Assembly: GCF_022828475.1 (NCBI RefSeq)
Contig: NZ_CP059557.1
Coordinates: 1,674,001 to 1,738,000 of the forward strand
Reading direction: 5' to 3'
Length of the DNA stretch: 64,000 nt
Source of the DNA: Saccharopolyspora gloriosae
GTDB lineage: Bacteria > Actinomycetota > Actinomycetes > Mycobacteriales > Pseudonocardiaceae
Part shown: positions 1-64,000 of the stretch, piece by piece
How the letters are laid out: every line of letters starts with the position of its first letter
Position numbering within the stretch: the stretch's first letter is position 1
The notes under the pieces: generated by a model
The model's input: the letters and a program-made list of their open reading frames with translations, nothing else
Told to the model about the DNA's origin: nothing
Databases searched by the model: none
Translations under genes and position numbers: made by a program

Positions 1-63
1 ACCGAAGCCGCACGAGCCGCAGCCGCCGACCCGGCGGGTCTGCACATCGACAGCTCGGTCCCG

Positions 64-942
64 TTGGACGTCAACGGAGTCCCGCACGGTCAGCCCGTGC
101 TGGACAGGCTGATCGCACTGCTCGACTTGGAACGGATCGAGGAGAACATTTTCCGCGGGGTCAGCCCCGCTGAGTCACCGGTGCGGGTCTTCGGCGGTCA
201 GGTCGCCGGGCAGGCGCTCGTCGCCGCCGGGCGTACCGTGCCGGAGGACCGGCCGGTGCATTCGCTGCACGCCTACTTCATCCGCCCCGGTGACCCGAGC
301 GTCCCGATCGTCTACGAGGTGGATCGCACCCGAGACGGACGGTCGTTCACCACCCGCCGGGTCGTGGCGGTGCAGCACGGCAAGCCGATCTTCTCGCTGT
401 CGGCTTCGTTCCAGCTGGTCGAGGACGGCATCGACCACGCCGAGTCCATGCCGGACGTGCCCGCCCCGGAATCGCTGCCGAGTTACGGCGAACAGATCGG
501 CGAGCTGTTGGCGGAGATGGGTGGAACGCCGTACCAGCCGCGTCCCATCGACGTCCGCTACGTCACCGACCCGCCGTGGGTGCGCAAGAACGACTCCGAG
601 CGGGAAGCGCGCAGCCAGGTCTGGATGCGCGCCGACGGAACCTTGCCGGACGACAAGCTGCTGCACGTGTGCATGGCGGCGTTCGCGTCCGACTTGACCT
701 TGCTGGATTCGGTGCTGGTGCGCCACGGCGTGTACTGGATGCTGGACAAGGTCTCCGGGGCGAGCCTGGACCACGCCATGTGGTTCCACCGTCCGTTCCG
801 CGCCGATGAGTGGTTGCTCTACGACTGCGCCTCCCCGAGCGCTTCGGGTGCTCGCGGGTTGGCCACGGGCCGGTTCTTCTCGCAGGACGGGCAGCTGGTG
901 GCGACCGTCGTCCAGGAAGGCCTGCTCCGCGTCCTGGACTGA
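64..942 (+). CDS. tesB: Acyl-CoA thioesterase II (TesB family)
   Basis: Hydrolyses acyl-CoA to free fatty acid and CoA in the cytoplasm. The 292-residue length fits TesB (about 285-290). The double hot-dog fold is indicated by VFGGQVAGQALVAAG (about residues 42-56), HSLHAYFIRPGD (about 70-80) and DGRSFTTRRV. The C-terminal half carries ASDLTLLDS (the Asp near residue 210 matches the catalytic Asp region of TesB) and VVQEGLLRV with the late Gln. The start is uncertain: TTG at 64 has no clear ribosome site, GTG at 97 is an alternative, and the frame stays open to the left edge, so the true start could lie outside the window. The gene stands alone here; the next gene is convergent. Confidence 0.88.
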   Translation: MDVNGVPHGQPVLDRLIALLDLERIEENIFRGVSPAESPVRVFGGQVAGQALVAAGRTVPEDRPVHSLHAYFIRPGDPSVPIVYEVDRTRDGRSFTTRRVVAVQHGKPIFSLSASFQLVEDGIDHAESMPDVPAPESLPSYGEQIGELLAEMGGTPYQPRPIDVRYVTDPPWVRKNDSEREARSQVWMRADGTLPDDKLLHVCMAAFASDLTLLDSVLVRHGVYWMLDKVSGASLDHAMWFHRPFRADEWLLYDCASPSASGARGLATGRFFSQDGQLVATVVQEGLLRVLD

Positions 943-959
943 CGCGGCAGATCCGCTGA

Positions 960-1060
960 GCTCCGTCCTCCTGCCGGCTGTGGAGCAAGTCTGCTTTGCG
1001 GCCGAATGGCCGCGCCTGGATGCGCGTCAGCGCCCACGTCGAGTGAGGACAGGAATGCGG
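960..1060. repeat. Small-hairpin run, related to the one at 32735-32850
   Basis: The gap after tesB holds a GCGGCC-GAAT-GGCCGC hairpin followed by GCCTGGATGCGCG, AGCGC and CCCACGTC. The same words in the same order occur around 32785-32846, suggesting a dispersed intergenic repeat. It could also serve as a terminator between convergent genes. No coding potential is seen. Confidence 0.4.
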
Positions 1061-1125
1061 ACGCCGCCCCGCCGATCACTTGCGGGGCCGGGTTCGGCCG
1101 GTGCCCCCGAGGCGGCGGACGGTGC

Positions 1126-1794
1126 TCATGAGCCTGTCGTGGTGGGCAGCGCCGCGGTGATCGACGTGGTCCCGCTGGTCAGGTCGAAGGCCCGGAACCG
1201 GCTGGTCGGTTCGTCGAGCGCGGCGACCGTGACTGCCGCGACGTCCGCGCGGGGGATCGTGCGCGGGATTCCTGGAGTGATGTCGAGGCGCTCGGCGATG
1301 CGGACGAGGCCGGTGCCGGGGTCGTCGGTGAGGCCGCCGGGGCGCACGATCGTCCAGGACAAGCCGGAATCGACCAAGGCCTGGTCGGAGACCTGCTTGG
1401 CGCGCAATACCCGCTGGAGGAACTCCGGTCCCTGATCCGGGCGGTCCGCGAACAGCGAGGACACCTGGAGGAACCGGGGCACGCCGGCCTTCCGCGCGGC
1501 GTTGACGGCGTTGATCGCGCCGTCGCGGTCCACGGCTTCGGCGAGGCCCGGTTGCGGGTCGCTCGCGGCGGCCGCGTTGATCACGACGTCCGATCCGGTC
1601 AGTGCGTCGGCCAGCAGTTCGGTGGCGGACCGGAGGTCGGCCAGTACCGGTTCGGCGCCCTGCGACCGCACTACGTCCTGCGCTTCCGGGCGGCGCACCA
1701 CACCGCGCACCGGCAGCCCGCGCGCGAGCAGTTCCGCCGTGATCAGCCGACCGGTCTTCCCGGTGGTTCCCAGCACGGTCACCAGCATGGTCAT
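1126..1794 (-). CDS. NAD(P)-binding Rossmann protein, atypical SDR (NmrA/YwnB-like)
   Basis: A 222-residue atypical short-chain dehydrogenase/NAD(P)H-binding protein. The N-terminal dinucleotide motif VLGTTGKTGRLI (residues 6-17) and the VSSLF and WTIVRPGGL segments are typical of the NAD(P)-binding family related to NmrA and flavin reductases. The canonical YxxxK pair is not evident, so it may sense or bind NAD(P) rather than act as a classical dehydrogenase. The start ATG at 1794 sits 6 nt after AAGGAG, which overlaps the stop region of the upstream monooxygenase, so the two are translationally coupled. It is the second gene of an operon controlled from the palindrome at 3199-3229. Confidence 0.8.
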   Translation of the reverse strand: MTMLVTVLGTTGKTGRLITAELLARGLPVRGVVRRPEAQDVVRSQGAEPVLADLRSATELLADALTGSDVVINAAAASDPQPGLAEAVDRDGAINAVNAARKAGVPRFLQVSSLFADRPDQGPEFLQRVLRAKQVSDQALVDSGLSWTIVRPGGLTDDPGTGLVRIAERLDITPGIPRTIPRADVAAVTVAALDEPTSRFRAFDLTSGTTSITAALPTTTGS

Positions 1795-1802
1795 CGGCTC
1801 CT

Positions 1803-3071
1803 TCACATCGGCCCGGGGGCCGTTCGGGGGTTCGGGTCCAGCAAGGTCATGTCGAGTTCGGGCGGGGAGGGGCCGTAGGCGTTGGCGCGAGCGGCCCGAT
1901 GCCGCACTGCAGGCAGCCGCAGTGCCGCCCGCATCAGCGGGTTCGGCCGGAAGTCGCCGTCGCCGGCCAGGGCGGCGGCCACCCGGTGTTCGGTCCGGGC
2001 CTGCTGCCGCTGCACCAGGTCGATGGCCGGTGCGCGGCGGCGCTGCACCTCGGCGAGTTCGTCGTCGCCGGGCGGGTCGCCTCGTCGGAACGCGGGGATC
2101 AGGACGTTGGCGGCGGTGACGGCGTCCTGGATCGCCATCAGGATTCCGTTGCCGCCCACCGGCGAGATCACGTGCGCGGCGTCGCCGATGAGCAGCGCAC
2201 CGGGACGGTGCCACCGCACCACGCGGGCGATCTCCACGGACAGCAGGGTGATCTGGTCGAAGTCGGTGAGCTCGTCGACCCGGTCCGCCAGCCACGGAAC
2301 CCGTTCGGTGAGGAACTCGCGGATCGGCGCGACCCCGGCGCGTTTCGCCGCCGGGTAGCCGCCCTTCGGCACGGTGTAGCCCACCTGCCAGTCCTGCTCG
2401 TGCCCGAGGGTGGAGACGTAGTGGCCCGGCCCGAAGTACAGGTCGGCGTCGGCCGTCGGCGGGTCGCGGCGGTGCCGGGGCAGGCGGAACCACAGGATGT
2501 CCGAGCTCGCCCCCAGCGAGTGCGCGGGAAGCCCGGTGAGGCGCCGCAGCCGGGAGAACCGCCCGTCCGCACCGACGACCAGGTCGGCGTCGAGCCGGTG
2601 CTCGTCTTGATCGTCCCGGTATCGCACCCCGGTGACCCGGTCGGCGTCTTCGATCAGCCCGGTGACCTTCGCCCCGAGCAGCACCCGGAAGTTCGGCAGC
2701 GCCGAGGCTTCCGTCGCGAGGAAGTCCAGGAATCGGGCCTGCGGCATCAGCGCGACGTACGGGAACGGGCTGCGCAGCCGGCCGTACTCGGCGGTCGTGA
2801 CGGTCCCGGAGGTGGTGTGGAACCGGAAGGTGGTGGCTCGGCCGTGCTCGATCCGCAGCAGCCGCTCGGCCAGTCCGAGCCGCTGCATCAGCTCCAGTGT
2901 GTAGGGGTGCAGCGAGTCGCCGCGGAAGTCCCGCCGGAAGTCCCGTCGCGCTTCCAGCAGTGTCACCCGGATACCGGCGAGCGCGAGCAGGTACGCGAGC
3001 ACCATGCCGCCCGGCCCGCCGCCTGCGATCGCGCAGTGCGGTGCGTCGCGCTGCCGAGCCTCGTCCGGCAT
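1803..3071 (-). CDS. FAD-dependent monooxygenase (PHBH/UbiH fold)
   Basis: A 422-residue class A flavoprotein monooxygenase. It shows the three FAD fingerprints in order: GGGPGG near residues 17-22, VVGADGRFSRLRR (DG motif, about 165-177) and LLIGDAAHVISPVGGNG (GD motif, about 293-310). Such enzymes hydroxylate aromatic or polycyclic substrates with NAD(P)H and oxygen; the substrate cannot be read from the sequence. The start ATG at 3071 is chosen because GAGGTG lies about 8 nt upstream and the FAD motif then falls at the usual distance; longer in-frame starts exist. It is the first gene of a two-gene operon, divergent from a MarR regulator, so aromatic-compound detoxification or tailoring chemistry is likely. 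Confidence 0.88.
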   Translation of the reverse strand: MPDEARQRDAPHCAIAGGGPGGMVLAYLLALAGIRVTLLEARRDFRRDFRGDSLHPYTLELMQRLGLAERLLRIEHGRATTFRFHTTSGTVTTAEYGRLRSPFPYVALMPQARFLDFLATEASALPNFRVLLGAKVTGLIEDADRVTGVRYRDDQDEHRLDADLVVGADGRFSRLRRLTGLPAHSLGASSDILWFRLPRHRRDPPTADADLYFGPGHYVSTLGHEQDWQVGYTVPKGGYPAAKRAGVAPIREFLTERVPWLADRVDELTDFDQITLLSVEIARVVRWHRPGALLIGDAAHVISPVGGNGILMAIQDAVTAANVLIPAFRRGDPPGDDELAEVQRRRAPAIDLVQRQQARTEHRVAAALAGDGDFRPNPLMRAALRLPAVRHRAARANAYGPSPPELDMTLLDPNPRTAPGPM

Positions 3072-3198
3072 GAGGGTCACCTCGTCTCGCTGTTCCTCCC
3101 GGTGGCCGCGCCGGGTGGGCGCGACTTGTCCGAGCGCTGCGGTCATGGCTGGACGCGGTGGTCGAGCACCGCGTCTCCGGTCCAAGGTAATGATGGTT

Positions 3199-3229
3199 GC
3201 CAAGTATGTCAATCATTGAGATACTTGGC
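3199..3229. promoter_or_regulatory. 31-bp palindromic operator between MarR gene and monooxygenase operon
   Basis: The arms GCCAAGTAT (3199-3207) and ATACTTGGC (3221-3229) enclose an inner TCAAT-C-ATTGA palindrome. Only one base pair and the central C break the symmetry over 31 bp. It lies in the AT-rich divergent intergenic region, where a MarR dimer would be expected to bind and control both directions. Confidence 0.75.
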
Positions 3230-3329
3230 GTTGTTATGATCCTCTTTCGTGAGGCGGGCCTTCGTTGGCGGTCTTTGCGGCGCCGCCTTTTGCGGGGCGG
3301 TCTTTTGTGGGGCACAGGGGAGGCGGCCG

Positions 3330-3836
3330 GTGGAGTCACCGATCGAGCAGCAGGTGTTGGAGCTCTTGCACCAGCAGGGGGTCGAGGGCGAGCGGATCTC
3401 GCAGGCGTTCGCGGCCAGGCACGGCATGCACCCGACGGACATGCGCGCCTTGATCCTGATCATGGACGCGGAGCGGCGGGGTGCGCCCGCGACGCCGCGC
3501 GTGCTGCGCCAGGACCTCGTGCTCACCTCCGGCGCGATCACCGCGATCGTCGACCGGCTGGAGTCCAAGCGGCACGTGCGGCGCAGCAGGGAGGGCACCG
3601 ACCGCCGCCAAGTGCACCTACGGCCGACGGAATCGGCGCGCTCGGTGGCGGCGGAGTACTTCGGCGCGCTGGCCGACCGCGGCCGGGAGGTGCTGGCGGA
3701 GTTCGACCCGGCGGAGATCACCGTGATCCACCGCTTCCTGCGGCAGATGCACCTGGCCATGCTGGATTTCGACGCCGAGACCGGGCGAGGGGATGCGGTG
3801 CTCGCGGAACATGGCCCCGATGCCGGGCCGCGTTGA
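3330..3836 (+). CDS. MarR-family transcriptional regulator
   Basis: A 168-residue winged-helix regulator. The recognition region reads TSGAITAIVDRLESKRHVRR followed by EGTDRRQVHLRPT, the classic MarR helix and DxRR wing. The start GTG at 3330 follows AGGGGAGG by 6 nt; the same frame runs further upstream but the extra N-terminal residues are Cys/Gly-rich and unlike the family. It is divergent from the FAD monooxygenase operon and flanks a near-perfect palindrome, which argues for local and self regulation. The ligand is unknown. Confidence 0.85.
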   Translation: MESPIEQQVLELLHQQGVEGERISQAFAARHGMHPTDMRALILIMDAERRGAPATPRVLRQDLVLTSGAITAIVDRLESKRHVRRSREGTDRRQVHLRPTESARSVAAEYFGALADRGREVLAEFDPAEITVIHRFLRQMHLAMLDFDAETGRGDAVLAEHGPDAGPR

Positions 3837-3940
3837 CCCGCCCGGTCGTTGACCGGGCACGGGCGGTTGTCTAGGTTTCGCCTGGTACGGGCGACGCGTT
3901 CACCCGCCCGGACGTTTCCTTCCCGCCACGAGGGGGCGCG

Positions 3941-5506
3941 ATGCGTCGCTGGGTACCGGTATTCGTCCTGATCCTGCTCGGTGTCATCGCAGGCCCGGTG
4001 GCGTCCGCGCCGGTGGTGGCGGCCCCGACCGGATCCGATGCGCTGCGGGTCGACCTGGACGAGATCCTGGCCGATCCGCGCCTGGCCGGTTCGCACGCCG
4101 GTGTGGTGGTGCGGGATCCGGAGACCGACGAGCTGCTCTACAGCAGGCAGCCGGAGGCGCGGGCGACCCCGGCCTCGACGGCGAAGCTGTTCACCGCCGC
4201 GGCCGCGTTGGAGCAGCTCGGCCCGGACCACCGGTTCCGGACGGAGGTCCGGGCCACGGCTCCCTCGGCGGGACCGCTGCTGCTCGGCGACCTGTACCTG
4301 CGCGGCACGGGTGATCCGACGACGCTGGCCGCCGATTACGACCGGCTGGCCGAACAGGTCGCGGCCTCCGGGGTCCGCTCGGTGCAGGGCAGGTTGCTGA
4401 CCGACGACAGCTGGTTCGACGATGTGCCGCTGGGCACCGGCTGGGCCTGGGACGACGAGCCGTACCACTACGCGGCCCCGGTCTCGGCGCTGACGGTCGC
4501 GCCGAACACGGATTTCGACGCGGGCACCGTCCTGCTGCGCGTATCGCCCACGGCGGCGGGGACGCCTGTGCGGGTCGACTCGGAGCCCGCGACGGACGCG
4601 GTGCGCGTCGACGTCCGGGCCACCACCGGCGAGCCCGGTTCGGCGTCGACTTTGTCGGTGACGCGGGAACACGGCGGGGACCGGGTGGTCGTGTCCGGCT
4701 CGGTGCCGGAGGACGCCGAGCCGGTGGAGGAGTTCACCTCCGTACCCGACCCCAGCGCTTACGCGGCGGACGTGTTCGCCCGCGCATTGCGCGCCCACGG
4801 CGTGCACGTCGCCGGTACCGGATCCGGGACGGTGCCGGAGGGTGCGCGCACGATCGCGGAGCACGAGTCGATGCCGCTGCGCGAGCTGCTGGTGCCGTTC
4901 CTGAAGCTGAGCAACAACGGCCACGCGGAGGTGTTGACGAAGGCGATGGGCAGGCAGGCCCGTGGCGAGGGCTCGTGGCCGGCGGGCGTCGAGGTGCTGG
5001 CCGATCGGCTCGCGGGGCTCGGAGTGGATCCGGCGACGCTGCGGCTCGTCGACGGTTCCGGGCTGTCGTCGATGGACGCGGTGTCCCCGGGCAGATTGGC
5101 GTTGTTGCTGGACAACGTGCGGCAGCGGCCGTGGTTCGCGGACTTCCACGCGGCGTTGCCGGTGGCGGCGAACCCGGATCGTTTCGTCGGGGGCACGTTG
5201 CGCAACCGGATGGCGGGCACGGCGGCGGCGGGCAACGTGCACGCCAAGACCGGTTCGATCACCGGTGTCACCACGCTGTCCGGGTACGTGACGGCCGCGA
5301 ACGGGCGGCCACTGGTGTTCGCGGTGATGTTCAACGACTTCCTGAGCGATTCGCCGAATGATCTGGAGGATGCGATCGCGGTGCGGCTGGCCGAGTACTC
5401 GGGTGCGGCCGGACGCCCGCGCGGAATTCCGGCCGTGCCCAGGCAGAACACCGCAGAAGTGAGCGGGGAATCGGGACTGGAGTGTTCTTGGACGAAGTCC
5501 TGCTGA
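3941..5506 (+). CDS. dacB: D-alanyl-D-alanine carboxypeptidase/endopeptidase (PBP4 type, peptidase S13)
   Basis: A 521-residue exported peptidoglycan hydrolase that trims D-Ala from, or cleaves cross-links between, muropeptides. An N-terminal signal peptide (hydrophobic residues 5-28) precedes the domain. The three penicillin-binding motifs are in order: STAK (Ser79), SNN (about residue 323, in LKLSNNGHAEV) and KTG (about residue 436, in HAKTGSITG). The large insert between the first two motifs is typical of S13 enzymes. The start ATG at 3941 follows an AGGGGGCG stretch. The last 15 or so residues after the domain are not conserved-looking. Confidence 0.92.
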   Translation: MRRWVPVFVLILLGVIAGPVASAPVVAAPTGSDALRVDLDEILADPRLAGSHAGVVVRDPETDELLYSRQPEARATPASTAKLFTAAAALEQLGPDHRFRTEVRATAPSAGPLLLGDLYLRGTGDPTTLAADYDRLAEQVAASGVRSVQGRLLTDDSWFDDVPLGTGWAWDDEPYHYAAPVSALTVAPNTDFDAGTVLLRVSPTAAGTPVRVDSEPATDAVRVDVRATTGEPGSASTLSVTREHGGDRVVVSGSVPEDAEPVEEFTSVPDPSAYAADVFARALRAHGVHVAGTGSGTVPEGARTIAEHESMPLRELLVPFLKLSNNGHAEVLTKAMGRQARGEGSWPAGVEVLADRLAGLGVDPATLRLVDGSGLSSMDAVSPGRLALLLDNVRQRPWFADFHAALPVAANPDRFVGGTLRNRMAGTAAAGNVHAKTGSITGVTTLSGYVTAANGRPLVFAVMFNDFLSDSPNDLEDAIAVRLAEYSGAAGRPRGIPAVPRQNTAEVSGESGLECSWTKSC

Positions 5507-5716
5507 AGCTGATCGCATTGCCGGATATGCGCCGATAACCGTGGAAAGCGGTGCTGTGCGGCAAAGATCGTGAAATGGGGGGGTTTCCCTATTCGTCATC
5601 GGGGGCCGCTCAGGGGGTGGCGGGGGTCATGCCCGGGTTGCCGTAGGGTCGAGGCAGCTAACGTGGCATCCGTTGGTCGACCATCCCGTACACATAGGTG
5701 AACTGGGGAGTTCCAC

Positions 5717-6394
5717 GTGTCCTTCGTCAGCGATTTCCTGGCCATGGTCGCCGGGCTCCCGAGGCCGCTGTTGATCCTGGTCACCGGTGCTCTTGTGCTC
5801 GGCGAGTGCACGATCGGCCTGGGTTTCCTGGTGCCGGGCGAGAGCGGTCTGCTGGTCGCCTCGGCGGCGGTGACCGATATCGGCTTTTTCTTCGGCTTGT
5901 CACTCACCGTGGCCTTGTGCGCGGTTGTCGGTGACAACGTCGGCTTTTTCCTGGGACGACGTTATGGCGCGCGGGTCCGGGAAACACGAATGGTGGCGAA
6001 GCTCGGCGTTCGGCATTGGGATCGGGCGTGCCGGATGTTGCGCAAGTACGGGATCGGTGCGGTCTTCGTCGCTCGTTTCCTGCCGGTGGTGCGCACGTTG
6101 GTGCCGGTCTCGGCGGGGACCAGCGGGCTCGGTTATTGGCGTTTTCTGGTGACTTCGATCGTCGGCGCGACGACCTGGTCGATGCTGCACGTCGGGATCG
6201 GCTGGGCGGCGGGCGCGTCCGCGAAGTACATCGAGCATGTGCTCGGCCGCGCGGGCGGGATCGTGCTGGGCGCGCTGGTCGTCATCGGCGTCGGTGTGTG
6301 GTTGTGGCGTCGGCGTTCCCGCAAGACGACGGCCGCGCAGGACGTCGAGCCGGTCGAGGAATCGGAGCGGGTGGACGCCGAGCGCGCGGCCTGA
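5717..6394 (+). CDS. DedA-family membrane protein
   Basis: A 225-residue integral membrane protein of the DedA/SNARE-associated family, members of which are implicated in lipid flipping and envelope homeostasis. Visible hallmarks are GLGFLVPGESGLLVASA (residues 33-49), GDNVGFFLGRRYG (about 72-84) and the FVARFLPVVRTLVPVSAG stretch (about 117-134) with the conserved Arg. There are four to five hydrophobic segments, and the tail is charged and acidic. The start GTG at 5717 follows GGGGAG by about 7 nt. No operon partner is apparent. Confidence 0.9.
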   Translation: MSFVSDFLAMVAGLPRPLLILVTGALVLGECTIGLGFLVPGESGLLVASAAVTDIGFFFGLSLTVALCAVVGDNVGFFLGRRYGARVRETRMVAKLGVRHWDRACRMLRKYGIGAVFVARFLPVVRTLVPVSAGTSGLGYWRFLVTSIVGATTWSMLHVGIGWAAGASAKYIEHVLGRAGGIVLGALVVIGVGVWLWRRRSRKTTAAQDVEPVEESERVDAERAA

Positions 6395-6409
6395 ACCTGC
6401 GGTGCTCGT

Positions 6410-7354
6410 TCAGCGAGCTGCGTGGTCCGGTGTGGCCCGGGCGCGGGCGTCGATCCGGTAGCGGCCGGGCGCGCGGCCCCGGGTGCGGCTGAAGGCGCGG
6501 CTGAACGCGTACACCGAGGTGTAGCCGACGGATCGCGCGATCGTTTCGAGGGTGTCGTCGGTGTCCCGCAGCCGGGTCGCGGCGAGATCCATCCGCCAGC
6601 GCGTGAGGTAGCTGCCCGGCGCTTCTCCCACGGTCAGCAGGAACCTCCGGGTGAGCGTGGCGCGGGAGACCGCGACCTGTGCCGCGAGCACCTCCGTCGT
6701 CCACGGCCGGGCGGGGTCCTGGTGCAGCGCGGTCATGGCATCTCGCACGACCGGGTCGCAGAGCACGCCGAGCCAGGTGCCCGAGACTTCCGGTGGGTTC
6801 TCGTCGAGCCAGGCCCGCAGCAGCTGGATGAGCAGGATGTCGATGAGGCGGTCGAGCACAACGGCCGCGGCGATCTTGGGGCGCGCGAGTTCGCGGGACA
6901 GCAGCCGGATCGTGTCGTCGAGTTCGCCGCAGTGCTCGGCGTGCACGTGGACGAGGTCCGGCAGGGCGGCGAGGACCTGGGTGGAGGAGGCGGCGTCGGA
7001 GACGAAGGAGGCGCCGAGCATGTGCGTCTGGGCCGCACCCGTCCCGAGGCGCCGCACGTCGCCTTCGGCTTCGGCCCGCTCGGCGGCGGGGCAGCCGTGG
7101 ACGGTCACCTCGGCGTCGGGTGCGCTGCTCAGGGTGTGCTCGCTACCGTTCGGCAGCAGCACGACGTCGCCGGAGATCAGCTGTCGCGGAGATCGTCCGG
7201 GGACGCTCAGCCACGCGGTGCCTGCGGTGACGGCGTAGAAGCCGGCGCCGGTGGTGCAGGTCGACGCGAGGCCCCATTCCTGCCCGGCGATGATCCGTGC
7301 TCCCACGCTGCCGCGGACCCCGGTGCGGGAGAGCACGTCGGCGAGCAGATCCAT
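6410..7354 (-). CDS. AraC-family transcriptional regulator with N-terminal cupin
   Basis: A 314-residue regulator. The N-terminal half resembles AraC-type cupin sensor domains (GRSPRQLISGDVVLLPNGSEH, about residues 55-75). The C-terminal two helix-turn-helix units read EVLAAQVAVSRATLTRRF and ETIARSVGYTSVYAFSRAFSR, followed by the APGRYR end typical of AraC proteins. The start ATG at 7354 is the first one giving the usual cupin start. It is divergent from the ABM remnant/DDN-type oxidoreductase region at 7548-8312, which is a plausible target. The effector is unknown. Confidence 0.88.
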   Translation of the reverse strand: MDLLADVLSRTGVRGSVGARIIAGQEWGLASTCTTGAGFYAVTAGTAWLSVPGRSPRQLISGDVVLLPNGSEHTLSSAPDAEVTVHGCPAAERAEAEGDVRRLGTGAAQTHMLGASFVSDAASSTQVLAALPDLVHVHAEHCGELDDTIRLLSRELARPKIAAAVVLDRLIDILLIQLLRAWLDENPPEVSGTWLGVLCDPVVRDAMTALHQDPARPWTTEVLAAQVAVSRATLTRRFLLTVGEAPGSYLTRWRMDLAATRLRDTDDTLETIARSVGYTSVYAFSRAFSRTRGRAPGRYRIDARARATPDHAAR

Positions 7355-7547
7355 GCCGGCAACGGTAGCCGCCGCAGCGTGCCGAGTACATCGGCGGAGG
7401 AATCGGTCGATGCGCATGTGCGCCGCCGGTGCGACATACGGGTATGTCGATGCGCCGATCACGCATCGTCCGGTTCGCCGGATGCGACTTAGTCTGGCGG
7501 CAGTCATCTGCCGGACGCGGAAGTGCCGTTCTGAGGAATCCGTCGAA

Positions 7548-7829
7548 ATGATCACCGTCGCAGGCCGCGCGCAGTTCGACCCCGCCGACGTGCGGGAGTT
7601 CGTCGCCGGAGCGCGCGATCTTCTCCGACGGCCGCGCGGAGGTGGGGACCCTGTTCCTGTCTTTCGCCATGGACGACGCGGAGCAGGGCACCATGCGGGT
7701 GCCGGAGCGGTGCCGCAGCCAGGCCGACCTCGATGCGCACCTGGGAAGCCGCAGGTGGCCGCATGGCTCCGCAAGTGGGGCGCGCACCTGGTCAGCGAGA
7801 CGTGCGAGTTCGACGCGATGCACGAACGG
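7548..7829 (+). pseudogene. ABM-domain (antibiotic biosynthesis monooxygenase-like) gene broken by two compensating frameshifts
   Basis: Reading begins at ATG 7548 (MITVAGRAQFDPADVREFVA), must change frame near 7620-7632 to continue as EVGTLFLSFAMDDAEQGTMR, and must change back near 7738-7752 to continue as QVAAWLRKWGAHLVSETCEF. The combined product is a plausible small dimeric alpha-beta-barrel protein of about 90-95 residues. No stop follows; the last frame runs into the start of the downstream oxidoreductase. It is either a decayed gene or two sequencing errors. The ABM assignment rests on fold-like pattern and size. Confidence 0.55.
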
Positions 7830-7880
7830 CCACCCGGTGGTACCGCGTCCGGTGCTACGAACCACGGGAAGAGGAAACCC

Positions 7881-8312
7881 ATGACTGAATCGTTCGACCT
7901 GAACGACTTCAACGAGATGAACCGGAAGGTCATCGCCGAGTTCCGCGAGCGAGGTGGCCGGGTCGGCGGCATGTTCGACGGTTTCCCGCTGGTGCTGGTG
8001 CACCACGTGGGCGCCAAGTCCGGTACGGAGCGGATCTCCCCGTTGGTGCCGCTGGTCGAGGGCGATCGGATCTTCATCTTCGCCAGCAAGGGCGGGGCGG
8101 ATGAGAACCCGGCCTGGTACCACAACCTGGTGGCGAACCCGCGGACTCGCGTGGAGACCGGCGCTGAGACCTACGACGTCGTCGCCCGGGTGCTCACCGG
8201 CCAGGAGCGGAACGAGGTCTACGCCAGGCAGGTGGCGGTGGCCTCCCAGTTCGGCGACTACCAGCGCAGAACCGAGCGCACCATCCCGGTCGTCGAACTC
8301 GAACGCGCCTGA
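7881..8312 (+). CDS. Deazaflavin-dependent oxidoreductase (DDN/nitroreductase family, F420-type)
   Basis: A 143-residue split-beta-barrel protein of the deazaflavin-dependent nitroreductase family, found mainly in actinomycetes that make F420. Family signatures are VLVHHVGAKSGTERISPLVPL (about residues 36-55; the GxKSG element), IFASKGGADENPAWYHNLVANP (about 66-87) and a VETGAETYDVVAR strand. These enzymes use F420H2 to reduce diverse substrates, or only bind the cofactor; the substrate is unknown. The start ATG at 7881 follows GGGAAGAGG. It lies directly after the frameshifted ABM remnant, in the same final frame. Confidence 0.88.
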   Translation: MTESFDLNDFNEMNRKVIAEFRERGGRVGGMFDGFPLVLVHHVGAKSGTERISPLVPLVEGDRIFIFASKGGADENPAWYHNLVANPRTRVETGAETYDVVARVLTGQERNEVYARQVAVASQFGDYQRRTERTIPVVELERA

Positions 8313-8333
8313 TCGCGCCGCTGCCCGTGCCCG

Positions 8334-8867
8334 TCAGTTCCGGGTGGTGACCTGGCCGCCGCTGAGTTGGTGCACCGCGCGGCTCACCTCCCGGGGCAGC
8401 AGGCCGGTGCCGTTGAGAGTCAGCGCCAGCCGGTCCGCGCCCGCGCATTCGCCGAGCGGCCCGCCCCAGCCCTCCACGTCGATCACCAGGTACGGCGAAC
8501 CGGCGTGGTGGCTGCGCAGTCGCACTTGCCGCACCGCGGACCACGGAGCGGAGTAGGTGCCCGCGGCCGAGGCGTAGGTGACGCCGAGGTCGGTGAGCGC
8601 CAGTTGCAGGTTCAGCATGTCCCGGTTGATGCGCCGCCAGCGCAACTGGGCGCGGGCGACGTAGCAGCTGTACACGGCGGCGGTCACGGGGATCAGCACG
8701 AGCCAGCGGGACGACCCGGCCGTCCACGACCACCACAGCACCGCCGCCGCGGCGCAGGCCACCGCGTTGGCGATCTGGGTGAGCACGACGAGCAGGCCGT
8801 CCCGCTGGATGCTGCGTTCTTGCTGCGTGCTCCGGCTGATCACCAGCACGCGGGGGGCCGGGTGCAT
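8334..8867 (-). CDS. Hypothetical membrane protein with two N-terminal helices
   Basis: A 177-residue protein not recognised with certainty. It has two hydrophobic stretches (about residues 25-47 and 52-70) and then a soluble C-terminal part (LTDLGVTYASAAGTYSAPWS, VRLRSHHAGSPYLVIDV) resembling the PH-like membrane-anchored domains of small actinobacterial proteins. The start ATG at 8867 lacks an obvious ribosome site, and a GTG about 20 nt further in is possible. It lies downstream of the amino-acid permease on the same strand but beyond a strong terminator hairpin, so it is probably transcribed separately. Confidence 0.6.
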   Translation of the reverse strand: MHPAPRVLVISRSTQQERSIQRDGLLVVLTQIANAVACAAAAVLWWSWTAGSSRWLVLIPVTAAVYSCYVARAQLRWRRINRDMLNLQLALTDLGVTYASAAGTYSAPWSAVRQVRLRSHHAGSPYLVIDVEGWGGPLGECAGADRLALTLNGTGLLPREVSRAVHQLSGGQVTTRN

Positions 8868-8959
8868 GCCGAAGATCTTGCCCCGGCCGGTGGGGGGAAT
8901 GAACCCGGCACTCGGCCCAACCGGAATCAGGCGTTCGTCGGCGGTCCGGTTTCCGCACG

Positions 8960-8990
8960 TCCCGCTCGCCCGTGCGGCGGGCGAGCGGGA
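8960..8990 (-). terminator. Hairpin terminator after the APC permease
   Basis: The 12-bp stem TCCCGCTCGCCC / GGGCGAGCGGGA with a 7-nt loop lies just past the stop of the permease at 8999. No U-tract is evident, which is common in high-GC actinomycetes. Confidence 0.7.
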
Positions 8991-8998
8991 AATTCACA

Positions 8999-10381
8999 TC
9001 AGATGCGCGCGGATTCCCGCTCCGTGGAACGCCGCCGGGAGACGACGTAGCCGATGCCGAGGGCGATGACGAGGACCGGGGTGATGTAGAGCGCGATGAC
9101 CGTGTCGGAGTCGAAGGCCAGCAGCACCACGACCATGGCGAGGAACGCCAGCACCACGTAGTTCGAGTACGGAGCCCACGGCATCCGGAACGTGGTGGCC
9201 TGGATTTCACCGCGGGCGACCTTGCGGCGGAACCCGAGGTGCGCGATCACGATCATGCCCCAGGTGAACAGGGCACCGACGGTGCTGGCACTGGTGATGT
9301 AGGTGAACGCTTCCTCCGGTGCCACGTAGTTGAGCACAACACCGATGAGCATCGCGCCGAAGGTGACGGCGATGGCGCGCGACGGCACCGCCCGAGCGGA
9401 GAGCCTGCCGACCGCGTTCGGGGCGTGCCCGTCCTCGGACAGGGTGCGCAGCATGCGGCCGGTGGAGAAGATGCCGCTGTTGCAGGACGACAGCGCGGCG
9501 GTGATCACCACGAAGTTGATGATTCCGGCGGCGGCGGGGATGCCGATCAGGGCGAACGCTTGCACGAACGGGCTGCCGTCGGGGCTGAAGCTGGTCCACG
9601 GCACCAGCGCGGTCAGCGCGGCCAGCGCACCGACGTAGAAGATCAGGATCCGCAGCATCACGGCGTTGATGGCCTTCGGCAGCACCTGCTTCGGGTTTTT
9701 GCTCTCGCTGGCGGTCTGCCCGACCATCTCGACGCCGATGAACGCGAACATGACGATCTGGAACGCCAGCAGCGCGGAGGTGGGGCCATTGGGGAAGAAG
9801 CCGCCCTGCGACCAGATGTTGCTCACCGCGGCGGTGTCGCCGGCTTCGCTGAACCCGAAGATGAGGATCAGCGCCACGAGCACGATCATCGACACGATCG
9901 CCACGACCTTGATCAGCGCGAACCAGAACTCGAACTCGCCGAACAGCTTCACCGCGATCAGGTTGACCCCGCTGAGCACGATGAGCGCGCCGAGCGCCGG
10001 GATCCACTGCGGCAGTTCGGGGAACCAGAACTGGAAGTATTCGCCGACGGCGGTGATCTCGGCCATGCCGGTCACGATCCACACGAGCCAGTAGCCCCAG
10101 CCGGTGGCGAACTTGGCCCAGGGGCCGATGAACTCGCCGGCGTACTCCGCGAAGGAGCCGCTGACGGGGCGGTACATCAGCAGTTCGCCGAGGGCGCGCA
10201 TCACGAAGAAGATCATCACCCCGGCGATGGCGTAGATCAGCATCAGGCCGGGGCCGACCTGATTGAGGGCCTTGCCGGAGCCGAGGAACAGACCGACGCC
10301 GATCGCCCCGCCGAGGGCGATCATGTTGATGTGCCGGTTGCTCAGTTCCTTGCGGTATTCCTCGGGGGCGGGTTCGCTCAT
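8999..10381 (-). CDS. Amino-acid permease, APC superfamily (AAT type)
   Basis: A 460-residue, roughly 12-helix amino-acid/proton symporter. The amino end RKELSNRHINMIALGGAIG with GVGLFLGSG (about residues 27-36) is the diagnostic TM1 region of the amino-acid-transporter family that includes GabP, ProY, CycA and AroP. GELLMYRPVSGSFAEYA and MVGQTASESKNPKQ are further family blocks. The substrate cannot be fixed; the nearby glycine-controlled operon makes a Gly/Ser/Ala-type substrate attractive but unproven. The start ATG at 10381 has an AGAGAGAAG sequence upstream. It is separated from glyA by a strong terminator and so has its own promoter region (10382-10590). Confidence 0.9.
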   Translation of the reverse strand: MSEPAPEEYRKELSNRHINMIALGGAIGVGLFLGSGKALNQVGPGLMLIYAIAGVMIFFVMRALGELLMYRPVSGSFAEYAGEFIGPWAKFATGWGYWLVWIVTGMAEITAVGEYFQFWFPELPQWIPALGALIVLSGVNLIAVKLFGEFEFWFALIKVVAIVSMIVLVALILIFGFSEAGDTAAVSNIWSQGGFFPNGPTSALLAFQIVMFAFIGVEMVGQTASESKNPKQVLPKAINAVMLRILIFYVGALAALTALVPWTSFSPDGSPFVQAFALIGIPAAAGIINFVVITAALSSCNSGIFSTGRMLRTLSEDGHAPNAVGRLSARAVPSRAIAVTFGAMLIGVVLNYVAPEEAFTYITSASTVGALFTWGMIVIAHLGFRRKVARGEIQATTFRMPWAPYSNYVVLAFLAMVVVLLAFDSDTVIALYITPVLVIALGIGYVVSRRRSTERESARI

Positions 10382-10594
10382 CGCCGTGCTCCTGCAGAGA
10401 GAAGAGGTATTCGGTTGGACCGGTACTGTGCCACGCCGGATCGAGACGATCCCAGCAGGGTAGGTACGGGCTCAGGACGATTCTCGGCCTAAAAGTCGAC
10501 GATGCGCATGTGATCGCGATTGATGATCCGCTGACCTGCGATGATTACCCGAGGAATTGTTACACGGAGGATACGAACGCGCCGTGGTGAAACA

Positions 10595-10635
10595 CGAACG
10601 CCGCATTCCCGGACAAATCGGGAATGCGGCGTTCG
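10595..10635 (-). terminator. Strong hairpin terminator after glyA
   Basis: A perfect 17-bp stem, CGAACGCCGCATTCCCG (10595-10611) against 10619-10635, with a 7-nt loop. It lies about 40 nt past the stop codon of glyA on the minus strand and isolates the glycine operon from the permease. Confidence 0.85.
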
Positions 10636-10677
10636 GCTTGAAACATGATCGAGGGAAGTTATTCCCTCAGCGGATCA

Positions 10678-11958
10678 TCACAGGTTCGGGTACAGCGGCA
10701 GCGCGGTGGCGAGTGCTTCCACGCGCGTGCGGAGTTTGTCCGCCGTTTCGGTGTTGTAGGTGGGGTGGAGCGCTTGGGCGATGATGTCGGCGACTTCGGT
10801 GAATTCGGTGGTGCCGAAACCGCGGGTGGCCAGGGCGGGGGTGCCGATGCGCAGGCCGGAGGTGACCATCGGGGGCCGGGGGTCGTTGGGGACGGCGTTG
10901 CGGTTGACGGTGATGCCGATGTCGTGGAGGCGGTCTTCGGCTTGTTTGCCGTCGAGTTCGGAGTTGCGGAGGTCGACGAGCACGAGGTGGACGTCGGTGC
11001 CGCCGGAGACCAGGGACACGCCTGCTTGGGCGGTGTCGTCGGCGAGGAGTCGTTCGGCGAGGATGCGGGCGCCTTCGACGGTGCGGCGCTGGCGGTCGGC
11101 GAACTCGGGGGTCTGGGCGATCTTGAACAGGACTGCTTTGCCTGCGATGACGTGTTCGAGGGGGCCGCCCTGCTGGCCGGGGAACACCGCGGAGTTGAAC
11201 TTCTTCGCGAATTCGTCGCTGGTGGACAGGATCACGCCGCCGCGGGGGCCGCCGAGGGTTTTGTGCGTGGTGGTGGTGACCACGTGGGCGTGGGGCAGCG
11301 GTGAGGGGTGCAGGCCGGCGGCGACGAGTCCGGCGAAGTGGGCCATGTCGACCATGAGGTAGGCGCCGACTTCGTCGGCGATCTCGCGGAAGCGGGCGAA
11401 GTCGAGCTGGCGCGGGTAGGCCGACCAGCCCGCGACGATCAGCTGGGGGCGGTTCTCGCGGGCGAGGCGGGCGACTTCGTCCATGTCGACGCGGTGGTCG
11501 TCTTCGCGGACGTGGTAGGGCACCACGTTGTAGAGCTTGCCGGAGAAGTTGATTTTCATGCCGTGCGTGAGGTGCCCGCCGTGGGCGAGGTCCAGGCCCA
11601 TGATGGTGTCGCCCGGCTTGAGCAGCGCGTGCATCGCCGCGGCGTTGGCCTGCGCGCCCGAGTGCGGCTGCACGTTCGCGAACGATGCTCCGAACAGTTC
11701 TTTGACCCGGTCGATCGCGAGCTGCTCGACGACGTCGACGTGCTCGCAGCCGCCGTAGTAGCGCTTGCCGGGGTAGCCCTCGGCGTACTTGTTCGTCAAC
11801 ACCGAACCCTGCGCCTGCAACACGGCCTGCGGCGCGAAGTTCTCCGACGCGATCATCTCCAGCGTGTTCTGCTGACGGCCGAGCTCAGCGCCCACAGCAC
11901 TGGCCACCTCCGGATCCACGGCCGAAAGCTGGTCGTTGAACAGGTCCGGTGTCGACAT
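10678..11958 (-). CDS. glyA: Serine hydroxymethyltransferase
   Basis: Interconverts serine and glycine using PLP and tetrahydrofolate. The 426-residue length fits. Visible hallmarks are [12 protein letters not shown] (about residues 33-44), [18 protein letters not shown] (about 59-76), the PLP-lysine motif [14 protein letters not shown] and [15 protein letters not shown]. The start ATG at 11958 is preceded by AGGAGG; a TTG two codons upstream is less likely. It is the second gene after gcvT, about 90 nt downstream, so both are expected to follow the glycine riboswitch. It would recycle the one-carbon units produced by glycine cleavage. Confidence 0.96.
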
Positions 11959-12049
11959 GAGCAATTGCCTCCTGTGTTCGATCTGGGCTGCGCCGGAAAG
12001 GGTCCGGGCGGTCCTTTCGAGGTTCGTGGTGCCCGCGGGCGGTGCGGTC

Positions 12050-13165
12050 TCAGGCGGACCGGCGGTAGAACGGGGTCTCGACGACTTCCACGTCGATCGA
12101 CTTGCCGCGGATGTCGACCTGCAGCGCGGTGCCGATCGCGCTGTGCGCGCGGTCCACGTAGGCCATCGCGATCGGGTGGCCCAGCGTCGGCGATGGTGCC
12201 CCGCTGGTCACTTCGCCGATCTCGGCGCCGTCGGTGTCGAGCACGCGGTAACCGTGCCTGGGGGCGCGGCGGGCGTCGGTGCGCAGACCCACGAGGGTGC
12301 GTTCCGTCGGCGCCTGCGCGACCTTCGCCAACGCCTCCTTGCCGACGAAGTCACCGGGCTTGTCCAGCTTCACGACGCGGCCGAGGTTCGCGTGGAACGG
12401 CGTCAGGGACGCGGAGAGCTCGTTGCCGTACAGCGGCATGCCCGCTTCCAGCCGCAGCGTGTCCCGGCAGGACAATCCGGCGGGGATGAGGCCGTGCGCG
12501 GCGCCGGAGTCGGTCAGCGCCCGCCACACGGCCGGTGCGTCGGCGGGCGAGGTGAACAGTTCGAAACCGTCCTCGCCGGTGTAGCCGGTGCGCGCCAGCA
12601 GCACGTCGGCGCCCGCGACCTCGCTGGGGTATCCGGCGAAGTACTTGACGCCGGACAGGTCGGTCGCGGTCAGCGGTGCCAGGATCTCCACGGCTTTCGG
12701 GCCTTGCACGGCGATCAGCGCGTAGTCGTCGGAGACGTCCTGGTGAGTCGCGTCGAACCCGGAGACCCGGTCGGCGAGCTCGGCGGAGACCACGGCGGCG
12801 TTGGCGGCGTTGGCGACCACCAGATATTCGTGCTCGCCGAGCCGGTAGACGATGAGGTCGTCGAGCACGCCGCCTTCGGCGTTGCACAGCATGGTGTAGC
12901 GGGCGCGGCCTTCGGTGATTCCCGAGGACTTCGTGACGAGCGCGTAGTCGAGCGCCTCGGCGGCCTGCGGTCCGCTGATGCGGATCTCGCCCATGTGCGA
13001 GAGGTCGAACAGGCCCGCGGCGGTGCGCACGGCCTGGTGCTCCGCGGTGTCCCCGGTGTAGCGGACCGGCATCCGCCAACCGGCGAACTCGGTGAAGTGG
13101 GCGCCCAGGGACGCATGGATCTCTCCGAGCGGTGTTTCTCGCAGGGAGGGGGACGACGACGTCAT
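12050..13165 (-). CDS. gcvT: Glycine cleavage system T protein (aminomethyltransferase)
   Basis: Transfers the methylene group from aminomethylated H protein to tetrahydrofolate. 371 residues. Family blocks: [12 protein letters not shown] (about residues 25-36), [15 protein letters not shown] (about 51-65), [16 protein letters not shown] (about 190-205), [18 protein letters not shown]-type block (here [16 protein letters not shown]) and the C-terminal [19 protein letters not shown]. The start ATG at 13165 follows GAGGAG. GcvH and GcvP are not in the window. A tandem glycine riboswitch lies directly upstream, so it is induced by glycine, together with glyA. Confidence 0.95.
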
Positions 13166-13274
13166 GGTGCGGAACTCCTCCTCATGGGCACCGATCACGT
13201 CCGAGGGACCGGTTGCGGCCACTTCCAGCAGAAACCATATCCGGGGTCCCTCGACGGCGACGGGCGCGGGCGTG

Positions 13275-13496
13275 CGCTGGCCGGTCTCCCCGGAGTCATT
13301 GGCCTGAGAGTTTCACCGCTCGTCGGCGGTTTGCACCTTGGGCGAGGGACACGAGTCCCTGCTTTTCTCCGTGATCGCCTGGTGTCGTGCGGTGCGGGGC
13401 CTGAGAGTTTGATGGGGAGATTGCTCCTTCGGCGCTGCACCCAGGAATCGCATCCTGCACGGACCAGGGGCTCCTGGCGGGGCACAGACTCTCCCG
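13275..13496 (-). promoter_or_regulatory. Tandem glycine riboswitch controlling gcvT-glyA
   Basis: Read on the minus strand, the first aptamer (about 13495-13399) opens with GGGAGAGTC and carries GCCGAAGGAGCAAT and AAACTCTCAGGCC. The second (about 13372-13300) carries CCCAAGGTGCAAACCGCC and again AAACTCTCAGG. The duplicated AAGG-GCAA and CTCTCAGG cores are the hallmark of cooperative two-aptamer glycine riboswitches that commonly activate the glycine cleavage system. The ACTCCGGGGAGA segment after aptamer 2 (about 13275-13298) could be the expression platform. It fills most of the 13223-13592 gap. Confidence 0.93.
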
Positions 13497-13592
13497 CACG
13501 ACGTCGTCGGCGTTGATGTCTCGTCTTCTGTTGTGGTCCGAAACGCTACGGAGATCACAGTTCGCAGTCAATCGAACGTGAGCGTGATCCCG

Positions 13593-14264
13593 TCACCCTC
13601 CGGAGTCGGCCTGCCGGCCCTCGGCGTGCTCCGCGGACGATTCCGTGACCTGCTCGAACTGCGCTTGCAGGCCGTCCACCAGTGCTCGCAGTGCGAGTTC
13701 GAAGCTGTCGTCGTCGATCTCCGCGGCGTGTTCGCGCAGCAGGTGGGCGTTGCGCAGGTGCGGGAACCGTTCGTCGTAGATCCCGGCGTCGTCGACGAAA
13801 CCGCCTGCGAACGAGCCCATCGCGGAACCGACCACCAGGTACTTGGTGGAGGCTCCGATCATCGTGGCGTACCGGGGCGGCCAGCCCGCGCTGGTCAGGC
13901 CGCCGTGCACGGCGTCGGCGCGGCTCAGCGAGGTCTCGCGGCGGGCGGGTCCGGAGGCCATGAACGGCACCAGGTTCGGGTGCGCGGCCAGCGCGGCGCG
14001 GTAGGAGCGCGCCCAGCGGACCAGGCCGGTGCGCCAGTCGGTGCTGAAGCCGGTGGTGTCGACGGTGGCCATCACGTCGTTGGCGACGTCGTGCAGCAGG
14101 GCCTCTTTCGTCGCGACGTGGTTGTACAGCGACGCGGCGCGAACACCGAGCGCTTCGGCGAGTTTGCGCATGGACAGCGCTTCCAGGCCGTGCGTGTCGA
14201 TGATCACCAAGGCGTGTTCGCGGATGCGATCCGGTGTGAGCTGAGGGCTCTTCGGCCTGCCCAT
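13593..14264 (-). CDS. TetR-family transcriptional regulator
   Basis: A 223-residue regulator. The N-terminal helix-turn-helix reads SMRKLAEALGVRAASLYNHV (about residues 30-49) with the typical KEALLHDV continuation. The C-terminal portion resembles TetR_C-type ligand domains of fatty-acid or steroid regulators. The start ATG at 14264 follows CAGGAG by 7 nt. It is divergent from an acyl-CoA ligase/acyl-CoA dehydrogenase operon with a perfect palindrome between (14402-14416), so it probably represses that catabolic operon and responds to an acyl-CoA or carboxylate. Confidence 0.87.
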   Translation of the reverse strand: MGRPKSPQLTPDRIREHALVIIDTHGLEALSMRKLAEALGVRAASLYNHVATKEALLHDVANDVMATVDTTGFSTDWRTGLVRWARSYRAALAAHPNLVPFMASGPARRETSLSRADAVHGGLTSAGWPPRYATMIGASTKYLVVGSAMGSFAGGFVDDAGIYDERFPHLRNAHLLREHAAEIDDDSFELALRALVDGLQAQFEQVTESSAEHAEGRQADSGG

Positions 14265-14401
14265 GCCGCGCTCCTGCCTGCCTGGTCCACGTAGGCCGGT
14301 CCGTTGCCGCACCGTGGTCGGCCGATTGCCCTGCGATGACTCCGCACAGTGTCCGACGCGGCGGTCTTGCCGTGGTCCGCGGGGTGGTCCTAGAGTCCGA
14401 A

Positions 14402-14416
14402 ACTAACGACGTTAGT
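14402..14416. promoter_or_regulatory. TetR operator-like palindrome ACTAACG-A-CGTTAGT
   Basis: A perfect 15-bp palindrome with central A in the divergent region, 68 nt before the acyl-CoA ligase start. The TAACG/CGTTA half sites are typical of actinobacterial TetR operators in fatty-acid genes. Probably bound by the adjacent TetR protein. Confidence 0.7.
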
Positions 14417-14483
14417 CGTCTGGTGTCCATCGGCGGACGTGGTTCCCGATCGGCGTTGGGCGACGTCATCACGGAGGTGGACG

Positions 14484-16070
<1,587 letters not shown>

Positions 16071-16075
16071 TCACC

Positions 16076-16106
16076 CGGGCAGGCGGGCGGCTCGCCCGCC
16101 TGCCCG
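16076..16106. other. Intercistronic 13-bp hairpin between ligase and dehydrogenase genes
   Basis: CGGGCAGGCGGGC pairs perfectly with GCCCGCCTGCCCG around a 5-nt loop, 6 nt after the ligase stop and 43 nt before the acyl-CoA dehydrogenase start. It may attenuate, stabilise or separate the messages; it may equally be a true terminator. Confidence 0.6.
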
Positions 16107-16148
16107 AGCAGTGAAATCCCTCGACCGCGCCGAAAGGAAACGCCACCG

Positions 16149-17327
16149 ATGGTCGACTTCTCCCTCACCGAGACCGAACGCGATATTCGGGATTGGGTGC
16201 GCACCTTTGTGCAGCGCGAACTGATGCCGCTGGAGCAGGAGGTGCTGCGCCGGGAGCGCAACCACGAGCGCGGCCTGACCCGCGAGGAGCTCAAGGACCT
16301 GCGGCAGAAGGCCCGCGACGCCGGGTTCTGGGGAGTGCAGACGCCGGAGGAGTACGGCGGGATGGACCTCTCCGCGGTGCTCACGGCGCTCATCGAGATC
16401 GAGCTCGGCCGCACGTTCGTGCCGTTCAGCTTCGGCGGCTACGCGGACAACATCCTCTACCACGCCAACGAGGACCAGAAGCAGCGTTACCTGGTCCCCA
16501 CCATCGAGGGGGAGCGCAAGTCCTGCTTCGCGATCACCGAGCCCGGCGCCGGTTCGGACGCGAAGAACCTGCGCACCACGGCCCGCAAAGAGGGCTCGGA
16601 GTGGGTGATCGACGGCGAGAAGACGTTCATCACCGGCGGCATCGACGCCGACTTCACGATGGTCTTCGCCGTCACCGACAAGGAGAAGGGCGCCGACGGC
16701 GGCGTCACCTGCTTCCTCGCCGACCGCGACGCGGGCTGGCGATCGGAGCCGATCGAGATCATGGGCGAGTGGGACCGCCAACCGGCCGCGTTGGTCTTCG
16801 ACGGCGTGCGGGTGCCGGAGGAGAACGTGCTCGGCGAGGTCGGCGGCGGTTTCAAGCTGGCCATGCAGTGGATCGGCCGCGGCCGCTACCTGCTGCCCGC
16901 CCGCGCTCTCGGTGGTTGTGAGCGCATGATGGAAATGTCGATGGACTACGCCCGCAACCGGCAGACGTTCGGTGCGCCCATCGCGGATCGCCAGGCCATC
17001 CAGTGGATGATCGCGGACTCCGCGGTGGAGATCGAGGCGCTGCGCTGGCTGGTGCTGCAGGCGGCGTGGCAGGCGGATCAGGGCGCCGATTCCCGGCACG
17101 CCCAGTCCATCGCGAAGCTCTACGGCGGCACCCGCGCCAACGAGATCGTGGACCGGATGTTGCAGATCCACGGCGGCATGGGCTACACGCGTGAGCTGCC
17201 CATCGAGCGCTGGTACCGCGACATCCGGCTGCTGCGCATCTTCGAGGGAACCGACGAGATCCAGCGCCGCACCATCGCCCGCAACCTGCTCAAGGGGCAC
17301 GCCTCGGTCAGCGGCGTGCTCGGATGA
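16149..17327 (+). CDS. Acyl-CoA dehydrogenase
   Basis: A 392-residue flavoenzyme that forms the 2,3-double bond of an acyl-CoA. Signatures: CFAITEPGAGSDAKNLRTTA (about residues 124-143), DGEKTFITGG (about 154-163), MDYARNRQTFGAPIADRQAIQ (about 258-278), and the C-terminal RIFEGTDEIQRR with the Glu at the catalytic-base position of medium/short-chain enzymes (about 366). The start ATG at 16149 follows GAAAGGAAA. It pairs with the upstream acyl-CoA ligase; an electron-transfer flavoprotein would accept its electrons. The acyl specificity is unknown. Confidence 0.95.
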   Translation: MVDFSLTETERDIRDWVRTFVQRELMPLEQEVLRRERNHERGLTREELKDLRQKARDAGFWGVQTPEEYGGMDLSAVLTALIEIELGRTFVPFSFGGYADNILYHANEDQKQRYLVPTIEGERKSCFAITEPGAGSDAKNLRTTARKEGSEWVIDGEKTFITGGIDADFTMVFAVTDKEKGADGGVTCFLADRDAGWRSEPIEIMGEWDRQPAALVFDGVRVPEENVLGEVGGGFKLAMQWIGRGRYLLPARALGGCERMMEMSMDYARNRQTFGAPIADRQAIQWMIADSAVEIEALRWLVLQAAWQADQGADSRHAQSIAKLYGGTRANEIVDRMLQIHGGMGYTRELPIERWYRDIRLLRIFEGTDEIQRRTIARNLLKGHASVSGVLG

Positions 17328-17407
17328 TCGGGTGGGGCCTCGATTCGGTGTCCGAATTGCCGGTAGCCTGATCGTAGGCGTACCGACCGGCCCGATTGGG
17401 AGCTGCC

Positions 17408-17566
17408 ATGTCGTTGTTCAAGAAGCTGACCGACTTCGCCAAGAGCCCGCAGGGCAAGAAGGCGATCGACCAGGCGAAGCGATACGCGAGCGACCCGAAG
17501 AACAAGGCCAAGATCGACCAGGTGAAGAACCGCTTCACCGGCGGCGGCAAGGGCAACAGCCACTGA
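17408..17566 (+). CDS. Small basic protein, MT0933-type antitoxin-like
   Basis: A 52-residue Lys-rich protein beginning MSLFKKLTDFAKSP with an ATG 5 nt after GGGAG. The opening and the amphipathic helix pattern resemble the small MT0933/Rv0909-like antitoxin family of actinomycetes, but there is no cognate toxin immediately beside it, so the role is tentative. From codon 4 to the stop it is repeated almost perfectly (one mismatch in 151 nt) at 18310-18460. A strong terminator follows each copy. Confidence 0.65.
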   Translation: MSLFKKLTDFAKSPQGKKAIDQAKRYASDPKNKAKIDQVKNRFTGGGKGNSH

Positions 17567-17580
17567 TCTGCCACTTCCAC

Positions 17581-17611
17581 GATGGCCCCCGGCGTGCAGC
17601 CGGGGGCCATC
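17581..17611 (+). terminator. Hairpin terminator after the 52-residue gene
   Basis: GATGGCCCCCGGC (17581-17593) pairs with GCCGGGGGCCATC (17599-17611) around GTGCA. A near-identical hairpin follows the second gene copy at 18472-18501. Confidence 0.85.
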
Positions 17612-17657
17612 GTCATGCCAGGGGAGCGCGTCACCTGGACATGGTTCGCACAAGGGG

Positions 17658-17685
17658 TGCTACCGCCTGGTATCACGCGGTAGCA
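17658..17685. promoter_or_regulatory. Inverted repeat operator of the toxin-antitoxin module
   Basis: TGCTACCGC (17658-17666) and GCGGTAGCA (17677-17685), 10 nt apart, lie immediately before the antitoxin gene. RHH antitoxins usually bind such repeats and autoregulate. The right arm reaches the ATG at 17685, favouring the later antitoxin start. Confidence 0.65.
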
Positions 17686-17693
17686 TGGTGGGC

Positions 17694-17891
17694 GTGGCTA
17701 TGACACTGAGGCTCAGCGAGGATGACAACGCCAGGCTTCGTGAGGCAGCGGATCGCGAGGGGCGGTCCATGCACGAGATCGCGATCGCCGCGTTGCACCA
17801 ATACTTCGAGCGGCATGAGGAGTTCCGTGCCGCGGAGGTGCGTCGCTTCCTCGCTGAGGACGCGGAGCTGTTGAGGCTGCTGGCCGAATGA
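17694..17891 (+). CDS. Ribbon-helix-helix antitoxin of a Doc module
   Basis: A protein of 63-68 residues depending on start (ATG 17685, GTG 17694 or ATG 17700). The core MTLRLSEDDNARLREAADRE with GRSMHEIAIAALHQYFE is a ribbon-helix-helix/CopG-like fold, followed by an acidic tail that would wrap the toxin. The two later starts are preferred because the first ATG lies inside the operator repeat. The stop overlaps the toxin ATG (ATGA), showing translational coupling. It would neutralise Doc and repress the module. Confidence 0.82.
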   Translation: MAMTLRLSEDDNARLREAADREGRSMHEIAIAALHQYFERHEEFRAAEVRRFLAEDAELLRLLAE

Positions 17892-18277
17892 CCGATCACG
17901 TGGAGCTCGATGATGCGATCTATCTGATCGAGCAGGCGTTGCCCGAGCCCGTGATGGACATCGTGCGGGACTGGGGATTGCTGGAGTCGGCTTTGCATCG
18001 GCCACGTGCGACGGTCTTCGGCACGGACGCCTACCCGCACCTTGATCAGAAAGCTGCGGCTCTCCTGCTCGCCTTGGCTCGGAATCACCCGTTGGTCGAT
18101 GGGAACAAGCGCTTGGCGTGGCTAGCCACCCGTTTCTTCTACGTCAAGAACGGGTTCGATCTGCGTGCGGGTGATCCGGTCGAGGCGAACTCGTTCGTCC
18201 GGGCCGTTGCCGTGGGTGAGTACGAGGTCGACGATCTCGCCAAGGAGCTCGGTACTCGAGTCGTAAGACGACCGTGA
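17888..18277 (+). CDS. doc: Doc-type (Fic-fold) toxin
   Basis: A 129-residue Fic-fold protein. The active-site motif is HPLVDGNKRLAW (about residues 66-77), equivalent to the Hx(F/L)xDGNKR signature of Doc toxins, which phosphorylate EF-Tu and stop translation. Catalytic His, Asp, Asn, Lys and Arg are all present, so it looks active. The start overlaps the antitoxin stop. The stop at 18275-18277 is in the same frame as, and 33 nt before, the promoterless second copy of the small gene. Confidence 0.88.
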   Translation: MTDHVELDDAIYLIEQALPEPVMDIVRDWGLLESALHRPRATVFGTDAYPHLDQKAAALLLALARNHPLVDGNKRLAWLATRFFYVKNGFDLRAGDPVEANSFVRAVAVGEYEVDDLAKELGTRVVRRP

Positions 18278-18309
18278 TTTCACCGGGTACCGGGCCGGTG
18301 CCCGAGGGG

Positions 18310-18460
18310 GTTCAAGAAGCTGACCGACTTCGCCAAGAGCCCGCAGGGCAAGAAGGCGATCGACCAGGCGAAGCGATACGCGAGCGACCCGAAGAACAAG
18401 GCCAAGATCGACCAGGTGAAGAACCGCTTCACCGGCGGCGGCAAGGGCAAGAGCCACTGA
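18310..18460 (+). pseudogene. Start-less second copy of the 52-residue gene
   Basis: Identical but for one base to codons 4-53 of the gene at 17408. Between the Doc stop and the repeat there is no ATG, GTG or TTG in frame, and no ribosome site, so it should not be translated. It is interpreted as the displaced 3' part of the original gene. Confidence 0.8.
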
Positions 18461-18471
18461 TCTGCCTCCAC

Positions 18472-18501
18472 GATGGCCCCCGGTCGAAGCCGGGGGCCAT
18501 C
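18472..18501. terminator. Bidirectional hairpin between the repeat and the immunity gene
   Basis: GATGGCCCCCGG and CCGGGGGCCATC form a 12-bp stem with a 6-nt loop, 11 nt after the pseudogene stop and directly next to the stop of the minus-strand gene at 18503. Confidence 0.8.
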
Positions 18502-18502
18502 G

Positions 18503-19483
18503 TTATGCCGACGGCGCGTAATGGAAGACCGGCACCGGTTCGGCGTGTTCTGCGGCGACGTTTCGCAGCAGGTTCAGCACGGATTCGGCGGTGTCCGAGG
18601 TCAGGTCGGCGAACGCCAAGTGCGACGTTCGTCCTTCGGCTCGTGCGGTGGCGAGCGCTTCCGGGGTGTCTCTGATCAGCTCTTCCGCGACCGCGCGGTT
18701 CTTCACCCAGAGTTGCTCGAACCCGGAGAACAACACCGCGCTCCGCCCGGAGGCCCGCAGTGCTCCGGTGAGCGTGTCCGACTCGGGCGCGATTCGGCCG
18801 AGCAGTGCCTTCCGGTCGGCCACGTCCCGCATGTTGATCTCCAACGCCTGCTGCGGAGGAAGCGCGAGTTGCGCGAACCCGGCTCGCGCCGACGGAGGCA
18901 GGTCGAGGTGCAGCGCGGCGTGTACCCCTTCGAGCTGGGCGAACTGCCCCGCCGCCACGTCGTAGACGACGACCGGATCGTTCGAAGGCTCCTTCGGCTT
19001 GCTGTAGAAGGTGATCTGGGGGTCGTAAGGCTCCTCAGGGTCATCGAATATTTCGACGACGAACTCCCGGTTCGGGAACTGCGTTTTCAGGAGGCCTCGC
19101 CAGCAATCGGCTACGCTCTCCGCGAATACGGACATCTCCGCGATGTGCTCGTCGAGCTGCAAGTTAGTGAATACATCTGGAAGAATTGTCAAATTGCTCT
19201 TGAATTCGACCTTGCTTGTATCTCCCTTGAAGTGAGATATCCAGATGTCTAGCGCCTCTTTTTGGGCCGAGCTGGGCTCGGTTTCGTTTTCGGTCGCGAA
19301 GATGGTGCCGCGATACTCGAGAAAGTTCGGTCGGAACAACCATTGGATGGCGAGTATCGCCTCGAATCCTGAGGTGAGCGTGCTGAGAAATCCGATAGGC
19401 GTCAGTGGGTCGCCGTCGGAGGTGTGCCAGTCCTTGAGGAAGCCGGGATACTCGCGTCGATTCTCATTCTCTTCAGTGCTCAC
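18503..19483 (-). CDS. Putative immunity protein, hypothetical (326 residues)
   Basis: Not recognised by family. It starts with GTG at 19483, overlapping the stop of the upstream toxin gene (GTGA), the standard place for the immunity gene of a polymorphic toxin. The first half (about residues 1-140) is notably AT-richer than the surroundings, rich in Phe, Glu and Asn (FLKDWHTSDGDPLTPIGFL); the second half is normal for the genome and contains LTGALRASGRSAVLFSGFEQ, which resembles SseB-like or enhanced-serine-sensitivity-type segments. It may be a fusion of a toxin-specific part with a host-type domain. Function inferred from position only. Confidence 0.5.
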   Translation of the reverse strand: MSTEENENRREYPGFLKDWHTSDGDPLTPIGFLSTLTSGFEAILAIQWLFRPNFLEYRGTIFATENETEPSSAQKEALDIWISHFKGDTSKVEFKSNLTILPDVFTNLQLDEHIAEMSVFAESVADCWRGLLKTQFPNREFVVEIFDDPEEPYDPQITFYSKPKEPSNDPVVVYDVAAGQFAQLEGVHAALHLDLPPSARAGFAQLALPPQQALEINMRDVADRKALLGRIAPESDTLTGALRASGRSAVLFSGFEQLWVKNRAVAEELIRDTPEALATARAEGRTSHLAFADLTSDTAESVLNLLRNVAAEHAEPVPVFHYAPSA

Positions 19484-20424
19484 GGTACCTCCCGGGGTGT
19501 GGCGGCGCGAACCGGTTGTTCCTTGCTCGGGCCGACTCTCGTTGTCCCTGTTTTGTCGTCAACGTTGAGTTGATAATGTAGAACGTGCGGAGTGGGAACT
19601 CCTCCGTGCGGCCTCCCGGCCAGGTCGACGCGCTTAATGATATATCCCTGGTCGTCGTAAACGCTGTAACTAGTCACGGTCCCGGTTTGCGAGTCTTTCC
19701 GATAGTAAACCTGGTTCGGTTCGGCGGTCAGGGGGACTTTGCCCCCGCCTCGCCCGGTTCCGGTCCACTGCGTGCCGTTCTCGATCAGTTCCCGTGCATG
19801 CGGTAGTGGCTGGTCGCGTCGGTAGACCGGTGGCGCGGGGGGCGGCAGTGGTGCTGGTTCCGGCGTGCCTGCGCCTTCGAAGATCGACTCGGCGAAGTCC
19901 ACGATCGTCTGGAACGCCTTCTTGATGCCGCGAAAGAGCGCGGACAATCCGCTCTTGATCAGTTGTCCGAGTCGGGCCAGCAGTGGTCCGATGTGGTTTT
20001 TGAGAAGTTGCAGCAGGAATCGGAGGAGCGGTCCCCAGAACGCTACGGCGACCTGGCTCTGCATCTCTTGCCGCTGAGTGTGTCCGGCGGCCAGTACCGA
20101 GATGATGGCGTTTTTGGTCTCGATGGTGGCGAGTGCCATCGCATCGACGGCCGCCGCGGCCTGTTCGGCTGCCACGGTGCCGAGCGCGAAGTGCGCGTCG
20201 ATTCCGGCCCAGCGGCCGTCGAACGCGTCGATGGTCGCGCCGTGATGCGTCGCCGCGACCGACCGGGCTGTTTCGGAGCCCTCTTGGCGAAGTCGTTCCA
20301 ATGTCCTGCCGGTTCTGCGCCAGCCTTCGGCTAGTTCGTGCAGCCGGTCTTCGTCGGCTTCGGGAAAGGTTCCGCCGCACTCCGCCAGCAGCTGTGCGAG
20401 CTCAGGCGGGAGCGTGATGCTCAC
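19480..20424 (-). CDS. Polymorphic toxin with WXG-like N-terminus and Ntox24-like C-terminus
   Basis: 314 residues. The N-terminal 180 residues are long alpha helices (SITLPPELAQLLAECGG onward) like the WXG/LXG-type delivery domains of type VII-secreted toxins. A Pro-rich linker (PEPAPLPPPAPPVYRRDQPL, about 195-215) leads to a small C-terminal domain with TAEPNQVYYRKDSQTGTVTS and VDLAGRPHGGVPTPHVLHY, recalled as the polymorphic toxin type 24 pattern. The start GTG at 20424 overlaps the stop of the WXG100 gene (GTGA), and the stop overlaps the putative immunity gene. Likely an interbacterial toxin; the catalytic activity is not known to me. Confidence 0.68.
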   Translation of the reverse strand: MSITLPPELAQLLAECGGTFPEADEDRLHELAEGWRRTGRTLERLRQEGSETARSVAATHHGATIDAFDGRWAGIDAHFALGTVAAEQAAAAVDAMALATIETKNAIISVLAAGHTQRQEMQSQVAVAFWGPLLRFLLQLLKNHIGPLLARLGQLIKSGLSALFRGIKKAFQTIVDFAESIFEGAGTPEPAPLPPPAPPVYRRDQPLPHARELIENGTQWTGTGRGGGKVPLTAEPNQVYYRKDSQTGTVTSYSVYDDQGYIIKRVDLAGRPHGGVPTPHVLHYQLNVDDKTGTTRVGPSKEQPVRAATPREVP

Positions 20425-20756
20425 GACCGGTTCCCCAGTTCGGAGAGCAGCTTGTTCAATTCGTCGGCGTGGGTCCGGTCGATGTCTTCGAGTTCGGTCG
20501 CCGTCGCTATCAGCGAGGTGCCGACCTCGGCCGTAGCGCGTGCCAATACCGCCAAGGCCCGCTCCGCCAGTTCGGCCACTTCCAGGTGCGCTTGGCCGAA
20601 GGCCGCTCCAAGTTCGTCCGCTCCCCAGGTGCCGGCGTCTCCTGCCACCGCTGTCCGCAGTGTTCCGCGTTCGGCGTCCACTCCTTCTCCGGCCGAACTG
20701 AGCCGCCTGCCTGATCCGCGTAACTGGTCGGTGTGGATGAAGAACGACGCTGCCAT
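20421..20756 (-). CDS. WXG100-like small helical protein
   Basis: 111 residues, almost all helical. TWGADELGAAFGQAH in the middle is the W-x-G turn region of WXG100/ESAT-6-like proteins, and the tail EDIDRTHADELNKLL is helical. The start ATG at 20756 gives a typical length for the family. First gene of a three-gene, stop-start-overlapping unit (WXG100, toxin, immunity). It would act as secretion partner or chaperone for the toxin. No ESX ATPase or membrane component is in the window, so secretion must rely on genes elsewhere. Confidence 0.72.
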   Translation of the reverse strand: MAASFFIHTDQLRGSGRRLSSAGEGVDAERGTLRTAVAGDAGTWGADELGAAFGQAHLEVAELAERALAVLARATAEVGTSLIATATELEDIDRTHADELNKLLSELGNRS

Positions 20757-20883
20757 GCACTCCGCCTCGCCTGCCGGACGTTGTGTGATCTTGCCGGGGA
20801 GGCTAGCGATTCCGGAGAACCGGGTGGGATCGTTCGAAAGAGGCGGCCGAGTGTGGCGGGTCACAGCATCGTTGGGGGATCTT

Positions 20884-21264
20884 GTGAGTTCATTCCTGGA
20901 AGACCCGGCTGATCACCACCGTGGTCGCGGGAGCTTTCCCGAGCACGCGCCGGAGGACGACGAACTCATGGGCTCGGGCGCCTCGTCGGATGGGCTCGTC
21001 CGGGCGCGGGTCGATCCGCGGGGGCGGGTCGGTGAGATCGCGTTCGACCCGCATCAGTGGGGACGGATGCCGCGAGCCGCGGCGGAGGCGGCGGTACGGG
21101 AAGCGGTCAACGCGGCGCTGGACGAGATGGCCGAGAAGGTCGCCTCGACAGGTGCGTTGCCCGGGCTCGGCGCGGAACTCGGCCGCGTCACCGAGGGTTT
21201 CGAGCGAGCGATGGACAAGGTCGCCGCGGACATCGACGCGGCACGCAAGCGGTTGGACTCCTGA
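20884..21264 (+). CDS. YbaB/EbfC-like protein
   Basis: 126 residues. The beta segment LVRARVDPRGRVGEIAFDPH followed by a long helix (AAAEAAVREAVNAALDEMAE) fits the YbaB/EbfC DNA-binding-protein superfamily as found beside WXG100 genes in Pseudonocardiaceae. The start GTG at 20884 has GGGGGA upstream. It is divergent from the WXG100-toxin unit. Here the protein is probably part of the same type VII-associated locus rather than a nucleoid protein; this is inferred from context. Confidence 0.65.
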   Translation: MSSFLEDPADHHRGRGSFPEHAPEDDELMGSGASSDGLVRARVDPRGRVGEIAFDPHQWGRMPRAAAEAAVREAVNAALDEMAEKVASTGALPGLGAELGRVTEGFERAMDKVAADIDAARKRLDS

Positions 21265-21408
21265 CATGCGCAGCCGCAGAACCTCGTGCGATCCGCGCTT
21301 CTGCCTTCCCATCGCGGCACGACTCGCGGATGGTGATCAACGGGCTGTGTGCGGCTGGATTCACCAGTAGGGTTCTCGCGGGCTTATTCCGAGTGCAGGG
21401 GCGGTGCC

Positions 21409-22626
21409 ATGGGCCGGGCTTATGTGGTGGGCACTTTCGACACCAAGGCGGCTGAGCTGCGCTACGTCGCCGGGCTCGTCGCCGACGCGGGCGTGGAGGT
21501 GACCACGGTCGACGTGAGCACCTCCGGTACGGATTCCGCCGATGCTCCCGATGTGCCCGCCGCCGAGGTGGCCGCCGCGCACCCGCGCGGAGCCGAGGCG
21601 GTGTTCACCGGCGATCGCGGGTCGGCCGCCGTGGCGATGGCGCTGGCGTTCGAGCGGTGGCTGGCCGCGCGGCACGGTGTCGGCGGAGTGCTGGGGCTCG
21701 GCGGTTCCGGGGGCACGGCGCTGATCACTCCCGCGCTGCGGGGGTTGCCGGTGGGAGTGCCGAAGCTGATGGTCTCTACCGTGGCCTCCGGAGACATTTC
21801 GTCCTATGTGGACGCATCGGATATCGCGATGTTCCCGGCGGTGACCGACGTCGCCGGGCTCAACCGGATTTCCCGCCGAGTGCTCGGCAACGCGGCGCAC
21901 GCGCTGGCCGGGGCCGTGCGCAACACCGTTCCGGCCGTGGAGCAGCGCCCGGCGGTGGCGCTGACGATGTTCGGGGTGACGACGCCTTGCGTCACCAAGA
22001 CCGCGGACAGGCTCGCCGCCGAGCACGACCCGCTGGTGTTCCACGCGACCGGTACCGGCGGGCGGGCGATGGAGAAGCTCGTCGCCGACGGCCTCATCGA
22101 AGCGGTCCTGGACATCACCACCACCGAGGTGTGCGACCTGATCGCCGGGGGAGTGATGAGCGCCGGTGACTCGCGGCTCGACGCCGTCGCGCACGGCGGT
22201 GTTCCCTACGTCGGCTCCTGCGGCGCCCTCGACATGGTCAACTTCGGGGCGCCGGACACCGTGCCGGAGCGCTACCGGGGCCGGCTGTTCTACGAGCACA
22301 ACCCGCAGGTCACGCTGATGCGCACCACCCCGGACGAATGCCGCGAGATCGCCCGGTTCCTGGCCGCGAAGCTCAACGCCTGCACCGGACCGGTGCGGTT
22401 CCTGCTGCCCGAGGGCGGTGTCTCGCTGCTCGACGTCGCAGGGCAGCCCTTCCACGATCCGGCGGCCGACCAGGCCCTGTTCGAGACTCTCGAAGCGGAG
22501 GTCCACCAGACCGAGCAGCGGCAGCTGCGGAGGATTCCGCACGACATCAACGACGACGGTTTCGTGGACGCGCTGCTCACGGCGTTCCGCGAAGTGCGGC
22601 CCGAAGCGGAAGGGGAACGGTCATGA
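21409..22626 (+). CDS. Tm-1-like ATP-binding protein (UPF0261)
   Basis: 405 residues. The amino end [20 protein letters not shown] and the [21 protein letters not shown] stretch match the UPF0261/Tm-1-like ATP-binding family. Further conserved blocks are [15 protein letters not shown] and [15 protein letters not shown]. These proteins occur with a PEP-hydrolase-like partner, and the two are fused in some organisms and in the plant Tm-1 resistance protein. The start ATG at 21409 is preceded by a GGGG-rich site. The stop overlaps the next start (ATGA). The biochemical role is unresolved. Confidence 0.88.
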
Positions 22627-23453
22627 CGCGGTTCGATCGGGAAAGCCTGCTGCGCCGATTCCGGGGCATGGCCGATCGGGGTGAGCCGATCATCGGCGGC
22701 GGCGCCGGTACCGGGTTGTCGGCGAAGTGCGAGGAATCCGGCGGCATCGACCTGATCGTGCTGTACAACTCGGGCCGCTACCGGATGGCCGGCCGTGGTT
22801 CGCTGGCCGGGCTGCTGGCCTACGGCAACGCCAACGAGATCGTCGTGGAGATGGCGAGCGAAGTGCTGCCCGTGGTGCGCCGCACGCCGGTGCTCGCGGG
22901 CGTCAACGGCACCGACCCGTTCCTGCTCACCGGCCCGTTCCTGGCGCGGCTGCGCGAACTCGGCTTCGCCGGGATCCAGAACTTCCCGACCGTTGGGCTC
23001 ATCGACGGCACCTTTCGGGCCAATCTGGAGGAGACCGGCATGAGCTACCGCCAGGAGGTCGAGCTCATCGCCGCCGCGCGGGAAGCGGACCTGTTCACCA
23101 CGCCGTACGTCTTCTCCGCCGCGGACGCCCGCGCCATGACCGCCGCCGGAGCCGACATCGTCGTGTGCCACCTCGGGCTCACTACCGGCGGCTCGATCGG
23201 CGCGGAGACCTCGAAGGATCTCGACGACTGCGTGACGCTGATCGACGAGTGGTCCGCGGCGGCCGCCGAAGTGCGCGAGGACGTGCTGATCCTCTGCCAC
23301 GGCGGCCCGATCGCCACACCCGAGGACGCGGCCTACGTGCTGGGCCGCACCAAGCGGTGCCACGGTTTCTACGGCGCCAGCAGCATGGAACGGCTCCCGG
23401 TCGAGCAGGCGCTGACCGAGCGGACCAGGGAGTTCAAGAACCTCAAGCGGTGA
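22623..23453 (+). CDS. PEP-hydrolase-family TIM-barrel protein
   Basis: 276 residues. [20 protein letters not shown] (about residues 23-42) and [20 protein letters not shown] are the family's N-terminal hallmark, with GVNGTDPF and [10 protein letters not shown] further on. Belongs to the phosphoenolpyruvate hydrolase-like TIM-barrel family that pairs with UPF0261 proteins. Translation is coupled to the upstream gene by an ATGA overlap. Exact substrate is not predictable. Confidence 0.87.
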
Positions 23454-23498
23454 GCCGCACTGCCCGGTGCGGTGGAACACGACGGTGAGGAGCACGTG

Positions 23499-23936
23499 AT
23501 GACACGGTCCTATGCGAGTGCGGTGGTTCCGGCCACGGCGGATCAGGTGTGGGCGCTGGTGCGGGACTTCAACGGATTGCCGCAGTGGCATCCGGCGATC
23601 AAGACCAGCGAGATCGAGGCGGGCGCGTCCCCGGCGGAGGTCGGGGCGACGCGTCGGCTGACCCTCGCCGACGGCGGTGTCGTGCGGGAACGGCTGGTGG
23701 CGCTGGACGACACCGCCCGCGCTTACACCTACGAGATCACCGAAGGCCCCTTCCCGGTGCGTTCGTACCGCAGCACGATCCGCGTCCTGCCGATCACGGC
23801 GACCGGGCAGTCGTTCGTCGAGTGGTACAGCGACTACGACACCGATGCGGCCGAGGAGGAGAAGCTTGACCAAGTGTTCGGTGGCGGCGTGTTCGGTACC
23901 GGGTTGAAGGCGCTCGGCGACCACTACGCCGGCTGA
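23499..23936 (+). CDS. SRPBCC-family protein (MxaD/polyketide-cyclase-like)
   Basis: 145 residues with the START/Bet v1-like helix-grip fold: VVPATADQVWALVRDFNGLPQWHP (residues 9-32, split here by the family's first helix), LTLADGGVVRERLVALDD and FVEWYSDYD. Such proteins bind hydrophobic ligands or act as cyclases. The start ATG at 23499 follows GAGGAG. It lies 45 nt after the PEP-hydrolase-like gene and so is probably the third gene of that operon. Ends before a clear hairpin at 23949-23972. Confidence 0.8.
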   Translation: MTRSYASAVVPATADQVWALVRDFNGLPQWHPAIKTSEIEAGASPAEVGATRRLTLADGGVVRERLVALDDTARAYTYEITEGPFPVRSYRSTIRVLPITATGQSFVEWYSDYDTDAAEEEKLDQVFGGGVFGTGLKALGDHYAG

Positions 23937-23948
23937 GTCCGGCTTGCT

Positions 23949-23972
23949 GGGCGGGCGCTCGAACGCCCGCCC
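23949..23972 (+). terminator. Terminator hairpin after the SRPBCC gene
   Basis: GGGCGGGCG and CGCCCGCCC with a 6-nt loop, 13 nt past the stop codon. Confidence 0.7.
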
Positions 23973-24104
23973 GGCGCCGTGCCCACGGGTATCATGGGCA
24001 CCGTGCGCCACGCGGAAAGTTCGTGAGTGCGCAAGCTGCCATTCGGCTGACGATCGGTGTGGGTTAGCCGACACACTCGGATGGCGGCCCGTTAGAGTTC
24101 AGCC

Positions 24105-25103
24105 GTGCCAAGCAGTGAAACTTCCCCTGAACGAGCGACAGAAGCCGAGTCGTCCGAAACGCTGCGTAGCGGCGCTGCGCCGGGCGGCGTGGTCGTCACC
24201 GGCGGCTCCGGGTTCGTCGGCCGCGCCGTCGTCCGGGCGCTGACCGAACGCGGCACGCCGGTCACCATCGTCGATGTGCAAGACCCGCCGGAATCGCTGC
24301 GCGGCGAGCTCGTCACCCACGTCGCGGGCGACCTCTCCGACCCGGCCGTCCGCGAAGCCGCCGTCGCCGAGGGCACCGATGCCATCGTGCACCTCGCCGC
24401 GATCACCTCGGTGCTGCGTTCCGTGGACCAGCCGGCCGAGACCTACCGCGCCAACGTGGAGGTCACCCAGGAACTGCTCGAACTCGCGCGGCAGCGCGGC
24501 GTCGGCCGGTTCGTGCTCGCCTCCACCAACGCCGTCGTCGGCGACATCGGCCACGGCACCATCTCCGAAGACCTCCCGCTGCGCCCGCTCACGCCGTACG
24601 GCGCGACGAAGGCCGCCTGCGAAATGCTGCTGTCCGGCTACGCGGGTTCCTACGGCATCGCCACCACCGCGCTGCGGTTCACCAACATCTACGGCCCCGG
24701 CATGGGGCACAAGGACAGCTTCATCCCGCGGCTGATGCGCGCGGCGCTGTCCGGCGCGAGCGTCGAGGTCTACGGCGACGGCGCGCAGAGCCGCGACTTC
24801 GTGCACATCGACGACGTGGTGCAGGGCATCCTCGCGGCCAGCGACAAGCAATACACCGGAACCGCGATCATCGGCTCCGGGCGGTCGATCTCCGTGCTGG
24901 AACTCATCGAGGCGGTCCGCGCCGCCACCGGTGAGCCGCTGCCGGTCACGCACGTGCCCGCCAAGAACGGCGAGATGCCCGCGGTGATCGTGGACATCGC
25001 CAAGGCCGGTCGCGAACTCGGCTACACCCCGTCGGTGGAGCTCACCGACGGGCTGCGGACCGTGTGGGAGGACTTCCGCACGGTCACCCCCGGGGCGCCG
25101 TGA
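24105..25103 (+). CDS. NAD-dependent epimerase/dehydratase (nucleotide-sugar type)
   Basis: 332 residues, extended SDR. After a charged 25-residue N-terminus come GVVVTGGSGFVGRAV (dinucleotide motif, about residues 28-42), the YGATK active-site pair (about 166-170) and RFTNIYGPG (about 190-198). Typical of UDP-glucose 4-epimerase-like enzymes. The GTG start at 24105 has no clear ribosome site, and the message may be leaderless. The stop overlaps the next start (GTGA). First gene of a sugar/glycolipid cluster. Confidence 0.88.
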   Translation: MPSSETSPERATEAESSETLRSGAAPGGVVVTGGSGFVGRAVVRALTERGTPVTIVDVQDPPESLRGELVTHVAGDLSDPAVREAAVAEGTDAIVHLAAITSVLRSVDQPAETYRANVEVTQELLELARQRGVGRFVLASTNAVVGDIGHGTISEDLPLRPLTPYGATKAACEMLLSGYAGSYGIATTALRFTNIYGPGMGHKDSFIPRLMRAALSGASVEVYGDGAQSRDFVHIDDVVQGILAASDKQYTGTAIIGSGRSISVLELIEAVRAATGEPLPVTHVPAKNGEMPAVIVDIAKAGRELGYTPSVELTDGLRTVWEDFRTVTPGAP

Positions 25104-27385
25104 TCGCCGCGCCGGCGCGGCACCTCCGCGCGCACTGGCTGCTCGCGCTGCTGTTGCTCGGTGGCGTCGTGCTGCGCGTGCTCGCGCAGCTCGCCTACCG
25201 GCCGGCGCTGCTCTACATCGACTCGTTCCGCTACCTCGACGACCTCGGGGTGTTCTACCCCGGCGGCATCAACCCCATCGGCTACGAGATCCTGCTGCTC
25301 GGCCCGTTGCTGCTGGTGGGGAACCTGGCGTTCGTGGTGGCCGTGCAGCACCTGATCGGTCTCGCGCTCGGCGTCGCGGTCTACGTGCTGCTGCTGCGCT
25401 TCGGCGCGCGGCGCTGGATCGCGGCACTGGCCACCGCACCGGTGCTGCTGGACGCCTACCAGGTGCAGATCGAGCACAACATCATGTCGGACCTGCTGTT
25501 CCAGGTCCTGCTGCTGGCCGCGATCTTCGTGCTGACCTGGCGCGGCACGCCCGGACCGCGCACCGCGGCGATCGCCGGACTGCTGCTGGCGACCTCGGTG
25601 CTGGTGCGCATCGTCGGTCTGACGCTGGTGGTGCCCGCGGTGGTGTTCGTGCTGCTGGCCGCCGGACTGCGGCCGCGTGACGGGTGGAAACCCAGGTTGC
25701 GCAGCGCCGGAGCCCTCGCCGGGGCGTTCCTCGGCGTCCTGTTCTGCTACTCGATGTACCACCTGGTGTGGACCGGGACTCCGGCGCTGGGCGGCTCGAC
25801 CGGCAGCGTCGTCTACGGCCGCACCGCCGTCGTCGCCGACTGCGCGAACCTCGGGCTCACCCCCGAGGAACAGCGGGTGTGCCCGAAGGAACCCGTCGAG
25901 GCGCGGGAGAAGCAGGGCATCGACTTCTACATCCACTTCTGGCACGTCTCGGCCAACACCAAGAAGCTCCCCGACGACTTCGACCTCGCCACCGCGCAGA
26001 GCGGCATGGCGGCGAAAGTCCTGGCGCAGCAACCGTTCGACGTCCTGGGCGGTTTCGTCACGGACTTCCTGAAGGGCTTCGCACCCACCCGCACGCAGAC
26101 ACCGGGCGATGTGCCGCTGGACCGCTGGCAGTTCAAGACCGAGTACCCGATGTACGCCGATCCCTGGTACGTCGCGGAATGGTCCGAGCTGTACGGCGAC
26201 GGCACGCTGCACGCCGACACCGAGATCGGCGGGTTCCTGCGGGCCTATCAGCTCGGCGGCGGCTACACGCCGGGCACCGTGCTCGGCGGCCTGCTCGTCC
26301 TGTCCGGACTGGCCGTGCTCGGCGTCGGCCGTGCCCGCCGCAGCGGCCTGCGCGCCGTGACGCTGCTGCCCGCCGGACTGGCCACCACGGTGCTCGCCAC
26401 CGCGGCGGCGATGGAATTCTCCTGGCGCTACCAGCTGCCCGGCCTCGTGCTGGTGCCGCTGGCCGGTGGGCTCGCGTTGACCGCGATCATCGGACCACGC
26501 CCGACCCGCTTACCCGACAGACCGACCACCCCGAAGGAGACCACCATGTCCACGACCTACCCCGACGAGGTCGACCGGGCGGCCCTCGACGGCTACGCCG
26601 AACGTTACGGCGACCGCCGGTTCGCCTCGGTGGTCGTGCTCATCGCGGCCTACAACGAGCAGGACGCGCTCGGCGCGGTGCTCGACGGCATGCCGGCGCA
26701 GAGCTGCGGACTGGACGTGGACACGCTCGTCGTCGTCGACGGCGCCACCGACGACACCGCGGAGGTAGCGCTGCGCCACGGCGCGCAGACGTGCGTCGCG
26801 CCGGTCAACCGGGGCCAGGGCGCGGCGCTGCGGCTCGGCTACCGGATCGCCGCCGAACGCGGCGCCCGCTACCTCGTGACCACCGACGCCGACGGGCAGT
26901 ACGACATCGCCGAGCTGCCGCAGCTGCTGCAGCCGTTGATCGACGACGAGGCCGACTTCGTCACGGGATCCCGCACCCTCGGTCGCACCGAGAGCACCGA
27001 CCTGGTCCGCCGAGCGGGCACTCACGTGTTCGCGTGGCTGGTCAGCGCGCTCACCGGGCAGAAGATCACCGACACCTCGTTCGGCTTCCGCGGCATGAAG
27101 ATCGAGGTGCCGAACTCGGTGCGGCTGGAGCAGAAGCAGTACCAGTCCTCGGAGCTGCTCGTCGGCGTGCTCGCCCGCGGGTACCGGGTGCTGGAGCGGC
27201 CGATGACGATGCTGGCGCGCACCGCGGGGCAGAGCAAGAAGGGCAACAACGTCCTCTACGGCTACCGCTACGCCAAGGTCGTGTTAGGCACCTGGCTGCG
27301 CGAACGGCGTTCCGCCCCGCAGCCGCAGACCCGGCCGGCGTCCGAACGGATCAACGAGCCCGCGGTGGCCGTTCCCGAGCGGTGA
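25100..27385 (+). CDS. Polytopic membrane protein fused to a GT2 glycosyltransferase
   Basis: One frame of 761 residues. Residues 1-470 form a PMT/ArnT-like polytopic membrane part with about ten hydrophobic segments and the loop YIDSFRYLDDLGVFYPGGI; residues from about 505 form a GT2 domain (VVLIAAYNEQDALGAVLDGM, VVVDGATDDTAE, TTDADGQYD). At the junction an internal ATG (26546) is preceded by AAGGAG at perfect spacing, so a free 279-residue GT2 may also be made. Thus either a natural fusion or two genes that have lost the stop between them. The start GTG at 25100 overlaps the epimerase stop. Likely transfers sugars through a polyprenyl-phosphate intermediate. Confidence 0.82.
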   Translation: MIAAPARHLRAHWLLALLLLGGVVLRVLAQLAYRPALLYIDSFRYLDDLGVFYPGGINPIGYEILLLGPLLLVGNLAFVVAVQHLIGLALGVAVYVLLLRFGARRWIAALATAPVLLDAYQVQIEHNIMSDLLFQVLLLAAIFVLTWRGTPGPRTAAIAGLLLATSVLVRIVGLTLVVPAVVFVLLAAGLRPRDGWKPRLRSAGALAGAFLGVLFCYSMYHLVWTGTPALGGSTGSVVYGRTAVVADCANLGLTPEEQRVCPKEPVEAREKQGIDFYIHFWHVSANTKKLPDDFDLATAQSGMAAKVLAQQPFDVLGGFVTDFLKGFAPTRTQTPGDVPLDRWQFKTEYPMYADPWYVAEWSELYGDGTLHADTEIGGFLRAYQLGGGYTPGTVLGGLLVLSGLAVLGVGRARRSGLRAVTLLPAGLATTVLATAAAMEFSWRYQLPGLVLVPLAGGLALTAIIGPRPTRLPDRPTTPKETTMSTTYPDEVDRAALDGYAERYGDRRFASVVVLIAAYNEQDALGAVLDGMPAQSCGLDVDTLVVVDGATDDTAEVALRHGAQTCVAPVNRGQGAALRLGYRIAAERGARYLVTTDADGQYDIAELPQLLQPLIDDEADFVTGSRTLGRTESTDLVRRAGTHVFAWLVSALTGQKITDTSFGFRGMKIEVPNSVRLEQKQYQSSELLVGVLARGYRVLERPMTMLARTAGQSKKGNNVLYGYRYAKVVLGTWLRERRSAPQPQTRPASERINEPAVAVPER
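26546..27385 (+). CDS. Possible separately translated GT2 glycosyltransferase (internal start)
   Basis: Alternative product of the frame at 25100. AAGGAG lies 6-7 nt before ATG 26546, which opens MSTTYPDEVDRAALDG, a normal start for polyprenyl-phosphate glycosyltransferases of about 280 residues. Nucleotide-binding and metal motifs are VVDGATDD and DADGQYD. The domain lacks the C-terminal transmembrane pair of DPM/GtrB enzymes, but a GtrA-family gene lies just downstream on the other strand. Confidence 0.5.
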   Translation: MSTTYPDEVDRAALDGYAERYGDRRFASVVVLIAAYNEQDALGAVLDGMPAQSCGLDVDTLVVVDGATDDTAEVALRHGAQTCVAPVNRGQGAALRLGYRIAAERGARYLVTTDADGQYDIAELPQLLQPLIDDEADFVTGSRTLGRTESTDLVRRAGTHVFAWLVSALTGQKITDTSFGFRGMKIEVPNSVRLEQKQYQSSELLVGVLARGYRVLERPMTMLARTAGQSKKGNNVLYGYRYAKVVLGTWLRERRSAPQPQTRPASERINEPAVAVPER

Positions 27386-27833
27386 AGATGAACCGGTCGA
27401 TGATAAAGAACTTCACCACGAACATCACCAGGTAGGTCGCGAGGAAGGCGCCCCACACGATCGCCACCTGCGGGAGGCGGTCGTGTGGGAACTCCGCCAG
27501 CGCCAGCCGCTCGGCGCCGCTGGTCGCCATCGCCGCCAGCAGCGCGGTGCCCACCGACAGCGCCGCGTAGCGCACGATCTCCCCGCGCAGCGCGGATCTG
27601 CCTCCGCCGCCCCAGGTCCGGCGGTTGAGCACGAAGTTCGGGACGGCCCCCGCCAGCCACGCCAGCACGGTCGAGACCACCGGCAACGCGCCGAGCGCGT
27701 AGGAGCCGACGAACACGAGCTGGCTGATCCCGGTCGCGACCACCGAGGCTGCGGCGAATCTGCTGATGAGCCGCCAGTAATGCCCGCGCCCGCCGGCCTT
27801 CGGCGGTGGCGCGCTCTCGGTGGCCTGCTGCAC
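27351..27833 (-). CDS. GtrA-family membrane protein
   Basis: 160 residues with four hydrophobic segments, the FAAASVVATGISQLVFVGSY opening and NFVLNRRTWGG characteristic of GtrA/DPMS-type proteins that help flip or present polyprenyl-linked sugars. The start GTG at 27833 follows AAGGA. Its 3' end overlaps the convergent glycosyltransferase gene by 35 nt. Functional pairing with the neighbouring GT2 domain is likely although the strands differ. Confidence 0.85.
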   Translation of the reverse strand: MQQATESAPPPKAGGRGHYWRLISRFAAASVVATGISQLVFVGSYALGALPVVSTVLAWLAGAVPNFVLNRRTWGGGGRSALRGEIVRYAALSVGTALLAAMATSGAERLALAEFPHDRLPQVAIVWGAFLATYLVMFVVKFFIIDRFIFTARERPPRAR

Positions 27834-28141
27834 TGATCAGTCCTTTCCCGCCGCACCGAGGCCCGAACGGGCCGCGTCGCGGTAGCACGATACCGGGGCG
27901 CTCCGGCGTGCTCTTCCTCTCTGGCCCGGTTGCTTCGGACTCTTCGCTCCCGCGCCGAACAATGAGAGCATTTCCGATGTTGTCGGGAGCGAGGTGGCGT
28001 CCGGCGCCCTCGGCATCCGGCGTCTTCACCTGCTCCTGACAGTGCGTTTCCTACCGTGCCGATTGGCTCCGGAGCACCTCGGTGCCCGGAGGAACTGCCA
28101 CCGCGCTGCCCTCCCGCGGCCACCGGTGGCGCCCGCAATGA

Positions 28142-29326
<1,185 letters not shown>

Positions 29327-29340
29327 GCCGAGCGTTCGCC

Positions 29341-29379
29341 ACGGTGACGGGTGCTCACCGAGGGAGCATCCGTCACCGT
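29341..29379 (+). terminator. Terminator hairpin after sqdB
   Basis: ACGGTGACGGGTGCTC and GAGCATCCGTCACCGT pair over 16 positions with one G-U wobble, around a 7-nt loop, 15 nt after the stop. The rest of the 29380-29790 gap shows no credible gene. Confidence 0.85.
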
Positions 29380-29791
29380 TCGCACGAAGATCCGGGCCGG
29401 ATCGATGGCGGTCGTGTTCGAACTGTGCGCAACAAGGCCTGGAATATTCCATGATTGGCGTGCACACTGAGTGCCACGCGTCGCTGGACTCCGCGTCGAT
29501 GATGCGGGTCGCCTGCCGATGGGGATCCGGTGGCGTTCGCCCGGTTTCCCGGGCGGAGAACGAAGTGGCCAGTCGGTGGCCGCAGGTACGGGGAGCGGCG
29601 TCCCGGGCGCGAGAATGAAGTACGCACTCGCACCCGGGACGCCTACCGCGTGTCGGGGGGCTTCCACACGGCCTACCGAACCGTAGCCCTTTCGTATGAC
29701 TCGCGCGATACGGCACGTGGGTAATGCCTGACGCTCCGTGTGTTAGCCGTAGCCACGCAACCTCCGGTCGAGCTCGGCCCCGCCAGACCGC

Positions 29792-29826
29792 AACGCCCGC
29801 TCGCGACACCGTCGCGAGCGGGCGTT
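29792..29826 (-). terminator. Terminator hairpin after the TauE/SafE gene
   Basis: A perfect 16-bp stem, AACGCCCGCTCGCGAC and its complement, with an ACC loop, 35 nt past the stop of the minus-strand transporter gene. Confidence 0.85.
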
Positions 29827-29860
29827 CGTCGTGTCGCCGAAGGGCGGGTGCGCGGCCGGT

Positions 29861-30754
29861 CTAGCTGTGCACGGGCTCGTCGGCCTCCTCCGGAAGCTCC
29901 TCGCGGCGGTCGCGCACGATCTGGGCGATCGTGTAAGCCAGCGCGCCCAGCCAGGCGAGCACGATGACCGTGTAGAACACGCCGGGAGCGGGCAGGTCGA
30001 ACGCCTTGATCAGGGTCCGGGTGTTGGTGAGCACGATGAGCCCGCCCGCGCCGACGCCGATCAGGCGCATCGGCACGATCCGGACCAGGTACGCCGCCAG
30101 CGGCGCGGCGATCACGCCGCCGATCAGCAGCGCGGCCACCGTGGCCCAGGACAGCGGCTCGTCGGCCAGCGAGATGATGAAGCCGAGGCTGGCCGCCACC
30201 GCGATCAGGAACTCGCTGGTGTCCACCGAGCCCACGACCTTGCGCGGCTCCACCTTGCCGGTGCTCAGCAGCGTCGGGGTCGCCACCGGACCCCAGCCGC
30301 CGCCACCGGTCGCGTCGACGAAGCCCGCGACGAGTCCCAGCGGCGCGAGCAGTTTGGAACTCACCCCGGTCAGCTGCCTGCGGCGCAGCGGGCGCAGCGC
30401 GAAGCGCAGCAGCACGTACAGGCCGAGCGTGAGCAGGATCGCCGACATCCACGGCTCGGCGGCCTCGGTGGAGAGGTTGCTCAGCGCGGTCGCGCCGAGG
30501 AAGGCGCCCACGGCACCGGGCACGCCCAGGATGAGCACGACTCGCCAGTCGACGTTGCCGAACTTCCAGTGCGAGATGCCGGAGGCGACGGACGTGCCGA
30601 TCTCAGCCAGGTGGACCGAAGCGGAGGCCACGGCAGGCGTGAGACCGGCGGTGAGCAGGATCGTCGTGGAAGTCACCCCATAGGCCATGCCGAGGGAACC
30701 ATCGACGAGCTGGGCGATGAAACCGCCGAGCGCGAAGATCAGGAAGGTCTGCAC
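29861..30754 (-). CDS. TauE/SafE (TSUP) family transporter, sulfite-exporter type
   Basis: 297 residues, about eight membrane segments. The N-terminal FALGGFIAQLVDGSLGMAYG (residues 7-26) and the mid-protein GFVDATGGGGWGPVATPTLL are the two family repeats. TSUP proteins move sulfite, sulfonates or organic acids out of the cell. The start GTG at 30754 follows GGAGAG by 3 nt; a longer frame exists but is unlikely. Sulfite is the sulfur donor of the neighbouring SqdB, so a link to sulfur handling is attractive but unproven. Confidence 0.87.
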   Translation of the reverse strand: MQTFLIFALGGFIAQLVDGSLGMAYGVTSTTILLTAGLTPAVASASVHLAEIGTSVASGISHWKFGNVDWRVVLILGVPGAVGAFLGATALSNLSTEAAEPWMSAILLTLGLYVLLRFALRPLRRRQLTGVSSKLLAPLGLVAGFVDATGGGGWGPVATPTLLSTGKVEPRKVVGSVDTSEFLIAVAASLGFIISLADEPLSWATVAALLIGGVIAAPLAAYLVRIVPMRLIGVGAGGLIVLTNTRTLIKAFDLPAPGVFYTVIVLAWLGALAYTIAQIVRDRREELPEEADEPVHS

Positions 30755-31469
30755 GATCTCTCCGTGGGGTGGCGTTCGCGGGCGCCCCGGTCCTGCGCCA
30801 TGCGTTCCGGGGCGGTTCGGGTGGTGGTCGATTCGGGCGTGGACCCGGTCGGCGGGCGTGCCGCGGTGCCTGCGCGCGAGAGGCGGCGGCGCGTGCCTGG
30901 AGGGCGGCTGCCTGCCGCGCCTTGAGTGAAATGGGGCAGCGGGAGAGGTCAGCGAGAAGGCCGACACCCGGCGGAACTGACGCGGAGCAGGTCGACGTGC
31001 AGGCGCTGCACGAGCAGGCCCCACTGGTCACCACGCGTCATGCCTGTCAGTGAATCAGATCGACTCTTCGGGTGGCACGCGCATCCCAGAGTGCGGGAGA
31101 TCGGCCGCAGACGGTTACTCGCGAGTCACTTGAGGCCATCCGGCGGGTGATGGAGGCGAATTCTCGGGTTTGTGCTCAAGACCACTTTCGGGCCGTTGAG
31201 GTCTTGGTCGCCGACCCATGCGGAGTGTGCCCGCGTGGTGTTGATCCTGCTGGTCAGCGCCGACCTTGCGGTCCCGCGGGGCTGCTCGCCGGTTCGGGCG
31301 GAGCTGTGATCGGTTGGCGGCGCTGCGTGTTCGCGAGCCTCGTGCCCAGTGGGAATCACTGATCGCACGGAGTTGATCGCGCCAGGTCGCTGATCTTCCG
31401 GCGGCTCCTGCGGTGGGGCGCGAAGATCCCCTGCGAAAGATCACGGCCGTTATCGAAAGGTCATCTTTG
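30755..31469. other. Long intergenic region without recognisable gene
   Basis: About 700 nt upstream of the TauE/SafE gene and of the M23 leader. Open frames here (for example 31115-31477, minus) have no family resemblance and poor codon bias. The stretch 31120-31330 has less third-position GC pattern and may contain decayed coding sequence. A promoter for the M23 leader is expected near 31430-31460. Confidence 0.5.
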
Positions 31470-31590
31470 TTCGTCACGGAATGTGTGCGTCTGGCGGCTA
31501 AACGGGAGCCAAAGCTGCACCTAAGGGGTGAGTGGTTGATGGCTTGGATGACCCTTAGCTACCTTTTTCGCTGAGAACGTCACGGTTCAG
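31470..31590 (+). promoter_or_regulatory. Candidate ydaO-type (cyclic di-AMP) riboswitch before the M23 peptidase gene
   Basis: CGGGAGCCAA (31503-31512), AAGGGGTGAGT (about 31523-31533) and GACCCTTAGCTACC (about 31550-31564) follow one another like the GGGGAACCA, GGGGTGAAT and CCGTCAGCTAACC blocks of ydaO elements, which in actinomycetes often precede cell-wall hydrolase genes. Several bases deviate, so a covariance search is needed. Confidence 0.45.
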
Positions 31591-31675
31591 TCACGAACAG
31601 GACTCGCCCCCGAAGAGTTCGCCCGCATCCCCCGGCGGGAGTGACCGGGCCACCCCCGAAGACGGAAAGGCGACC

Positions 31676-32581
31676 ATGGCGAAGTACGACAAGGAGAGCG
31701 GCCACACCCCGAAGACCGCGCTCCGGGAGTCGTTGTTGAACTCCTTCCGCCCTCGCTCCGAGAGCAAGACCTCCCGGGTGTCCACCCGGAACAAGATCGC
31801 CGCGGCCGTCGTCGCGGCAGGCGCGTTCGCCGCCGTCGGCCAGCCGCTGGCCGCCAACGCGGACAAGAGCGCCGACAACCAGGCCGTCCGGCCGGTCGCC
31901 GACCAGCACGTGGCCGCGCAGCAGCAGCTCGCGACCGCCGTGAACGGCGACCACGGCACCCCGGCCTCGGTGCAGCTGCTCGACGCCAAGCCCGCCCAGG
32001 GTGCGCAAGACGAAGCCCAGAAGGTCGCCAAGGCCGAGGGCATCGCCCAGGAACAGGCGAAGGCCGTCGCGGACCAGAAGGCCGCGAAGGAAGCCGCCGA
32101 CAAGAAGGCCGATGAGGCCGAGAAGGCCGCGTCGGCTAAGGAGGCGGAGGCCCCGGCCAAGCCGGCGGCCGCAGCCGCGCCCGCCAAGGCGAGCAACGGC
32201 TACGTCAAGCCCGCCGATGGCACCTTCACCTCCGGGTTCGGTTCCCGCTGGGGCAGCACCCACAAGGGCATCGACATCGCCAACAGCATCGGCACCCCGA
32301 TCGTCAGCGTCAGCGGCGGTGAGGTCATCAGCGCCGGTCCCGCCAGCGGCTTCGGCCAGTGGGTCCGGGTGCAGCACAACGACGGCACGATCACCGTCTA
32401 CGGCCACGTGAACACCATCGACGTGAGCGTGGGCGACAAGGTCAACGCCGGTGACAAGATCGCCACTATCGGCAACAAGGGCCAGTCCACCGGCCCGCAC
32501 CTGCACTTCGAGGTCATCGAGGGCGGCAGCAAGACCAACCCGCTGCCGTGGCTGCAGGAGCACGGCATCTCCGTGAAGTGA
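31676..32581 (+). CDS. Secreted M23-family metallopeptidase
   Basis: 301 residues. A basic N-terminus and a hydrophobic segment (IAAAVVAAGAFAAVGQPLAA, about residues 41-60) direct export. An Ala/Lys/Glu-rich helical coiled region (about 105-170) leads to the LytM domain with HKGIDIAN (zinc His and Asp, about 198-205) and GPHLHFEV (catalytic and zinc His, about 274-281). It hydrolyses peptidoglycan cross-bridges. The start ATG at 31676 follows GGAAAGG. The long leader may hold a c-di-AMP riboswitch. Confidence 0.92.
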   Translation: MAKYDKESGHTPKTALRESLLNSFRPRSESKTSRVSTRNKIAAAVVAAGAFAAVGQPLAANADKSADNQAVRPVADQHVAAQQQLATAVNGDHGTPASVQLLDAKPAQGAQDEAQKVAKAEGIAQEQAKAVADQKAAKEAADKKADEAEKAASAKEAEAPAKPAAAAAPAKASNGYVKPADGTFTSGFGSRWGSTHKGIDIANSIGTPIVSVSGGEVISAGPASGFGQWVRVQHNDGTITVYGHVNTIDVSVGDKVNAGDKIATIGNKGQSTGPHLHFEVIEGGSKTNPLPWLQEHGISVK

Positions 32582-32669
32582 TGCCACGGCACCCGGCGAG
32601 CCGGGCGGCGAACCCCCGCGTCGCCCGCTCACCCGGGTGCTCCCGGCGGCAGTCGCCGCCCCAAAACCG

Positions 32670-32713
32670 GTCGCCCGAGGTTCGGAGTCACCCCCGACCG
32701 AATCTCGGGCGAC
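32670..32713 (+). terminator. Terminator hairpin after the M23 gene
   Basis: GTCGCCCGAGGTTCGG pairs with CCGAATCTCGGGCGAC (15 of 16 positions, one G-U) followed by TTT, 88 nt after the stop. Confidence 0.75.
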
Positions 32714-32734
32714 TTTCCACGTTCTACCCACAGG

Positions 32735-32850
32735 CGAAACGGCGAAGCCCGCGAAGGGCGGGCGAAGCCACGCTTGCCCGGCGGCCGAAGGCCGTGCCTT
32801 GCGGCGAAGCCGTGCCTGGATGCGCGAAGCGCATAGCCCACGTCACAAAG
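32735..32850. repeat. Run of small C(GAA)G-loop hairpins
   Basis: At least three short stems closed by C-GAA-G loops follow each other: CGGCC-GAA-GGCCG, GCGGC-GAA-GCCG and ATGCGC-GAA-GCGCAT, with a fourth CCCGC-GAAG-GGCGGG. Part of the series recurs at 985-1045. It lies between convergent genes; no coding potential. Confidence 0.5.
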
Positions 32851-32860
32851 CCGCTCACCC

Positions 32861-32965
32861 GCGGGTTCTCAGTTGGTCTCTCGCGAGGACAGCTTTTTCC
32901 CTCGTGGCGGAGCCACTAGGGAAAAAGATCCCGCAGCGAGAGACCAACTGAGGTTCCGCCACCCG
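32861..32965 (+). repeat. 105-bp structured repeat element, copy A
   Basis: A 17-bp outer stem (32868-32884 with 32936-32952), a conserved 8x8 internal loop, and an inner 10-bp stem CTTTTTCCCT/AGGGAAAAAG capped by TGGC-GGA-GCCA. GCGGGTT flanks the 5' side and GTTCCGCCACCCG the 3' side. Copy B at 63512-63616 (minus) has the same length and conserved loop and flanks, but different, still fully paired stems. It lies between the convergent M23 and sigF genes. Confidence 0.85.
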
Positions 32966-32990
32966 ACCCCCAAAGCAAAAAGAGCCCCGA

Positions 32991-33812
32991 TCAGTCGGAA
33001 GCAGCGGACTCGGTCGGAGACTCTGCTGTTTCCATGCGGTCTCGTAGCCAGACCAGGGTTCGGGACAGGAGCCTGGACACGTGCATCTGGGAGATGCCGA
33101 TCTGCTCCGCGATCTGGGTCTGCGTCATGGAGCGGAAGAACCGCATCACCAGGATCCGCCGTTCCCGCTCGTCGAGTTCGGCCAGCAGCGGACGGATCGT
33201 TTCCCGGTTCTCCACTTCGAGGAGCTCGGCGTCGTCGGAGCCGATCGCCGCTCCCAGCGGGATCTCGTCGGTGGCGGTGAGCAGTTCGTCCAGCGAGGCG
33301 CTCCGGTACGCGTTGCCCGCCTCCAAGCCGCGGAAAACGTCGTCCCGGCTGATGTCGAGGTGTTCGGCCAGCTCACTGGGTGTGGGCGCGCGGCCTAGCT
33401 CCTGGGAGAGACGGGCGATGGCCGAAGACACCGACAGGTGCAGTTCCTGGAGCCTGCGGGGCATTCGCACCGCCCAGCCGGTGTCCCGGAAGTGCCTGCG
33501 CACCTCGCCCATGATCGTGGGCACGGCGTAGGACAGGAAGTCCACTCCGCGGTCCGGGTCGAACCGGTCCACCGCGTTGATCAGCCCGAGGGTGGCGACC
33601 TGGGTGAGGTCTTCCTGTGCTTCGCCGCGGTGGCTGAACCGCCGCGCGATGTGCTCGGCCACCGGCAGGTGCGCGGTGACCAGCTTGTCCCGCAGCTGCG
33701 CATGGCGGGGATCTTGTTCACTCACACCCGCGAGTTCGGCGAACAGGGGCGCCAGTTCGTCGTAGCGTTGATGTCGCGAGCGCGCAGCGTGATCGGAATC
33801 CGCCTGCTTCAC
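32991..33812 (-). CDS. sigF: SigF/SigB-family RNA polymerase sigma factor
   Basis: 273 residues. Region 2 includes EDLTQVATLGLINAVDRFDP and FLSYAVPTIMGEVRRHFRD; region 3 has LGRAPTPSELAEHLDIS; region 4 ends with QTQIAEQIGISQMHVSRLLS. This layout is that of the stress/differentiation SigB/SigF group, lacking region 1.1. The start GTG at 33812 overlaps the stop of the anti-sigma gene (GTGA), the usual rsbW-sigF coupling. A SigF-type promoter precedes the operon, implying positive autoregulation released from RsbW inhibition. Confidence 0.93.
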   Translation of the reverse strand: MKQADSDHAARSRHQRYDELAPLFAELAGVSEQDPRHAQLRDKLVTAHLPVAEHIARRFSHRGEAQEDLTQVATLGLINAVDRFDPDRGVDFLSYAVPTIMGEVRRHFRDTGWAVRMPRRLQELHLSVSSAIARLSQELGRAPTPSELAEHLDISRDDVFRGLEAGNAYRSASLDELLTATDEIPLGAAIGSDDAELLEVENRETIRPLLAELDERERRILVMRFFRSMTQTQIAEQIGISQMHVSRLLSRTLVWLRDRMETAESPTESAASD

Positions 33813-34273
33813 TCGTGTGTCCGTCCCTTGGTCAAGTCAATGCGGACCACATGGCCACTGCCGGTGTCCGCGTCTGATTCCACCGAGGTTGACACACTGT
33901 CGGTCAGCGCGCTCAGGACGCGCCAGCTGAAGGTGTCCTGCCGGGCTTCCTGCGGGTGATCGCTGACGACGGAGGCGGACACGCTCAGACTCTGGTCGTC
34001 GCCTTGGAACCGGCACGTCAGGGTCCGGCCGCTCGCGGCGAGCCGGATCAACGAGGAACAGGCTTCGTCCACGGCGAGCCGCAGGTCGGCGATCGAGTCC
34101 ACGTCGAAATCGGCCCGCATCGCCAGGTCTCCGGTCACGGCTCGCAGGACGGATAGCTGGGACGCCTCCGCGGCGACCCGGACCTCCACAACGGACGCCT
34201 GCGAGGCGGAGTCCGCGCTCGGACGGGGAGCGGGAGCGATCTGCTCACCGCGTGCGGGCTGGGGTGCTGACAC
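33809..34273 (-). CDS. rsbW: RsbW-type anti-sigma factor (GHKL kinase fold)
   Basis: 154 residues. After a disordered N-terminus, a histidine-kinase-like ATPase domain includes LRLAVDEACSSLIRLA (N box, about residues 80-95; the usual Asn is replaced, as in some mycobacterial UsfX proteins) and a C-terminal GSGHVVRIDL. It should bind and inhibit the sigma factor encoded by the next, overlapping gene. The start GTG at 34273 follows GAGGTG by 6 nt. No anti-anti-sigma gene is beside it. Confidence 0.85.
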   Translation of the reverse strand: MSAPQPARGEQIAPAPRPSADSASQASVVEVRVAAEASQLSVLRAVTGDLAMRADFDVDSIADLRLAVDEACSSLIRLAASGRTLTCRFQGDDQSLSVSASVVSDHPQEARQDTFSWRVLSALTDSVSTSVESDADTGSGHVVRIDLTKGRTHE

Positions 34274-34491
34274 TGGTACACCTCGCTTTGCGCTGGGGAA
34301 CCTCGTTCCGGGGCCGGAATCCGGCACTCTTGGCCGGATTCCGGGTTCCGATCGCGCACCGGGTTCTGACCGCATCACGCGCCACCTCGATCGGGTCCGG
34401 TCCGCGCCGCCGGGTTCGGCGTCCGCGTCGCGAACGTCGTCGGCCGGCCGGCCGGTGATGATTGCGAATTACCATTACTCACAGTCACCTG

Positions 34492-34517
34492 GTACCCGGC
34501 GTGGTGGCTGTACAAAC
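34492..34517 (-). promoter_or_regulatory. SigF/SigB-type promoter upstream of rsbW-sigF
   Basis: On the minus strand GTTT (34517-34514), a 16-nt spacer, then GGGTAC (34497-34492) match the GTTT-N14/17-GGGTAT consensus of SigF/SigB promoters. It lies about 220 nt before the rsbW start and would give autoregulation. Confidence 0.65.
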
Positions 34518-34545
34518 GGGTGTTCCAGCCCGGTGTGCGAGTTCT

Positions 34546-35175
34546 CTAGACCAAACTGGTCCAGTAACTCCAAAACGCCTGCAGCACCAGTATCACGATC
34601 ACCAGGTACCAGACCACCAGCCCGAGGCTGTGGAACCGGCTCAGCGCGTTGCCTGCGGCGACACCGCCGCCGAGGTGACCGGAGCTCAGGGTGTGCAGCG
34701 TCGTGTACCAGAAGATCGGGATCGTCACGACCCACACGACCATGCAGTACGGGCACAGCGCGCCGATCTCGTACAGGCTCTGCACGATCAGCCAGTGCAC
34801 GAACACCACGCCCAGCGCGGTGCCGAGCTGCAGTCCGAGCCAGAACCAGCGCGGCGGGGCGAATCCGGCCAGCAGCGCGGCCCCGACGGCCATCAGCACG
34901 GGGAACGCGGCGACGCCGATCAGCGGGTTGGGGAAGCCGAACAGCGCGGCCTGCGTGCTGTCCATGACCGAACCGCAGGACACGATCGGGTTGAAGCTGC
35001 AGGACGGGACGTAGGCCGGATTGCCCAGCTTGTTGATCTTCTCGATGAGCAGTGCGGCAGCCGAGACGAGACCGATCGCGCCGCCGATCAGGTACAGCCA
35101 GCCCAGGCCGCGAGCCGGTGCTGCCGAGCTCACGGGCGTGGGCTCGGCAGCACGGGCCTGTTGGGTGGCGGTCAC
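34546..35175 (-). CDS. Vitamin K epoxide reductase-family (VKOR) membrane protein
   Basis: 209 residues with about five membrane helices. CSFNPIVSC (loop cysteine pair, about residues 65-73) and CPYCMVV (active CxxC, about 130-136) are the two redox pairs. VKOR homologues reoxidise DsbA-like proteins with quinone as acceptor, replacing DsbB in actinomycetes. The start GTG at 35175 overlaps the stop of the DsbA-like gene. The two form an oxidative protein-folding operon. Confidence 0.92.
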   Translation of the reverse strand: MTATQQARAAEPTPVSSAAPARGLGWLYLIGGAIGLVSAAALLIEKINKLGNPAYVPSCSFNPIVSCGSVMDSTQAALFGFPNPLIGVAAFPVLMAVGAALLAGFAPPRWFWLGLQLGTALGVVFVHWLIVQSLYEIGALCPYCMVVWVVTIPIFWYTTLHTLSSGHLGGGVAAGNALSRFHSLGLVVWYLVIVILVLQAFWSYWTSLV

Positions 35176-35936
35176 TTCGCCAGCTCCTGATCCAGTCGCT
35201 CGCGCAGCTGCTGGAGCACGTCGCCGTAGTTCTGGGCGTTCGAGGCCTCCCACTTCTGCCCGTTGATGAAGTACGACGGGGTGCCCTCGACCCCGGCCTG
35301 GTCACCGTCGGCCTGGTCCTTCTTGATCCGTTCGGCGATCGCAGGGGACTCCGCGTCCGCCTTGAACTTGTTCACGTCCAGGCCGTTCTGCTGGGCGAAC
35401 TGGGTGAACAGCTTGCCTGCGCGGTCCTCGTCGTCGCTGACGGTCTGCCCGTCCGGGCTGACGGCCCAGGCGGGATAGTTGTCATAGAGGGCGTGGTACA
35501 TCTCCTTGTACTTGCCCTGGGCGGCCGCGGCTTCGGCCGCCTTCGCCGCGGATTCGGCCAGCGGGTGCATCTTGGGGATCGGGTAGTTGCGGTTCACGAA
35601 GGTGATGCGCCCCGCGTACTCCTTCTCGATCTGCTGGTTGACGGCGGAGTAGTAGGTCCAGCAGGCAGAGCACTGGAAGTCCAGGAACTCGGACACCGTG
35701 ACCTTGCCGTCCGGTGCTTCGAGCAGCTTGTTGCTGTCCGGGTGCGCGACGATGTTGCTGACGTCGGCGCCGGGCGCCGGGGCGCCACCGCCGGCCTGCT
35801 CGTCGCCCTTCTGGTTCGCGGTGAACAGCAGGATCGCGCCGACGATGAGGATCGCGCCCACGACCACCACGATGCTTAAGATCATGTTGGTGGAGGGGCC
35901 GCTCTTCTTCAGCAGCGGGTTCTTTGTCTTCGGCAT
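35172..35936 (-). CDS. Membrane-anchored DsbA-like thioredoxin-fold oxidoreductase
   Basis: 254 residues. A cytoplasmic Lys-rich start, one membrane helix (MILSIVVVVGAILIVGAILL, about residues 18-37), an extracytoplasmic linker, then a DsbA/Thioredoxin_4 domain with FLDFQCSACWTYY (CSAC active site, about 85-97) and GTPSYFING (cis-Pro loop, about 219-227). It introduces disulfides in exported proteins. The start ATG at 35936 follows AAGGTG; the 28-residue extension upstream is not favoured. The partner VKOR gene overlaps its stop. Confidence 0.9.
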   Translation of the reverse strand: MPKTKNPLLKKSGPSTNMILSIVVVVGAILIVGAILLFTANQKGDEQAGGGAPAPGADVSNIVAHPDSNKLLEAPDGKVTVSEFLDFQCSACWTYYSAVNQQIEKEYAGRITFVNRNYPIPKMHPLAESAAKAAEAAAAQGKYKEMYHALYDNYPAWAVSPDGQTVSDDEDRAGKLFTQFAQQNGLDVNKFKADAESPAIAERIKKDQADGDQAGVEGTPSYFINGQKWEASNAQNYGDVLQQLRERLDQELAK

Positions 35937-36081
35937 CGCTCGGTGCACCTTCAGCGGTCGGCTCGGGCGGGCGCGTACCCGCACCTGCGGCAGATCAACT
36001 CCAGTTTCCCGCACCAACACGAAAGTGTGAGAGAGCGGGTGGTCAGGGCGTCGCCCTGCCCACTACGGGTATACCGCATGC

Positions 36082-37077
36082 GTGACTGAGCCTGATCCTC
36101 TCGACCTGCTCGACGCCGAGCTGCGCCCGCTGCTGCGGAGCTGGTCGGGGGACTGGCTGGCACCGGAACTGGCCACCCGCACCGATGCCCGCTTCTCCGG
36201 GCCGGACTGGCTGTTCGAGCGCAAGCTCGACGGCGTGCGAGTGGTGGCGGGACGAGACGGGGGAGCGCCGGTGCTGTGGTCGCGCAACCACAACCGGGTC
36301 GACTCGGCCTATCCGGAGGTCGTCGAGGCGCTGGCCGCGCAGGGCGACCGGTTCCTGCTGGACGGTGAGGTGGTGGCCTTCGACGGCGACCGCACGAGCT
36401 TCGCGAAGCTGCAACGCCGGATGCACCTGACCGATCCGCGCGCCGCGCGCGGTACCGGGGTGGCGGTGCACTACTACGTGTTCGACCTGATGGCGTTCGG
36501 CGGCGTCGACCTGACGCGGTTGCCGTTGCGGATCCGCAAGCGGCTGCTGGCGGAGTGCTTCGAGTTCACCGGCCCGCTGCGGTTGAGCGAGCATCGGCGC
36601 GGGGACGGCGAGGAGTTCTACCGGCAGGCCTGTTCGCGCGGCTGGGAGGGGCTCATCGCGAAACGCGCGGACCGTCCCTATCGCAGTGGCCGCACCAGGG
36701 ATTGGCTGAAGTTCCCGTGCCTGTCCGGGCAGGAGTTCGTCATCGGAGGCTGCACCGAACCGAAGGGCTCCCGCGCGGGATTCGGCGCATTGCTCGTCGG
36801 CTACTTCGACGGCGGTGCGCTGCGGTACGCGGGAAAGGTCGGCACCGGCTACGACGAGGCGACGTTGCGGGAGCTGCGCGGCAGGCTGGACGAGCTCGCC
36901 CGGCCCGAGTCGCCGTTCACGGATCGGGTCGCGGAGCCGGCGGTGCGGTGGGCCGAGCCGGAGCTCGTCGCGGAGGTCGGGTTCACCGAGTGGACTCCGG
37001 ACGGCAGATTGCGGCACCCGAGATTCCTGGGACTGCGCAACGACAAACCCGCGACCGGTGTGGTGCGAGAGGACTGA
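36082..37077 (+). CDS. ATP-dependent DNA ligase (LigC/LigD-ligase-domain type)
   Basis: 331 residues. The adenylated Lys motif is FERKLDGVRV (about residues 46-55); later motifs include FLLDGEVVAFD, YYVFDLMAF, GWEGLIAKR and DWLKFPC (motif V Lys). The C-terminal OB-fold starts near EFVIGGCTEPKGSRAGFGAL. This stand-alone size is that of LigC-type ligases or isolated LigD ligase domains used in repair. The GTG at 36082 lies 6 nt after TATACC, so the message is probably leaderless. Ku and a polymerase domain are not nearby. Confidence 0.92.
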   Translation: MTEPDPLDLLDAELRPLLRSWSGDWLAPELATRTDARFSGPDWLFERKLDGVRVVAGRDGGAPVLWSRNHNRVDSAYPEVVEALAAQGDRFLLDGEVVAFDGDRTSFAKLQRRMHLTDPRAARGTGVAVHYYVFDLMAFGGVDLTRLPLRIRKRLLAECFEFTGPLRLSEHRRGDGEEFYRQACSRGWEGLIAKRADRPYRSGRTRDWLKFPCLSGQEFVIGGCTEPKGSRAGFGALLVGYFDGGALRYAGKVGTGYDEATLRELRGRLDELARPESPFTDRVAEPAVRWAEPELVAEVGFTEWTPDGRLRHPRFLGLRNDKPATGVVRED

Positions 37078-37165
37078 GGGGCGTGTTCCGGGGGACCTGC
37101 GTTGAGGGCCGGGCGGCGGGCGGCGCGATACGCCGCCCCTGCCGGGAGATCGGCCCTCGGCCCGG

Positions 37166-37318
37166 TCACCTCAGGACGCTGACCACCGCGCCGTTCTGCG
37201 ACACCGGAGGTTGCTGCACCGGGGACTCGGGCGAAGACCATGCGGCTAGTACGACGGTCCCCAGGACCATCATCACTGTTCCGACAACCGACACGGCAGT
37301 GCGGCTGCTGATCTGCAT
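37166..37318 (-). CDS. Hypothetical small exported or membrane peptide (50 residues)
   Basis: Starts MQISSRTAVSVVG, continues with a hydrophobic segment (about residues 8-26) and a Pro/Gln/Ser-rich tail ending VVSVLR. Codon usage is GC3-biased at most positions. Ribosome site is weak (GGGG at about 9 nt). It could be a secreted peptide or a single-pass protein; it is equally possible that it is noise. The rest of the 37319-37639 gap shows nothing coding. Confidence 0.4.
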   Translation of the reverse strand: MQISSRTAVSVVGTVMMVLGTVVLAAWSSPESPVQQPPVSQNGAVVSVLR

Positions 37319-37639
37319 GGTTCGTGCCCCGCATTTCTGGAGAAGGTAAAGCTGCTGCTGGTGGTCGTGGCGCCGAGCTCGGGAGACGTGGTTTCCGATG
37401 TGTCCGAAGGCCGCTGGACGTCTTCGATGACCCGTGGATCAGCTGGTGCCGACCCGGGGATCAAAGGGGGTGACGTCGCCGCGAACCCGACCGCCATAGA
37501 GCATGTCGCCGCAGGTAGAGAATACGTTACGTGCCCGAAATATTCCCAGGTGGCGTCCGTCTCGCCCACGTGAGGGAATGGTCGTCGCTCCCGGCTGCGA
37601 AGCGCTATCGAACAGCCCGGAGTTCACTGGAACGTGCGA

Positions 37640-38317
37640 TCACTGTTCCCAGAATCCTTGTTGGTCCAGCTCCTGCAGCAGGACCTGTCCGCTGTGCGTG
37701 AGGTGCGCGTGCATCGCCTGCCGAGCCGCCTCCGGGTCGCGGTTGTGCAGCGCCCGCAGGATCGCGCGGTGCTCCGGCCCGGCGGATTCGGTGAACTCCG
37801 CGGCGGCCGCCGGCAGCCGCCGTGGGACGTACCGCGAGGCCAGCTGCACGAACCACGCCAGCTTCGCCGAGTCCGCGATGTCGTAGATGGCGTGGTGGAA
37901 CCGGATGTCCAGTTCTTCGGCGTCGCCGATGCCGAACCGGCCGGCGTGCTCCAGTTCCGCCTGCACCGACTCCAGCCCGGCCAGCTGCCCGACGCTGATC
38001 AGCTCGGCCGTGCGCGCGGCCAGTTCGCCGCCCAGCGCGGCCTGCACCCGGCTGGTGTCCTCGATGTCCTGGCGGTTCAGCGGCAGGACGGTGAACCCAC
38101 GGCGCGGCTCCAGCTCGACGAACCCCTCGCCGCGCAGCGCCAGCAGGGCCTCGCGCACCGGGGTGACGCTGACGCCGATCTCCTCGGCCAGGCGTTCCAG
38201 GTGCAGGTGTTCGCCTTTGCGCAGCCGTCCGGTCACTATCCGGTCGCGGATCCGGGAGGCCACCTCGTCGGAGAGCTGGGCGCGCGGTCGTCGTTGGGGC
38301 AGTCCTGCTCCGGGCAT
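37640..38317 (-). CDS. GntR-family regulator, FCD (FadR) subfamily
   Basis: 225 residues. The N-terminal winged helix is RIRDRIVTGRLRKGEHLHLE plus LAEEIGVSVTPVREALLAL; the C-terminal all-helical FCD domain carries the metal-binding His pattern DIRFHHAIYDIA and HRAILRALHNRD. Such regulators sense organic acids. The start ATG at 38317 lies after a GAGAG site. It is divergent from the PucR-type gene, with three TCGATCGT words in the intervening region. Confidence 0.87.
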   Translation of the reverse strand: MPGAGLPQRRPRAQLSDEVASRIRDRIVTGRLRKGEHLHLERLAEEIGVSVTPVREALLALRGEGFVELEPRRGFTVLPLNRQDIEDTSRVQAALGGELAARTAELISVGQLAGLESVQAELEHAGRFGIGDAEELDIRFHHAIYDIADSAKLAWFVQLASRYVPRRLPAAAAEFTESAGPEHRAILRALHNRDPEAARQAMHAHLTHSGQVLLQELDQQGFWEQ

Positions 38318-38324
38318 CGCTCTC

Positions 38325-38364
38325 TCGATCGTCGCCTGATTTCGATCGTCCCTGGTCGATCGTG
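38325..38364. promoter_or_regulatory. Three TCGATCGT direct repeats between the GntR and PucR-type genes
   Basis: TCGATCGTC occurs at 38325 and 38342 and TCGATCGTG at 38356. CGATCG is itself palindromic. The cluster sits directly upstream of the gntR start, a likely autoregulatory site. Confidence 0.45.
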
Positions 38365-38472
38365 GTGGGGTGCGCCGCCGATCACGGCACGAAGTTGACG
38401 CTGCGAACTTGATACCAGGCAAGGGACGCCGCACGATCGCTGATCGTTGCTCCGCGGGTATCGTCGCAGGAC

Positions 38473-39693
38473 GTGGCCGCCGATCCTGCTCGTCCGGTGC
38501 CCGATCCCGGGCACGCGATCACGCATTCGCTGGCGGCGGCTCGGCTCGGGGACGCCGAGGCGCTCGCCGAGCGGTTGATGGCGGCGATCTTCACCGACAA
38601 TCCGGAGTGGACCGACTACCGCCCGGTGCCCCGCGAGGACCTGTACGAGGGCTGCCGCCGCTACTTGCAGCGGGTGCTGGAGATCTTGAGCGGCGCCGCG
38701 GGCGACCCGGACGGCGACGACGTGGCCGCCGCGATCGGCCGCCGCCGCGCGGAGCAGGGCGTGCCGCTGGAGGTCATGCTGCGCACCTTCCGCCTCGGCG
38801 GTCGCATCGTGTGGGAGGCCATCGTCGAGCAGGCGCACGCGGATCGCGCCGATCCGGACGTGGTGCTGGGGGCGGCGACGTCGATGTGGACGGTGATCGA
38901 CGGGTTGTCCTCGACGCTGTCCACTTCGTACCGCAACACCGAGCTGGAGCGGTTGCGCCGCGATGACCAGCGCAGGCACGCGCTGGTGGAGGACTTGCTC
39001 AGCGGCCGGGCGCGGGACACCGCCTTCGCGCAGCGGACGGCGAAGGAGCTGGATCTGCCCGCCTCCGGGCGCTACCTGGTCGTGGTCGCGGAGATGCGCG
39101 CGGACGGCAGCTTCGCGTTGAGCGGGCAGCACGACGCGTTGGGCGGGGTGCACATTCGCTCGGTGTGGCAAGTGCGCGCGGACACACTGGTGGGCCTGGT
39201 CGCGCTGGAGCAGCGGAAGGCGACGGGCGCGCTGGAGGTGCTGCGCCCGCTGGCCCGCGGCCGGGTGGCGGCGTCGCCGGTGGTGCGCGGGCTGGCCGAG
39301 CTCGGACTGGCGCACCAGCTCGCGGTGACGGCCATGGGCACCGCCTCCTACGGTTCGGCGCAGCTGGTGTCGCTGGATCAGCGCTACCCGGAGGCGCTGC
39401 TGGTGCAGTCCCCTGACCTGGCGCAACGGCTGTTGGATTCGCAACTGGGTCCGTTGCTGGACCTGCCGGTGAAGGAGCGGGACATGTTGCTGGAGACGCT
39501 CACGGCGTGGCTGGAGGAGAACTGCTCGACGGCGAACGCGGCGGTGCGGTTGCACTGCCACCGCAACACCGTGCTGAACCGGCTGCACCGGATCGGCACG
39601 TTGATCGGGCAGCCGCTGCACGGGCGGGCGGCGTACGTGTCGCTGTCGTTGGCGTTGTCGGCACTACACCTGCGCGACGGACTGCGCGACTGA
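38473..39693 (+). CDS. PucR/CdaR-type transcriptional regulator
   Basis: 406 residues. The N-terminal helical region (ADPARPVPDPGHAITHSLAA) precedes a GGDEF-like central fold, and the C-terminal PucR helix-turn-helix reads STANAAVRLHCHRNTVLNRL followed by RIGTLIG. Family members activate catabolic genes. The start GTG at 38473 is not backed by a strong ribosome site. It lies about 300 nt upstream of the 2-oxoacid dehydrogenase operon in the same direction, which is a possible target. Confidence 0.87.
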   Translation: MAADPARPVPDPGHAITHSLAAARLGDAEALAERLMAAIFTDNPEWTDYRPVPREDLYEGCRRYLQRVLEILSGAAGDPDGDDVAAAIGRRRAEQGVPLEVMLRTFRLGGRIVWEAIVEQAHADRADPDVVLGAATSMWTVIDGLSSTLSTSYRNTELERLRRDDQRRHALVEDLLSGRARDTAFAQRTAKELDLPASGRYLVVVAEMRADGSFALSGQHDALGGVHIRSVWQVRADTLVGLVALEQRKATGALEVLRPLARGRVAASPVVRGLAELGLAHQLAVTAMGTASYGSAQLVSLDQRYPEALLVQSPDLAQRLLDSQLGPLLDLPVKERDMLLETLTAWLEENCSTANAAVRLHCHRNTVLNRLHRIGTLIGQPLHGRAAYVSLSLALSALHLRDGLRD

Positions 39694-39770
39694 GTTCGAC
39701 GGCGAAATTTTCCCGTTTTTTCGCCGGGCGTGAGGTGCTCGGGTTTTCCTCGGTCTTGCCGCGCTAGTGT

Positions 39771-39912
39771 CTCACGTACAGTGAGATTCGATCACTCAAG
39801 GTGTTGATCAAGGCTCGAATTGTGCGCTGTGCACAGCGACCGTCGGCGAAGTCTGGGCGGTCGCGCATAGCGCGGAAGTGGCCGTGCTCACGACACTCAG
39901 AGTGAGAATCAC
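39771..39912 (+). promoter_or_regulatory. Control region of the dehydrogenase operon with several symmetric sites
   Basis: Contains CTCAC-GTACA-GTGAG (39771-39785), the perfect palindrome GCTGTGCACAGC (39826-39837) and a repeated AGTGAGA-ATCAC motif (about 39780-39794 and 39900-39911). These fill the 297-nt gap before the lipoamide dehydrogenase gene and probably bind regulators. Confidence 0.45.
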
Positions 39913-39990
39913 CCGATATTCACCCGGCTGCGAACCCGCCCGTTGGCGCGGTCTCGTGAGGGCTGGTGCGGCTCGAAGGAGCACATCGAA

Positions 39991-41463
39991 GTGCAGGAAT
40001 ACGACCTCCTCGTAGTGGGCGGCGGCCCCGGCGGATACGTCGCCGCGATCCGGGCCGCGCAGCGCGGTTTGAACGTGGCCGTGGTCGAGAAGGAGCGCCC
40101 CGGTGGCGTGTGCCTGAACTGGGGCTGCATCCCCACGAAGGCGATGCTGCGCTCGGCCGAGGTCTACGAGACGGTGCTGCACGCCGCCGACTTCGGAGTG
40201 CGCGCCGAGAACATCGGCTTGGACTACGACACGGTCACCCGCCGCAAGGACAGCGTGGTCAAGGGCCTCACCGACGGGGTGGCGGGCCTGCTCAAGGCCA
40301 ACGGCGTCACCGTCGTCAAGGGTCACGCCCGCTTCACCGGCCCCACCACGGTCGACGTGTTCGCCGTCGGCGAGTCCGCGCTCGGCGCGAACGGCCCGCT
40401 GTACGCCGCCGAACCGGCCGGTGCGGAGCCGGTGGACCGGATCAGCGCCCGCGAGGTGATCATCGCGACCGGCTCGGTTCCCGTGCAGCTGCCGCTGCCC
40501 GGCGCGGAGCTGCCCGGCGTGATCACCTCCGATGGCGCGTTCGGCCTCACCGAGGTGCCCGGCAAGCTCGCCGTGATCGGCGGCAGCGCCGTCGGTGCCG
40601 AGTGGGCCAGCCTGTTCTCCTCGCTGGGCAGCGAGGTCACCATCATCGAGATGCAGCCGACGCTGGTGCCCGCCGAGGACGCCGAGATCGGCAAGGCGCT
40701 CGGCCGTTCCTTCGGCAAGCGCGGTGTGCAGGTGCTCACCGGCGCCACCGTCTCGAAGATCGAGAGCTCCGGTCGCGGCAAGAACGCCGCTCTGAAGGTC
40801 GCGGTGGACGGTGCGAAGGTCTCCGAGGTCGACGCGGACGTGGTGCTGGTCGGCGTGGGCCGCAAGCCCAACACCGCCTCGCTGGACCTGGCCACCGCAG
40901 GTGTGGAGGTCGATGGCCGCGGCTTCGTGCAGGTCGACGAGAAGCTGCGCACCAACGTCGAGCACGTCTACGCGATCGGTGACGTCACCGGCAAGGCGCT
41001 GCTCGCCCACGTCGCCTCGCACCAGGGCGTGGTGGCCGCCGAGACCATCGCGGGTCACCACGCGGCGATCGACTACAACGTCATCCCGGCCGCGACGTTC
41101 ACCCACCCGGAGATCGCCAGCGTCGGGCTCACCGAGAAGCAGGCCACCGACGCCGGCCACCAGGTCGTCGCGACGAAGTTCCCGTTCGCCGCGCTGGGCC
41201 GCGCGCAGACCTTCGGCGACACCGAGGGCTTCCTGAAGATCGTGGCGGGCGAGCAGTACGGCGAGGTTCTCGGCGTGCACGTGTTCGGCCCGTCCGCCAG
41301 CGACCTGATCACCGAGGGCGCGTTGGCGATCACTTTGGAGGCGACGCTCGACGAGCTCGCCGAGACGATCCACGCGCACCCGACGCTCGGTGAGATCGGC
41401 ATGGAGGCGGCGATGTCCGCGCTCGGCCTGCCGGTGCACACCGCGCCGCCGAAGAAGCGTTGA
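39991..41463 (+). CDS. lpdA: Dihydrolipoyl dehydrogenase (E3)
   Basis: 490 residues. Reoxidises dihydrolipoamide with NAD+. FAD motif VVGGGPGGYVAA (about residues 7-18), redox disulfide GGVCLNWGCIPTK (about 39-51), NAD motif VIGGSAVGAEWAS, and the C-terminal HAHPTLGEIG with catalytic His-Glu. The start GTG at 39991 follows AAGGAG. First gene of an E3-E1alpha-E1beta-E2 operon, 38 nt before the next start. Confidence 0.95.
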   Translation: MQEYDLLVVGGGPGGYVAAIRAAQRGLNVAVVEKERPGGVCLNWGCIPTKAMLRSAEVYETVLHAADFGVRAENIGLDYDTVTRRKDSVVKGLTDGVAGLLKANGVTVVKGHARFTGPTTVDVFAVGESALGANGPLYAAEPAGAEPVDRISAREVIIATGSVPVQLPLPGAELPGVITSDGAFGLTEVPGKLAVIGGSAVGAEWASLFSSLGSEVTIIEMQPTLVPAEDAEIGKALGRSFGKRGVQVLTGATVSKIESSGRGKNAALKVAVDGAKVSEVDADVVLVGVGRKPNTASLDLATAGVEVDGRGFVQVDEKLRTNVEHVYAIGDVTGKALLAHVASHQGVVAAETIAGHHAAIDYNVIPAATFTHPEIASVGLTEKQATDAGHQVVATKFPFAALGRAQTFGDTEGFLKIVAGEQYGEVLGVHVFGPSASDLITEGALAITLEATLDELAETIHAHPTLGEIGMEAAMSALGLPVHTAPPKKR

Positions 41464-41501
41464 TCCACCCGTTCCGCTCGACGCATCGAAAGGGTTCCGT
41501 G

Positions 41502-42596
41502 ATGGCTGAGACCGCGACCCGCACCAAACCCGCCACCCGCGCGAAGTCCCGCCGCAGTTCGGCGAGCGCCGCGAACAGCGGCCCGTTCTCCGGTGAGTCG
41601 GCCGAGCTGCTGCGCGGCTACTTCCAGCAGATGACGCTGATCCGCCGCTTCGAGGAGCGCGCCGCGCAGGGCTACACCCAGGCCAAGATCGGTGGCTACT
41701 GTCACCTGAACCTGGGCGAGGAGGCCACCGTCGTCGGCTTGATGTCGGCGCTGCGCAAGACGGACCTGCTGTTCACGAACTACCGCGAGCACGGTTACGC
41801 GCTGGCCAAGGGCATCGAGCCCGGACGCGTGATGGCGGAGCTCTACGGCCGTACCACCGGCACCTCCAAGGGCTGGGGCGGTTCGATGCACATGTTCGAC
41901 GTGGAGGCCGGGCTGCTCGGCGGCTACGGCATCGTCGGCGGCCAGATTCCGCTGGCGACGGGTGCCGCGCTGGCCATCGACTACCGCGACGGCGATCAGG
42001 TCGTGATGTGCCAGATGGGCGATGGCACGACGAACATCGGCGCGTTCCACGAGGCGCTGAACATCGCCGCGCTGTGGAACCTGCCGGTGGTTTTTGTGGT
42101 GGTGAACAACTTCTTGGGCATGGGCACCACGGTGGAGAAGTCCTCGGCGGAGTCGGAGCTCTACAAGCGCGCTTCGGCGTACCGGATGCACGGTGAGCGG
42201 GTCGACGGCAATGACGTGCTGGCCGTCCGCGACACCGCGACGCGGCTGGTGCAGGGCGCCCGCGAATCCGGCGGCCCGGCCCTGCTGGAGGCGGTCAGCC
42301 ACCGCCTCAAGGGCCACTCCGTCGTCGACCCGGCGAAGTACCGCAGCGAGGAGTCGGTGCAGGAGGCTCGCGACAACGACCCGGTGGCGAACTTCCGGGC
42401 GCGGCTGGTCGAGGCCGGTGTGCTCGACGAGGACGGCGCGAAGGAGATCGAGCGGTCGGCGCAGGCCGACGCGGACGCCGCGGTCGCTTTCGCCGACGAC
42501 AGCCCGCATCCCGAGGTTTCGACGCTGTTCGACTACACCTACGCCACTCCGGTCGCCAACGATTCGCGCCGGCTGCCCGCCGACCCGGTGTTCTGA
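41502..42596 (+). CDS. pdhA: 2-oxoacid (pyruvate-type) dehydrogenase E1 alpha subunit
   Basis: 364 residues. A basic low-complexity start (TRTKPATRAKSRRSSASAA) is followed by the TPP-dependent E1 alpha fold: FTNYREHGYALAKG, GTSKGWGGSMHMF, and the TPP/Mg motif MGDGTTNIGAFHEALN ending in VVVNN. It decarboxylates a 2-oxo acid with the beta subunit. The start ATG at 41502 has AAAGGG upstream. Sequence features are those of pyruvate dehydrogenase rather than the branched-chain form, but acetoin dehydrogenase is a possible alternative. Confidence 0.92.
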   Translation: MAETATRTKPATRAKSRRSSASAANSGPFSGESAELLRGYFQQMTLIRRFEERAAQGYTQAKIGGYCHLNLGEEATVVGLMSALRKTDLLFTNYREHGYALAKGIEPGRVMAELYGRTTGTSKGWGGSMHMFDVEAGLLGGYGIVGGQIPLATGAALAIDYRDGDQVVMCQMGDGTTNIGAFHEALNIAALWNLPVVFVVVNNFLGMGTTVEKSSAESELYKRASAYRMHGERVDGNDVLAVRDTATRLVQGARESGGPALLEAVSHRLKGHSVVDPAKYRSEESVQEARDNDPVANFRARLVEAGVLDEDGAKEIERSAQADADAAVAFADDSPHPEVSTLFDYTYATPVANDSRRLPADPVF

Positions 42597-42679
42597 CCGC
42601 ACTCTCATCTCTAGCCGTCGCGCGGTGCCCGGTGTGATCGCCGGGTACCGCCCGCGGCATGTCTTCAGGAGAACGACTC

Positions 42680-43675
42680 TTGGCCGTCATCACTTACCGC
42701 CAGGCGCTGCACGACACCCTGCGCGACGAGATGCACCGCGACGACGACGTGTTCCTCATCGGTGAGGAGATCGGTGTCTTCGAGGGCTCTTACAAGATCA
42801 CCGCCGGGCTGCTGGACGAGTTCGGTGAGAAGCGGGTGCGCGACACGCCGATCGCGGAGGAGGGCTTCGTCGGTGCCGCGGTGGGTGCCGCGATGCTGGG
42901 GCTGCGCCCGGTCGTGGAGCTCATGACGATCAACTTCTCGCTGGTGGCGCTGGACCAGATCGTCAACCACGCGGCCAAGATCTACGGCATGTTCGGCGGC
43001 CAGACCAGCGTGCCGATGGTGCTGCGCACGCCGGGCGGCGGCGGGCAGCAGCTGGGTGCGACGCATTCGCAGAACATCGAGCTGTACTACGCGTTCGTGC
43101 CGGGCCTGAAGGTCGTCGCGCCGAGCACGCCCGCGGACGCGAAGGCGCTGCTGCTGGCGGCGATCCGGGACGACGACCCGGTGCTGTTCCTGGAGAACCT
43201 GGCGCTCTACAACACTAAGGGCGAGGTCCCGGACCACGTGGAGCCCGCCGAGATCGGCAAGGCGGCGGTGACCCGCGAGGGCACCGACATCACGATCATC
43301 GGCTACTCCCGGATGGCCGGCGTGGCCACCCAGGTCGCCGAGAAGTTGCACGACGAGGAAGGCATCAACGCCGAGGTCGTGGACCTGCGCAGCCTGCGCC
43401 CGCTGGACCGCGAGACGTTCGTGAACTCGGTCCGCAAGACCGGTTGCGCGGTCGTGGCGGAGGACGACTGGCTGACCTACGGCATCGGAGCGGAGATCGC
43501 AGCGTCCATTTCGGACGGTGCCTTCGACTACCTGGACGCCCCGGTGCGCCGGGTCGCGTCCGCCGAGGTCCCGTTGCCGTACGCGAAGCCGCTGGAGACG
43601 GCTGCGCTGCCGTCCGCCGAGTCCCTCACGACCGCGGTGCGTGAGACGCTCGACGCCGTCGGCCGTCGCCGCTGA
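42680..43675 (+). CDS. pdhB: 2-oxoacid (pyruvate-type) dehydrogenase E1 beta subunit
   Basis: 331 residues. VITYRQALHDTLRDEM, FLIGEEIGVFEGSYKITAGL, DTPIAEEGFVGAAVGAA and TPGGGGQQLGATHSQNIE are E1 beta landmarks; the catalytic His lies in ATHSQ. The start TTG at 42680 is chosen because AGGAG precedes it by 8 nt; an ATG 21 nt upstream has no ribosome site. Completes the heterotetrameric E1 with the gene before it. Confidence 0.92.
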   Translation: MAVITYRQALHDTLRDEMHRDDDVFLIGEEIGVFEGSYKITAGLLDEFGEKRVRDTPIAEEGFVGAAVGAAMLGLRPVVELMTINFSLVALDQIVNHAAKIYGMFGGQTSVPMVLRTPGGGGQQLGATHSQNIELYYAFVPGLKVVAPSTPADAKALLLAAIRDDDPVLFLENLALYNTKGEVPDHVEPAEIGKAAVTREGTDITIIGYSRMAGVATQVAEKLHDEEGINAEVVDLRSLRPLDRETFVNSVRKTGCAVVAEDDWLTYGIGAEIAASISDGAFDYLDAPVRRVASAEVPLPYAKPLETAALPSAESLTTAVRETLDAVGRRR

Positions 43676-43766
43676 GCCCGACCCGAGTCGTGCGTTCGGG
43701 CCGGACCCCGGGAGCCACGACGAACCGGTTCACCACGAGACTTGAGAGTTCCCGAGGAATGTGCAG

Positions 43767-45014
43767 ATGACTGAGATCCAGATGCCCCGCCTGTCCGACA
43801 CCATGGAGGAAGGCGTCATCGCCGCCTGGCGCAAGAAGGTGGGCGATTCGATCGAGCGCGGCGAGGTCGTCGCGGACATCGAGACCGACAAGGCCATCAT
43901 GGAGCTGGAGGCCTTCGACGACGGCGTGCTGGAGCAGCTGCTCGTCGAGGAGGGCCAGACGGTGCCGATCGGCACGCCGATCGCGCTGGTCGGTGACGGT
44001 TCCGGTTCGGCGGCGCAGTCGGCTCCGGCCGCCGCGCCGGCGGCGAAGCCGGAACCGGCCCCGGAGGCCGAGCCCGCCGCCGCTCCCGCCCCCACCAACG
44101 GCAACGCGGTCGCCGAGGGTGCGAAGCCGAAGGCGTCGCCGCTGGCGAAGGCCGTGGCCAAGGACCTCGGGGTGGATCTCGGTTCGGTCGAGGGCACCGG
44201 CCCCGGTGGCAGGATCATCCGCGCCGACATCGAGGCCGCCGCCTCGTCGGCTCCCGCTCCGGCCGCGCCCGCCGCGCAGGCCCCGGCCGCCCCGGCCCCG
44301 GTGCCGCAGGTGGCGACTCCGGCGGACGCGGAGGAGGTGCCGCTGAGCAACATCCGCAAGGTCACCGCGAAGCGGCTCACCGAGAGCAAGCAGCAGGCCC
44401 CGCACTTCTACCTGACCAGCGCCATCGACGTCACGGAGCTCGTCGAGTTCCGCGCGAAGCTCAACGAGCGGCTGCAGGCGGCGGGTGGCCCGAAGGTCAG
44501 CATCAACGACCTGGTCGTGAAGGCGGTCGCCACGGCGCTGCGCGCGAACCCGGCGGTGAACGTCTCCTTCGGCGGCGACAAGCTGATCAAGCACAAGCGC
44601 ATCAACCTGGGCGTCGCGGTCGCCATCGAGGACGGCCTGATCGTGCCGGTCATCCCCGACGCGGACCGCAAGAGCGTCTCGGAGATCGCCGCCGAGGGCC
44701 GCGAGAAGGCCGGGCGGGCTCGCGAGGGCAAGCTGAAGCTGGACGAGATGTCCGGTGGCACCTTCACCATCTCGAACCTGGGCATGTTCGGCATCGAGCA
44801 GTTCTCCGCCGTGATCAACCCGCCGGAGGCCGGAATCCTGGCCGTCGGCGCGGCGAAGGACGAGCTGCAGCTGCGCGACGGCGAGGTCGTGGCCCGCAAG
44901 ATCCTGCGCGTCACCCTCTCCGCCGACCACCGCGCCATCGACGGCGCCGTGGGCGCGGCGCTCCTCCAGCAGTTCACCGCCCTCCTGGAAGACCCGCTGC
45001 GCATCATCGCCTGA
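43767..45014 (+). CDS. pdhC: Dihydrolipoamide acyltransferase (E2)
   Basis: 415 residues. One lipoyl domain (IQMPRLSDTMEEGVI; the lipoylated Lys is in ETDKAIMELEA), an Ala/Pro linker, the E3-binding domain (SPLAKAVAKDLGVDLGSVEG, about residues 125-144), a second linker, and the catalytic domain ending in SADHRAIDGAVGAAL with the His-Asp pair. The start ATG at 43767 follows GAGG by 8 nt. Last gene of the operon, followed by a strong terminator. Confidence 0.95.
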   Translation: MTEIQMPRLSDTMEEGVIAAWRKKVGDSIERGEVVADIETDKAIMELEAFDDGVLEQLLVEEGQTVPIGTPIALVGDGSGSAAQSAPAAAPAAKPEPAPEAEPAAAPAPTNGNAVAEGAKPKASPLAKAVAKDLGVDLGSVEGTGPGGRIIRADIEAAASSAPAPAAPAAQAPAAPAPVPQVATPADAEEVPLSNIRKVTAKRLTESKQQAPHFYLTSAIDVTELVEFRAKLNERLQAAGGPKVSINDLVVKAVATALRANPAVNVSFGGDKLIKHKRINLGVAVAIEDGLIVPVIPDADRKSVSEIAAEGREKAGRAREGKLKLDEMSGGTFTISNLGMFGIEQFSAVINPPEAGILAVGAAKDELQLRDGEVVARKILRVTLSADHRAIDGAVGAALLQQFTALLEDPLRIIA

Positions 45015-45026
45015 CCCAGCAGCACC

Positions 45027-45070
45027 GAACGGCCCGCCCACCCCGCGACTTCGCGGTGGGCGGGCCGTTC
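45027..45070 (+). terminator. Terminator of the dehydrogenase operon
   Basis: GAACGGCCCGCCCACC (45027-45042) pairs perfectly with 45055-45070, with a short inner GCG/CGC stem, 13 nt after the stop. Confidence 0.88.
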
Positions 45071-45179
45071 TGCTTTCCGGATCAGAGTGAGCTCAACGCG
45101 GCTTCATGATCCGTAGCTGCGAGCTCGGGGCAGTGCAGGTGTGGCTGAAGCGTCCCGGAGCAGTGGTCCGGTGATCGTT

Positions 45180-45761
45180 TCACGCCGAAGTGGCCGTGGT
45201 GACCACGGTGTCGAGCTGGGCGGCGACGCGGTCCAGGGGGCGGGTGCTGCGTTGGGCGCGGCACAGCACGACGGCGCCTTCGACGGAGGCGACGACGAGC
45301 GTGGCGATCTGCTCGGCCTGCTGCCCGGATGCGCCGTGTGCGCGCAGGGATTCGGCGAGCAGCGACTCCCAGTGCGCGAAGACTTCGGCGGCGGCTGCGA
45401 GGGGTTCCGCCGCGTCCTCGTCGGTCTCTTCGACCGCGACCGCCAGCACGGGACAACCCGCTCGGTGGTCGGTGGCGGTGAGGAGGTTCCGCCAGAGGTC
45501 GAGGAAGGCGCGCAACCCGTCGGCGGGACCGCTTTGCAGTTCCGCGCGCAGTGTGCGGGCCGCGTCGTCTCCGGCGAACCGGACGGCTTCGGCGGCCAGT
45601 TGCCGCTTGCCGCCGGGGAAGTAGTGGTAGGTGGAGCCCAGCGGTGCCTGGGCGTGCTTGGCCAGTTCGCGGACGCTGGTGGCGTTCAGGCCGCGCCTGC
45701 GGATCATGTCGGCGGCACCGGCGACGATTCGTCGGCGGGATTGCTGGTTCGACTGGTTCAT
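45180..45761 (-). CDS. TetR-family regulator (LmrA/YxaF-like)
   Basis: 193 residues. Helix-turn-helix: SVRELAKHAQAPLGSTYHYF (about residues 29-48) followed by GGKRQLAAEAV. The C-terminal half with GCPVLAVAVEE and ASVEGAVVLCRAQRS matches the LmrA/YxaF C-domain type. The start ATG at 45761 has GAGAG upstream. It is divergent from the tautomerase-dehydrogenase operon, with two operator-like sites between. Confidence 0.87.
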   Translation of the reverse strand: MNQSNQQSRRRIVAGAADMIRRRGLNATSVRELAKHAQAPLGSTYHYFPGGKRQLAAEAVRFAGDDAARTLRAELQSGPADGLRAFLDLWRNLLTATDHRAGCPVLAVAVEETDEDAAEPLAAAAEVFAHWESLLAESLRAHGASGQQAEQIATLVVASVEGAVVLCRAQRSTRPLDRVAAQLDTVVTTATSA

Positions 45762-45778
45762 CGCTCTCGACCTCTTGG

Positions 45779-45830
45779 CTATAACGGTCGTCATAGTTTA
45801 GCTTGGGCCCGGTTATGACGACTGTTATAG
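45779..45830. promoter_or_regulatory. Paired operators of the divergent TetR
   Basis: Two 16-17 bp sites, CTATAACGGTCGTCATA (45779-45795) and TATGACGACTGTTATAG (45814-45830), are inverted copies with one mismatch, and each is itself pseudo-palindromic (TATRAC-N4-GTYATA). One dimer per site would cover both start regions. Confidence 0.78.
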
Positions 45831-45849
45831 ACGGTGGGAGGAGAGCGAC

Positions 45850-46281
45850 ATGCCGATGATTCAGCTGACCGTTCCGTCCGGTGCGGTGCCCGAACAGGAG
45901 AATGGCGACATGCAACGCGCGCTGGCGGCGGCGTTGCTGCGCTGGGAAGGAGCTCCGGACACCGCGTTCTTCCGTTCGCTCGCGTGGAGTTACCTCACCG
46001 AGCTGCCTGCGGGCGCGCAGCGCACCGCCGAGGACGAGCTCCCGCGGTTCCGGGTGGAGGTCACGGTGCCGCAGGGCGCGTTGTCCGAGCGCCGCAAAGC
46101 GGGCCTGGTCAGCGAGGTGACCACGATCGTCGCGGAGGCCGCGGGGCTCGCCGCGCACGACTTGCAACGGGTGTGGGTGCTGGTGCACGAACAGCCCGAC
46201 GGCACGTGGGGAGTCGGCGGTTCGATCTTCCGCCACGAGGACCTGATGGCCCTCGCGAAGGGGGAGCGGGCCGGTGCGTGA
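45850..46281 (+). CDS. Tautomerase-superfamily protein (4-OT/cis-CaaD-like)
   Basis: 143 residues: two beta-alpha-beta units of the tautomerase fold. Pro follows the initiator Met (MPMIQLTVPSG), so the catalytic N-terminal proline would be exposed; the second unit starts near LPRFRVEVTVPQGALSERRK. The start ATG at 45850 follows GGAGGAGAG. First gene of an operon with two zinc dehydrogenases, with an ATG-stop overlap of 8 nt to the next. The substrate is unknown. Confidence 0.78.
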   Translation: MPMIQLTVPSGAVPEQENGDMQRALAAALLRWEGAPDTAFFRSLAWSYLTELPAGAQRTAEDELPRFRVEVTVPQGALSERRKAGLVSEVTTIVAEAAGLAAHDLQRVWVLVHEQPDGTWGVGGSIFRHEDLMALAKGERAGA

Positions 46282-47311
46282 GCTGACCTACGTGGCGCGC
46301 CGCGAAGTGCGGTGGCGCGACGTTCCCGACCTCGCGGTGGAATCCGCCGGTGAGGCGATCGTGGCACCGGTGGCGGCCACTTCGTGCGACGTCGATTCCG
46401 CGATCCTCGCCGGGCACGGGCCGATCGACCCGCCGTTCGCGCTGGGCCACGAGAGCGTGGCCCGCGTCGTGGACGTCGGTGACTCCGTCGGCCACGTCGT
46501 GCCGGGAGATCTCGTGGTGGTGCCGTGGTCGGTGTTCTGCGGGCGGTGCGAGCGTTGCCGCGAGCGGTTGTTCGCGCATTGCACGGCGGTGCCGCACATG
46601 GCGATGTTCGGGGCGCCGCTCGGCGGGAACTGGGGTGGGTTGTTCTCCGACCTGGTCCGGGTGCCGTTCGCCGATGCGATGCTGGTGCCGCTTCCCGCCG
46701 GGCTCGACCCGGTCGCGATGGCGTCGGCGAGCGACAACTGGCCGCTGGCCTGGCGATTGGTCGCCCCGCACCTGGCGGCCCGGCCCGGTGGGCGGGTGCT
46801 GGTGCTCGCTCGCGGCAGCATCGGGCTCTACGTCTGCGACATCGCAAAAGCGCTGGGTGCCTCGGATGTGCTCTACGTCGATCCCGACCCGGCGCACCGG
46901 GCGATCGCCGAGGGCTACGGTGCCCGCACCGCCGCCGAGATCGAGCCGGTCCGCCACGGCTTCGACCTCGCGGTGGAGTCCACGGGCCGCGTCGACCAGC
47001 TGGAACTGGCCTTGCGCTCACTCGCGCCGGAGGGGTTCTGTGAGAGCGCGGGCAACCACTTCCGGCCGGGTGCGCTGCCGCTGCTCGACATGTACCTGAC
47101 CGGCGTGACGCTGCGCATCGCGCGGGACAACGTGCGCGCCCACCTGCCGGAAGCGCTCGAACTCGCCGGGTCCGGGAGGGTCGATCCGAGCCGGGTGGTC
47201 TCCGAGGTCTTCGATTGGGAGCGGCTGCCCGAGGTCCTGCCGGAACGGCATCTCAAGCCGGTCTTCGTGCGGGACGCCGAGCTCTTGAGCGGACGGCCGG
47301 GAACGTCGTGA
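46274..47311 (+). CDS. Zinc-dependent alcohol dehydrogenase, first of two
   Basis: 345 residues, medium-chain dehydrogenase. Catalytic-zinc region TSCDVDSAI and GHESVARVVDVGD (about residues 58-70), structural-zinc cluster CGRCERCRERLFAHC (four Cys), and a Rossmann domain (RVLVLARGSIGLYVCDIAKA) in which the usual GxGxxG reads RGSIG. The start GTG at 46274 lies inside the preceding gene's end. The stop overlaps the next gene (GTGA). Substrate unknown. Confidence 0.87.
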   Translation: MRELTYVARREVRWRDVPDLAVESAGEAIVAPVAATSCDVDSAILAGHGPIDPPFALGHESVARVVDVGDSVGHVVPGDLVVVPWSVFCGRCERCRERLFAHCTAVPHMAMFGAPLGGNWGGLFSDLVRVPFADAMLVPLPAGLDPVAMASASDNWPLAWRLVAPHLAARPGGRVLVLARGSIGLYVCDIAKALGASDVLYVDPDPAHRAIAEGYGARTAAEIEPVRHGFDLAVESTGRVDQLELALRSLAPEGFCESAGNHFRPGALPLLDMYLTGVTLRIARDNVRAHLPEALELAGSGRVDPSRVVSEVFDWERLPEVLPERHLKPVFVRDAELLSGRPGTS

Positions 47312-48423
47312 CCTGGGAACTCCGTTTCGAGCGGCACGGGAAGTTGTCGTGGCGGGAGCGCGACGCCCCGGTGATCGAGTCGCCGGGCGACGCGATCGTG
47401 CGGCCGTTCGTCGCGGGCCGGTGCGACGGTGACACGCTGCCGATCCACCGGCCGGTGTCCCGGGCGATGCAGGCCGGCTTGGCGCTGGGCGTGATCGACC
47501 CGGTGGTGGCCTGCATCTGCGGTTCGGTGCCGTTCAAGGGGCCGTTCCCGATCGGGCATGAATGCGTCGGCGAGGTCGTCGCGGTCGGCCCGGAGGTGCG
47601 GCGGGTTCGGATCGGGCAACGGGTGATCGTGCCGTGGGCGGTGTCCTGCGGTAGCTGCGAAAGGTGCTCGCGCGGCCTGACCTCGAAGTGCTCCACCGCC
47701 GCGCGCGGCGAGCTGGCGGCCTTCGGGTTCGGCTCGGCCAGCGGCCCGTGGGGCGGCATGATCAGCGACGAGATCCGGGTTCCGTTCGCCGAGCACATGC
47801 TGGTGCCCGTGCCGCCGGGGGTGCCGCCGCTGCGGGTCGCGTCGGCGAGCGACAACCTCGCTGACGCCTGGCGCGCCGTGGTGCCGCCGTTGGCGGAGCG
47901 CGAAGGCGGCTCGGTGCTGGTGCTCGGCGGCGGTGCGAAGAGCATCGGCCTGCTCGCGGCGGGACTGGCCGTCGCCCACGGCGCGAGCGCCGTCGACTAC
48001 CTCGACGACGACGCGGGGCGGCGGGAGATCGCGGAGTCCTTCGGCGCACGCGCCTGCCCGGCCGGGCGTCGCGGCGGGGAGCACGGCGGCTACGACGTCG
48101 TCATCGAAGCGACGTCCGGTGCTGCCGGGTTGCGGCGCGCGCTGCGTTCGGTTGCGCCCGGTGGTGTCTGCACGGCCGTCGGCTACTACGTGGCCACTGG
48201 CACCCGCGTGCCCCTGATGCGGATGTACGCCACGGACGCGACCCTCCGCCTCGGTGTCTCGCACGCTCGCGCGTTCCTGCCGGAGATGCTGGATTTCGTG
48301 GCCCGGACCGGGTTTCCCGCCGAACGGGTCACGACCCTGACGGCCGACTGGGGCGATGCCCCAGCCGCGTACACGGCGAAGACGACCAAGGTGGTGCTGC
48401 GGCGAGACCCGCTCGCGAGTTGA
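47308..48423 (+). CDS. Zinc-dependent alcohol dehydrogenase, second of two
   Basis: 371 residues and a paralogue of the preceding gene. GRCDGDTLPIHRP, GHECVGEVVAVGPEV, structural zinc CGSCERCSRGLTSKC, and VLVLGGGAKSIGLLAAGLA. Both proteins share the unusual ASASDN segment before the Rossmann domain (RVASASDNLADAWR). Translation is coupled by GTGA. The two may form a heteromeric or sequential oxidation system. Confidence 0.87.
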   Translation: MTWELRFERHGKLSWRERDAPVIESPGDAIVRPFVAGRCDGDTLPIHRPVSRAMQAGLALGVIDPVVACICGSVPFKGPFPIGHECVGEVVAVGPEVRRVRIGQRVIVPWAVSCGSCERCSRGLTSKCSTAARGELAAFGFGSASGPWGGMISDEIRVPFAEHMLVPVPPGVPPLRVASASDNLADAWRAVVPPLAEREGGSVLVLGGGAKSIGLLAAGLAVAHGASAVDYLDDDAGRREIAESFGARACPAGRRGGEHGGYDVVIEATSGAAGLRRALRSVAPGGVCTAVGYYVATGTRVPLMRMYATDATLRLGVSHARAFLPEMLDFVARTGFPAERVTTLTADWGDAPAAYTAKTTKVVLRRDPLAS

Positions 48424-48468
48424 TCATGAACGTGTCGAGGTCGGTTTCGAGTGTCCTGCCGTGGTCGC

Positions 48469-48837
48469 TCATGTCGATCTGGTCACGCCGAGTGCTGCGG
48501 CTGCCTGGTCGAGCAGGTGCGGCGGCAGGGGCAGGGCGTGCGGGTCGCGGGGGTCGAGGACGAGGCCGACTCCGGTGGGCACGAATTCGAGGAAGTCCAT
48601 GCCGGGCATCCCGATCGCGTCGCACTCGCCGATGGTGGCGGCCAGTCGTTCGCGGGTGCTGAACACCGATGCCCACCGGCCTCGTTCGCCGAGGTCGGCG
48701 ACGTGCAGCAGCGGTGCGTCCTCGCTGGTGCGGGCGTAGAGGTAGGACCGGGCGAGCGCTTTGAACACGGCACGCGATCCGGTCTCGGACCGGTGCGCGC
48801 GTTCGGCGACAACGACCAGCTCCGGCTCTTCCGGCAT
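48469..48837 (-). CDS. SseB-like domain protein
   Basis: 122 residues, resembling the SseB family: SETGSRAVFKALARSYLYAR, LLHVADLGERGRWASVFST, LPLPPHLLDQAAAALG. The start ATG at 48837 follows AAAGGAGG. In actinomycetes, proteins of this kind often lie near type VII or polymorphic toxin genes, but no such neighbour is present here. It lies 175 nt downstream of the methyltransferase gene and may be cotranscribed with it. Confidence 0.7.
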   Translation of the reverse strand: MPEEPELVVVAERAHRSETGSRAVFKALARSYLYARTSEDAPLLHVADLGERGRWASVFSTRERLAATIGECDAIGMPGMDFLEFVPTGVGLVLDPRDPHALPLPPHLLDQAAAALGVTRST

Positions 48838-49012
48838 TGCGACGCCTCCTTTCCGCGGTGGCGCGGAGGCTACCGAGGAGGGGACCGCTCCGCGCCGGGT
48901 TCGGCGAGATCGGATCCGGAGTTCGGCGTGGGAGAGAGGATCGTCGCTGGGCAGGCGGCGTGGCATGGTCCGGTGGGAACGAGTGCCGAGGCCGCCGGAG
49001 GTGTCCGGTGCT

Positions 49013-50113
49013 TCAGGTGTCGAGCGTCCAGCTGTGTTCGCCGTCCGGTTCGTCCAGCCACACCGCGTGCGTGCCGCCGGGTGCGATGGTCAGCCCGTAG
49101 CGGTCCGCGGCCGGTTCGCCGTTGCTCAGCCACCACGAGTATGCGGCGTCGGCCTCGTCCCACAGGTGACGGGGGCCGAGCTGGTGCACGGTCCACGGGT
49201 GCTCGCCGCGCACCATGGCGACTTTCGCCCAGGACCGCGAGCGGAGGTCGTGCAGTTCGACGTCGCGGTGCTCGTCGTCGCGATCGTCGACGGTGAGGTA
49301 GCAGTGCGGTACGCGCAGGCCGATGGTGAAGGCGGCTCGGGAGAACTCCACCATGTCGAACAGTTCCGGACCGCGCCGCGAGGTGATGGTCCGGTCGGCG
49401 GCGGCCAGTTCCGCGTCGGTGGGATCGAGGTGGTGGCGGCGTTGCCCGCGCATCCGCATGAACGCCAGGCGGGTGCCGCACCGCCCGCTCGCGGAGCCGT
49501 CCGGGCGAACTTCCAGCCGTGTCAAGGCATCCTCGCCGTAGTCGGTGCCCCACGGGGTCAGGATCAACCCGCCGTCGCGAGCCTGGTCGATCCACGCCTG
49601 CGGCACGGCTCGCACCGAGGCGGTGGCGATCACCCGGTCGTACGGCGCTCCCGCCGGGTGTCCGCCGCTGCCGTCGGCGGTGACGACCACGGCTTCGTGG
49701 CCGGTCGCGGCGAGTGCGCGCCGAGCCTGCTCGGCCACGTCCGCGTCGATCTCGACCGTGGTGACGTGACCCGCCGAGCCGACTCGTTCGCGCAGCAGCG
49801 CCGCGTTCCACCCGGTGCCGGTGCCGATTTCGAGAATCCGCTGGCCTGGTCGCACTTCCAGTGCGTCGAGCATGTCGGCGACGAGCGACGGCCTGCTGCA
49901 CGAGCTGGTCGGTGCTCGCGCGATTTCGTGGTTCCGCCCGTCTTCGACCTGAGTCACGACGGGTTCGTCGGCGTCGACCAAGGTACGCCACCGCGCGGGC
50001 TCGCTCGTGCGGGAGACCGGAGCGAATCCGTCCGATTCCGGGTCGTCGTCCCAGATCACCGGCGGAACGAACGCCTCCCTGGGCACGGGGAGCCGGGCAC
50101 GCCACGCGGTCAC
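49013..50113 (-). CDS. PIMT-type O-methyltransferase with C-terminal extension
   Basis: 366 residues. The central SAM-binding core is RILEIGTGTGWNAALL (about residues 92-107) with VEIDADVAEQARRAL and VVTADGSGGHPAGAPYDRV, as in protein-L-isoaspartate methyltransferase (PCMT). The catalytic-Ser region may be SSCSRPSLVADML. A C-terminal extension of about 130 residues (MVEFSRAAFTIGLRVPHCYL onward) is seen in methyltransferases of actinomycete aspartimide RiPP systems (graspetides, imiditides). The start GTG at 50113 lies 6 nt after the stop of a 38-residue acidic peptide gene, with AAGGAG about 10 nt upstream. Confidence 0.85.
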   Translation of the reverse strand: MTAWRARLPVPREAFVPPVIWDDDPESDGFAPVSRTSEPARWRTLVDADEPVVTQVEDGRNHEIARAPTSSCSRPSLVADMLDALEVRPGQRILEIGTGTGWNAALLRERVGSAGHVTTVEIDADVAEQARRALAATGHEAVVVTADGSGGHPAGAPYDRVIATASVRAVPQAWIDQARDGGLILTPWGTDYGEDALTRLEVRPDGSASGRCGTRLAFMRMRGQRRHHLDPTDAELAAADRTITSRRGPELFDMVEFSRAAFTIGLRVPHCYLTVDDRDDEHRDVELHDLRSRSWAKVAMVRGEHPWTVHQLGPRHLWDEADAAYSWWLSNGEPAADRYGLTIAPGGTHAVWLDEPDGEHSWTLDT

Positions 50114-50119
50114 GACGGC

Positions 50120-50236
50120 CTACTCCTTGCCCTCGTCGCCTTCGTGCTTGTTGCCGTCGTCCTCGCTGCCCCAGGTCTCCCACTTCTCCGGTTGCGGGGT
50201 GCCCTGCCCGTCCCGGTCGGCGTCCCGTCTGCCCAT
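50120..50236 (-). CDS. Candidate RiPP precursor peptide (38 residues, very acidic)
   Basis: MGRRDADRDGQG opens the peptide; 12 Asp/Glu against six Arg/Lys. Two Asp-Gly dipeptides (residues 9-10 and 27-28) and a central WETWGS. The ATG at 50236 has a perfect AGGAGG at 7 nt. Only 6 nt separate the stop from the PIMT-type methyltransferase. Size, charge and coupling fit precursors of aspartimide-forming RiPPs (imiditides), where a PIMT-like enzyme modifies an Asp before Gly; the peptide itself is not a known family. Short acidic peptides of other roles are possible. Confidence 0.6.
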   Translation of the reverse strand: MGRRDADRDGQGTPQPEKWETWGSEDDGNKHEGDEGKE

Positions 50237-50371
50237 CGTTCGCCTCCTGCGCTGGGAAGTGCGTCGAATTCCAGGGTGCCGAACGGAATGGTGCTACGGG
50301 AGGCGTGGCCGGGTGAAAGAATCCGCAAGATCGGGTGCGGTGAACTTCCTTGATCCGCAGGCTGAGCGGTG

Positions 50372-50555
50372 CTACTTCGCGTCGGTGACCAGGACGTGCG
50401 TGATCAGCGGGGTCACCTCGATGTCGGCCCACGGCCAGAGCGGCAGGTCGGAGAGCACGTCGTGCAGCTCCTCGGCGTCGACCGCGACCCAGACGCCGAC
50501 GTTGGACCCCTGGCGGTCCTCGCGGACCGCGACGAGCACCAGCGGGACGACTTCG
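50372..50555 (-). pseudogene. 5'-truncated muconolactone isomerase-like gene
   Basis: The remaining C-terminal part reads REDRQGSNVGVWVAVDAEEL and LPLWPWADIEVTPLITH, the pattern of muconolactone delta-isomerase-like proteins (about 95 residues). The N-terminal 30-40 residues are missing; the frame to the right is the antisense of an ArsR gene. Truncated by the same deletion as the next entry. Confidence 0.6.
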
Positions 50556-50734
50556 CCGTGGAGGTGGGTCCGTCGACGCTCAGTCACCACATGAAGGTGC
50601 TGCGGGAAGCGGGCGTGGTGCGCTGCCGCTTCGAAGGGACCCGCTGCTTCGTGTCGCTGCGCGCGGACACGTTCGACCGCTTTTCCACCGCTCTGGACGG
50701 AGTTCTGCGCTCGATCGCGGAGGAAGCCGCCTGA
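50545..50734 (+). pseudogene. 5'-truncated ArsR-type regulator gene
   Basis: The remaining part reads DDFAVEVGPSTLSHHMKVLR (recognition helix) through FEGTRCFVSLRADTF, the second half of an ArsR winged helix. The first half, including the first helices, is missing; the junction lies near 50550. Formerly divergent from the isomerase gene on its left. Confidence 0.65.
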
Positions 50735-50790
50735 CGATTCGGCGGCGTAGAGTCGATCACGGGTGTCGTCAACGAAATCGGGTGGTCGCC

Positions 50791-51129
50791 GTGGGAGTCG
50801 TGTCCGTCGCCGGGCGTTGGGTCAACAAGGCCGTCGCGCCGCTCGTCGCGCGGTTCGGGAAATGGCCGGACGCCGGCGGTACGAGCATGGCGATCGTGAC
50901 CTACCAGGGCCGTCGCTCCGGCCGGAAGTTCTCACTGGTCGTCGCCATCCGCCGCACCGAGAGCGGTGCCACGATCAAGGTCGAACTGCCCGACCAGAAG
51001 CGCTGGTGGCGCAACTTCCAGGAATCCGGCCCGATCGCCCTCGAAGTCGGCGGCGAGCGGCGCACCGGCCAGGCCCGCGCGGTCCGCGACGAAGGCGGCA
51101 AGGTCCACGTCCACGTCGACCTGGACTGA
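50791..51129 (+). CDS. Small deazaflavin-dependent oxidoreductase-like protein
   Basis: 112 residues from GTG 50791 (an earlier GTG at 50782 is possible). TYQGRRSGRKFSLVVAIRRT and LPDQKRWWRNFQESGPIALE resemble the split-barrel DDN/nitroreductase family in size and in the RxSG and RWWRNF elements, but shorter. GGGTGG precedes the start. Possibly binds F420 or a related flavin. Alone in its orientation. Confidence 0.55.
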   Translation: MGVVSVAGRWVNKAVAPLVARFGKWPDAGGTSMAIVTYQGRRSGRKFSLVVAIRRTESGATIKVELPDQKRWWRNFQESGPIALEVGGERRTGQARAVRDEGGKVHVHVDLD

Positions 51130-51197
51130 TCGGGCCGGAGCGGAACTCGGTGCCGTGCGGCTGTTATCAGCCGCGATCAGCACTCACGCGAGCGCGC

Positions 51198-51509
51198 TCA
51201 GCCGTCGTAGCGACCGGACTTGATCGCGTCGAGGAACGAGACCCACTGGTCGGGCGTGGCCGTGAAGTACCCGGCACCACGATCCTTGGTGTCCCGCACA
51301 GCAGCACCACCGCCCGCCCGGCCGACCTCGACGCAGTTGTTCGAGCCGTTGCTGCTCCGGCTGCTCTTGCGCCATCCGCCGGCGGTGGCGGATAAGTTCT
51401 TCGCGTGGCGCCCAGAGGCGCCGTCGTCGACTCGGGCGACTTCCACGCAGTTGTTTCCGCCGCTGTAGCTGGACTTTCGCCAGTTCTCGGTGCTGTGATC
51501 GTTCAGCAT
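51198..51509 (-). CDS. Tandem DUF397 protein
   Basis: 103 residues: two DUF397 units, the first shortened (NWRKSSYSGGNNCVEVARVD) and the second complete (GWRKSSRSSNGSNNCVEVGR, VRDTKDRGAGYFTATPDQW). DUF397 proteins pair with XRE-DUF5753 regulators, here 14 nt upstream, and modulate them. The start ATG at 51509 has AGAGGAAC upstream. The tandem form suggests internal duplication with loss of half of the first unit. Confidence 0.87.
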   Translation of the reverse strand: MLNDHSTENWRKSSYSGGNNCVEVARVDDGASGRHAKNLSATAGGWRKSSRSSNGSNNCVEVGRAGGGAAVRDTKDRGAGYFTATPDQWVSFLDAIKSGRYDG

Positions 51510-51523
51510 GATCGCGGTTCCTC

Positions 51524-52357
51524 TCATGAAATTCCGGCAATGAGGTTCGCCGAGTCGGGCGGGCTCAGTGCCGCCTTGCGCAGCGTCTCGACAGCGACTC
51601 GATACCTGCTCACCGCTTTGACGTCCGTGATGGTCGTGGACGAGTAGTAGTGCTCCAGCTGCACGACCGGCTTGGCTTGCGCGAACTCGAGCAAGGCCCA
51701 GGAACCGCTCATGGCGGGGCCGGATGGACGGTCGATCGGGAGGACTTGGATCTCGATGTTGTCCTGCGTGCCCAGGTGGTTCAGGTGATCGAGCTGTTCG
51801 GCCATCACGTCGTGCGGGCATGCCGGGTAGCGGAGTCCTGCCTCGCCGATGATCGCGAGAAGTCGTTTCGGTCGCTTCCCGCTCAGGACGTGCTGGCGGC
51901 CGATGCGCTGCTGAGCGCGCTGTTCGGCTTCGCTGCGACTGGAAGCCCCGAACTCCCCGATGATGTGCCGGGCGTAGTCGTAGGTTTGCAGCAGTCCCGG
52001 AATCATCAACGGTTCCACGTTGATGATGAGCGTCGCAGTCCGCTCGTATTCGGTCAGTGCTGCCAGCTGCTTGTCGGTCCCCGGCGCGACCCAGTTGGGC
52101 TGAAGAGCATCCCGGGCCAGCTCGAGGACTTGGTCGCGTTCGCTTCCGGTGACTCCGAGGACGGCGAGGATCGTCGCGGTGTCCGCTTCGCTCGGGGTGA
52201 GTTTCCCGTTCTCCCAACGTGAAACGTGCGAGCCGCTGCGATCTACGAGTTCGGCCAGCTCCCGAGTGCTCATTCCGGTGGCCTGTCGTGCTTTTCGAAG
52301 CTCGACCCCAAGCGCGCGAGCCCTTGGAGTGTCTGCGCTGCTCGCCATGTCGAACAT
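51524..52357 (-). CDS. XRE-family regulator with DUF5753
   Basis: 277 residues from ATG 52357 (ATG 52348 is possible). Helix-turn-helix: STRELAELVDRSGSHVSRWE. The large C-terminal DUF5753 domain includes EPLMIPGLLQTYDYARHII and VMAEQLDHLNHLGTQDNIEI. Actinobacterial regulators of this type pair with DUF397 proteins. The start lacks a Shine-Dalgarno sequence, so a leaderless message is possible. Divergent from two small genes. Confidence 0.9.
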   Translation of the reverse strand: MFDMASSADTPRARALGVELRKARQATGMSTRELAELVDRSGSHVSRWENGKLTPSEADTATILAVLGVTGSERDQVLELARDALQPNWVAPGTDKQLAALTEYERTATLIINVEPLMIPGLLQTYDYARHIIGEFGASSRSEAEQRAQQRIGRQHVLSGKRPKRLLAIIGEAGLRYPACPHDVMAEQLDHLNHLGTQDNIEIQVLPIDRPSGPAMSGSWALLEFAQAKPVVQLEHYYSSTTITDVKAVSRYRVAVETLRKAALSPPDSANLIAGIS

Positions 52358-52503
52358 CGTAAGTCGTGACTTCCTGCGCCCGGCCTCATCACCCGAAGGT
52401 GGATCTTGTCCAGTCAGATGCACGCCGCCATAGTTGATGCATGCAGCACTGGTGACTATGTGGAACGTTGCTTCGTGGGTGGAGCTGATCAAGGGGGTTT
52501 GAC

Positions 52504-52785
52504 GTGGAGCAGGAACGGTCAGGCGGGCGCACCGTCGCCGCTTTCCCCGTGCGGGTGCGGTATCGGGCCGGGGCGGTGGGGGAGGCGAAGCGGGTCGTGC
52601 ACGTGGCGATGCCGTTGCGGGACGGCGATTACCTGGCGCTGTGCGAGGAACGCCTCACCGTCGCCGACGCCGAGGTGATCTCCGATCTGCTCGGCATGCC
52701 GTGCATGGCGTGCACTCGGGTCATGGCACTGCGGTCCAGGGTGACGGCGTGCGAGGCGATCGCGCCGGAGCTCGAAGCGGGATGA
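52504..52785 (+). CDS. Hypothetical protein with CxxC (93 residues)
   Basis: Starts MEQERSGGRTVAAF with GTG 52504, 7 nt after AGGGGG. Contains VVHVAMPLRDGDYLALCEE and LGMPCMACTRVM, the latter a CxxC that could hold zinc. Coupled to the next gene by ATGA. Divergent from the XRE-DUF397 pair. I do not recognise a characterised family; similar small pairs appear beside XRE-DUF397 loci as far as I recall. Confidence 0.65.
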   Translation: MEQERSGGRTVAAFPVRVRYRAGAVGEAKRVVHVAMPLRDGDYLALCEERLTVADAEVISDLLGMPCMACTRVMALRSRVTACEAIAPELEAG

Positions 52786-52973
52786 CCGCGTGGGTCAGTT
52801 CGGAGTGGTGCTCCACCTGGCACGTGGTGGACCGCGCCGCCGCAGGCCCGGTGCTCGTCGGTGCCTGCGGGCATCCGATCTCCGGACGCGTCCACCGGTT
52901 GCTGGACCGGCCGCGCCGCGGTGACGAAGACCGGCGGGAGTGCGCGTCCTGCGTCGCCCTGCTCGCCCCGTGA
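52782..52973 (+). CDS. Hypothetical protein, Cys/His-rich (63 residues)
   Basis: Starts MTAWVSSEWCSTWHVVDRAA with ATG overlapping the previous stop. VGACGHPISGRVHRLL and RRECASCVALL hold CGH and CxxC pairs suggestive of a zinc ribbon. The gene ends 178 nt before a strong hairpin at 53151-53183. Function unknown. Confidence 0.6.
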   Translation: MTAWVSSEWCSTWHVVDRAAAGPVLVGACGHPISGRVHRLLDRPRRGDEDRRECASCVALLAP

Positions 52974-53150
52974 CCTTTCCGAACCCGGTTCGCCGCCGTG
53001 CCTTCCCCGGTGGCGGGCCGTGCCCCGCCGGGCCGCTCGCGCCTCCCCGACCACGAGCGCCCGGCGGGGCCTCCACCGGCGCCCGCGTCCTCCCGCGTGG
53101 CTGCCGGTGGTGACCGGGCGGCGCCGCGCCCCGCGCCACCCGGTCGGTCT

Positions 53151-53183
53151 CCCCGCGCGGTCCTCCCACCGGACCGCGCGGGG
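53151..53183 (+). terminator. Terminator hairpin after the two small genes
   Basis: CCCCGCGCGGTCC pairs perfectly with GGACCGCGCGGGG around TCCCACC. The remainder of the 52974-53309 gap is G/C low-complexity without a gene. Confidence 0.8.
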
Positions 53184-53309
53184 GGACCACGCTTCTTCCG
53201 GAAGAGTCCTTCGGCCCCGATGTGACCTGCGGTTTTCGAGACGTGCGGCGGCTGCGTTCACCGGTGGCGGCGCTCAACATGGGGTCCGGACGCGACCGGG
53301 GAGGGCGTG

Positions 53310-54251
53310 ATGACAGGACGGGTTCAGGAGGCCGTGGGCTGGCCGCGGCTGCGGGTCGACGAGTGGGCCGACACGCGCGACACCTTGCAGCTGTGGACGC
53401 AGATCGTCGGCAAGGTGCGGCTGGCGCTGGCGCCGATGATGAACCACTGGTGGCAGACGGCGCTGTACGTGTCTCCGCGTGGCCTGACGACCTCGGCGGT
53501 GCCGTACGGGCAGCGGAGCTTCGACGCCGAATTCGACTTCTGCGACTACGTGCTGCGCATCCGCTCCGCTGACGGCGAGCAGCGCGAAGTGGTGCTGGAG
53601 CCGAAACCGGTGGCGCTGTTCTACCGCGAGACGATGGCCGCGCTCGACGAGCTCGACCTCACCACCGCGATCCACGGCGCACCCAACGAAGTCGAGCGGG
53701 CGATCCCGTTCGACGAGGACACCGTGCACGCCTCCTACGACGCGGCGAGCGCGCACCTGTGGTGGCGGCAACTGGTGGCAGCGAACCGCGTTTTCGGGGA
53801 GTTCCGCGCCGAATTCCTCGGCAAGGCCAGTCCCGTGCACTACTTCTGGGGCGCGATGGACCTGGCGGTGACCCGGTTCTCCGGCAGGCCCGCACCGCCG
53901 CACCCCGGCGGTGCGCCGAACTGCCCGGACGAAGTGATGGTGGAGGGCTACTCGCACGAGCTCAGCAGCTGCGGGTTCTGGCCCGGAGGCGACGGCGAAG
54001 GGCTGTTCTACTCCTACGCCTACCCGGAACCCGCCGGTTTCGCCGACCACCCGGTTAGCCCGGCCGACGCGGAATACCTGCCGGACCTCGGGGAGTTTGT
54101 GCTGCCCTACGAAGCGGTGCGCACGGCCGAAGATCCGGACGCGACGTTGCTGGAGTTCCTGCGCTCCAGCTACGCGGCGGCGGCCCAGCACGGTGATTGG
54201 GACCGCTCGCTGCTCGAAGTGGACCCGGCCCGGCTCCCGTCACCGCGGTGA
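53310..54251 (+). CDS. DUF5996 family protein
   Basis: 313 residues. WPRLRVDEWADTRDTLQLWT at the start, VGKVRLALAPMMNHWWQTAL, and VSPRGLTTSAVPY are typical of the DUF5996 family, a conserved protein of unknown function found widely in bacteria. The central YSHELSSCGFWPGGDGEGLF and the acidic C-terminus are also family features. The start ATG at 53310 has GGGAGGG upstream (a GTG just before is possible). Confidence 0.85.
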   Translation: MTGRVQEAVGWPRLRVDEWADTRDTLQLWTQIVGKVRLALAPMMNHWWQTALYVSPRGLTTSAVPYGQRSFDAEFDFCDYVLRIRSADGEQREVVLEPKPVALFYRETMAALDELDLTTAIHGAPNEVERAIPFDEDTVHASYDAASAHLWWRQLVAANRVFGEFRAEFLGKASPVHYFWGAMDLAVTRFSGRPAPPHPGGAPNCPDEVMVEGYSHELSSCGFWPGGDGEGLFYSYAYPEPAGFADHPVSPADAEYLPDLGEFVLPYEAVRTAEDPDATLLEFLRSSYAAAAQHGDWDRSLLEVDPARLPSPR

Positions 54252-54297
54252 TCGACGCGGGCGACTCGATCAAGACCGAGTCGTCCGCGCCGAGACC

Positions 54298-55341
54298 TCA
54301 CAGCTTCTGCAGCGCTTCGGTGAGCAGCGGCGTGAGCTTGTCCAGTGCGAACGGAATGCTGGAGACCGTCGCCGAACCCAGCGCCATCGTCAGGTCGTAG
54401 TCGTCGAGCACCAGCAGCGATCCGCGCTTGGCCGCGGGCAGGTTGTTCAGCAGCGAATCCGCCTTCACCGCCGCCACATCCGTGGGTTTCGCGGTGGTGA
54501 CGATGACGACGTCGGCGTCGAGCAGCGACACCTGTTCCTTGCTGACCTTCACGTTGAACTTGCCGCCGCTGTCCATCCCGTCGATCGACGGCGCCAGCTT
54601 CAGGCCGAGCTGTTCCAGCAGCGCCGTGCGGGCGTCCTGCTTGGTGTACGCGGCGTAGGTGCCCGCGGAGTCGGTGCGCACCGTGACGTGCGTGCGCCCC
54701 TCGAACAGCGGGTTGGCCTGCCGGGTCTGGTCGATGCGGGCCTGGGTGTCGGCGATGAGCTTGTCCACCTCGGCCTTCTTTCCCAGCGCCTGACCGATGG
54801 TTTCGGCTTGCACCCGCCAGTTCACGCCGTAGTCGATGGCGTTCGGCGGCTGCGCCACGACCGGTTTGAACGCGTTGAGCCGGTTGTACTGGTCCTGCGT
54901 CAACGCGCTCTGCACGCCGAGGATCACGTCCGGCATCAGTGCGATCACGGCTTCGACGTCGACGTCGGTGCCGAGCTGCTTCGGCTTCTGCTGGCCCAGC
55001 ATCGGCTCGACCCACGGGCCGACTCCGGACTCCCACGGCCCCCACGGGGTGAGTCCTGCGGGCACGATGCCCAGCGGCAGCGTCACGTCGTGGTCGGTGA
55101 TGCCCAGCGACACGATCTTGCCGGGGGCGGCGGGAATCTCGGAGGTGCCGAACTTGTTCGGGATCCGCACCGGGAATCCGGGGCCTGCGGCCTGCCCGGA
55201 GGAAGTGGGCGAACCTCCCGCGCAACCCACCAGCCCGGCGGCGAGCAGACCGGTCGCGCCGGCGAGGAAACCGCGCCTGCCCAGGCGCGTTCCGCCTCGA
55301 AGGGACTCGTCCTGCGGGTGCGTTCGGTCAGCAGTGGTCAT
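54298..55341 (-). CDS. Iron-siderophore ABC transporter substrate-binding lipoprotein
   Basis: 347 residues. RLGRRGFLAGATGLLAAGLV followed by GC gives a twin-Arg-like region and a lipobox (LVGC), so the mature protein is lipid-anchored. The FecB/FhuD-type periplasmic-binding fold follows with KIVSLGITDHDVTLPLG and LMPDVILGVQ. It would bind ferric siderophores. The start ATG at 55341 follows GAAGGA. An IdeR-type iron box lies just upstream (55366-55384), so expression should rise in iron limitation. No permease or ATPase is adjacent. Confidence 0.9.
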   Translation of the reverse strand: MTTADRTHPQDESLRGGTRLGRRGFLAGATGLLAAGLVGCAGGSPTSSGQAAGPGFPVRIPNKFGTSEIPAAPGKIVSLGITDHDVTLPLGIVPAGLTPWGPWESGVGPWVEPMLGQQKPKQLGTDVDVEAVIALMPDVILGVQSALTQDQYNRLNAFKPVVAQPPNAIDYGVNWRVQAETIGQALGKKAEVDKLIADTQARIDQTRQANPLFEGRTHVTVRTDSAGTYAAYTKQDARTALLEQLGLKLAPSIDGMDSGGKFNVKVSKEQVSLLDADVVIVTTAKPTDVAAVKADSLLNNLPAAKRGSLLVLDDYDLTMALGSATVSSIPFALDKLTPLLTEALQKL

Positions 55342-55365
55342 CGCGCATCCTTCATCCGGTGCAGT

Positions 55366-55384
55366 CAAGCGAAGGCTAACCTAA
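55366..55384. promoter_or_regulatory. IdeR/DtxR iron box
   Basis: The 19-bp site contains AGGCTAACCTAA, identical to the right half of the TTAGGTTAGGCTAACCTAA consensus, with 14 of 19 matches overall. It lies 25 nt upstream of the siderophore-binding protein start. Confidence 0.78.
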
Positions 55385-55428
55385 CAAACTCGCACGTCAG
55401 TGTGGTGTGAGTTGCGCGGCTTCCCCGC

Positions 55429-56361
55429 TCACTCCTCGGCGAGCTCCCGGCGGGCGAGCGCGGTGCGCCGCGACGGCTGCACGCTGTCGAGCTCCGCGTT
55501 GACCGTCGCGCCGAGCAGCACCGCGAACGCCGTGACGTAGAGCCACAGCAGCACGCCCATCGGCGCCGCCAGCGCACCGTAAACGGGGGAGTGCTCGATC
55601 GTCACGTCCAGGTAGACGCGCAGCGCCAGGCTGCCGCCCACCCACACCAGCAGCGCCAGCGCCGCACCGGGCAGGTGCTCCAGCCACGGCGCGCGCAGCG
55701 GCAGTGCCAGCGAGTACAGCGTGCACAGCGACGCGATCGAACCGATCACGATCACCGGCCAGTACAGCGAGTACACGATCACCGCGGCCTGCGGGAACCA
55801 GTGGGCGATCACCGAGGGACCGATCGCCAGCATCGGCAACAGCACGATGCCGCCGAACAGGGCCGCGGTGTAGAGGCCGACCGACATCAGCCGCTGCCGC
55901 ACCATGTTGCGCTGCCCGCCCATGCCGTACACGACGGAGATCGTGTCGATGAAGACGTTCAGCGCCGCCGAACCGGACCACAGCGCCAGCACAAAACCGA
56001 TGGAGATCACTCCGGCCCGCCCGGAGCTCAGCACCTCGTCCAGCACCGGTTGCAGCAGCCCGTCGATCGCCTGCTGGGACAGCACCGTGGAGGCTCCGGT
56101 CACCAGTGCTTCGCGGACGGCCGCGATGGTGCCGCCGCCGAGCACGTCGGCCAGGTAGCCGAGGGTGCCGACCAGGCCCAGTAGCACCGGTGGCATCGAG
56201 ATGAGGGTGAAGAACGCCGCCTCACCGGCCAGTCCGGTCAGGCGGTACCGGGCGCTGGCGACGATCGTTTTCTTCGTGAGCCGCCACAGGCCGCGCAGCT
56301 GCCGATTCTGCGGCTGCGCGTGCCACAGCCGACCGGCGAACGTCCTCTGCGGTGTCAACAC
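55429..56361 (-). CDS. YihY/BrkB-like membrane protein
   Basis: 310 residues with about six membrane helices. YRLTGLAGEAAFFTLISMPP (about residues 39-58), VLALWSGSAALNVFIDTISV and YGALAAPMGVLLWLYVTAFA are family blocks of YihY/virulence-factor-BrkB proteins. The start GTG at 56361 follows AAGGGGA by 5 nt; the frame extends 20 residues further upstream. The molecular role of the family is unsettled. Confidence 0.9.
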   Translation of the reverse strand: MLTPQRTFAGRLWHAQPQNRQLRGLWRLTKKTIVASARYRLTGLAGEAAFFTLISMPPVLLGLVGTLGYLADVLGGGTIAAVREALVTGASTVLSQQAIDGLLQPVLDEVLSSGRAGVISIGFVLALWSGSAALNVFIDTISVVYGMGGQRNMVRQRLMSVGLYTAALFGGIVLLPMLAIGPSVIAHWFPQAAVIVYSLYWPVIVIGSIASLCTLYSLALPLRAPWLEHLPGAALALLVWVGGSLALRVYLDVTIEHSPVYGALAAPMGVLLWLYVTAFAVLLGATVNAELDSVQPSRRTALARRELAEE

Positions 56362-56550
56362 GGTTTCCCCTTCCGGCCCCGCGTCGTTTCCGACGCCGGT
56401 CGCGGCCACTCTGAGTTCCACGTCGCGATCAGTGTTACGTCAAAGTGTGGTACGTCACTGAAATCGGTGCGGTAGCGAGGTGATCCGGTCACGGGCGGTG
56501 AAATCGGGCCGGATACCTTTGCAGGGAAGATCCGCCGTTCTTGGAGCAGC

Positions 56551-57300
56551 ATGAAGAACTTCCTCGCCGGAGCCCGCACGCTCGGAACGGGACTCGGCCT
56601 GATCCTGCGGTCCCCTCGGCTGCTGCTCATCGGTGCGATTCCCGCGCTGATCAGCATGTTCCTGCTGCTGGGCGCGCTGGGAACCTTGCTGTACTTCAGC
56701 GGCGACCTGGTGTCGTGGCTGACGCCGTTCGCCGACGGGTGGGCCGAGTGGCTGCGTCAGGCGTTGCGCGTGGTGCTCGGCGTGGCGTTGGTGGGGGCGG
56801 CGGCGCTGCTGTCCTCGGTGTCGTTCATCGCGGTGACGCTGCTGATCGGCGGGCCGTTCTACGAGCACATCGCCGAACAGGCCGAGCAGCGCCTCGGGCT
56901 CGACACCCGCGACGACGGCGCCGGGCCGGCCAAGCAGTTCGGCCGGGGCCTGCGGGACACGATCAAGCTGGTGCTGGTGGCGCTGGTCGGGGCCGTGCTG
57001 CTGTTCTTCCTCGGCTTCATCCCGGCCATCGGGCAGACCGTGGTGCCGGTGCTGGCGGCCGTGTTCGGCGCCTGGGTGGTGGCGCTGGAGATGGTGGGGC
57101 TCGTGTTCCAGCGGCGCGGCCTGACCGTGCGCGACCGGCAGCGTTCGTTGTCGGCCAACAAGGCCCGCACCCTCGGCTTCAGCCTGCCCACCTACCTGCT
57201 GTGCCTGATCCCGGTGGCGCAACTCGTTGTGATCCCGGCGGCGGTGGTCGGCGGGACCCTGCTCGCGCACCGGTACCTCGACGCCGAGGTAGCCGCCTGA
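56551..57300 (+). CDS. EI24/CysZ-like membrane protein
   Basis: 249 residues. GARTLGTGLGLILRSPRLLL (residues 7-26), FIAVTLLIGGPFYEHIAEQA (about 91-110) and LGFIPAIGQTVVPVLAAVFG fit the EI24 domain family, in which CysZ is a sulfate permease. About five membrane segments. A role in sulfate uptake is not established for actinobacterial members. The start ATG at 56551 has GGAG upstream. Confidence 0.88.
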   Translation: MKNFLAGARTLGTGLGLILRSPRLLLIGAIPALISMFLLLGALGTLLYFSGDLVSWLTPFADGWAEWLRQALRVVLGVALVGAAALLSSVSFIAVTLLIGGPFYEHIAEQAEQRLGLDTRDDGAGPAKQFGRGLRDTIKLVLVALVGAVLLFFLGFIPAIGQTVVPVLAAVFGAWVVALEMVGLVFQRRGLTVRDRQRSLSANKARTLGFSLPTYLLCLIPVAQLVVIPAAVVGGTLLAHRYLDAEVAA

Positions 57301-57344
57301 CCCGGTGAAACCGGATGGTCATCGGCGCGGCCTACAGTGCGGGA

Positions 57345-58658
57345 ATGACTGTTCCCACCTCGCCTGACGACTCGTACTTGAAGTCGGTCGCGGCCGCGAC
57401 CGAACGCGCCGTGGCCACCGCCGAGCCGATCCGCTCCGAGTTCGGCGGAGCGTCCGAAGCGGTGCGCGCCCGCGTGGAGTCCCGGCTCGACGAGCAGGCG
57501 GCGGCGCTGCTCGGGCTCAGCCACGACCTGCACGCGCATCCGGAGGAGGGGTTCGCCGAGCACCACGCGGTGTCGGCCGTCGCCGATCTGCTGCGCGGCA
57601 ACGGGTTCGAGGCGCAGGTCGGGGTCGGTGAGCTGCCCACCGCGCTGCTGGCGACCGCGGGCTCCGGCGGCCCGCACGTGGCGGTGCTCGCCGAGTACGA
57701 CGCGTTGCCCGGGGTGGGGCACGCGTGCGGGCACAACATCATCTGCTCGGCCGGTACCGGAGGCTTCCTCGGCGCCGCTTCCGCCCTGGACGAGGTCGGC
57801 GGCAGGCTGAGCCTCATCGGCACACCGGCCGAGGAAGGCGGTGGCGGCAAGGAGATCCTGGCGCGCGCGGGCCTGTTCGACGACGTGGACGCCGTGGTGA
57901 TGCTGCACCCGTTCTCCCACGACGTGGCCACCCACCCGTTCCTCGGGCGCCGCCAGGTAGACGTGATCTTCCACGGCATCGCGGCGCACGCCTCCGCGCA
58001 GCCGTTCATGGGCCGCAACGCGCTGGACGCGGTGGTGGCGACGTACCAAGGCGTGTCCGCGCTGCGCCAGCACATGCCCTCCGGTGATCGGGTGCACGGG
58101 ATCATCACCGACGGCGGCCAGCGCCCGAACGTGGTGCCGGAGCGTGCCGCCGCCCAGTTCTACGTGCGTTCCGCCGACCCGGACACGTTGCGGGACCTGG
58201 CGGATCGCATCGATCGCATCGCCCACGGCGCCGCTGAGATGACCGGTTGCGGAGTGGAACTGGTCTGGGACCGGCAGTACCCGTACCTGCCGATCCGGCA
58301 CAACGACGCGCTCGCCGCGCGCTGGGCCGAGCACCAGTCCCGCCGAGGCCGCACCTCCCTGCCGCGCGGGGTGGTTCCCGAGTACCTCACCGGCTCCACC
58401 GACCTCGGCAACCTCAGCTTCCGGATGCCCGCGATGCACCCGATGATCGGCTTGGGGGATTCCGGGTTGTCCTTGCACACGGCGGGATTCGCCACCGCGG
58501 CCGGGTCCGAGGCGGGCGACCGGGCGGTGCTCGACGGCGCGGCGGGGCTCGCCCTCACGGCGATCGACTACCTCGCCGACGACGGTCTGCGCACCGCCGT
58601 GCACGCCGAGTTCGAGTCGGCGGGCGGCCCCCTCGATGTCCCCGCCTTCTTCGACTGA
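57345..58658 (+). CDS. M20-family amidohydrolase
   Basis: 437 residues. Catalytic and metal motifs: LLGLSHDLHAHPEEGFAEHH (about residues 56-75), AVLAEYDALPGVGHACGHN (about 104-122) and GTPAEEGGGGKEIL (about 154-167). Matches M20D amidohydrolases related to AbgB/HipO that cleave N-acyl amino acids or p-aminobenzoyl-glutamate. ATG 57345 lies 7 nt after a TACAGT -10-like hexamer, so the message may be leaderless. Confidence 0.9.
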   Translation: MTVPTSPDDSYLKSVAAATERAVATAEPIRSEFGGASEAVRARVESRLDEQAAALLGLSHDLHAHPEEGFAEHHAVSAVADLLRGNGFEAQVGVGELPTALLATAGSGGPHVAVLAEYDALPGVGHACGHNIICSAGTGGFLGAASALDEVGGRLSLIGTPAEEGGGGKEILARAGLFDDVDAVVMLHPFSHDVATHPFLGRRQVDVIFHGIAAHASAQPFMGRNALDAVVATYQGVSALRQHMPSGDRVHGIITDGGQRPNVVPERAAAQFYVRSADPDTLRDLADRIDRIAHGAAEMTGCGVELVWDRQYPYLPIRHNDALAARWAEHQSRRGRTSLPRGVVPEYLTGSTDLGNLSFRMPAMHPMIGLGDSGLSLHTAGFATAAGSEAGDRAVLDGAAGLALTAIDYLADDGLRTAVHAEFESAGGPLDVPAFFD

Positions 58659-58679
58659 CCAGCACACCGCCCCAGCCGG

Positions 58680-58890
58680 CGTTCGGAGTGAGCGCTTCCT
58701 TTGGCCGGTCCGACCGGTCGAAGGAGGCATTCACCTGAGCCGACGTTCGGAGTGAATGGCCCGTTTGACCCGGGCGGGTTCTAGCGGTCCTCGCAACACC
58801 TTGGATTCGAGGGGTTGTGGGGGCCGTGGTCGTTGCGGGGTTGAAAACGTGGTTTTTCGAGGTGTTGGAGGGTGAAGGGGCCGTTCACCT
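58680..58890. repeat. Diverged members of the GTGAA/TTCAC repeat family
   Basis: Short segments such as GGAGTGAATGGCCCGTTTGAC (58750 region, divided here) and GTGAAGGGGCCGTTCAC (58872-58888) resemble the hairpin units at 59771-60007. They occupy the gap before the M50-like gene, which shows no other feature. Confidence 0.45.
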
Positions 58891-58975
58891 GAGGAGTTCG
58901 TGAGGTGCCGGGTGGACTGGAGCAGCGGTCCTGCCGGTGCCGATGGGGGTGCTGCGTACGATCGGCACCCGTTCG

Positions 58976-59716
58976 ATGGATGAACCCGAAACCCCTGGTG
59001 TGTCTACTGTGGACGAATTAGTCAGGTCCTGGAGTGCGGAGCTGCTCGACTCCGGTTCCGCGCTCACGTTGCTGCTCGGTCTCGTCGCGCTCGGCCTGGT
59101 GGTCAACCGCGGATCGTGGCGGCTGCTGCGCAACGTGGTGACCATCGCGCACGAAGGCGGCCACGCCGTGGTGGCACTGCTCAGCGGCCGCAAGCTCAAC
59201 GGCATCCGGCTGCACTCGGACACTTCCGGGCTCACCCTGTCCACCGGCCGCCCGACCGGGCCGGGGATGGTGTTCACCCTGTTCGCCGGGTATCCGGCGG
59301 TGTCGCTGCTCGGGCTGGGCGGCGCGGCGCTGGTCTCGTTCGACCAGGCGCGGCCCGCGTTGTGGGCGGCGATCGCGTTGCTGGCGCTGATGCTGCTGGC
59401 CATCCGCAACGCCTACGGCGTGCTCTCCATCGTGGTCACCGGCGGGCTGCTGTTCGCCGTGTCCTGGTTCGCCAGTCCGCAGTGGCAGGCCGCGTGCTGC
59501 GTGCTGTTCAGCTGGTTCCTGCTGTTCGGCGGCCTGCGCCCGATCGCGGAGCTGCGCGGCAAGCGCACCAGGGGCCGGGCGCCGAGCTCGGACGCCGACC
59601 AGCTCGCCCGGCTCGTCCGCGTCCCGGCGGCGGCCTGGCTCGGCATCTGGTTCCTGATCGGCGGTGCCGCGCTGCTCATCGGAGGGCGCTGGCTGCTGCT
59701 CATCCCGCAGCTCTGA
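58976..59716 (+). CDS. M50-like metalloprotease, membrane
   Basis: 246 residues. VVTIAHEGGHAVVALLSGRK (about residues 47-66) contains the HExxH zinc motif inside a hydrophobic segment. GPGMVFTLFAGYPAVSLLGL is the second conserved block of the M50B-like group. Five to six membrane segments. Start uncertain: ATG 58976 or GTG further in; an ATG 39 nt upstream is possible. Acts in intramembrane proteolysis; target unknown. Confidence 0.82.
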   Translation: MDEPETPGVSTVDELVRSWSAELLDSGSALTLLLGLVALGLVVNRGSWRLLRNVVTIAHEGGHAVVALLSGRKLNGIRLHSDTSGLTLSTGRPTGPGMVFTLFAGYPAVSLLGLGGAALVSFDQARPALWAAIALLALMLLAIRNAYGVLSIVVTGGLLFAVSWFASPQWQAACCVLFSWFLLFGGLRPIAELRGKRTRGRAPSSDADQLARLVRVPAAAWLGIWFLIGGAALLIGGRWLLLIPQL

Positions 59717-59770
59717 CCACCCCGCCGCGCTCGGCGACCGCGCCAGGTGCCCGACGGCGACTCGAATGGA

Positions 59771-60007
59771 GTGAACGGACCGTTCGTCCCATGCCCTTGG
59801 GCGAACGGTCCGTTCACTCGAAACACGGCGCTCGCGTCGGCGTGCTCGGGAGGGCTTGGGAGTGGGTGAACGGACCGTTCGTCCGATGTCTTTGGGCGAA
59901 GGGTCCGTTCACTCGAAACACGGCGCTCGTGTCGGCGTGCTCGGGAGGGCTTGGGAGTGGGTGAACGGACCGTTCGTCCAACTAGATTGGGCGAACGGTC
60001 CGTTCAC
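59771..60007. repeat. Three tandem 95-bp units, each with a 19-20 bp hairpin
   Basis: Hairpins GTGAACGGACCGTTCG...CGAACGGTCCGTTCAC occupy 59771-59817, 59866-59912 and 59961-60007, with nearly identical spacers (CGAAACACGGCGCTCG and on). The loops vary. The array fills the gap after the M50-like gene and ends 135 nt before the aldo/keto reductase. Confidence 0.88.
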
Positions 60008-60142
60008 TTCAGAGGTGCCCGGCGCGGCGCCCGGTCGTCGTCGGGGCAGCTTCGGGGTTAGTGGACCAGACCTGTGACGGGCCTGGACGCCGCTCGGAAG
60101 TCCACAGTGGCCGGCTCCGGAGCCTTGCCCTGAACCGGTCCC

Positions 60143-61045
60143 GTGACGCAGCATCACCAGGTGACGACGACCAAAGTTCTCGATCTGCCAGGTGTCCGCC
60201 GAGTGCGCCGCATCGGATTCGGCGCCATGCAGCTCGCCGGCCCCGGAGTCCTCGGCCCGCCCGCCGACCCGGCCCGCGCGGAGGCCGTGCTGCGCCGCGC
60301 GGTGGAACTGGGCATCGACCACATCGACACCAGCGACTTCTACGGGCCGTGGGTGGTCAACGAACTCATCGCGAAGGCCCTGCACCCCTATCCCGAGGGG
60401 TTGGTGCTGGCCACCAAGATCGGCGCCTACCGGGATCACCACGGCGCCTTCGCCCCGCTGGCGCACCCGGACGCGCTGAAGGCCCAGGTGCACGACAACC
60501 TGCGCCGCCTGCACCTCGACACCCTCGACGTGGTGTACCTGCGCCACATCGTCGATCAGCCGGGAATCACCTTGCAGGACCAGCTCGGCGCGCTCGTCGA
60601 ACTGCGCGAACAGGGCCTGCTGCGCGGCATCGGCCTGTCGAACGTGACGCTCGAGCAGTTCGAGCGGGCGCAGGCGGTGACGCCGATCGTCGCGGTGCAG
60701 AACGCCTACAACGTGTTCGACCGCGGTTCCGCGGAGCTGCTGGACCGGACCGCCGAGCTGGACGTGCCGTTCGCGGCGTTCTTCCCGCTCGGTTCCGCGT
60801 TCGTCGCCGACAGCCGGGTGCGCGGCGACCAGGTCGTGCGGGCGGTCGCGGAACGTCACGACACCACTCCCGCTCAGGTGTCACTGGCTTGGCTGCTGCA
60901 CCGGTCGCCGAACCTGCTGCTGATCCCGGGCACCTCGTCGATCGAGCACTTGGAAGCCAACTCTTCGGCCGATCGGGTGGAGCTGACGGACTCCGACCTC
61001 GCCGAGCTCAACGCCCTCGTGAGCGAAGGCGCGGCCGCGGAGTGA
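60143..61045 (+). CDS. Aldo/keto reductase
   Basis: 300 residues, TIM barrel. Active-site residues: ELGIDHIDTSDFYGPWVVNE (Asp and Tyr, about residues 55-74), VLATKIG (Lys, about 88-94) and DVVYLRHI (His, about 133). IGLSNVTLEQFERA is the family's strand motif. GTG 60143 or GTG 60161 may be the start; neither has a clear ribosome site. Uses NADPH to reduce an aldehyde or ketone; substrate unknown. Confidence 0.88.
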   Translation: MTQHHQVTTTKVLDLPGVRRVRRIGFGAMQLAGPGVLGPPADPARAEAVLRRAVELGIDHIDTSDFYGPWVVNELIAKALHPYPEGLVLATKIGAYRDHHGAFAPLAHPDALKAQVHDNLRRLHLDTLDVVYLRHIVDQPGITLQDQLGALVELREQGLLRGIGLSNVTLEQFERAQAVTPIVAVQNAYNVFDRGSAELLDRTAELDVPFAAFFPLGSAFVADSRVRGDQVVRAVAERHDTTPAQVSLAWLLHRSPNLLLIPGTSSIEHLEANSSADRVELTDSDLAELNALVSEGAAAE

Positions 61046-61204
61046 ACCCAGTGATGGAGATGCCACCGTCCGGGGGATGATGATCACGAACGTGGCATGG
61101 ACGGTGGTCGGATGAGGCATGTGGACGGTGCTCCACGTACTGGACATCACCCAGTAGTCTTGCGGGCACGGGGAGACGTTCGGGGACCAACGTGGTGTGA
61201 CGAA

Positions 61205-61228
61205 CCCGGAGGCTGCGCAGCCTCCGGG
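61205..61228. other. 24-bp perfect palindrome before the GGDEF-EAL gene
   Basis: CCCGGAGGCTGC followed directly by GCAGCCTCCGGG. It lies 87 nt before the start codon of the signalling protein and may be an operator, a hairpin in the leader, or a terminator of the upstream gene. The rest of the 61046-61314 gap is unremarkable. Confidence 0.6.
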
Positions 61229-61314
61229 CGAGACGCCCGCTTCCTGGTGACCCGCCATCTCCCCCGGGCCGGCGTCAAGTCCGCCGGCGTGGTCGACGGA
61301 CAGGTGAACTGAGC

Positions 61315-63474
61315 ATGGGTGACCCCCTCGACACGGGGAACGAGGCCGGGCCGCTGCCGGAACGCACCGGGTGGCGCGCGACGCTGGTCCTGCGGTGGGC
61401 GCAACGCCTTATCGACTGTTCCCCGGACATCCGGTTGTCCGAGGCGGATCTCCAGCAGGAGCTGGCGAAACTCGTCGACGAGTTGGCCGAGGCGCTGCAG
61501 GACCCGGCGCGCGCCGAGGAATCCGGCCGCATCGTGGGGGAGCGGCTGGTCGAACTGCACGCCACCGGCGACCGCAGCCTGGCGTGCACGCTGGAACTGA
61601 TCCGGGACTGCGTCGTCGGCGAATCCGGAGTGGGCGCGGTGGGACACCTGCTGCAACTGCTCACCTCGATCGCCGCGGCCTACTCGGCGGCCGACCGGGA
61701 ACGCGCCGAAGTCGAACGGCGCAACAACACGCAGGCGTTGCTGCGCGCCGACCGGGAGCTCAAGGCCAGCGACGCCAGGTTCCGCGAAGTGTTCACCAGC
61801 ACGCCCATCGGCGTCGCCATCAGCGACCTCGACGGCCGGTTCATGGAGGTCAACCCCGCGCTGGCCGAGATCCTCCGGCACAGCGAGGACGAGCTGCTGA
61901 CGATGGCCGTCCACGATCTGTTCCACCCCGAGGAGGCCGCGTACCTCAACGCCGCCTACGCCGAACTCGCCGAAGGCGGGCCGGGACAGCGGCTGCGGGA
62001 GCGACGCAGGCTGCTGCGCGCCGACGGCGAACAGGCGTGGACGTACCTGGCGGTGTCGCTGCTGCGCGGCGCCGACGGGGAACCGAAGCACATCGTCACG
62101 ATGGTCGAGGACATCAGCGACCTCTACCTGCTGCAGGAACGCATCCAGTACCAGGCGCTGCACGATGCGATGACGGGGTTGGCGAACCGGCAGTACTTCC
62201 GCACCCGCCTGGAGGCCGCGCAGGGGAACTTCCCGCCGGACGGCATGCTCACGCTCTACCACCTGGGGCTCGACGGGTTCGAGCTGATCAACGACGGTCT
62301 CGGCTACGAGACCGGGGACAAGGTGATCCGGGCCGTCGCGCACCGGCTGGAGCAGCTGGTGGAGAACGAGGAAGCGCTCGTCGCCCGCTTCGGCGGCACC
62401 GAATTCGCCATCCTCATCAGCGAATCCCCGCACACCCCGGCGATCCCGGAGTTCGCCGCGCTGATCAACGAAGAGCTGTCGGAGCCGATCTACATCGGCC
62501 AGCACGGCATCGCGACCTCGGCGAGCATCGGCGTGGTGCGCCGCACCGTGTCCGAAGGCGACCCGACGAACATGATGTGGGCGGCCGACGTGGCACTGCG
62601 CCGCGCGGAGATCGCCGGAGCCCGCCAGTGGGAGCTCTACGACCCGGACCTGGCCCCCGACGAGCGGACCGAGGCGCAACTGGCGGCGATCATGCCGGGC
62701 GCTTTGGAACTCGGCGAGTTCGAAGTCTGCTACCGGCCGACGGTGAGCCTGGCCACCGGATCCCTGATCAGCGTCGAGGCGCAGCTGCGGTGGAGCCCGC
62801 CAGGTCACGGAGCGCTCGGGCACAGCGAATGCCTGGAACTGGCCGAACGCTCCGGCGTGACGCTGGCGCTGCGGGACTGGATGCTGCGCGCGGCCTGGGA
62901 ACAGGTCGCCACCTGGAACCGAGCCGGATACGGCACCTGCTTTCTGATGGAGCTCAGCGAAAACCAGGTCCGCGACCCCGATCTGGTGGCGCTGGTGCGA
63001 TCCGTCATCGAGGACGGTGATCTCGACGCGAAGTGGATGCACCTGGCGATGCCGACGAGGGCGGTGATGGACGCGTCCGAGGAAATGCTGGAGAACATCC
63101 GCCTGCTGCGGAACCTCGGCGTTCGTCCGCTGCTGCACAGCTTCTCCGGTTCCGCGCCGGAACTCCGGTCGTTGCGCCGCATTCCGGTGGAAGGGGCGCG
63201 GTTGGCCGAGGAGCTGGTCGACATGGTTCACGGTTGCGAAGACCAGGACGATCCGGCTGTGCGTGCGGTGTGGCAACTCATCCCGTTGATGCATGACAGT
63301 GGGGTGAAGATCTGTACCGGGGACATCTCGGACGAGAAGCAGCAGCGGCATTGGGTTGAGGCCGGGTGTGACTTCGCTGTGGGGTCGCTTTACGGGGCGC
63401 CGGCTACTGCGTGGGATGCGCAGGCTTTGCTGCGTGCTTTTGGGGTTGCGCAGCCGCCGCACTCGCACGATTGA
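61315..63474 (+). CDS. PAS-GGDEF-EAL protein with degenerate catalytic motifs
   Basis: 719 residues. An N-terminal helical part (1-145), a PAS domain (FREVFTSTPIGVAISDLDGR, about 156-175; the domain ends near DISDLYLL), a GGDEF domain (HDAMTGLANRQYFRTRL, about 285; signature reads RFGGTEFAIL, Thr instead of Asp/Glu), and an EAL domain (ISVEAQLRW instead of EAL; the usual DDFG stretch reads HSFSGSAPEL). Both active sites appear lost. Likely a c-di-GMP-binding or scaffold protein, not an enzyme. The start ATG at 61315 follows AGGTGA. Confidence 0.88.
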   Translation: MGDPLDTGNEAGPLPERTGWRATLVLRWAQRLIDCSPDIRLSEADLQQELAKLVDELAEALQDPARAEESGRIVGERLVELHATGDRSLACTLELIRDCVVGESGVGAVGHLLQLLTSIAAAYSAADRERAEVERRNNTQALLRADRELKASDARFREVFTSTPIGVAISDLDGRFMEVNPALAEILRHSEDELLTMAVHDLFHPEEAAYLNAAYAELAEGGPGQRLRERRRLLRADGEQAWTYLAVSLLRGADGEPKHIVTMVEDISDLYLLQERIQYQALHDAMTGLANRQYFRTRLEAAQGNFPPDGMLTLYHLGLDGFELINDGLGYETGDKVIRAVAHRLEQLVENEEALVARFGGTEFAILISESPHTPAIPEFAALINEELSEPIYIGQHGIATSASIGVVRRTVSEGDPTNMMWAADVALRRAEIAGARQWELYDPDLAPDERTEAQLAAIMPGALELGEFEVCYRPTVSLATGSLISVEAQLRWSPPGHGALGHSECLELAERSGVTLALRDWMLRAAWEQVATWNRAGYGTCFLMELSENQVRDPDLVALVRSVIEDGDLDAKWMHLAMPTRAVMDASEEMLENIRLLRNLGVRPLLHSFSGSAPELRSLRRIPVEGARLAEELVDMVHGCEDQDDPAVRAVWQLIPLMHDSGVKICTGDISDEKQQRHWVEAGCDFAVGSLYGAPATAWDAQALLRAFGVAQPPHSHD

Positions 63475-63511
63475 GTTCTCCTCAGACGTCGGCTCGTTTT
63501 GCGTTGGTGTC

Positions 63512-63616
63512 CGGGTAGCGGAACCTCAGCGGCCTTCTCGCTGCGGGATCGATTTCTCAAGTAGCCACCTACTCAGCGAAATCGCTGTCCTCGCGAGAAG
63601 GCCGCTGAGAACCCGC
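63512..63616 (-). repeat. 105-bp structured repeat element, copy B
   Basis: Same length as copy A (32861-32965), inverted. Conserved flank GCGGGTTCTCAG, conserved loop GAGGACAGC and GATCCCGCA, conserved 3' flank GTTCCGCTACCCG. The variable part of the outer stem is CGGCCTT/AAGGCCG (TTGGTCT/AGACCAA in copy A), and the inner stem is GATTTC-GCTG-AGTAG against CTACT-TGA-GAAATC. Lies between the signalling gene and the transposase, again between convergent genes. Confidence 0.85.
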
Positions 63617-63653
63617 CGGTGGTCGTTTTGGGTAGGTGGGCTAAGGGGTCCTT

Positions 63654-64000
63654 TCAGAATGCTGTGGCAAGGAGTTTGCGGGCGAGGATCATGCAGTGGG
63701 TGAGGTGGAGTAGGCCTTCGTGGATGTCGTCGCGGGTTTCCCAGCGGATGCGGAGTTTGCGGGGACCGTGGAGCCAGGCGAAGGCGGCTTCGACGACCCA
63801 GCGGAGTGTGCCGAGGCCGGATTCGTGCTGATCACCGCGACGTGCGATGCGGGGTGTGATGTTGCGGTCCCGTAGCTGGTGCCGGTATTTGTCGTGGTCA
63901 TAGCCGCGGTCGGCGTAGACGTGACGGGGTGTGCGGCGGGGTCGGCCTCGGACTCCGCGTACCGGTGGGACCGCCTCGATCAGCGGTATCAGCTGGGTGA
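63654..64000 (-). mobile_element. IS5-type transposase, C-terminal part, cut by the window edge
   Basis: Minus-strand frame ending at 63654 and still open at 64000 (115 residues visible). HVYADRGYDHDKYRHQLRDR, TPRIARRGDQHESGLGTLRW and VVEAAFAWLHGPRKLRIRWE are the C-terminal blocks of DDE transposases of the IS5 group; the last Asp/Glu of the catalytic triad is the Glu in WVVEAAF. The right terminus of the element is expected at about 63630-63653; GGGGTCCTTTCAG there may belong to the inverted repeat, but the other end is outside. Confidence 0.85.

Follow-up and report, generated by a model that had tools for sequence, protein, structure and literature searches.

A family of mobile, structured intergenic repeats in the Pseudonocardiaceae

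The 64-kb window of Saccharopolyspora gloriosae analysed here (the whole stretch of 64,000 nucleotides) contains two copies of a 105-bp structured element that belongs to a real, previously undescribed family of mobile structured repeats working like REP, BIME or BOX elements. We consider it probable that this element, a module referred to below as H2, forms the main hairpin of a mobile intergenic unit that Pseudonocardiaceae carry, one that is non-autonomous and recognised as a folded single strand. The genomes show directly that it is dispersed, has been gained and lost at orthologous sites, evolves by compensatory change, has a strand polarity and lies beside stop codons, and from these we infer recognition of the folded strand and insertion in trans.

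Window copies, architecture of the unit and host range

Inspection of the sequence placed both copies where an earlier note, made from the letters of the window, had located them (32861-32965 on the plus strand and 63512-63616 on the minus strand), with the arms it had described and an outer stem of 17 bp in each. Both half-patterns match the window at these two sites only (0 expected by chance), and copy 1 has a folding z-score of -9.0 as DNA and -9.5 as RNA. The flanking open reading frames also bear out the proposed setting between convergent genes for the two copies. Other parts of the earlier description had to be revised: the genome carries about 143 exact-core copies rather than two, and the 105 bp are not the whole element but cover just one module, H2, of something longer. 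As for the outer flanks, said to be constant, GTT is so but GCGG/CCGC is not; the latter pairs and covaries (GGGG/CCCC, GGAG/CTCC), and the base of H2 therefore reads GCGG-GTT-stem-GTT-CCGC. The features of the two loci are as follows.

31676-32581, plus strand: M23 peptidase gene flanking copy 1
32740-32834, plus strand: array of mini-hairpins with GNA loops, 5' of copy 1 (from the sequence; loop statistics from 182 copies)
32781-32817: tandem repeat inside the mini-hairpin array
32820-32834, plus strand: H1 proper, the last of the array (ATGCGC-GAA-GCGCAT; from the sequence)
32835-32860, plus strand: linker AGCCCACgtcacaaagccgctcaccc, kept in copies of the same genome and of other genera
32861-32864, plus strand: left arm of P1, GCGG, with its partner at 32956-32959 (covariation)
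32865-32867, plus strand: conserved GTT, left half of the GTT/GTT internal loop (alignments)
32868-32884, plus strand: left arm of P2, 17 nt, with a variable N7 centre (covariation)
32885-32893, plus strand: conserved internal-loop strand GAGGACAGC (copy comparison)
32894-32926, plus strand: P3 inner stem-loop, variable (covariation)
32927-32935, plus strand: conserved internal-loop strand GATCCCGCA (copy comparison)
32936-32952, plus strand: right arm of P2 (covariation)
32953-32959, plus strand: GTT and right arm of P1, CCGC (covariation)
32960-32986, plus strand: 3' tail ending in GCAAAAAGAGCC, 4 nt from the stop codon of the sigma factor gene (32991-32993)
32991-33812, minus strand: sigma factor gene flanking copy 1
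61315-63474, plus strand: open reading frame flanking copy 2
63491-63511, minus strand: 3' tail of copy 2 ending in GCAAAACGAGCC, 16 nt from the stop of the open reading frame at 61315-63474
63512-63616, minus strand: H2 module of copy 2 (covariance model score 158.3 bits)
63616-63613 and 63521-63518, minus strand: P1 arms of copy 2, GCGG and CCGC
63592-63584 and 63550-63542, minus strand: internal-loop strands of copy 2
ending at 63654, minus strand: transposase-like open reading frame flanking copy 2

Copy 2 is truncated in H1, most of which is lost, with only CTTAGCCCACC left 5' of H2. Elsewhere in the window we note a tandem glycine riboswitch at 13283-13506 on the minus strand, both aptamers of which score above the Rfam gathering score, and a 95-bp tandem repeat of 2.5 copies at 59771-60008 with the long palindrome GTGAACGGACCGTTCGTCCAATGACATTGGGCGAACGGTCCGTTCAC inside.

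The whole unit consists, in this order, of a 5' region, the H1 mini-hairpin, a linker, H2 and a tail, and comparison with empty sites gives it a length of 249-266 bp in S. indica, S. kobensis and a third genome. H2, of about 99 nt, is laid out as GCGG-GTT-17-nt P2 arm-GAGGACAGC-P3 hairpin-GATCCCGCA-P2 arm-GTT-CCGC, the strands GAGGACAGC/GATCCCGCA forming a 9x9 internal loop. The linker between H1 and H2 reads CCCACC..CGCAACCGGCACCGCC and the tail 3' of H2 reads GCACCGCYACGCAAAACGAGCC(TGGAAA), GCACCGCYACGCAAAACGAGCCTGGAAA being the tail motif in the definition of the unit. The stem of H1 is variable (AAGCGGC/GCCGCTT, ATGCGCC/GGCGCAT, TATGTGC/GCACATA) and its loop constantly GNA or GNNA; copies in Saccharopolyspora have H1 multiplied to an array. 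Alignments inspected by eye show conserved feet (GCGG-GTT for H2, AGCCCACC after H1), and among copies the 3' end is constant and the 5' end more variable. At five loci of S. hirsuta and S. indica the left P2 arm contains an additional hairpin (ACCCCTCCGGGGTT or similar), which marks these copies as a subfamily. One copy is chimeric, its left P2 arm being of the TTGGTCT type, its right arm of the TGAGCCT type and P2 mispaired, which suggests recombination between copies.

The search of Pseudonocardiaceae genomes that the earlier note had proposed uncovered many more copies than two. The pattern GAGGACAGC-N20-45-GATCCCGCA matches the 6.88-Mb genome of origin 143 times (0 for a reversed-pattern control) and 50 of the 297 family genomes sampled have it, a figure nearer 40 for true positives by pattern, as some single-match genomes hold chance matches inside genes; nine loci were set aside for absence of the flanking arms. 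Pattern copies number 12, 12, 92, 214 and 68 in congeners and at most 77 in other genera, exact patterns undercounting copies, and the tail motif has 36-112 matches in five Saccharopolyspora genomes. Hosts among the matches listed are Saccharopolyspora (at least 10 species), Actinopolyspora, Saccharomonospora/Prauserella, Labedaea and Amycolatopsis rhizosphaerae, and all named hosts are Pseudonocardiaceae. Among 395 genomes of the class, the exact pattern occurred in the genome of origin only and the covariance model matched this genome and one other of the same family; other families gave none, in a search by strict pattern, with seven candidates per genome scored by the model, that could miss weak relatives.

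Compensatory change and the folding strand

The case for a conserved fold comes from an alignment of 77 diverse H2 copies, and a covariance model was built on H2 copies. In this alignment 89.3% of pair cells pair, and cells changed on both sides number 413 versus 132 +/- 13 after shuffling and 65-121 when partners are slid by 1-3 columns; the copies are related, so that these cells cannot be taken as independent events. A covariation score of 0.433 was obtained, as against about 0.1, with double changes in 23 of the 32 pairs. The pattern that the earlier note had read from two copies, variable where paired and constant where unpaired, thus extends to hundreds of copies, in which compensatory change is strong; restriction of the element to two copies and absence of compensation were both looked for, and neither was found. 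The internal-loop strands are indeed well conserved, but their exact invariance was overstated, being partly a matter of construction because the loop motifs are part of the retrieval pattern; the covariance model also recovered divergent copies, which have strands such as GAGGACGGC/GCACCCGCA.

Non-Watson-Crick cells in distinct P2 stems comprise 84 G.T versus 18 A.C (57 versus 18 in distinct contexts, p = 7e-6). A duplex cruciform is expected to produce an excess of neither, and the surplus of G.T over A.C therefore identifies the strand read by the earlier note, not its complement, as the one that folds. This tolerance of G.T is equally compatible with RNA. The loops of the H1 region, scored in 182 copies, include 179 GNA triloops versus 5 of the complementary TNC type, and 27 GNYA versus 6 GNRA tetraloops. 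GNRA is favoured among RNA tetraloops, and d(cGNNAg) tetraloops are stable in DNA. d(GNA) triloops with a C-G closing pair are likewise stable DNA loops (PMC5815330). In five copies H2 has collapsed near its base, and in one further ortholog H2 is gone from between flanking GCACCGCC repeats. Such losses are to be expected of a hairpin that forms in replicating DNA; ordinary slippage could also account for the collapsed copies. Taken together, loop types and collapsed copies make folded DNA appear more likely than RNA.

The new RNA motif that the earlier note had listed among its options would, in its fullest form, be a functional RNA: the folding strand would be transcribed, and H1 with H2 would make a mobile small-RNA gene or 3'-end element whose loops bind a protein or ligand. 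The covarying stems, the conserved internal loops, the G.U-type tolerance on one strand and the RNA folding z-score of -9.5 all agree with such a role. We nonetheless regard it as doubtful, given the loop types, which favour DNA hairpins (tetraloops GNYA over GNRA, 27:6), a copy number ranging from 12 to 214 between congeners, and the orientation of the neighbouring gene, whose transcription would read the opposite strand at most copies. A scan of copy 1 that covered the sigma-70 consensus alone found no promoter-like site, and Rfam 15 yielded no match at gathering score and, at an E-value threshold, only chance matches below the cut-off.

Mobility and placement behind stop codons

Judged by its presence and absence at orthologous sites, the unit is mobile. 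The spacer orthologous to that of copy 1 is empty in four genomes and in another holds an element in the opposite orientation. Between S. indica and S. kobensis, one locus differs by a 265-bp insert with TCAGCTTTCCTTCCGGCGGAAG present twice, amounting to a 22-bp target duplication, a second by a 251-bp insert with a 7-bp duplication (TCAYTGC), and a third by a 249-bp insert with no duplication; for the second of these, a third genome has a 266-bp insert with the duplication perfect (TCACTGC). At five other loci the insert has replaced target sequence (10 bp at L220, 14 bp at L208, 9 bp at L222, 16 bp at L228 and 34 bp at L250). Gain rather than loss is most evident at inserts flanked by a target duplication. 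A second dispersed palindrome, GCGATTTC(C/A)ATTGAAATCGC, lies near several Saccharopolyspora copies (L200, L204, L212, L113, L329 and others), and at L329 it sits where the ortholog L250 has the element.

The copies are positioned with respect to gene ends. With genes called by open frame and a third-position G+C rule, 164 of 189 distinct copies have the end of an opposite-strand gene on their right, in most cases 50-70 nt from GATCCCGCA. A stop codon lies within 40 nt of the tail motif in 57 of 77 scorable copies and at 15-30 nt, about the length of the tail, in 47 of them; the left end, scorable in 13 copies, is not tightly placed. The adjoining stops are TGA (100), TAG (21) and TAA (12), and because the latter two also occur, TGA as insertion target was rejected as the sole explanation. 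This placement has a precedent in GTAG REPs, which often adjoin or supply stop codons (PMC3733652). It could reflect an insertion preference or selection for harmless sites.

The same placement, with the right end (tail included) 15-30 nt from the stop in 47 of 77 scorable copies and the element often between convergent genes, would suit a terminator, insulator or mRNA 3'-end stabiliser serving the gene whose stop codon precedes the element. We hold this to be unlikely, since the element folds with a polarity opposite to the adjacent transcript and orthologous genes manage without it. The inner stem, with T5 on its 5' side and A5 on its 3' side, is the reverse of an intrinsic terminator, and a terminator scan returned only weak minus-strand sites (3 versus 0.7 expected). 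The bidirectional terminator of the earlier note is at best weakly supported, a T-run preceding the inner stem on both strands.

A mobile element read as a folded strand would operate as follows. Whenever the strand becomes single-stranded, for instance as lagging-strand template, H1, with its d(cGNAg) or d(cGNNAg) loop, and H2 would fold; an enzyme supplied in trans would read the constant loops instead of the stem sequence and insert a copy elsewhere. Copies directly behind a stop codon would spare coding sequence and promoters and so persist, and the H1 array of Saccharopolyspora may have arisen by local duplication.

Candidate mobilisers and comparison with known systems

Searches for the enzyme covered several families. 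PF01797 (Y1/RAYT transposase) was not detected in ten copy-bearing genomes, that of origin included, and is present in six others and weak in a seventh; PF00078 (reverse transcriptase) was not detected in 11 of 13 copy-bearing genomes, among them the genome of origin, S. indica and S. kobensis. PF04986 (IS91/ISCR Y2 transposase) had no match in 13 genomes, the positive control being likewise silent. No neighbour gene recurs in flanks of 1.5 kb or about 7 kb, and 30 tail-bearing loci of five genomes revealed no autonomous master copy or tail-bearing transposon. The ends of the unit are only loosely similar to each other when compared for terminal inverted repeats, collections of phages, plasmids and viruses gave no match, and no description was found among the open-access papers searched. 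The mobiliser may possibly have been lost, be horizontally supplied or have escaped recognition. As known mobilisers went undetected in the richest genomes, an enzyme of another kind is implied. The target duplication is not of constant length (22, 7 or 0 bp, with small losses), as that of a DDE-type MITE would be, and such variable lengths match the action of neither Y1 nor a classical DDE transposase. We tentatively entertain a distinct class of mobile element, namely a two-hairpin unit read by shape (conserved internal loops plus GNA/GNNA loops) and placed beside coding-sequence ends with duplications of variable length; its enzyme would belong neither to the Y1/RAYT transposases nor to the reverse transcriptases.

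The REP-like transposase target of the earlier note survives in part. Of that note's options a mobile sequence of REP-like type is the best fit, yet not as one acted on by the REP transposase already known, since PF01797 went undetected in the ten copy-bearing genomes. A canonical REP moved by a RAYT (Y1 HUH) transposase shares copy number, intergenic sites beside stop codons and hairpin structure with our unit, yet is improbable in view of the ten copy-bearing genomes above, a hairpin foot at which no conserved GTAG, GTGG or CGTC tag was recognised, and target duplications, which Y1 is not expected to make; RAYT mobilisation is largely refuted. Even less probable is a SINE-like retroposon inserted by target-primed reverse transcription, which would account for the variable duplications (22, 7, 0), the small target losses and the constant 3' and more variable 5' ends, but not for the 11 of 13 genomes in which PF00078 was undetected.

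Dispersed DNA repeats do not usually show compensatory change on one strand among paralogous copies within single genomes, and the copies, in hosts including Saccharopolyspora, Amycolatopsis and Actinopolyspora, amount to a natural structure-function data set for the recognition of folded single strands. Related species with and without copies make the implied mobilising enzyme testable, and adjacency to stop codons informs how repeats settle in compact genomes.

BOX elements of pneumococcus are modular structured intergenic repeats with one module in variable number. In our unit, too, one module (H1) varies in number; phylum and conserved motifs differ. Integron attC sites are folded single-strand hairpins with an unpaired central region and a variable terminal loop, located behind a stop codon. 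H2 shares these traits, but lacks the RYYYAAC/GTTRRRY boxes, has GTT on both arms and lies outside cassette arrays. CGTC-tagged palindromic repeats are, like our family, dispersed palindromes without a known dedicated transposase, but have stems of 8-9 bp and loops of 4-5 nt, whereas the present unit is far larger, modular and without the tag (PMC3733652). A resemblance also exists to REP, REPIN and BIME sequences with their RAYT (TnpA-REP), which are likewise short structured intergenic repeats, dispersed in high copy number, non-autonomous, found beside stop codons and tolerant of G.T in their stems (PMC2817692, PMC3116915, PMC6006769). Compared with the 21-65 nt of REP hairpins, H2 measures about 99 nt and has two conserved internal loops within a unit of about 250 bp that includes a second, GNA hairpin. 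Unlike REP, moreover, it shows no recognised GTAG/GTGG tag, most copy-rich genomes tested have no detected Y1 transposase, and some copies are flanked by target duplications.
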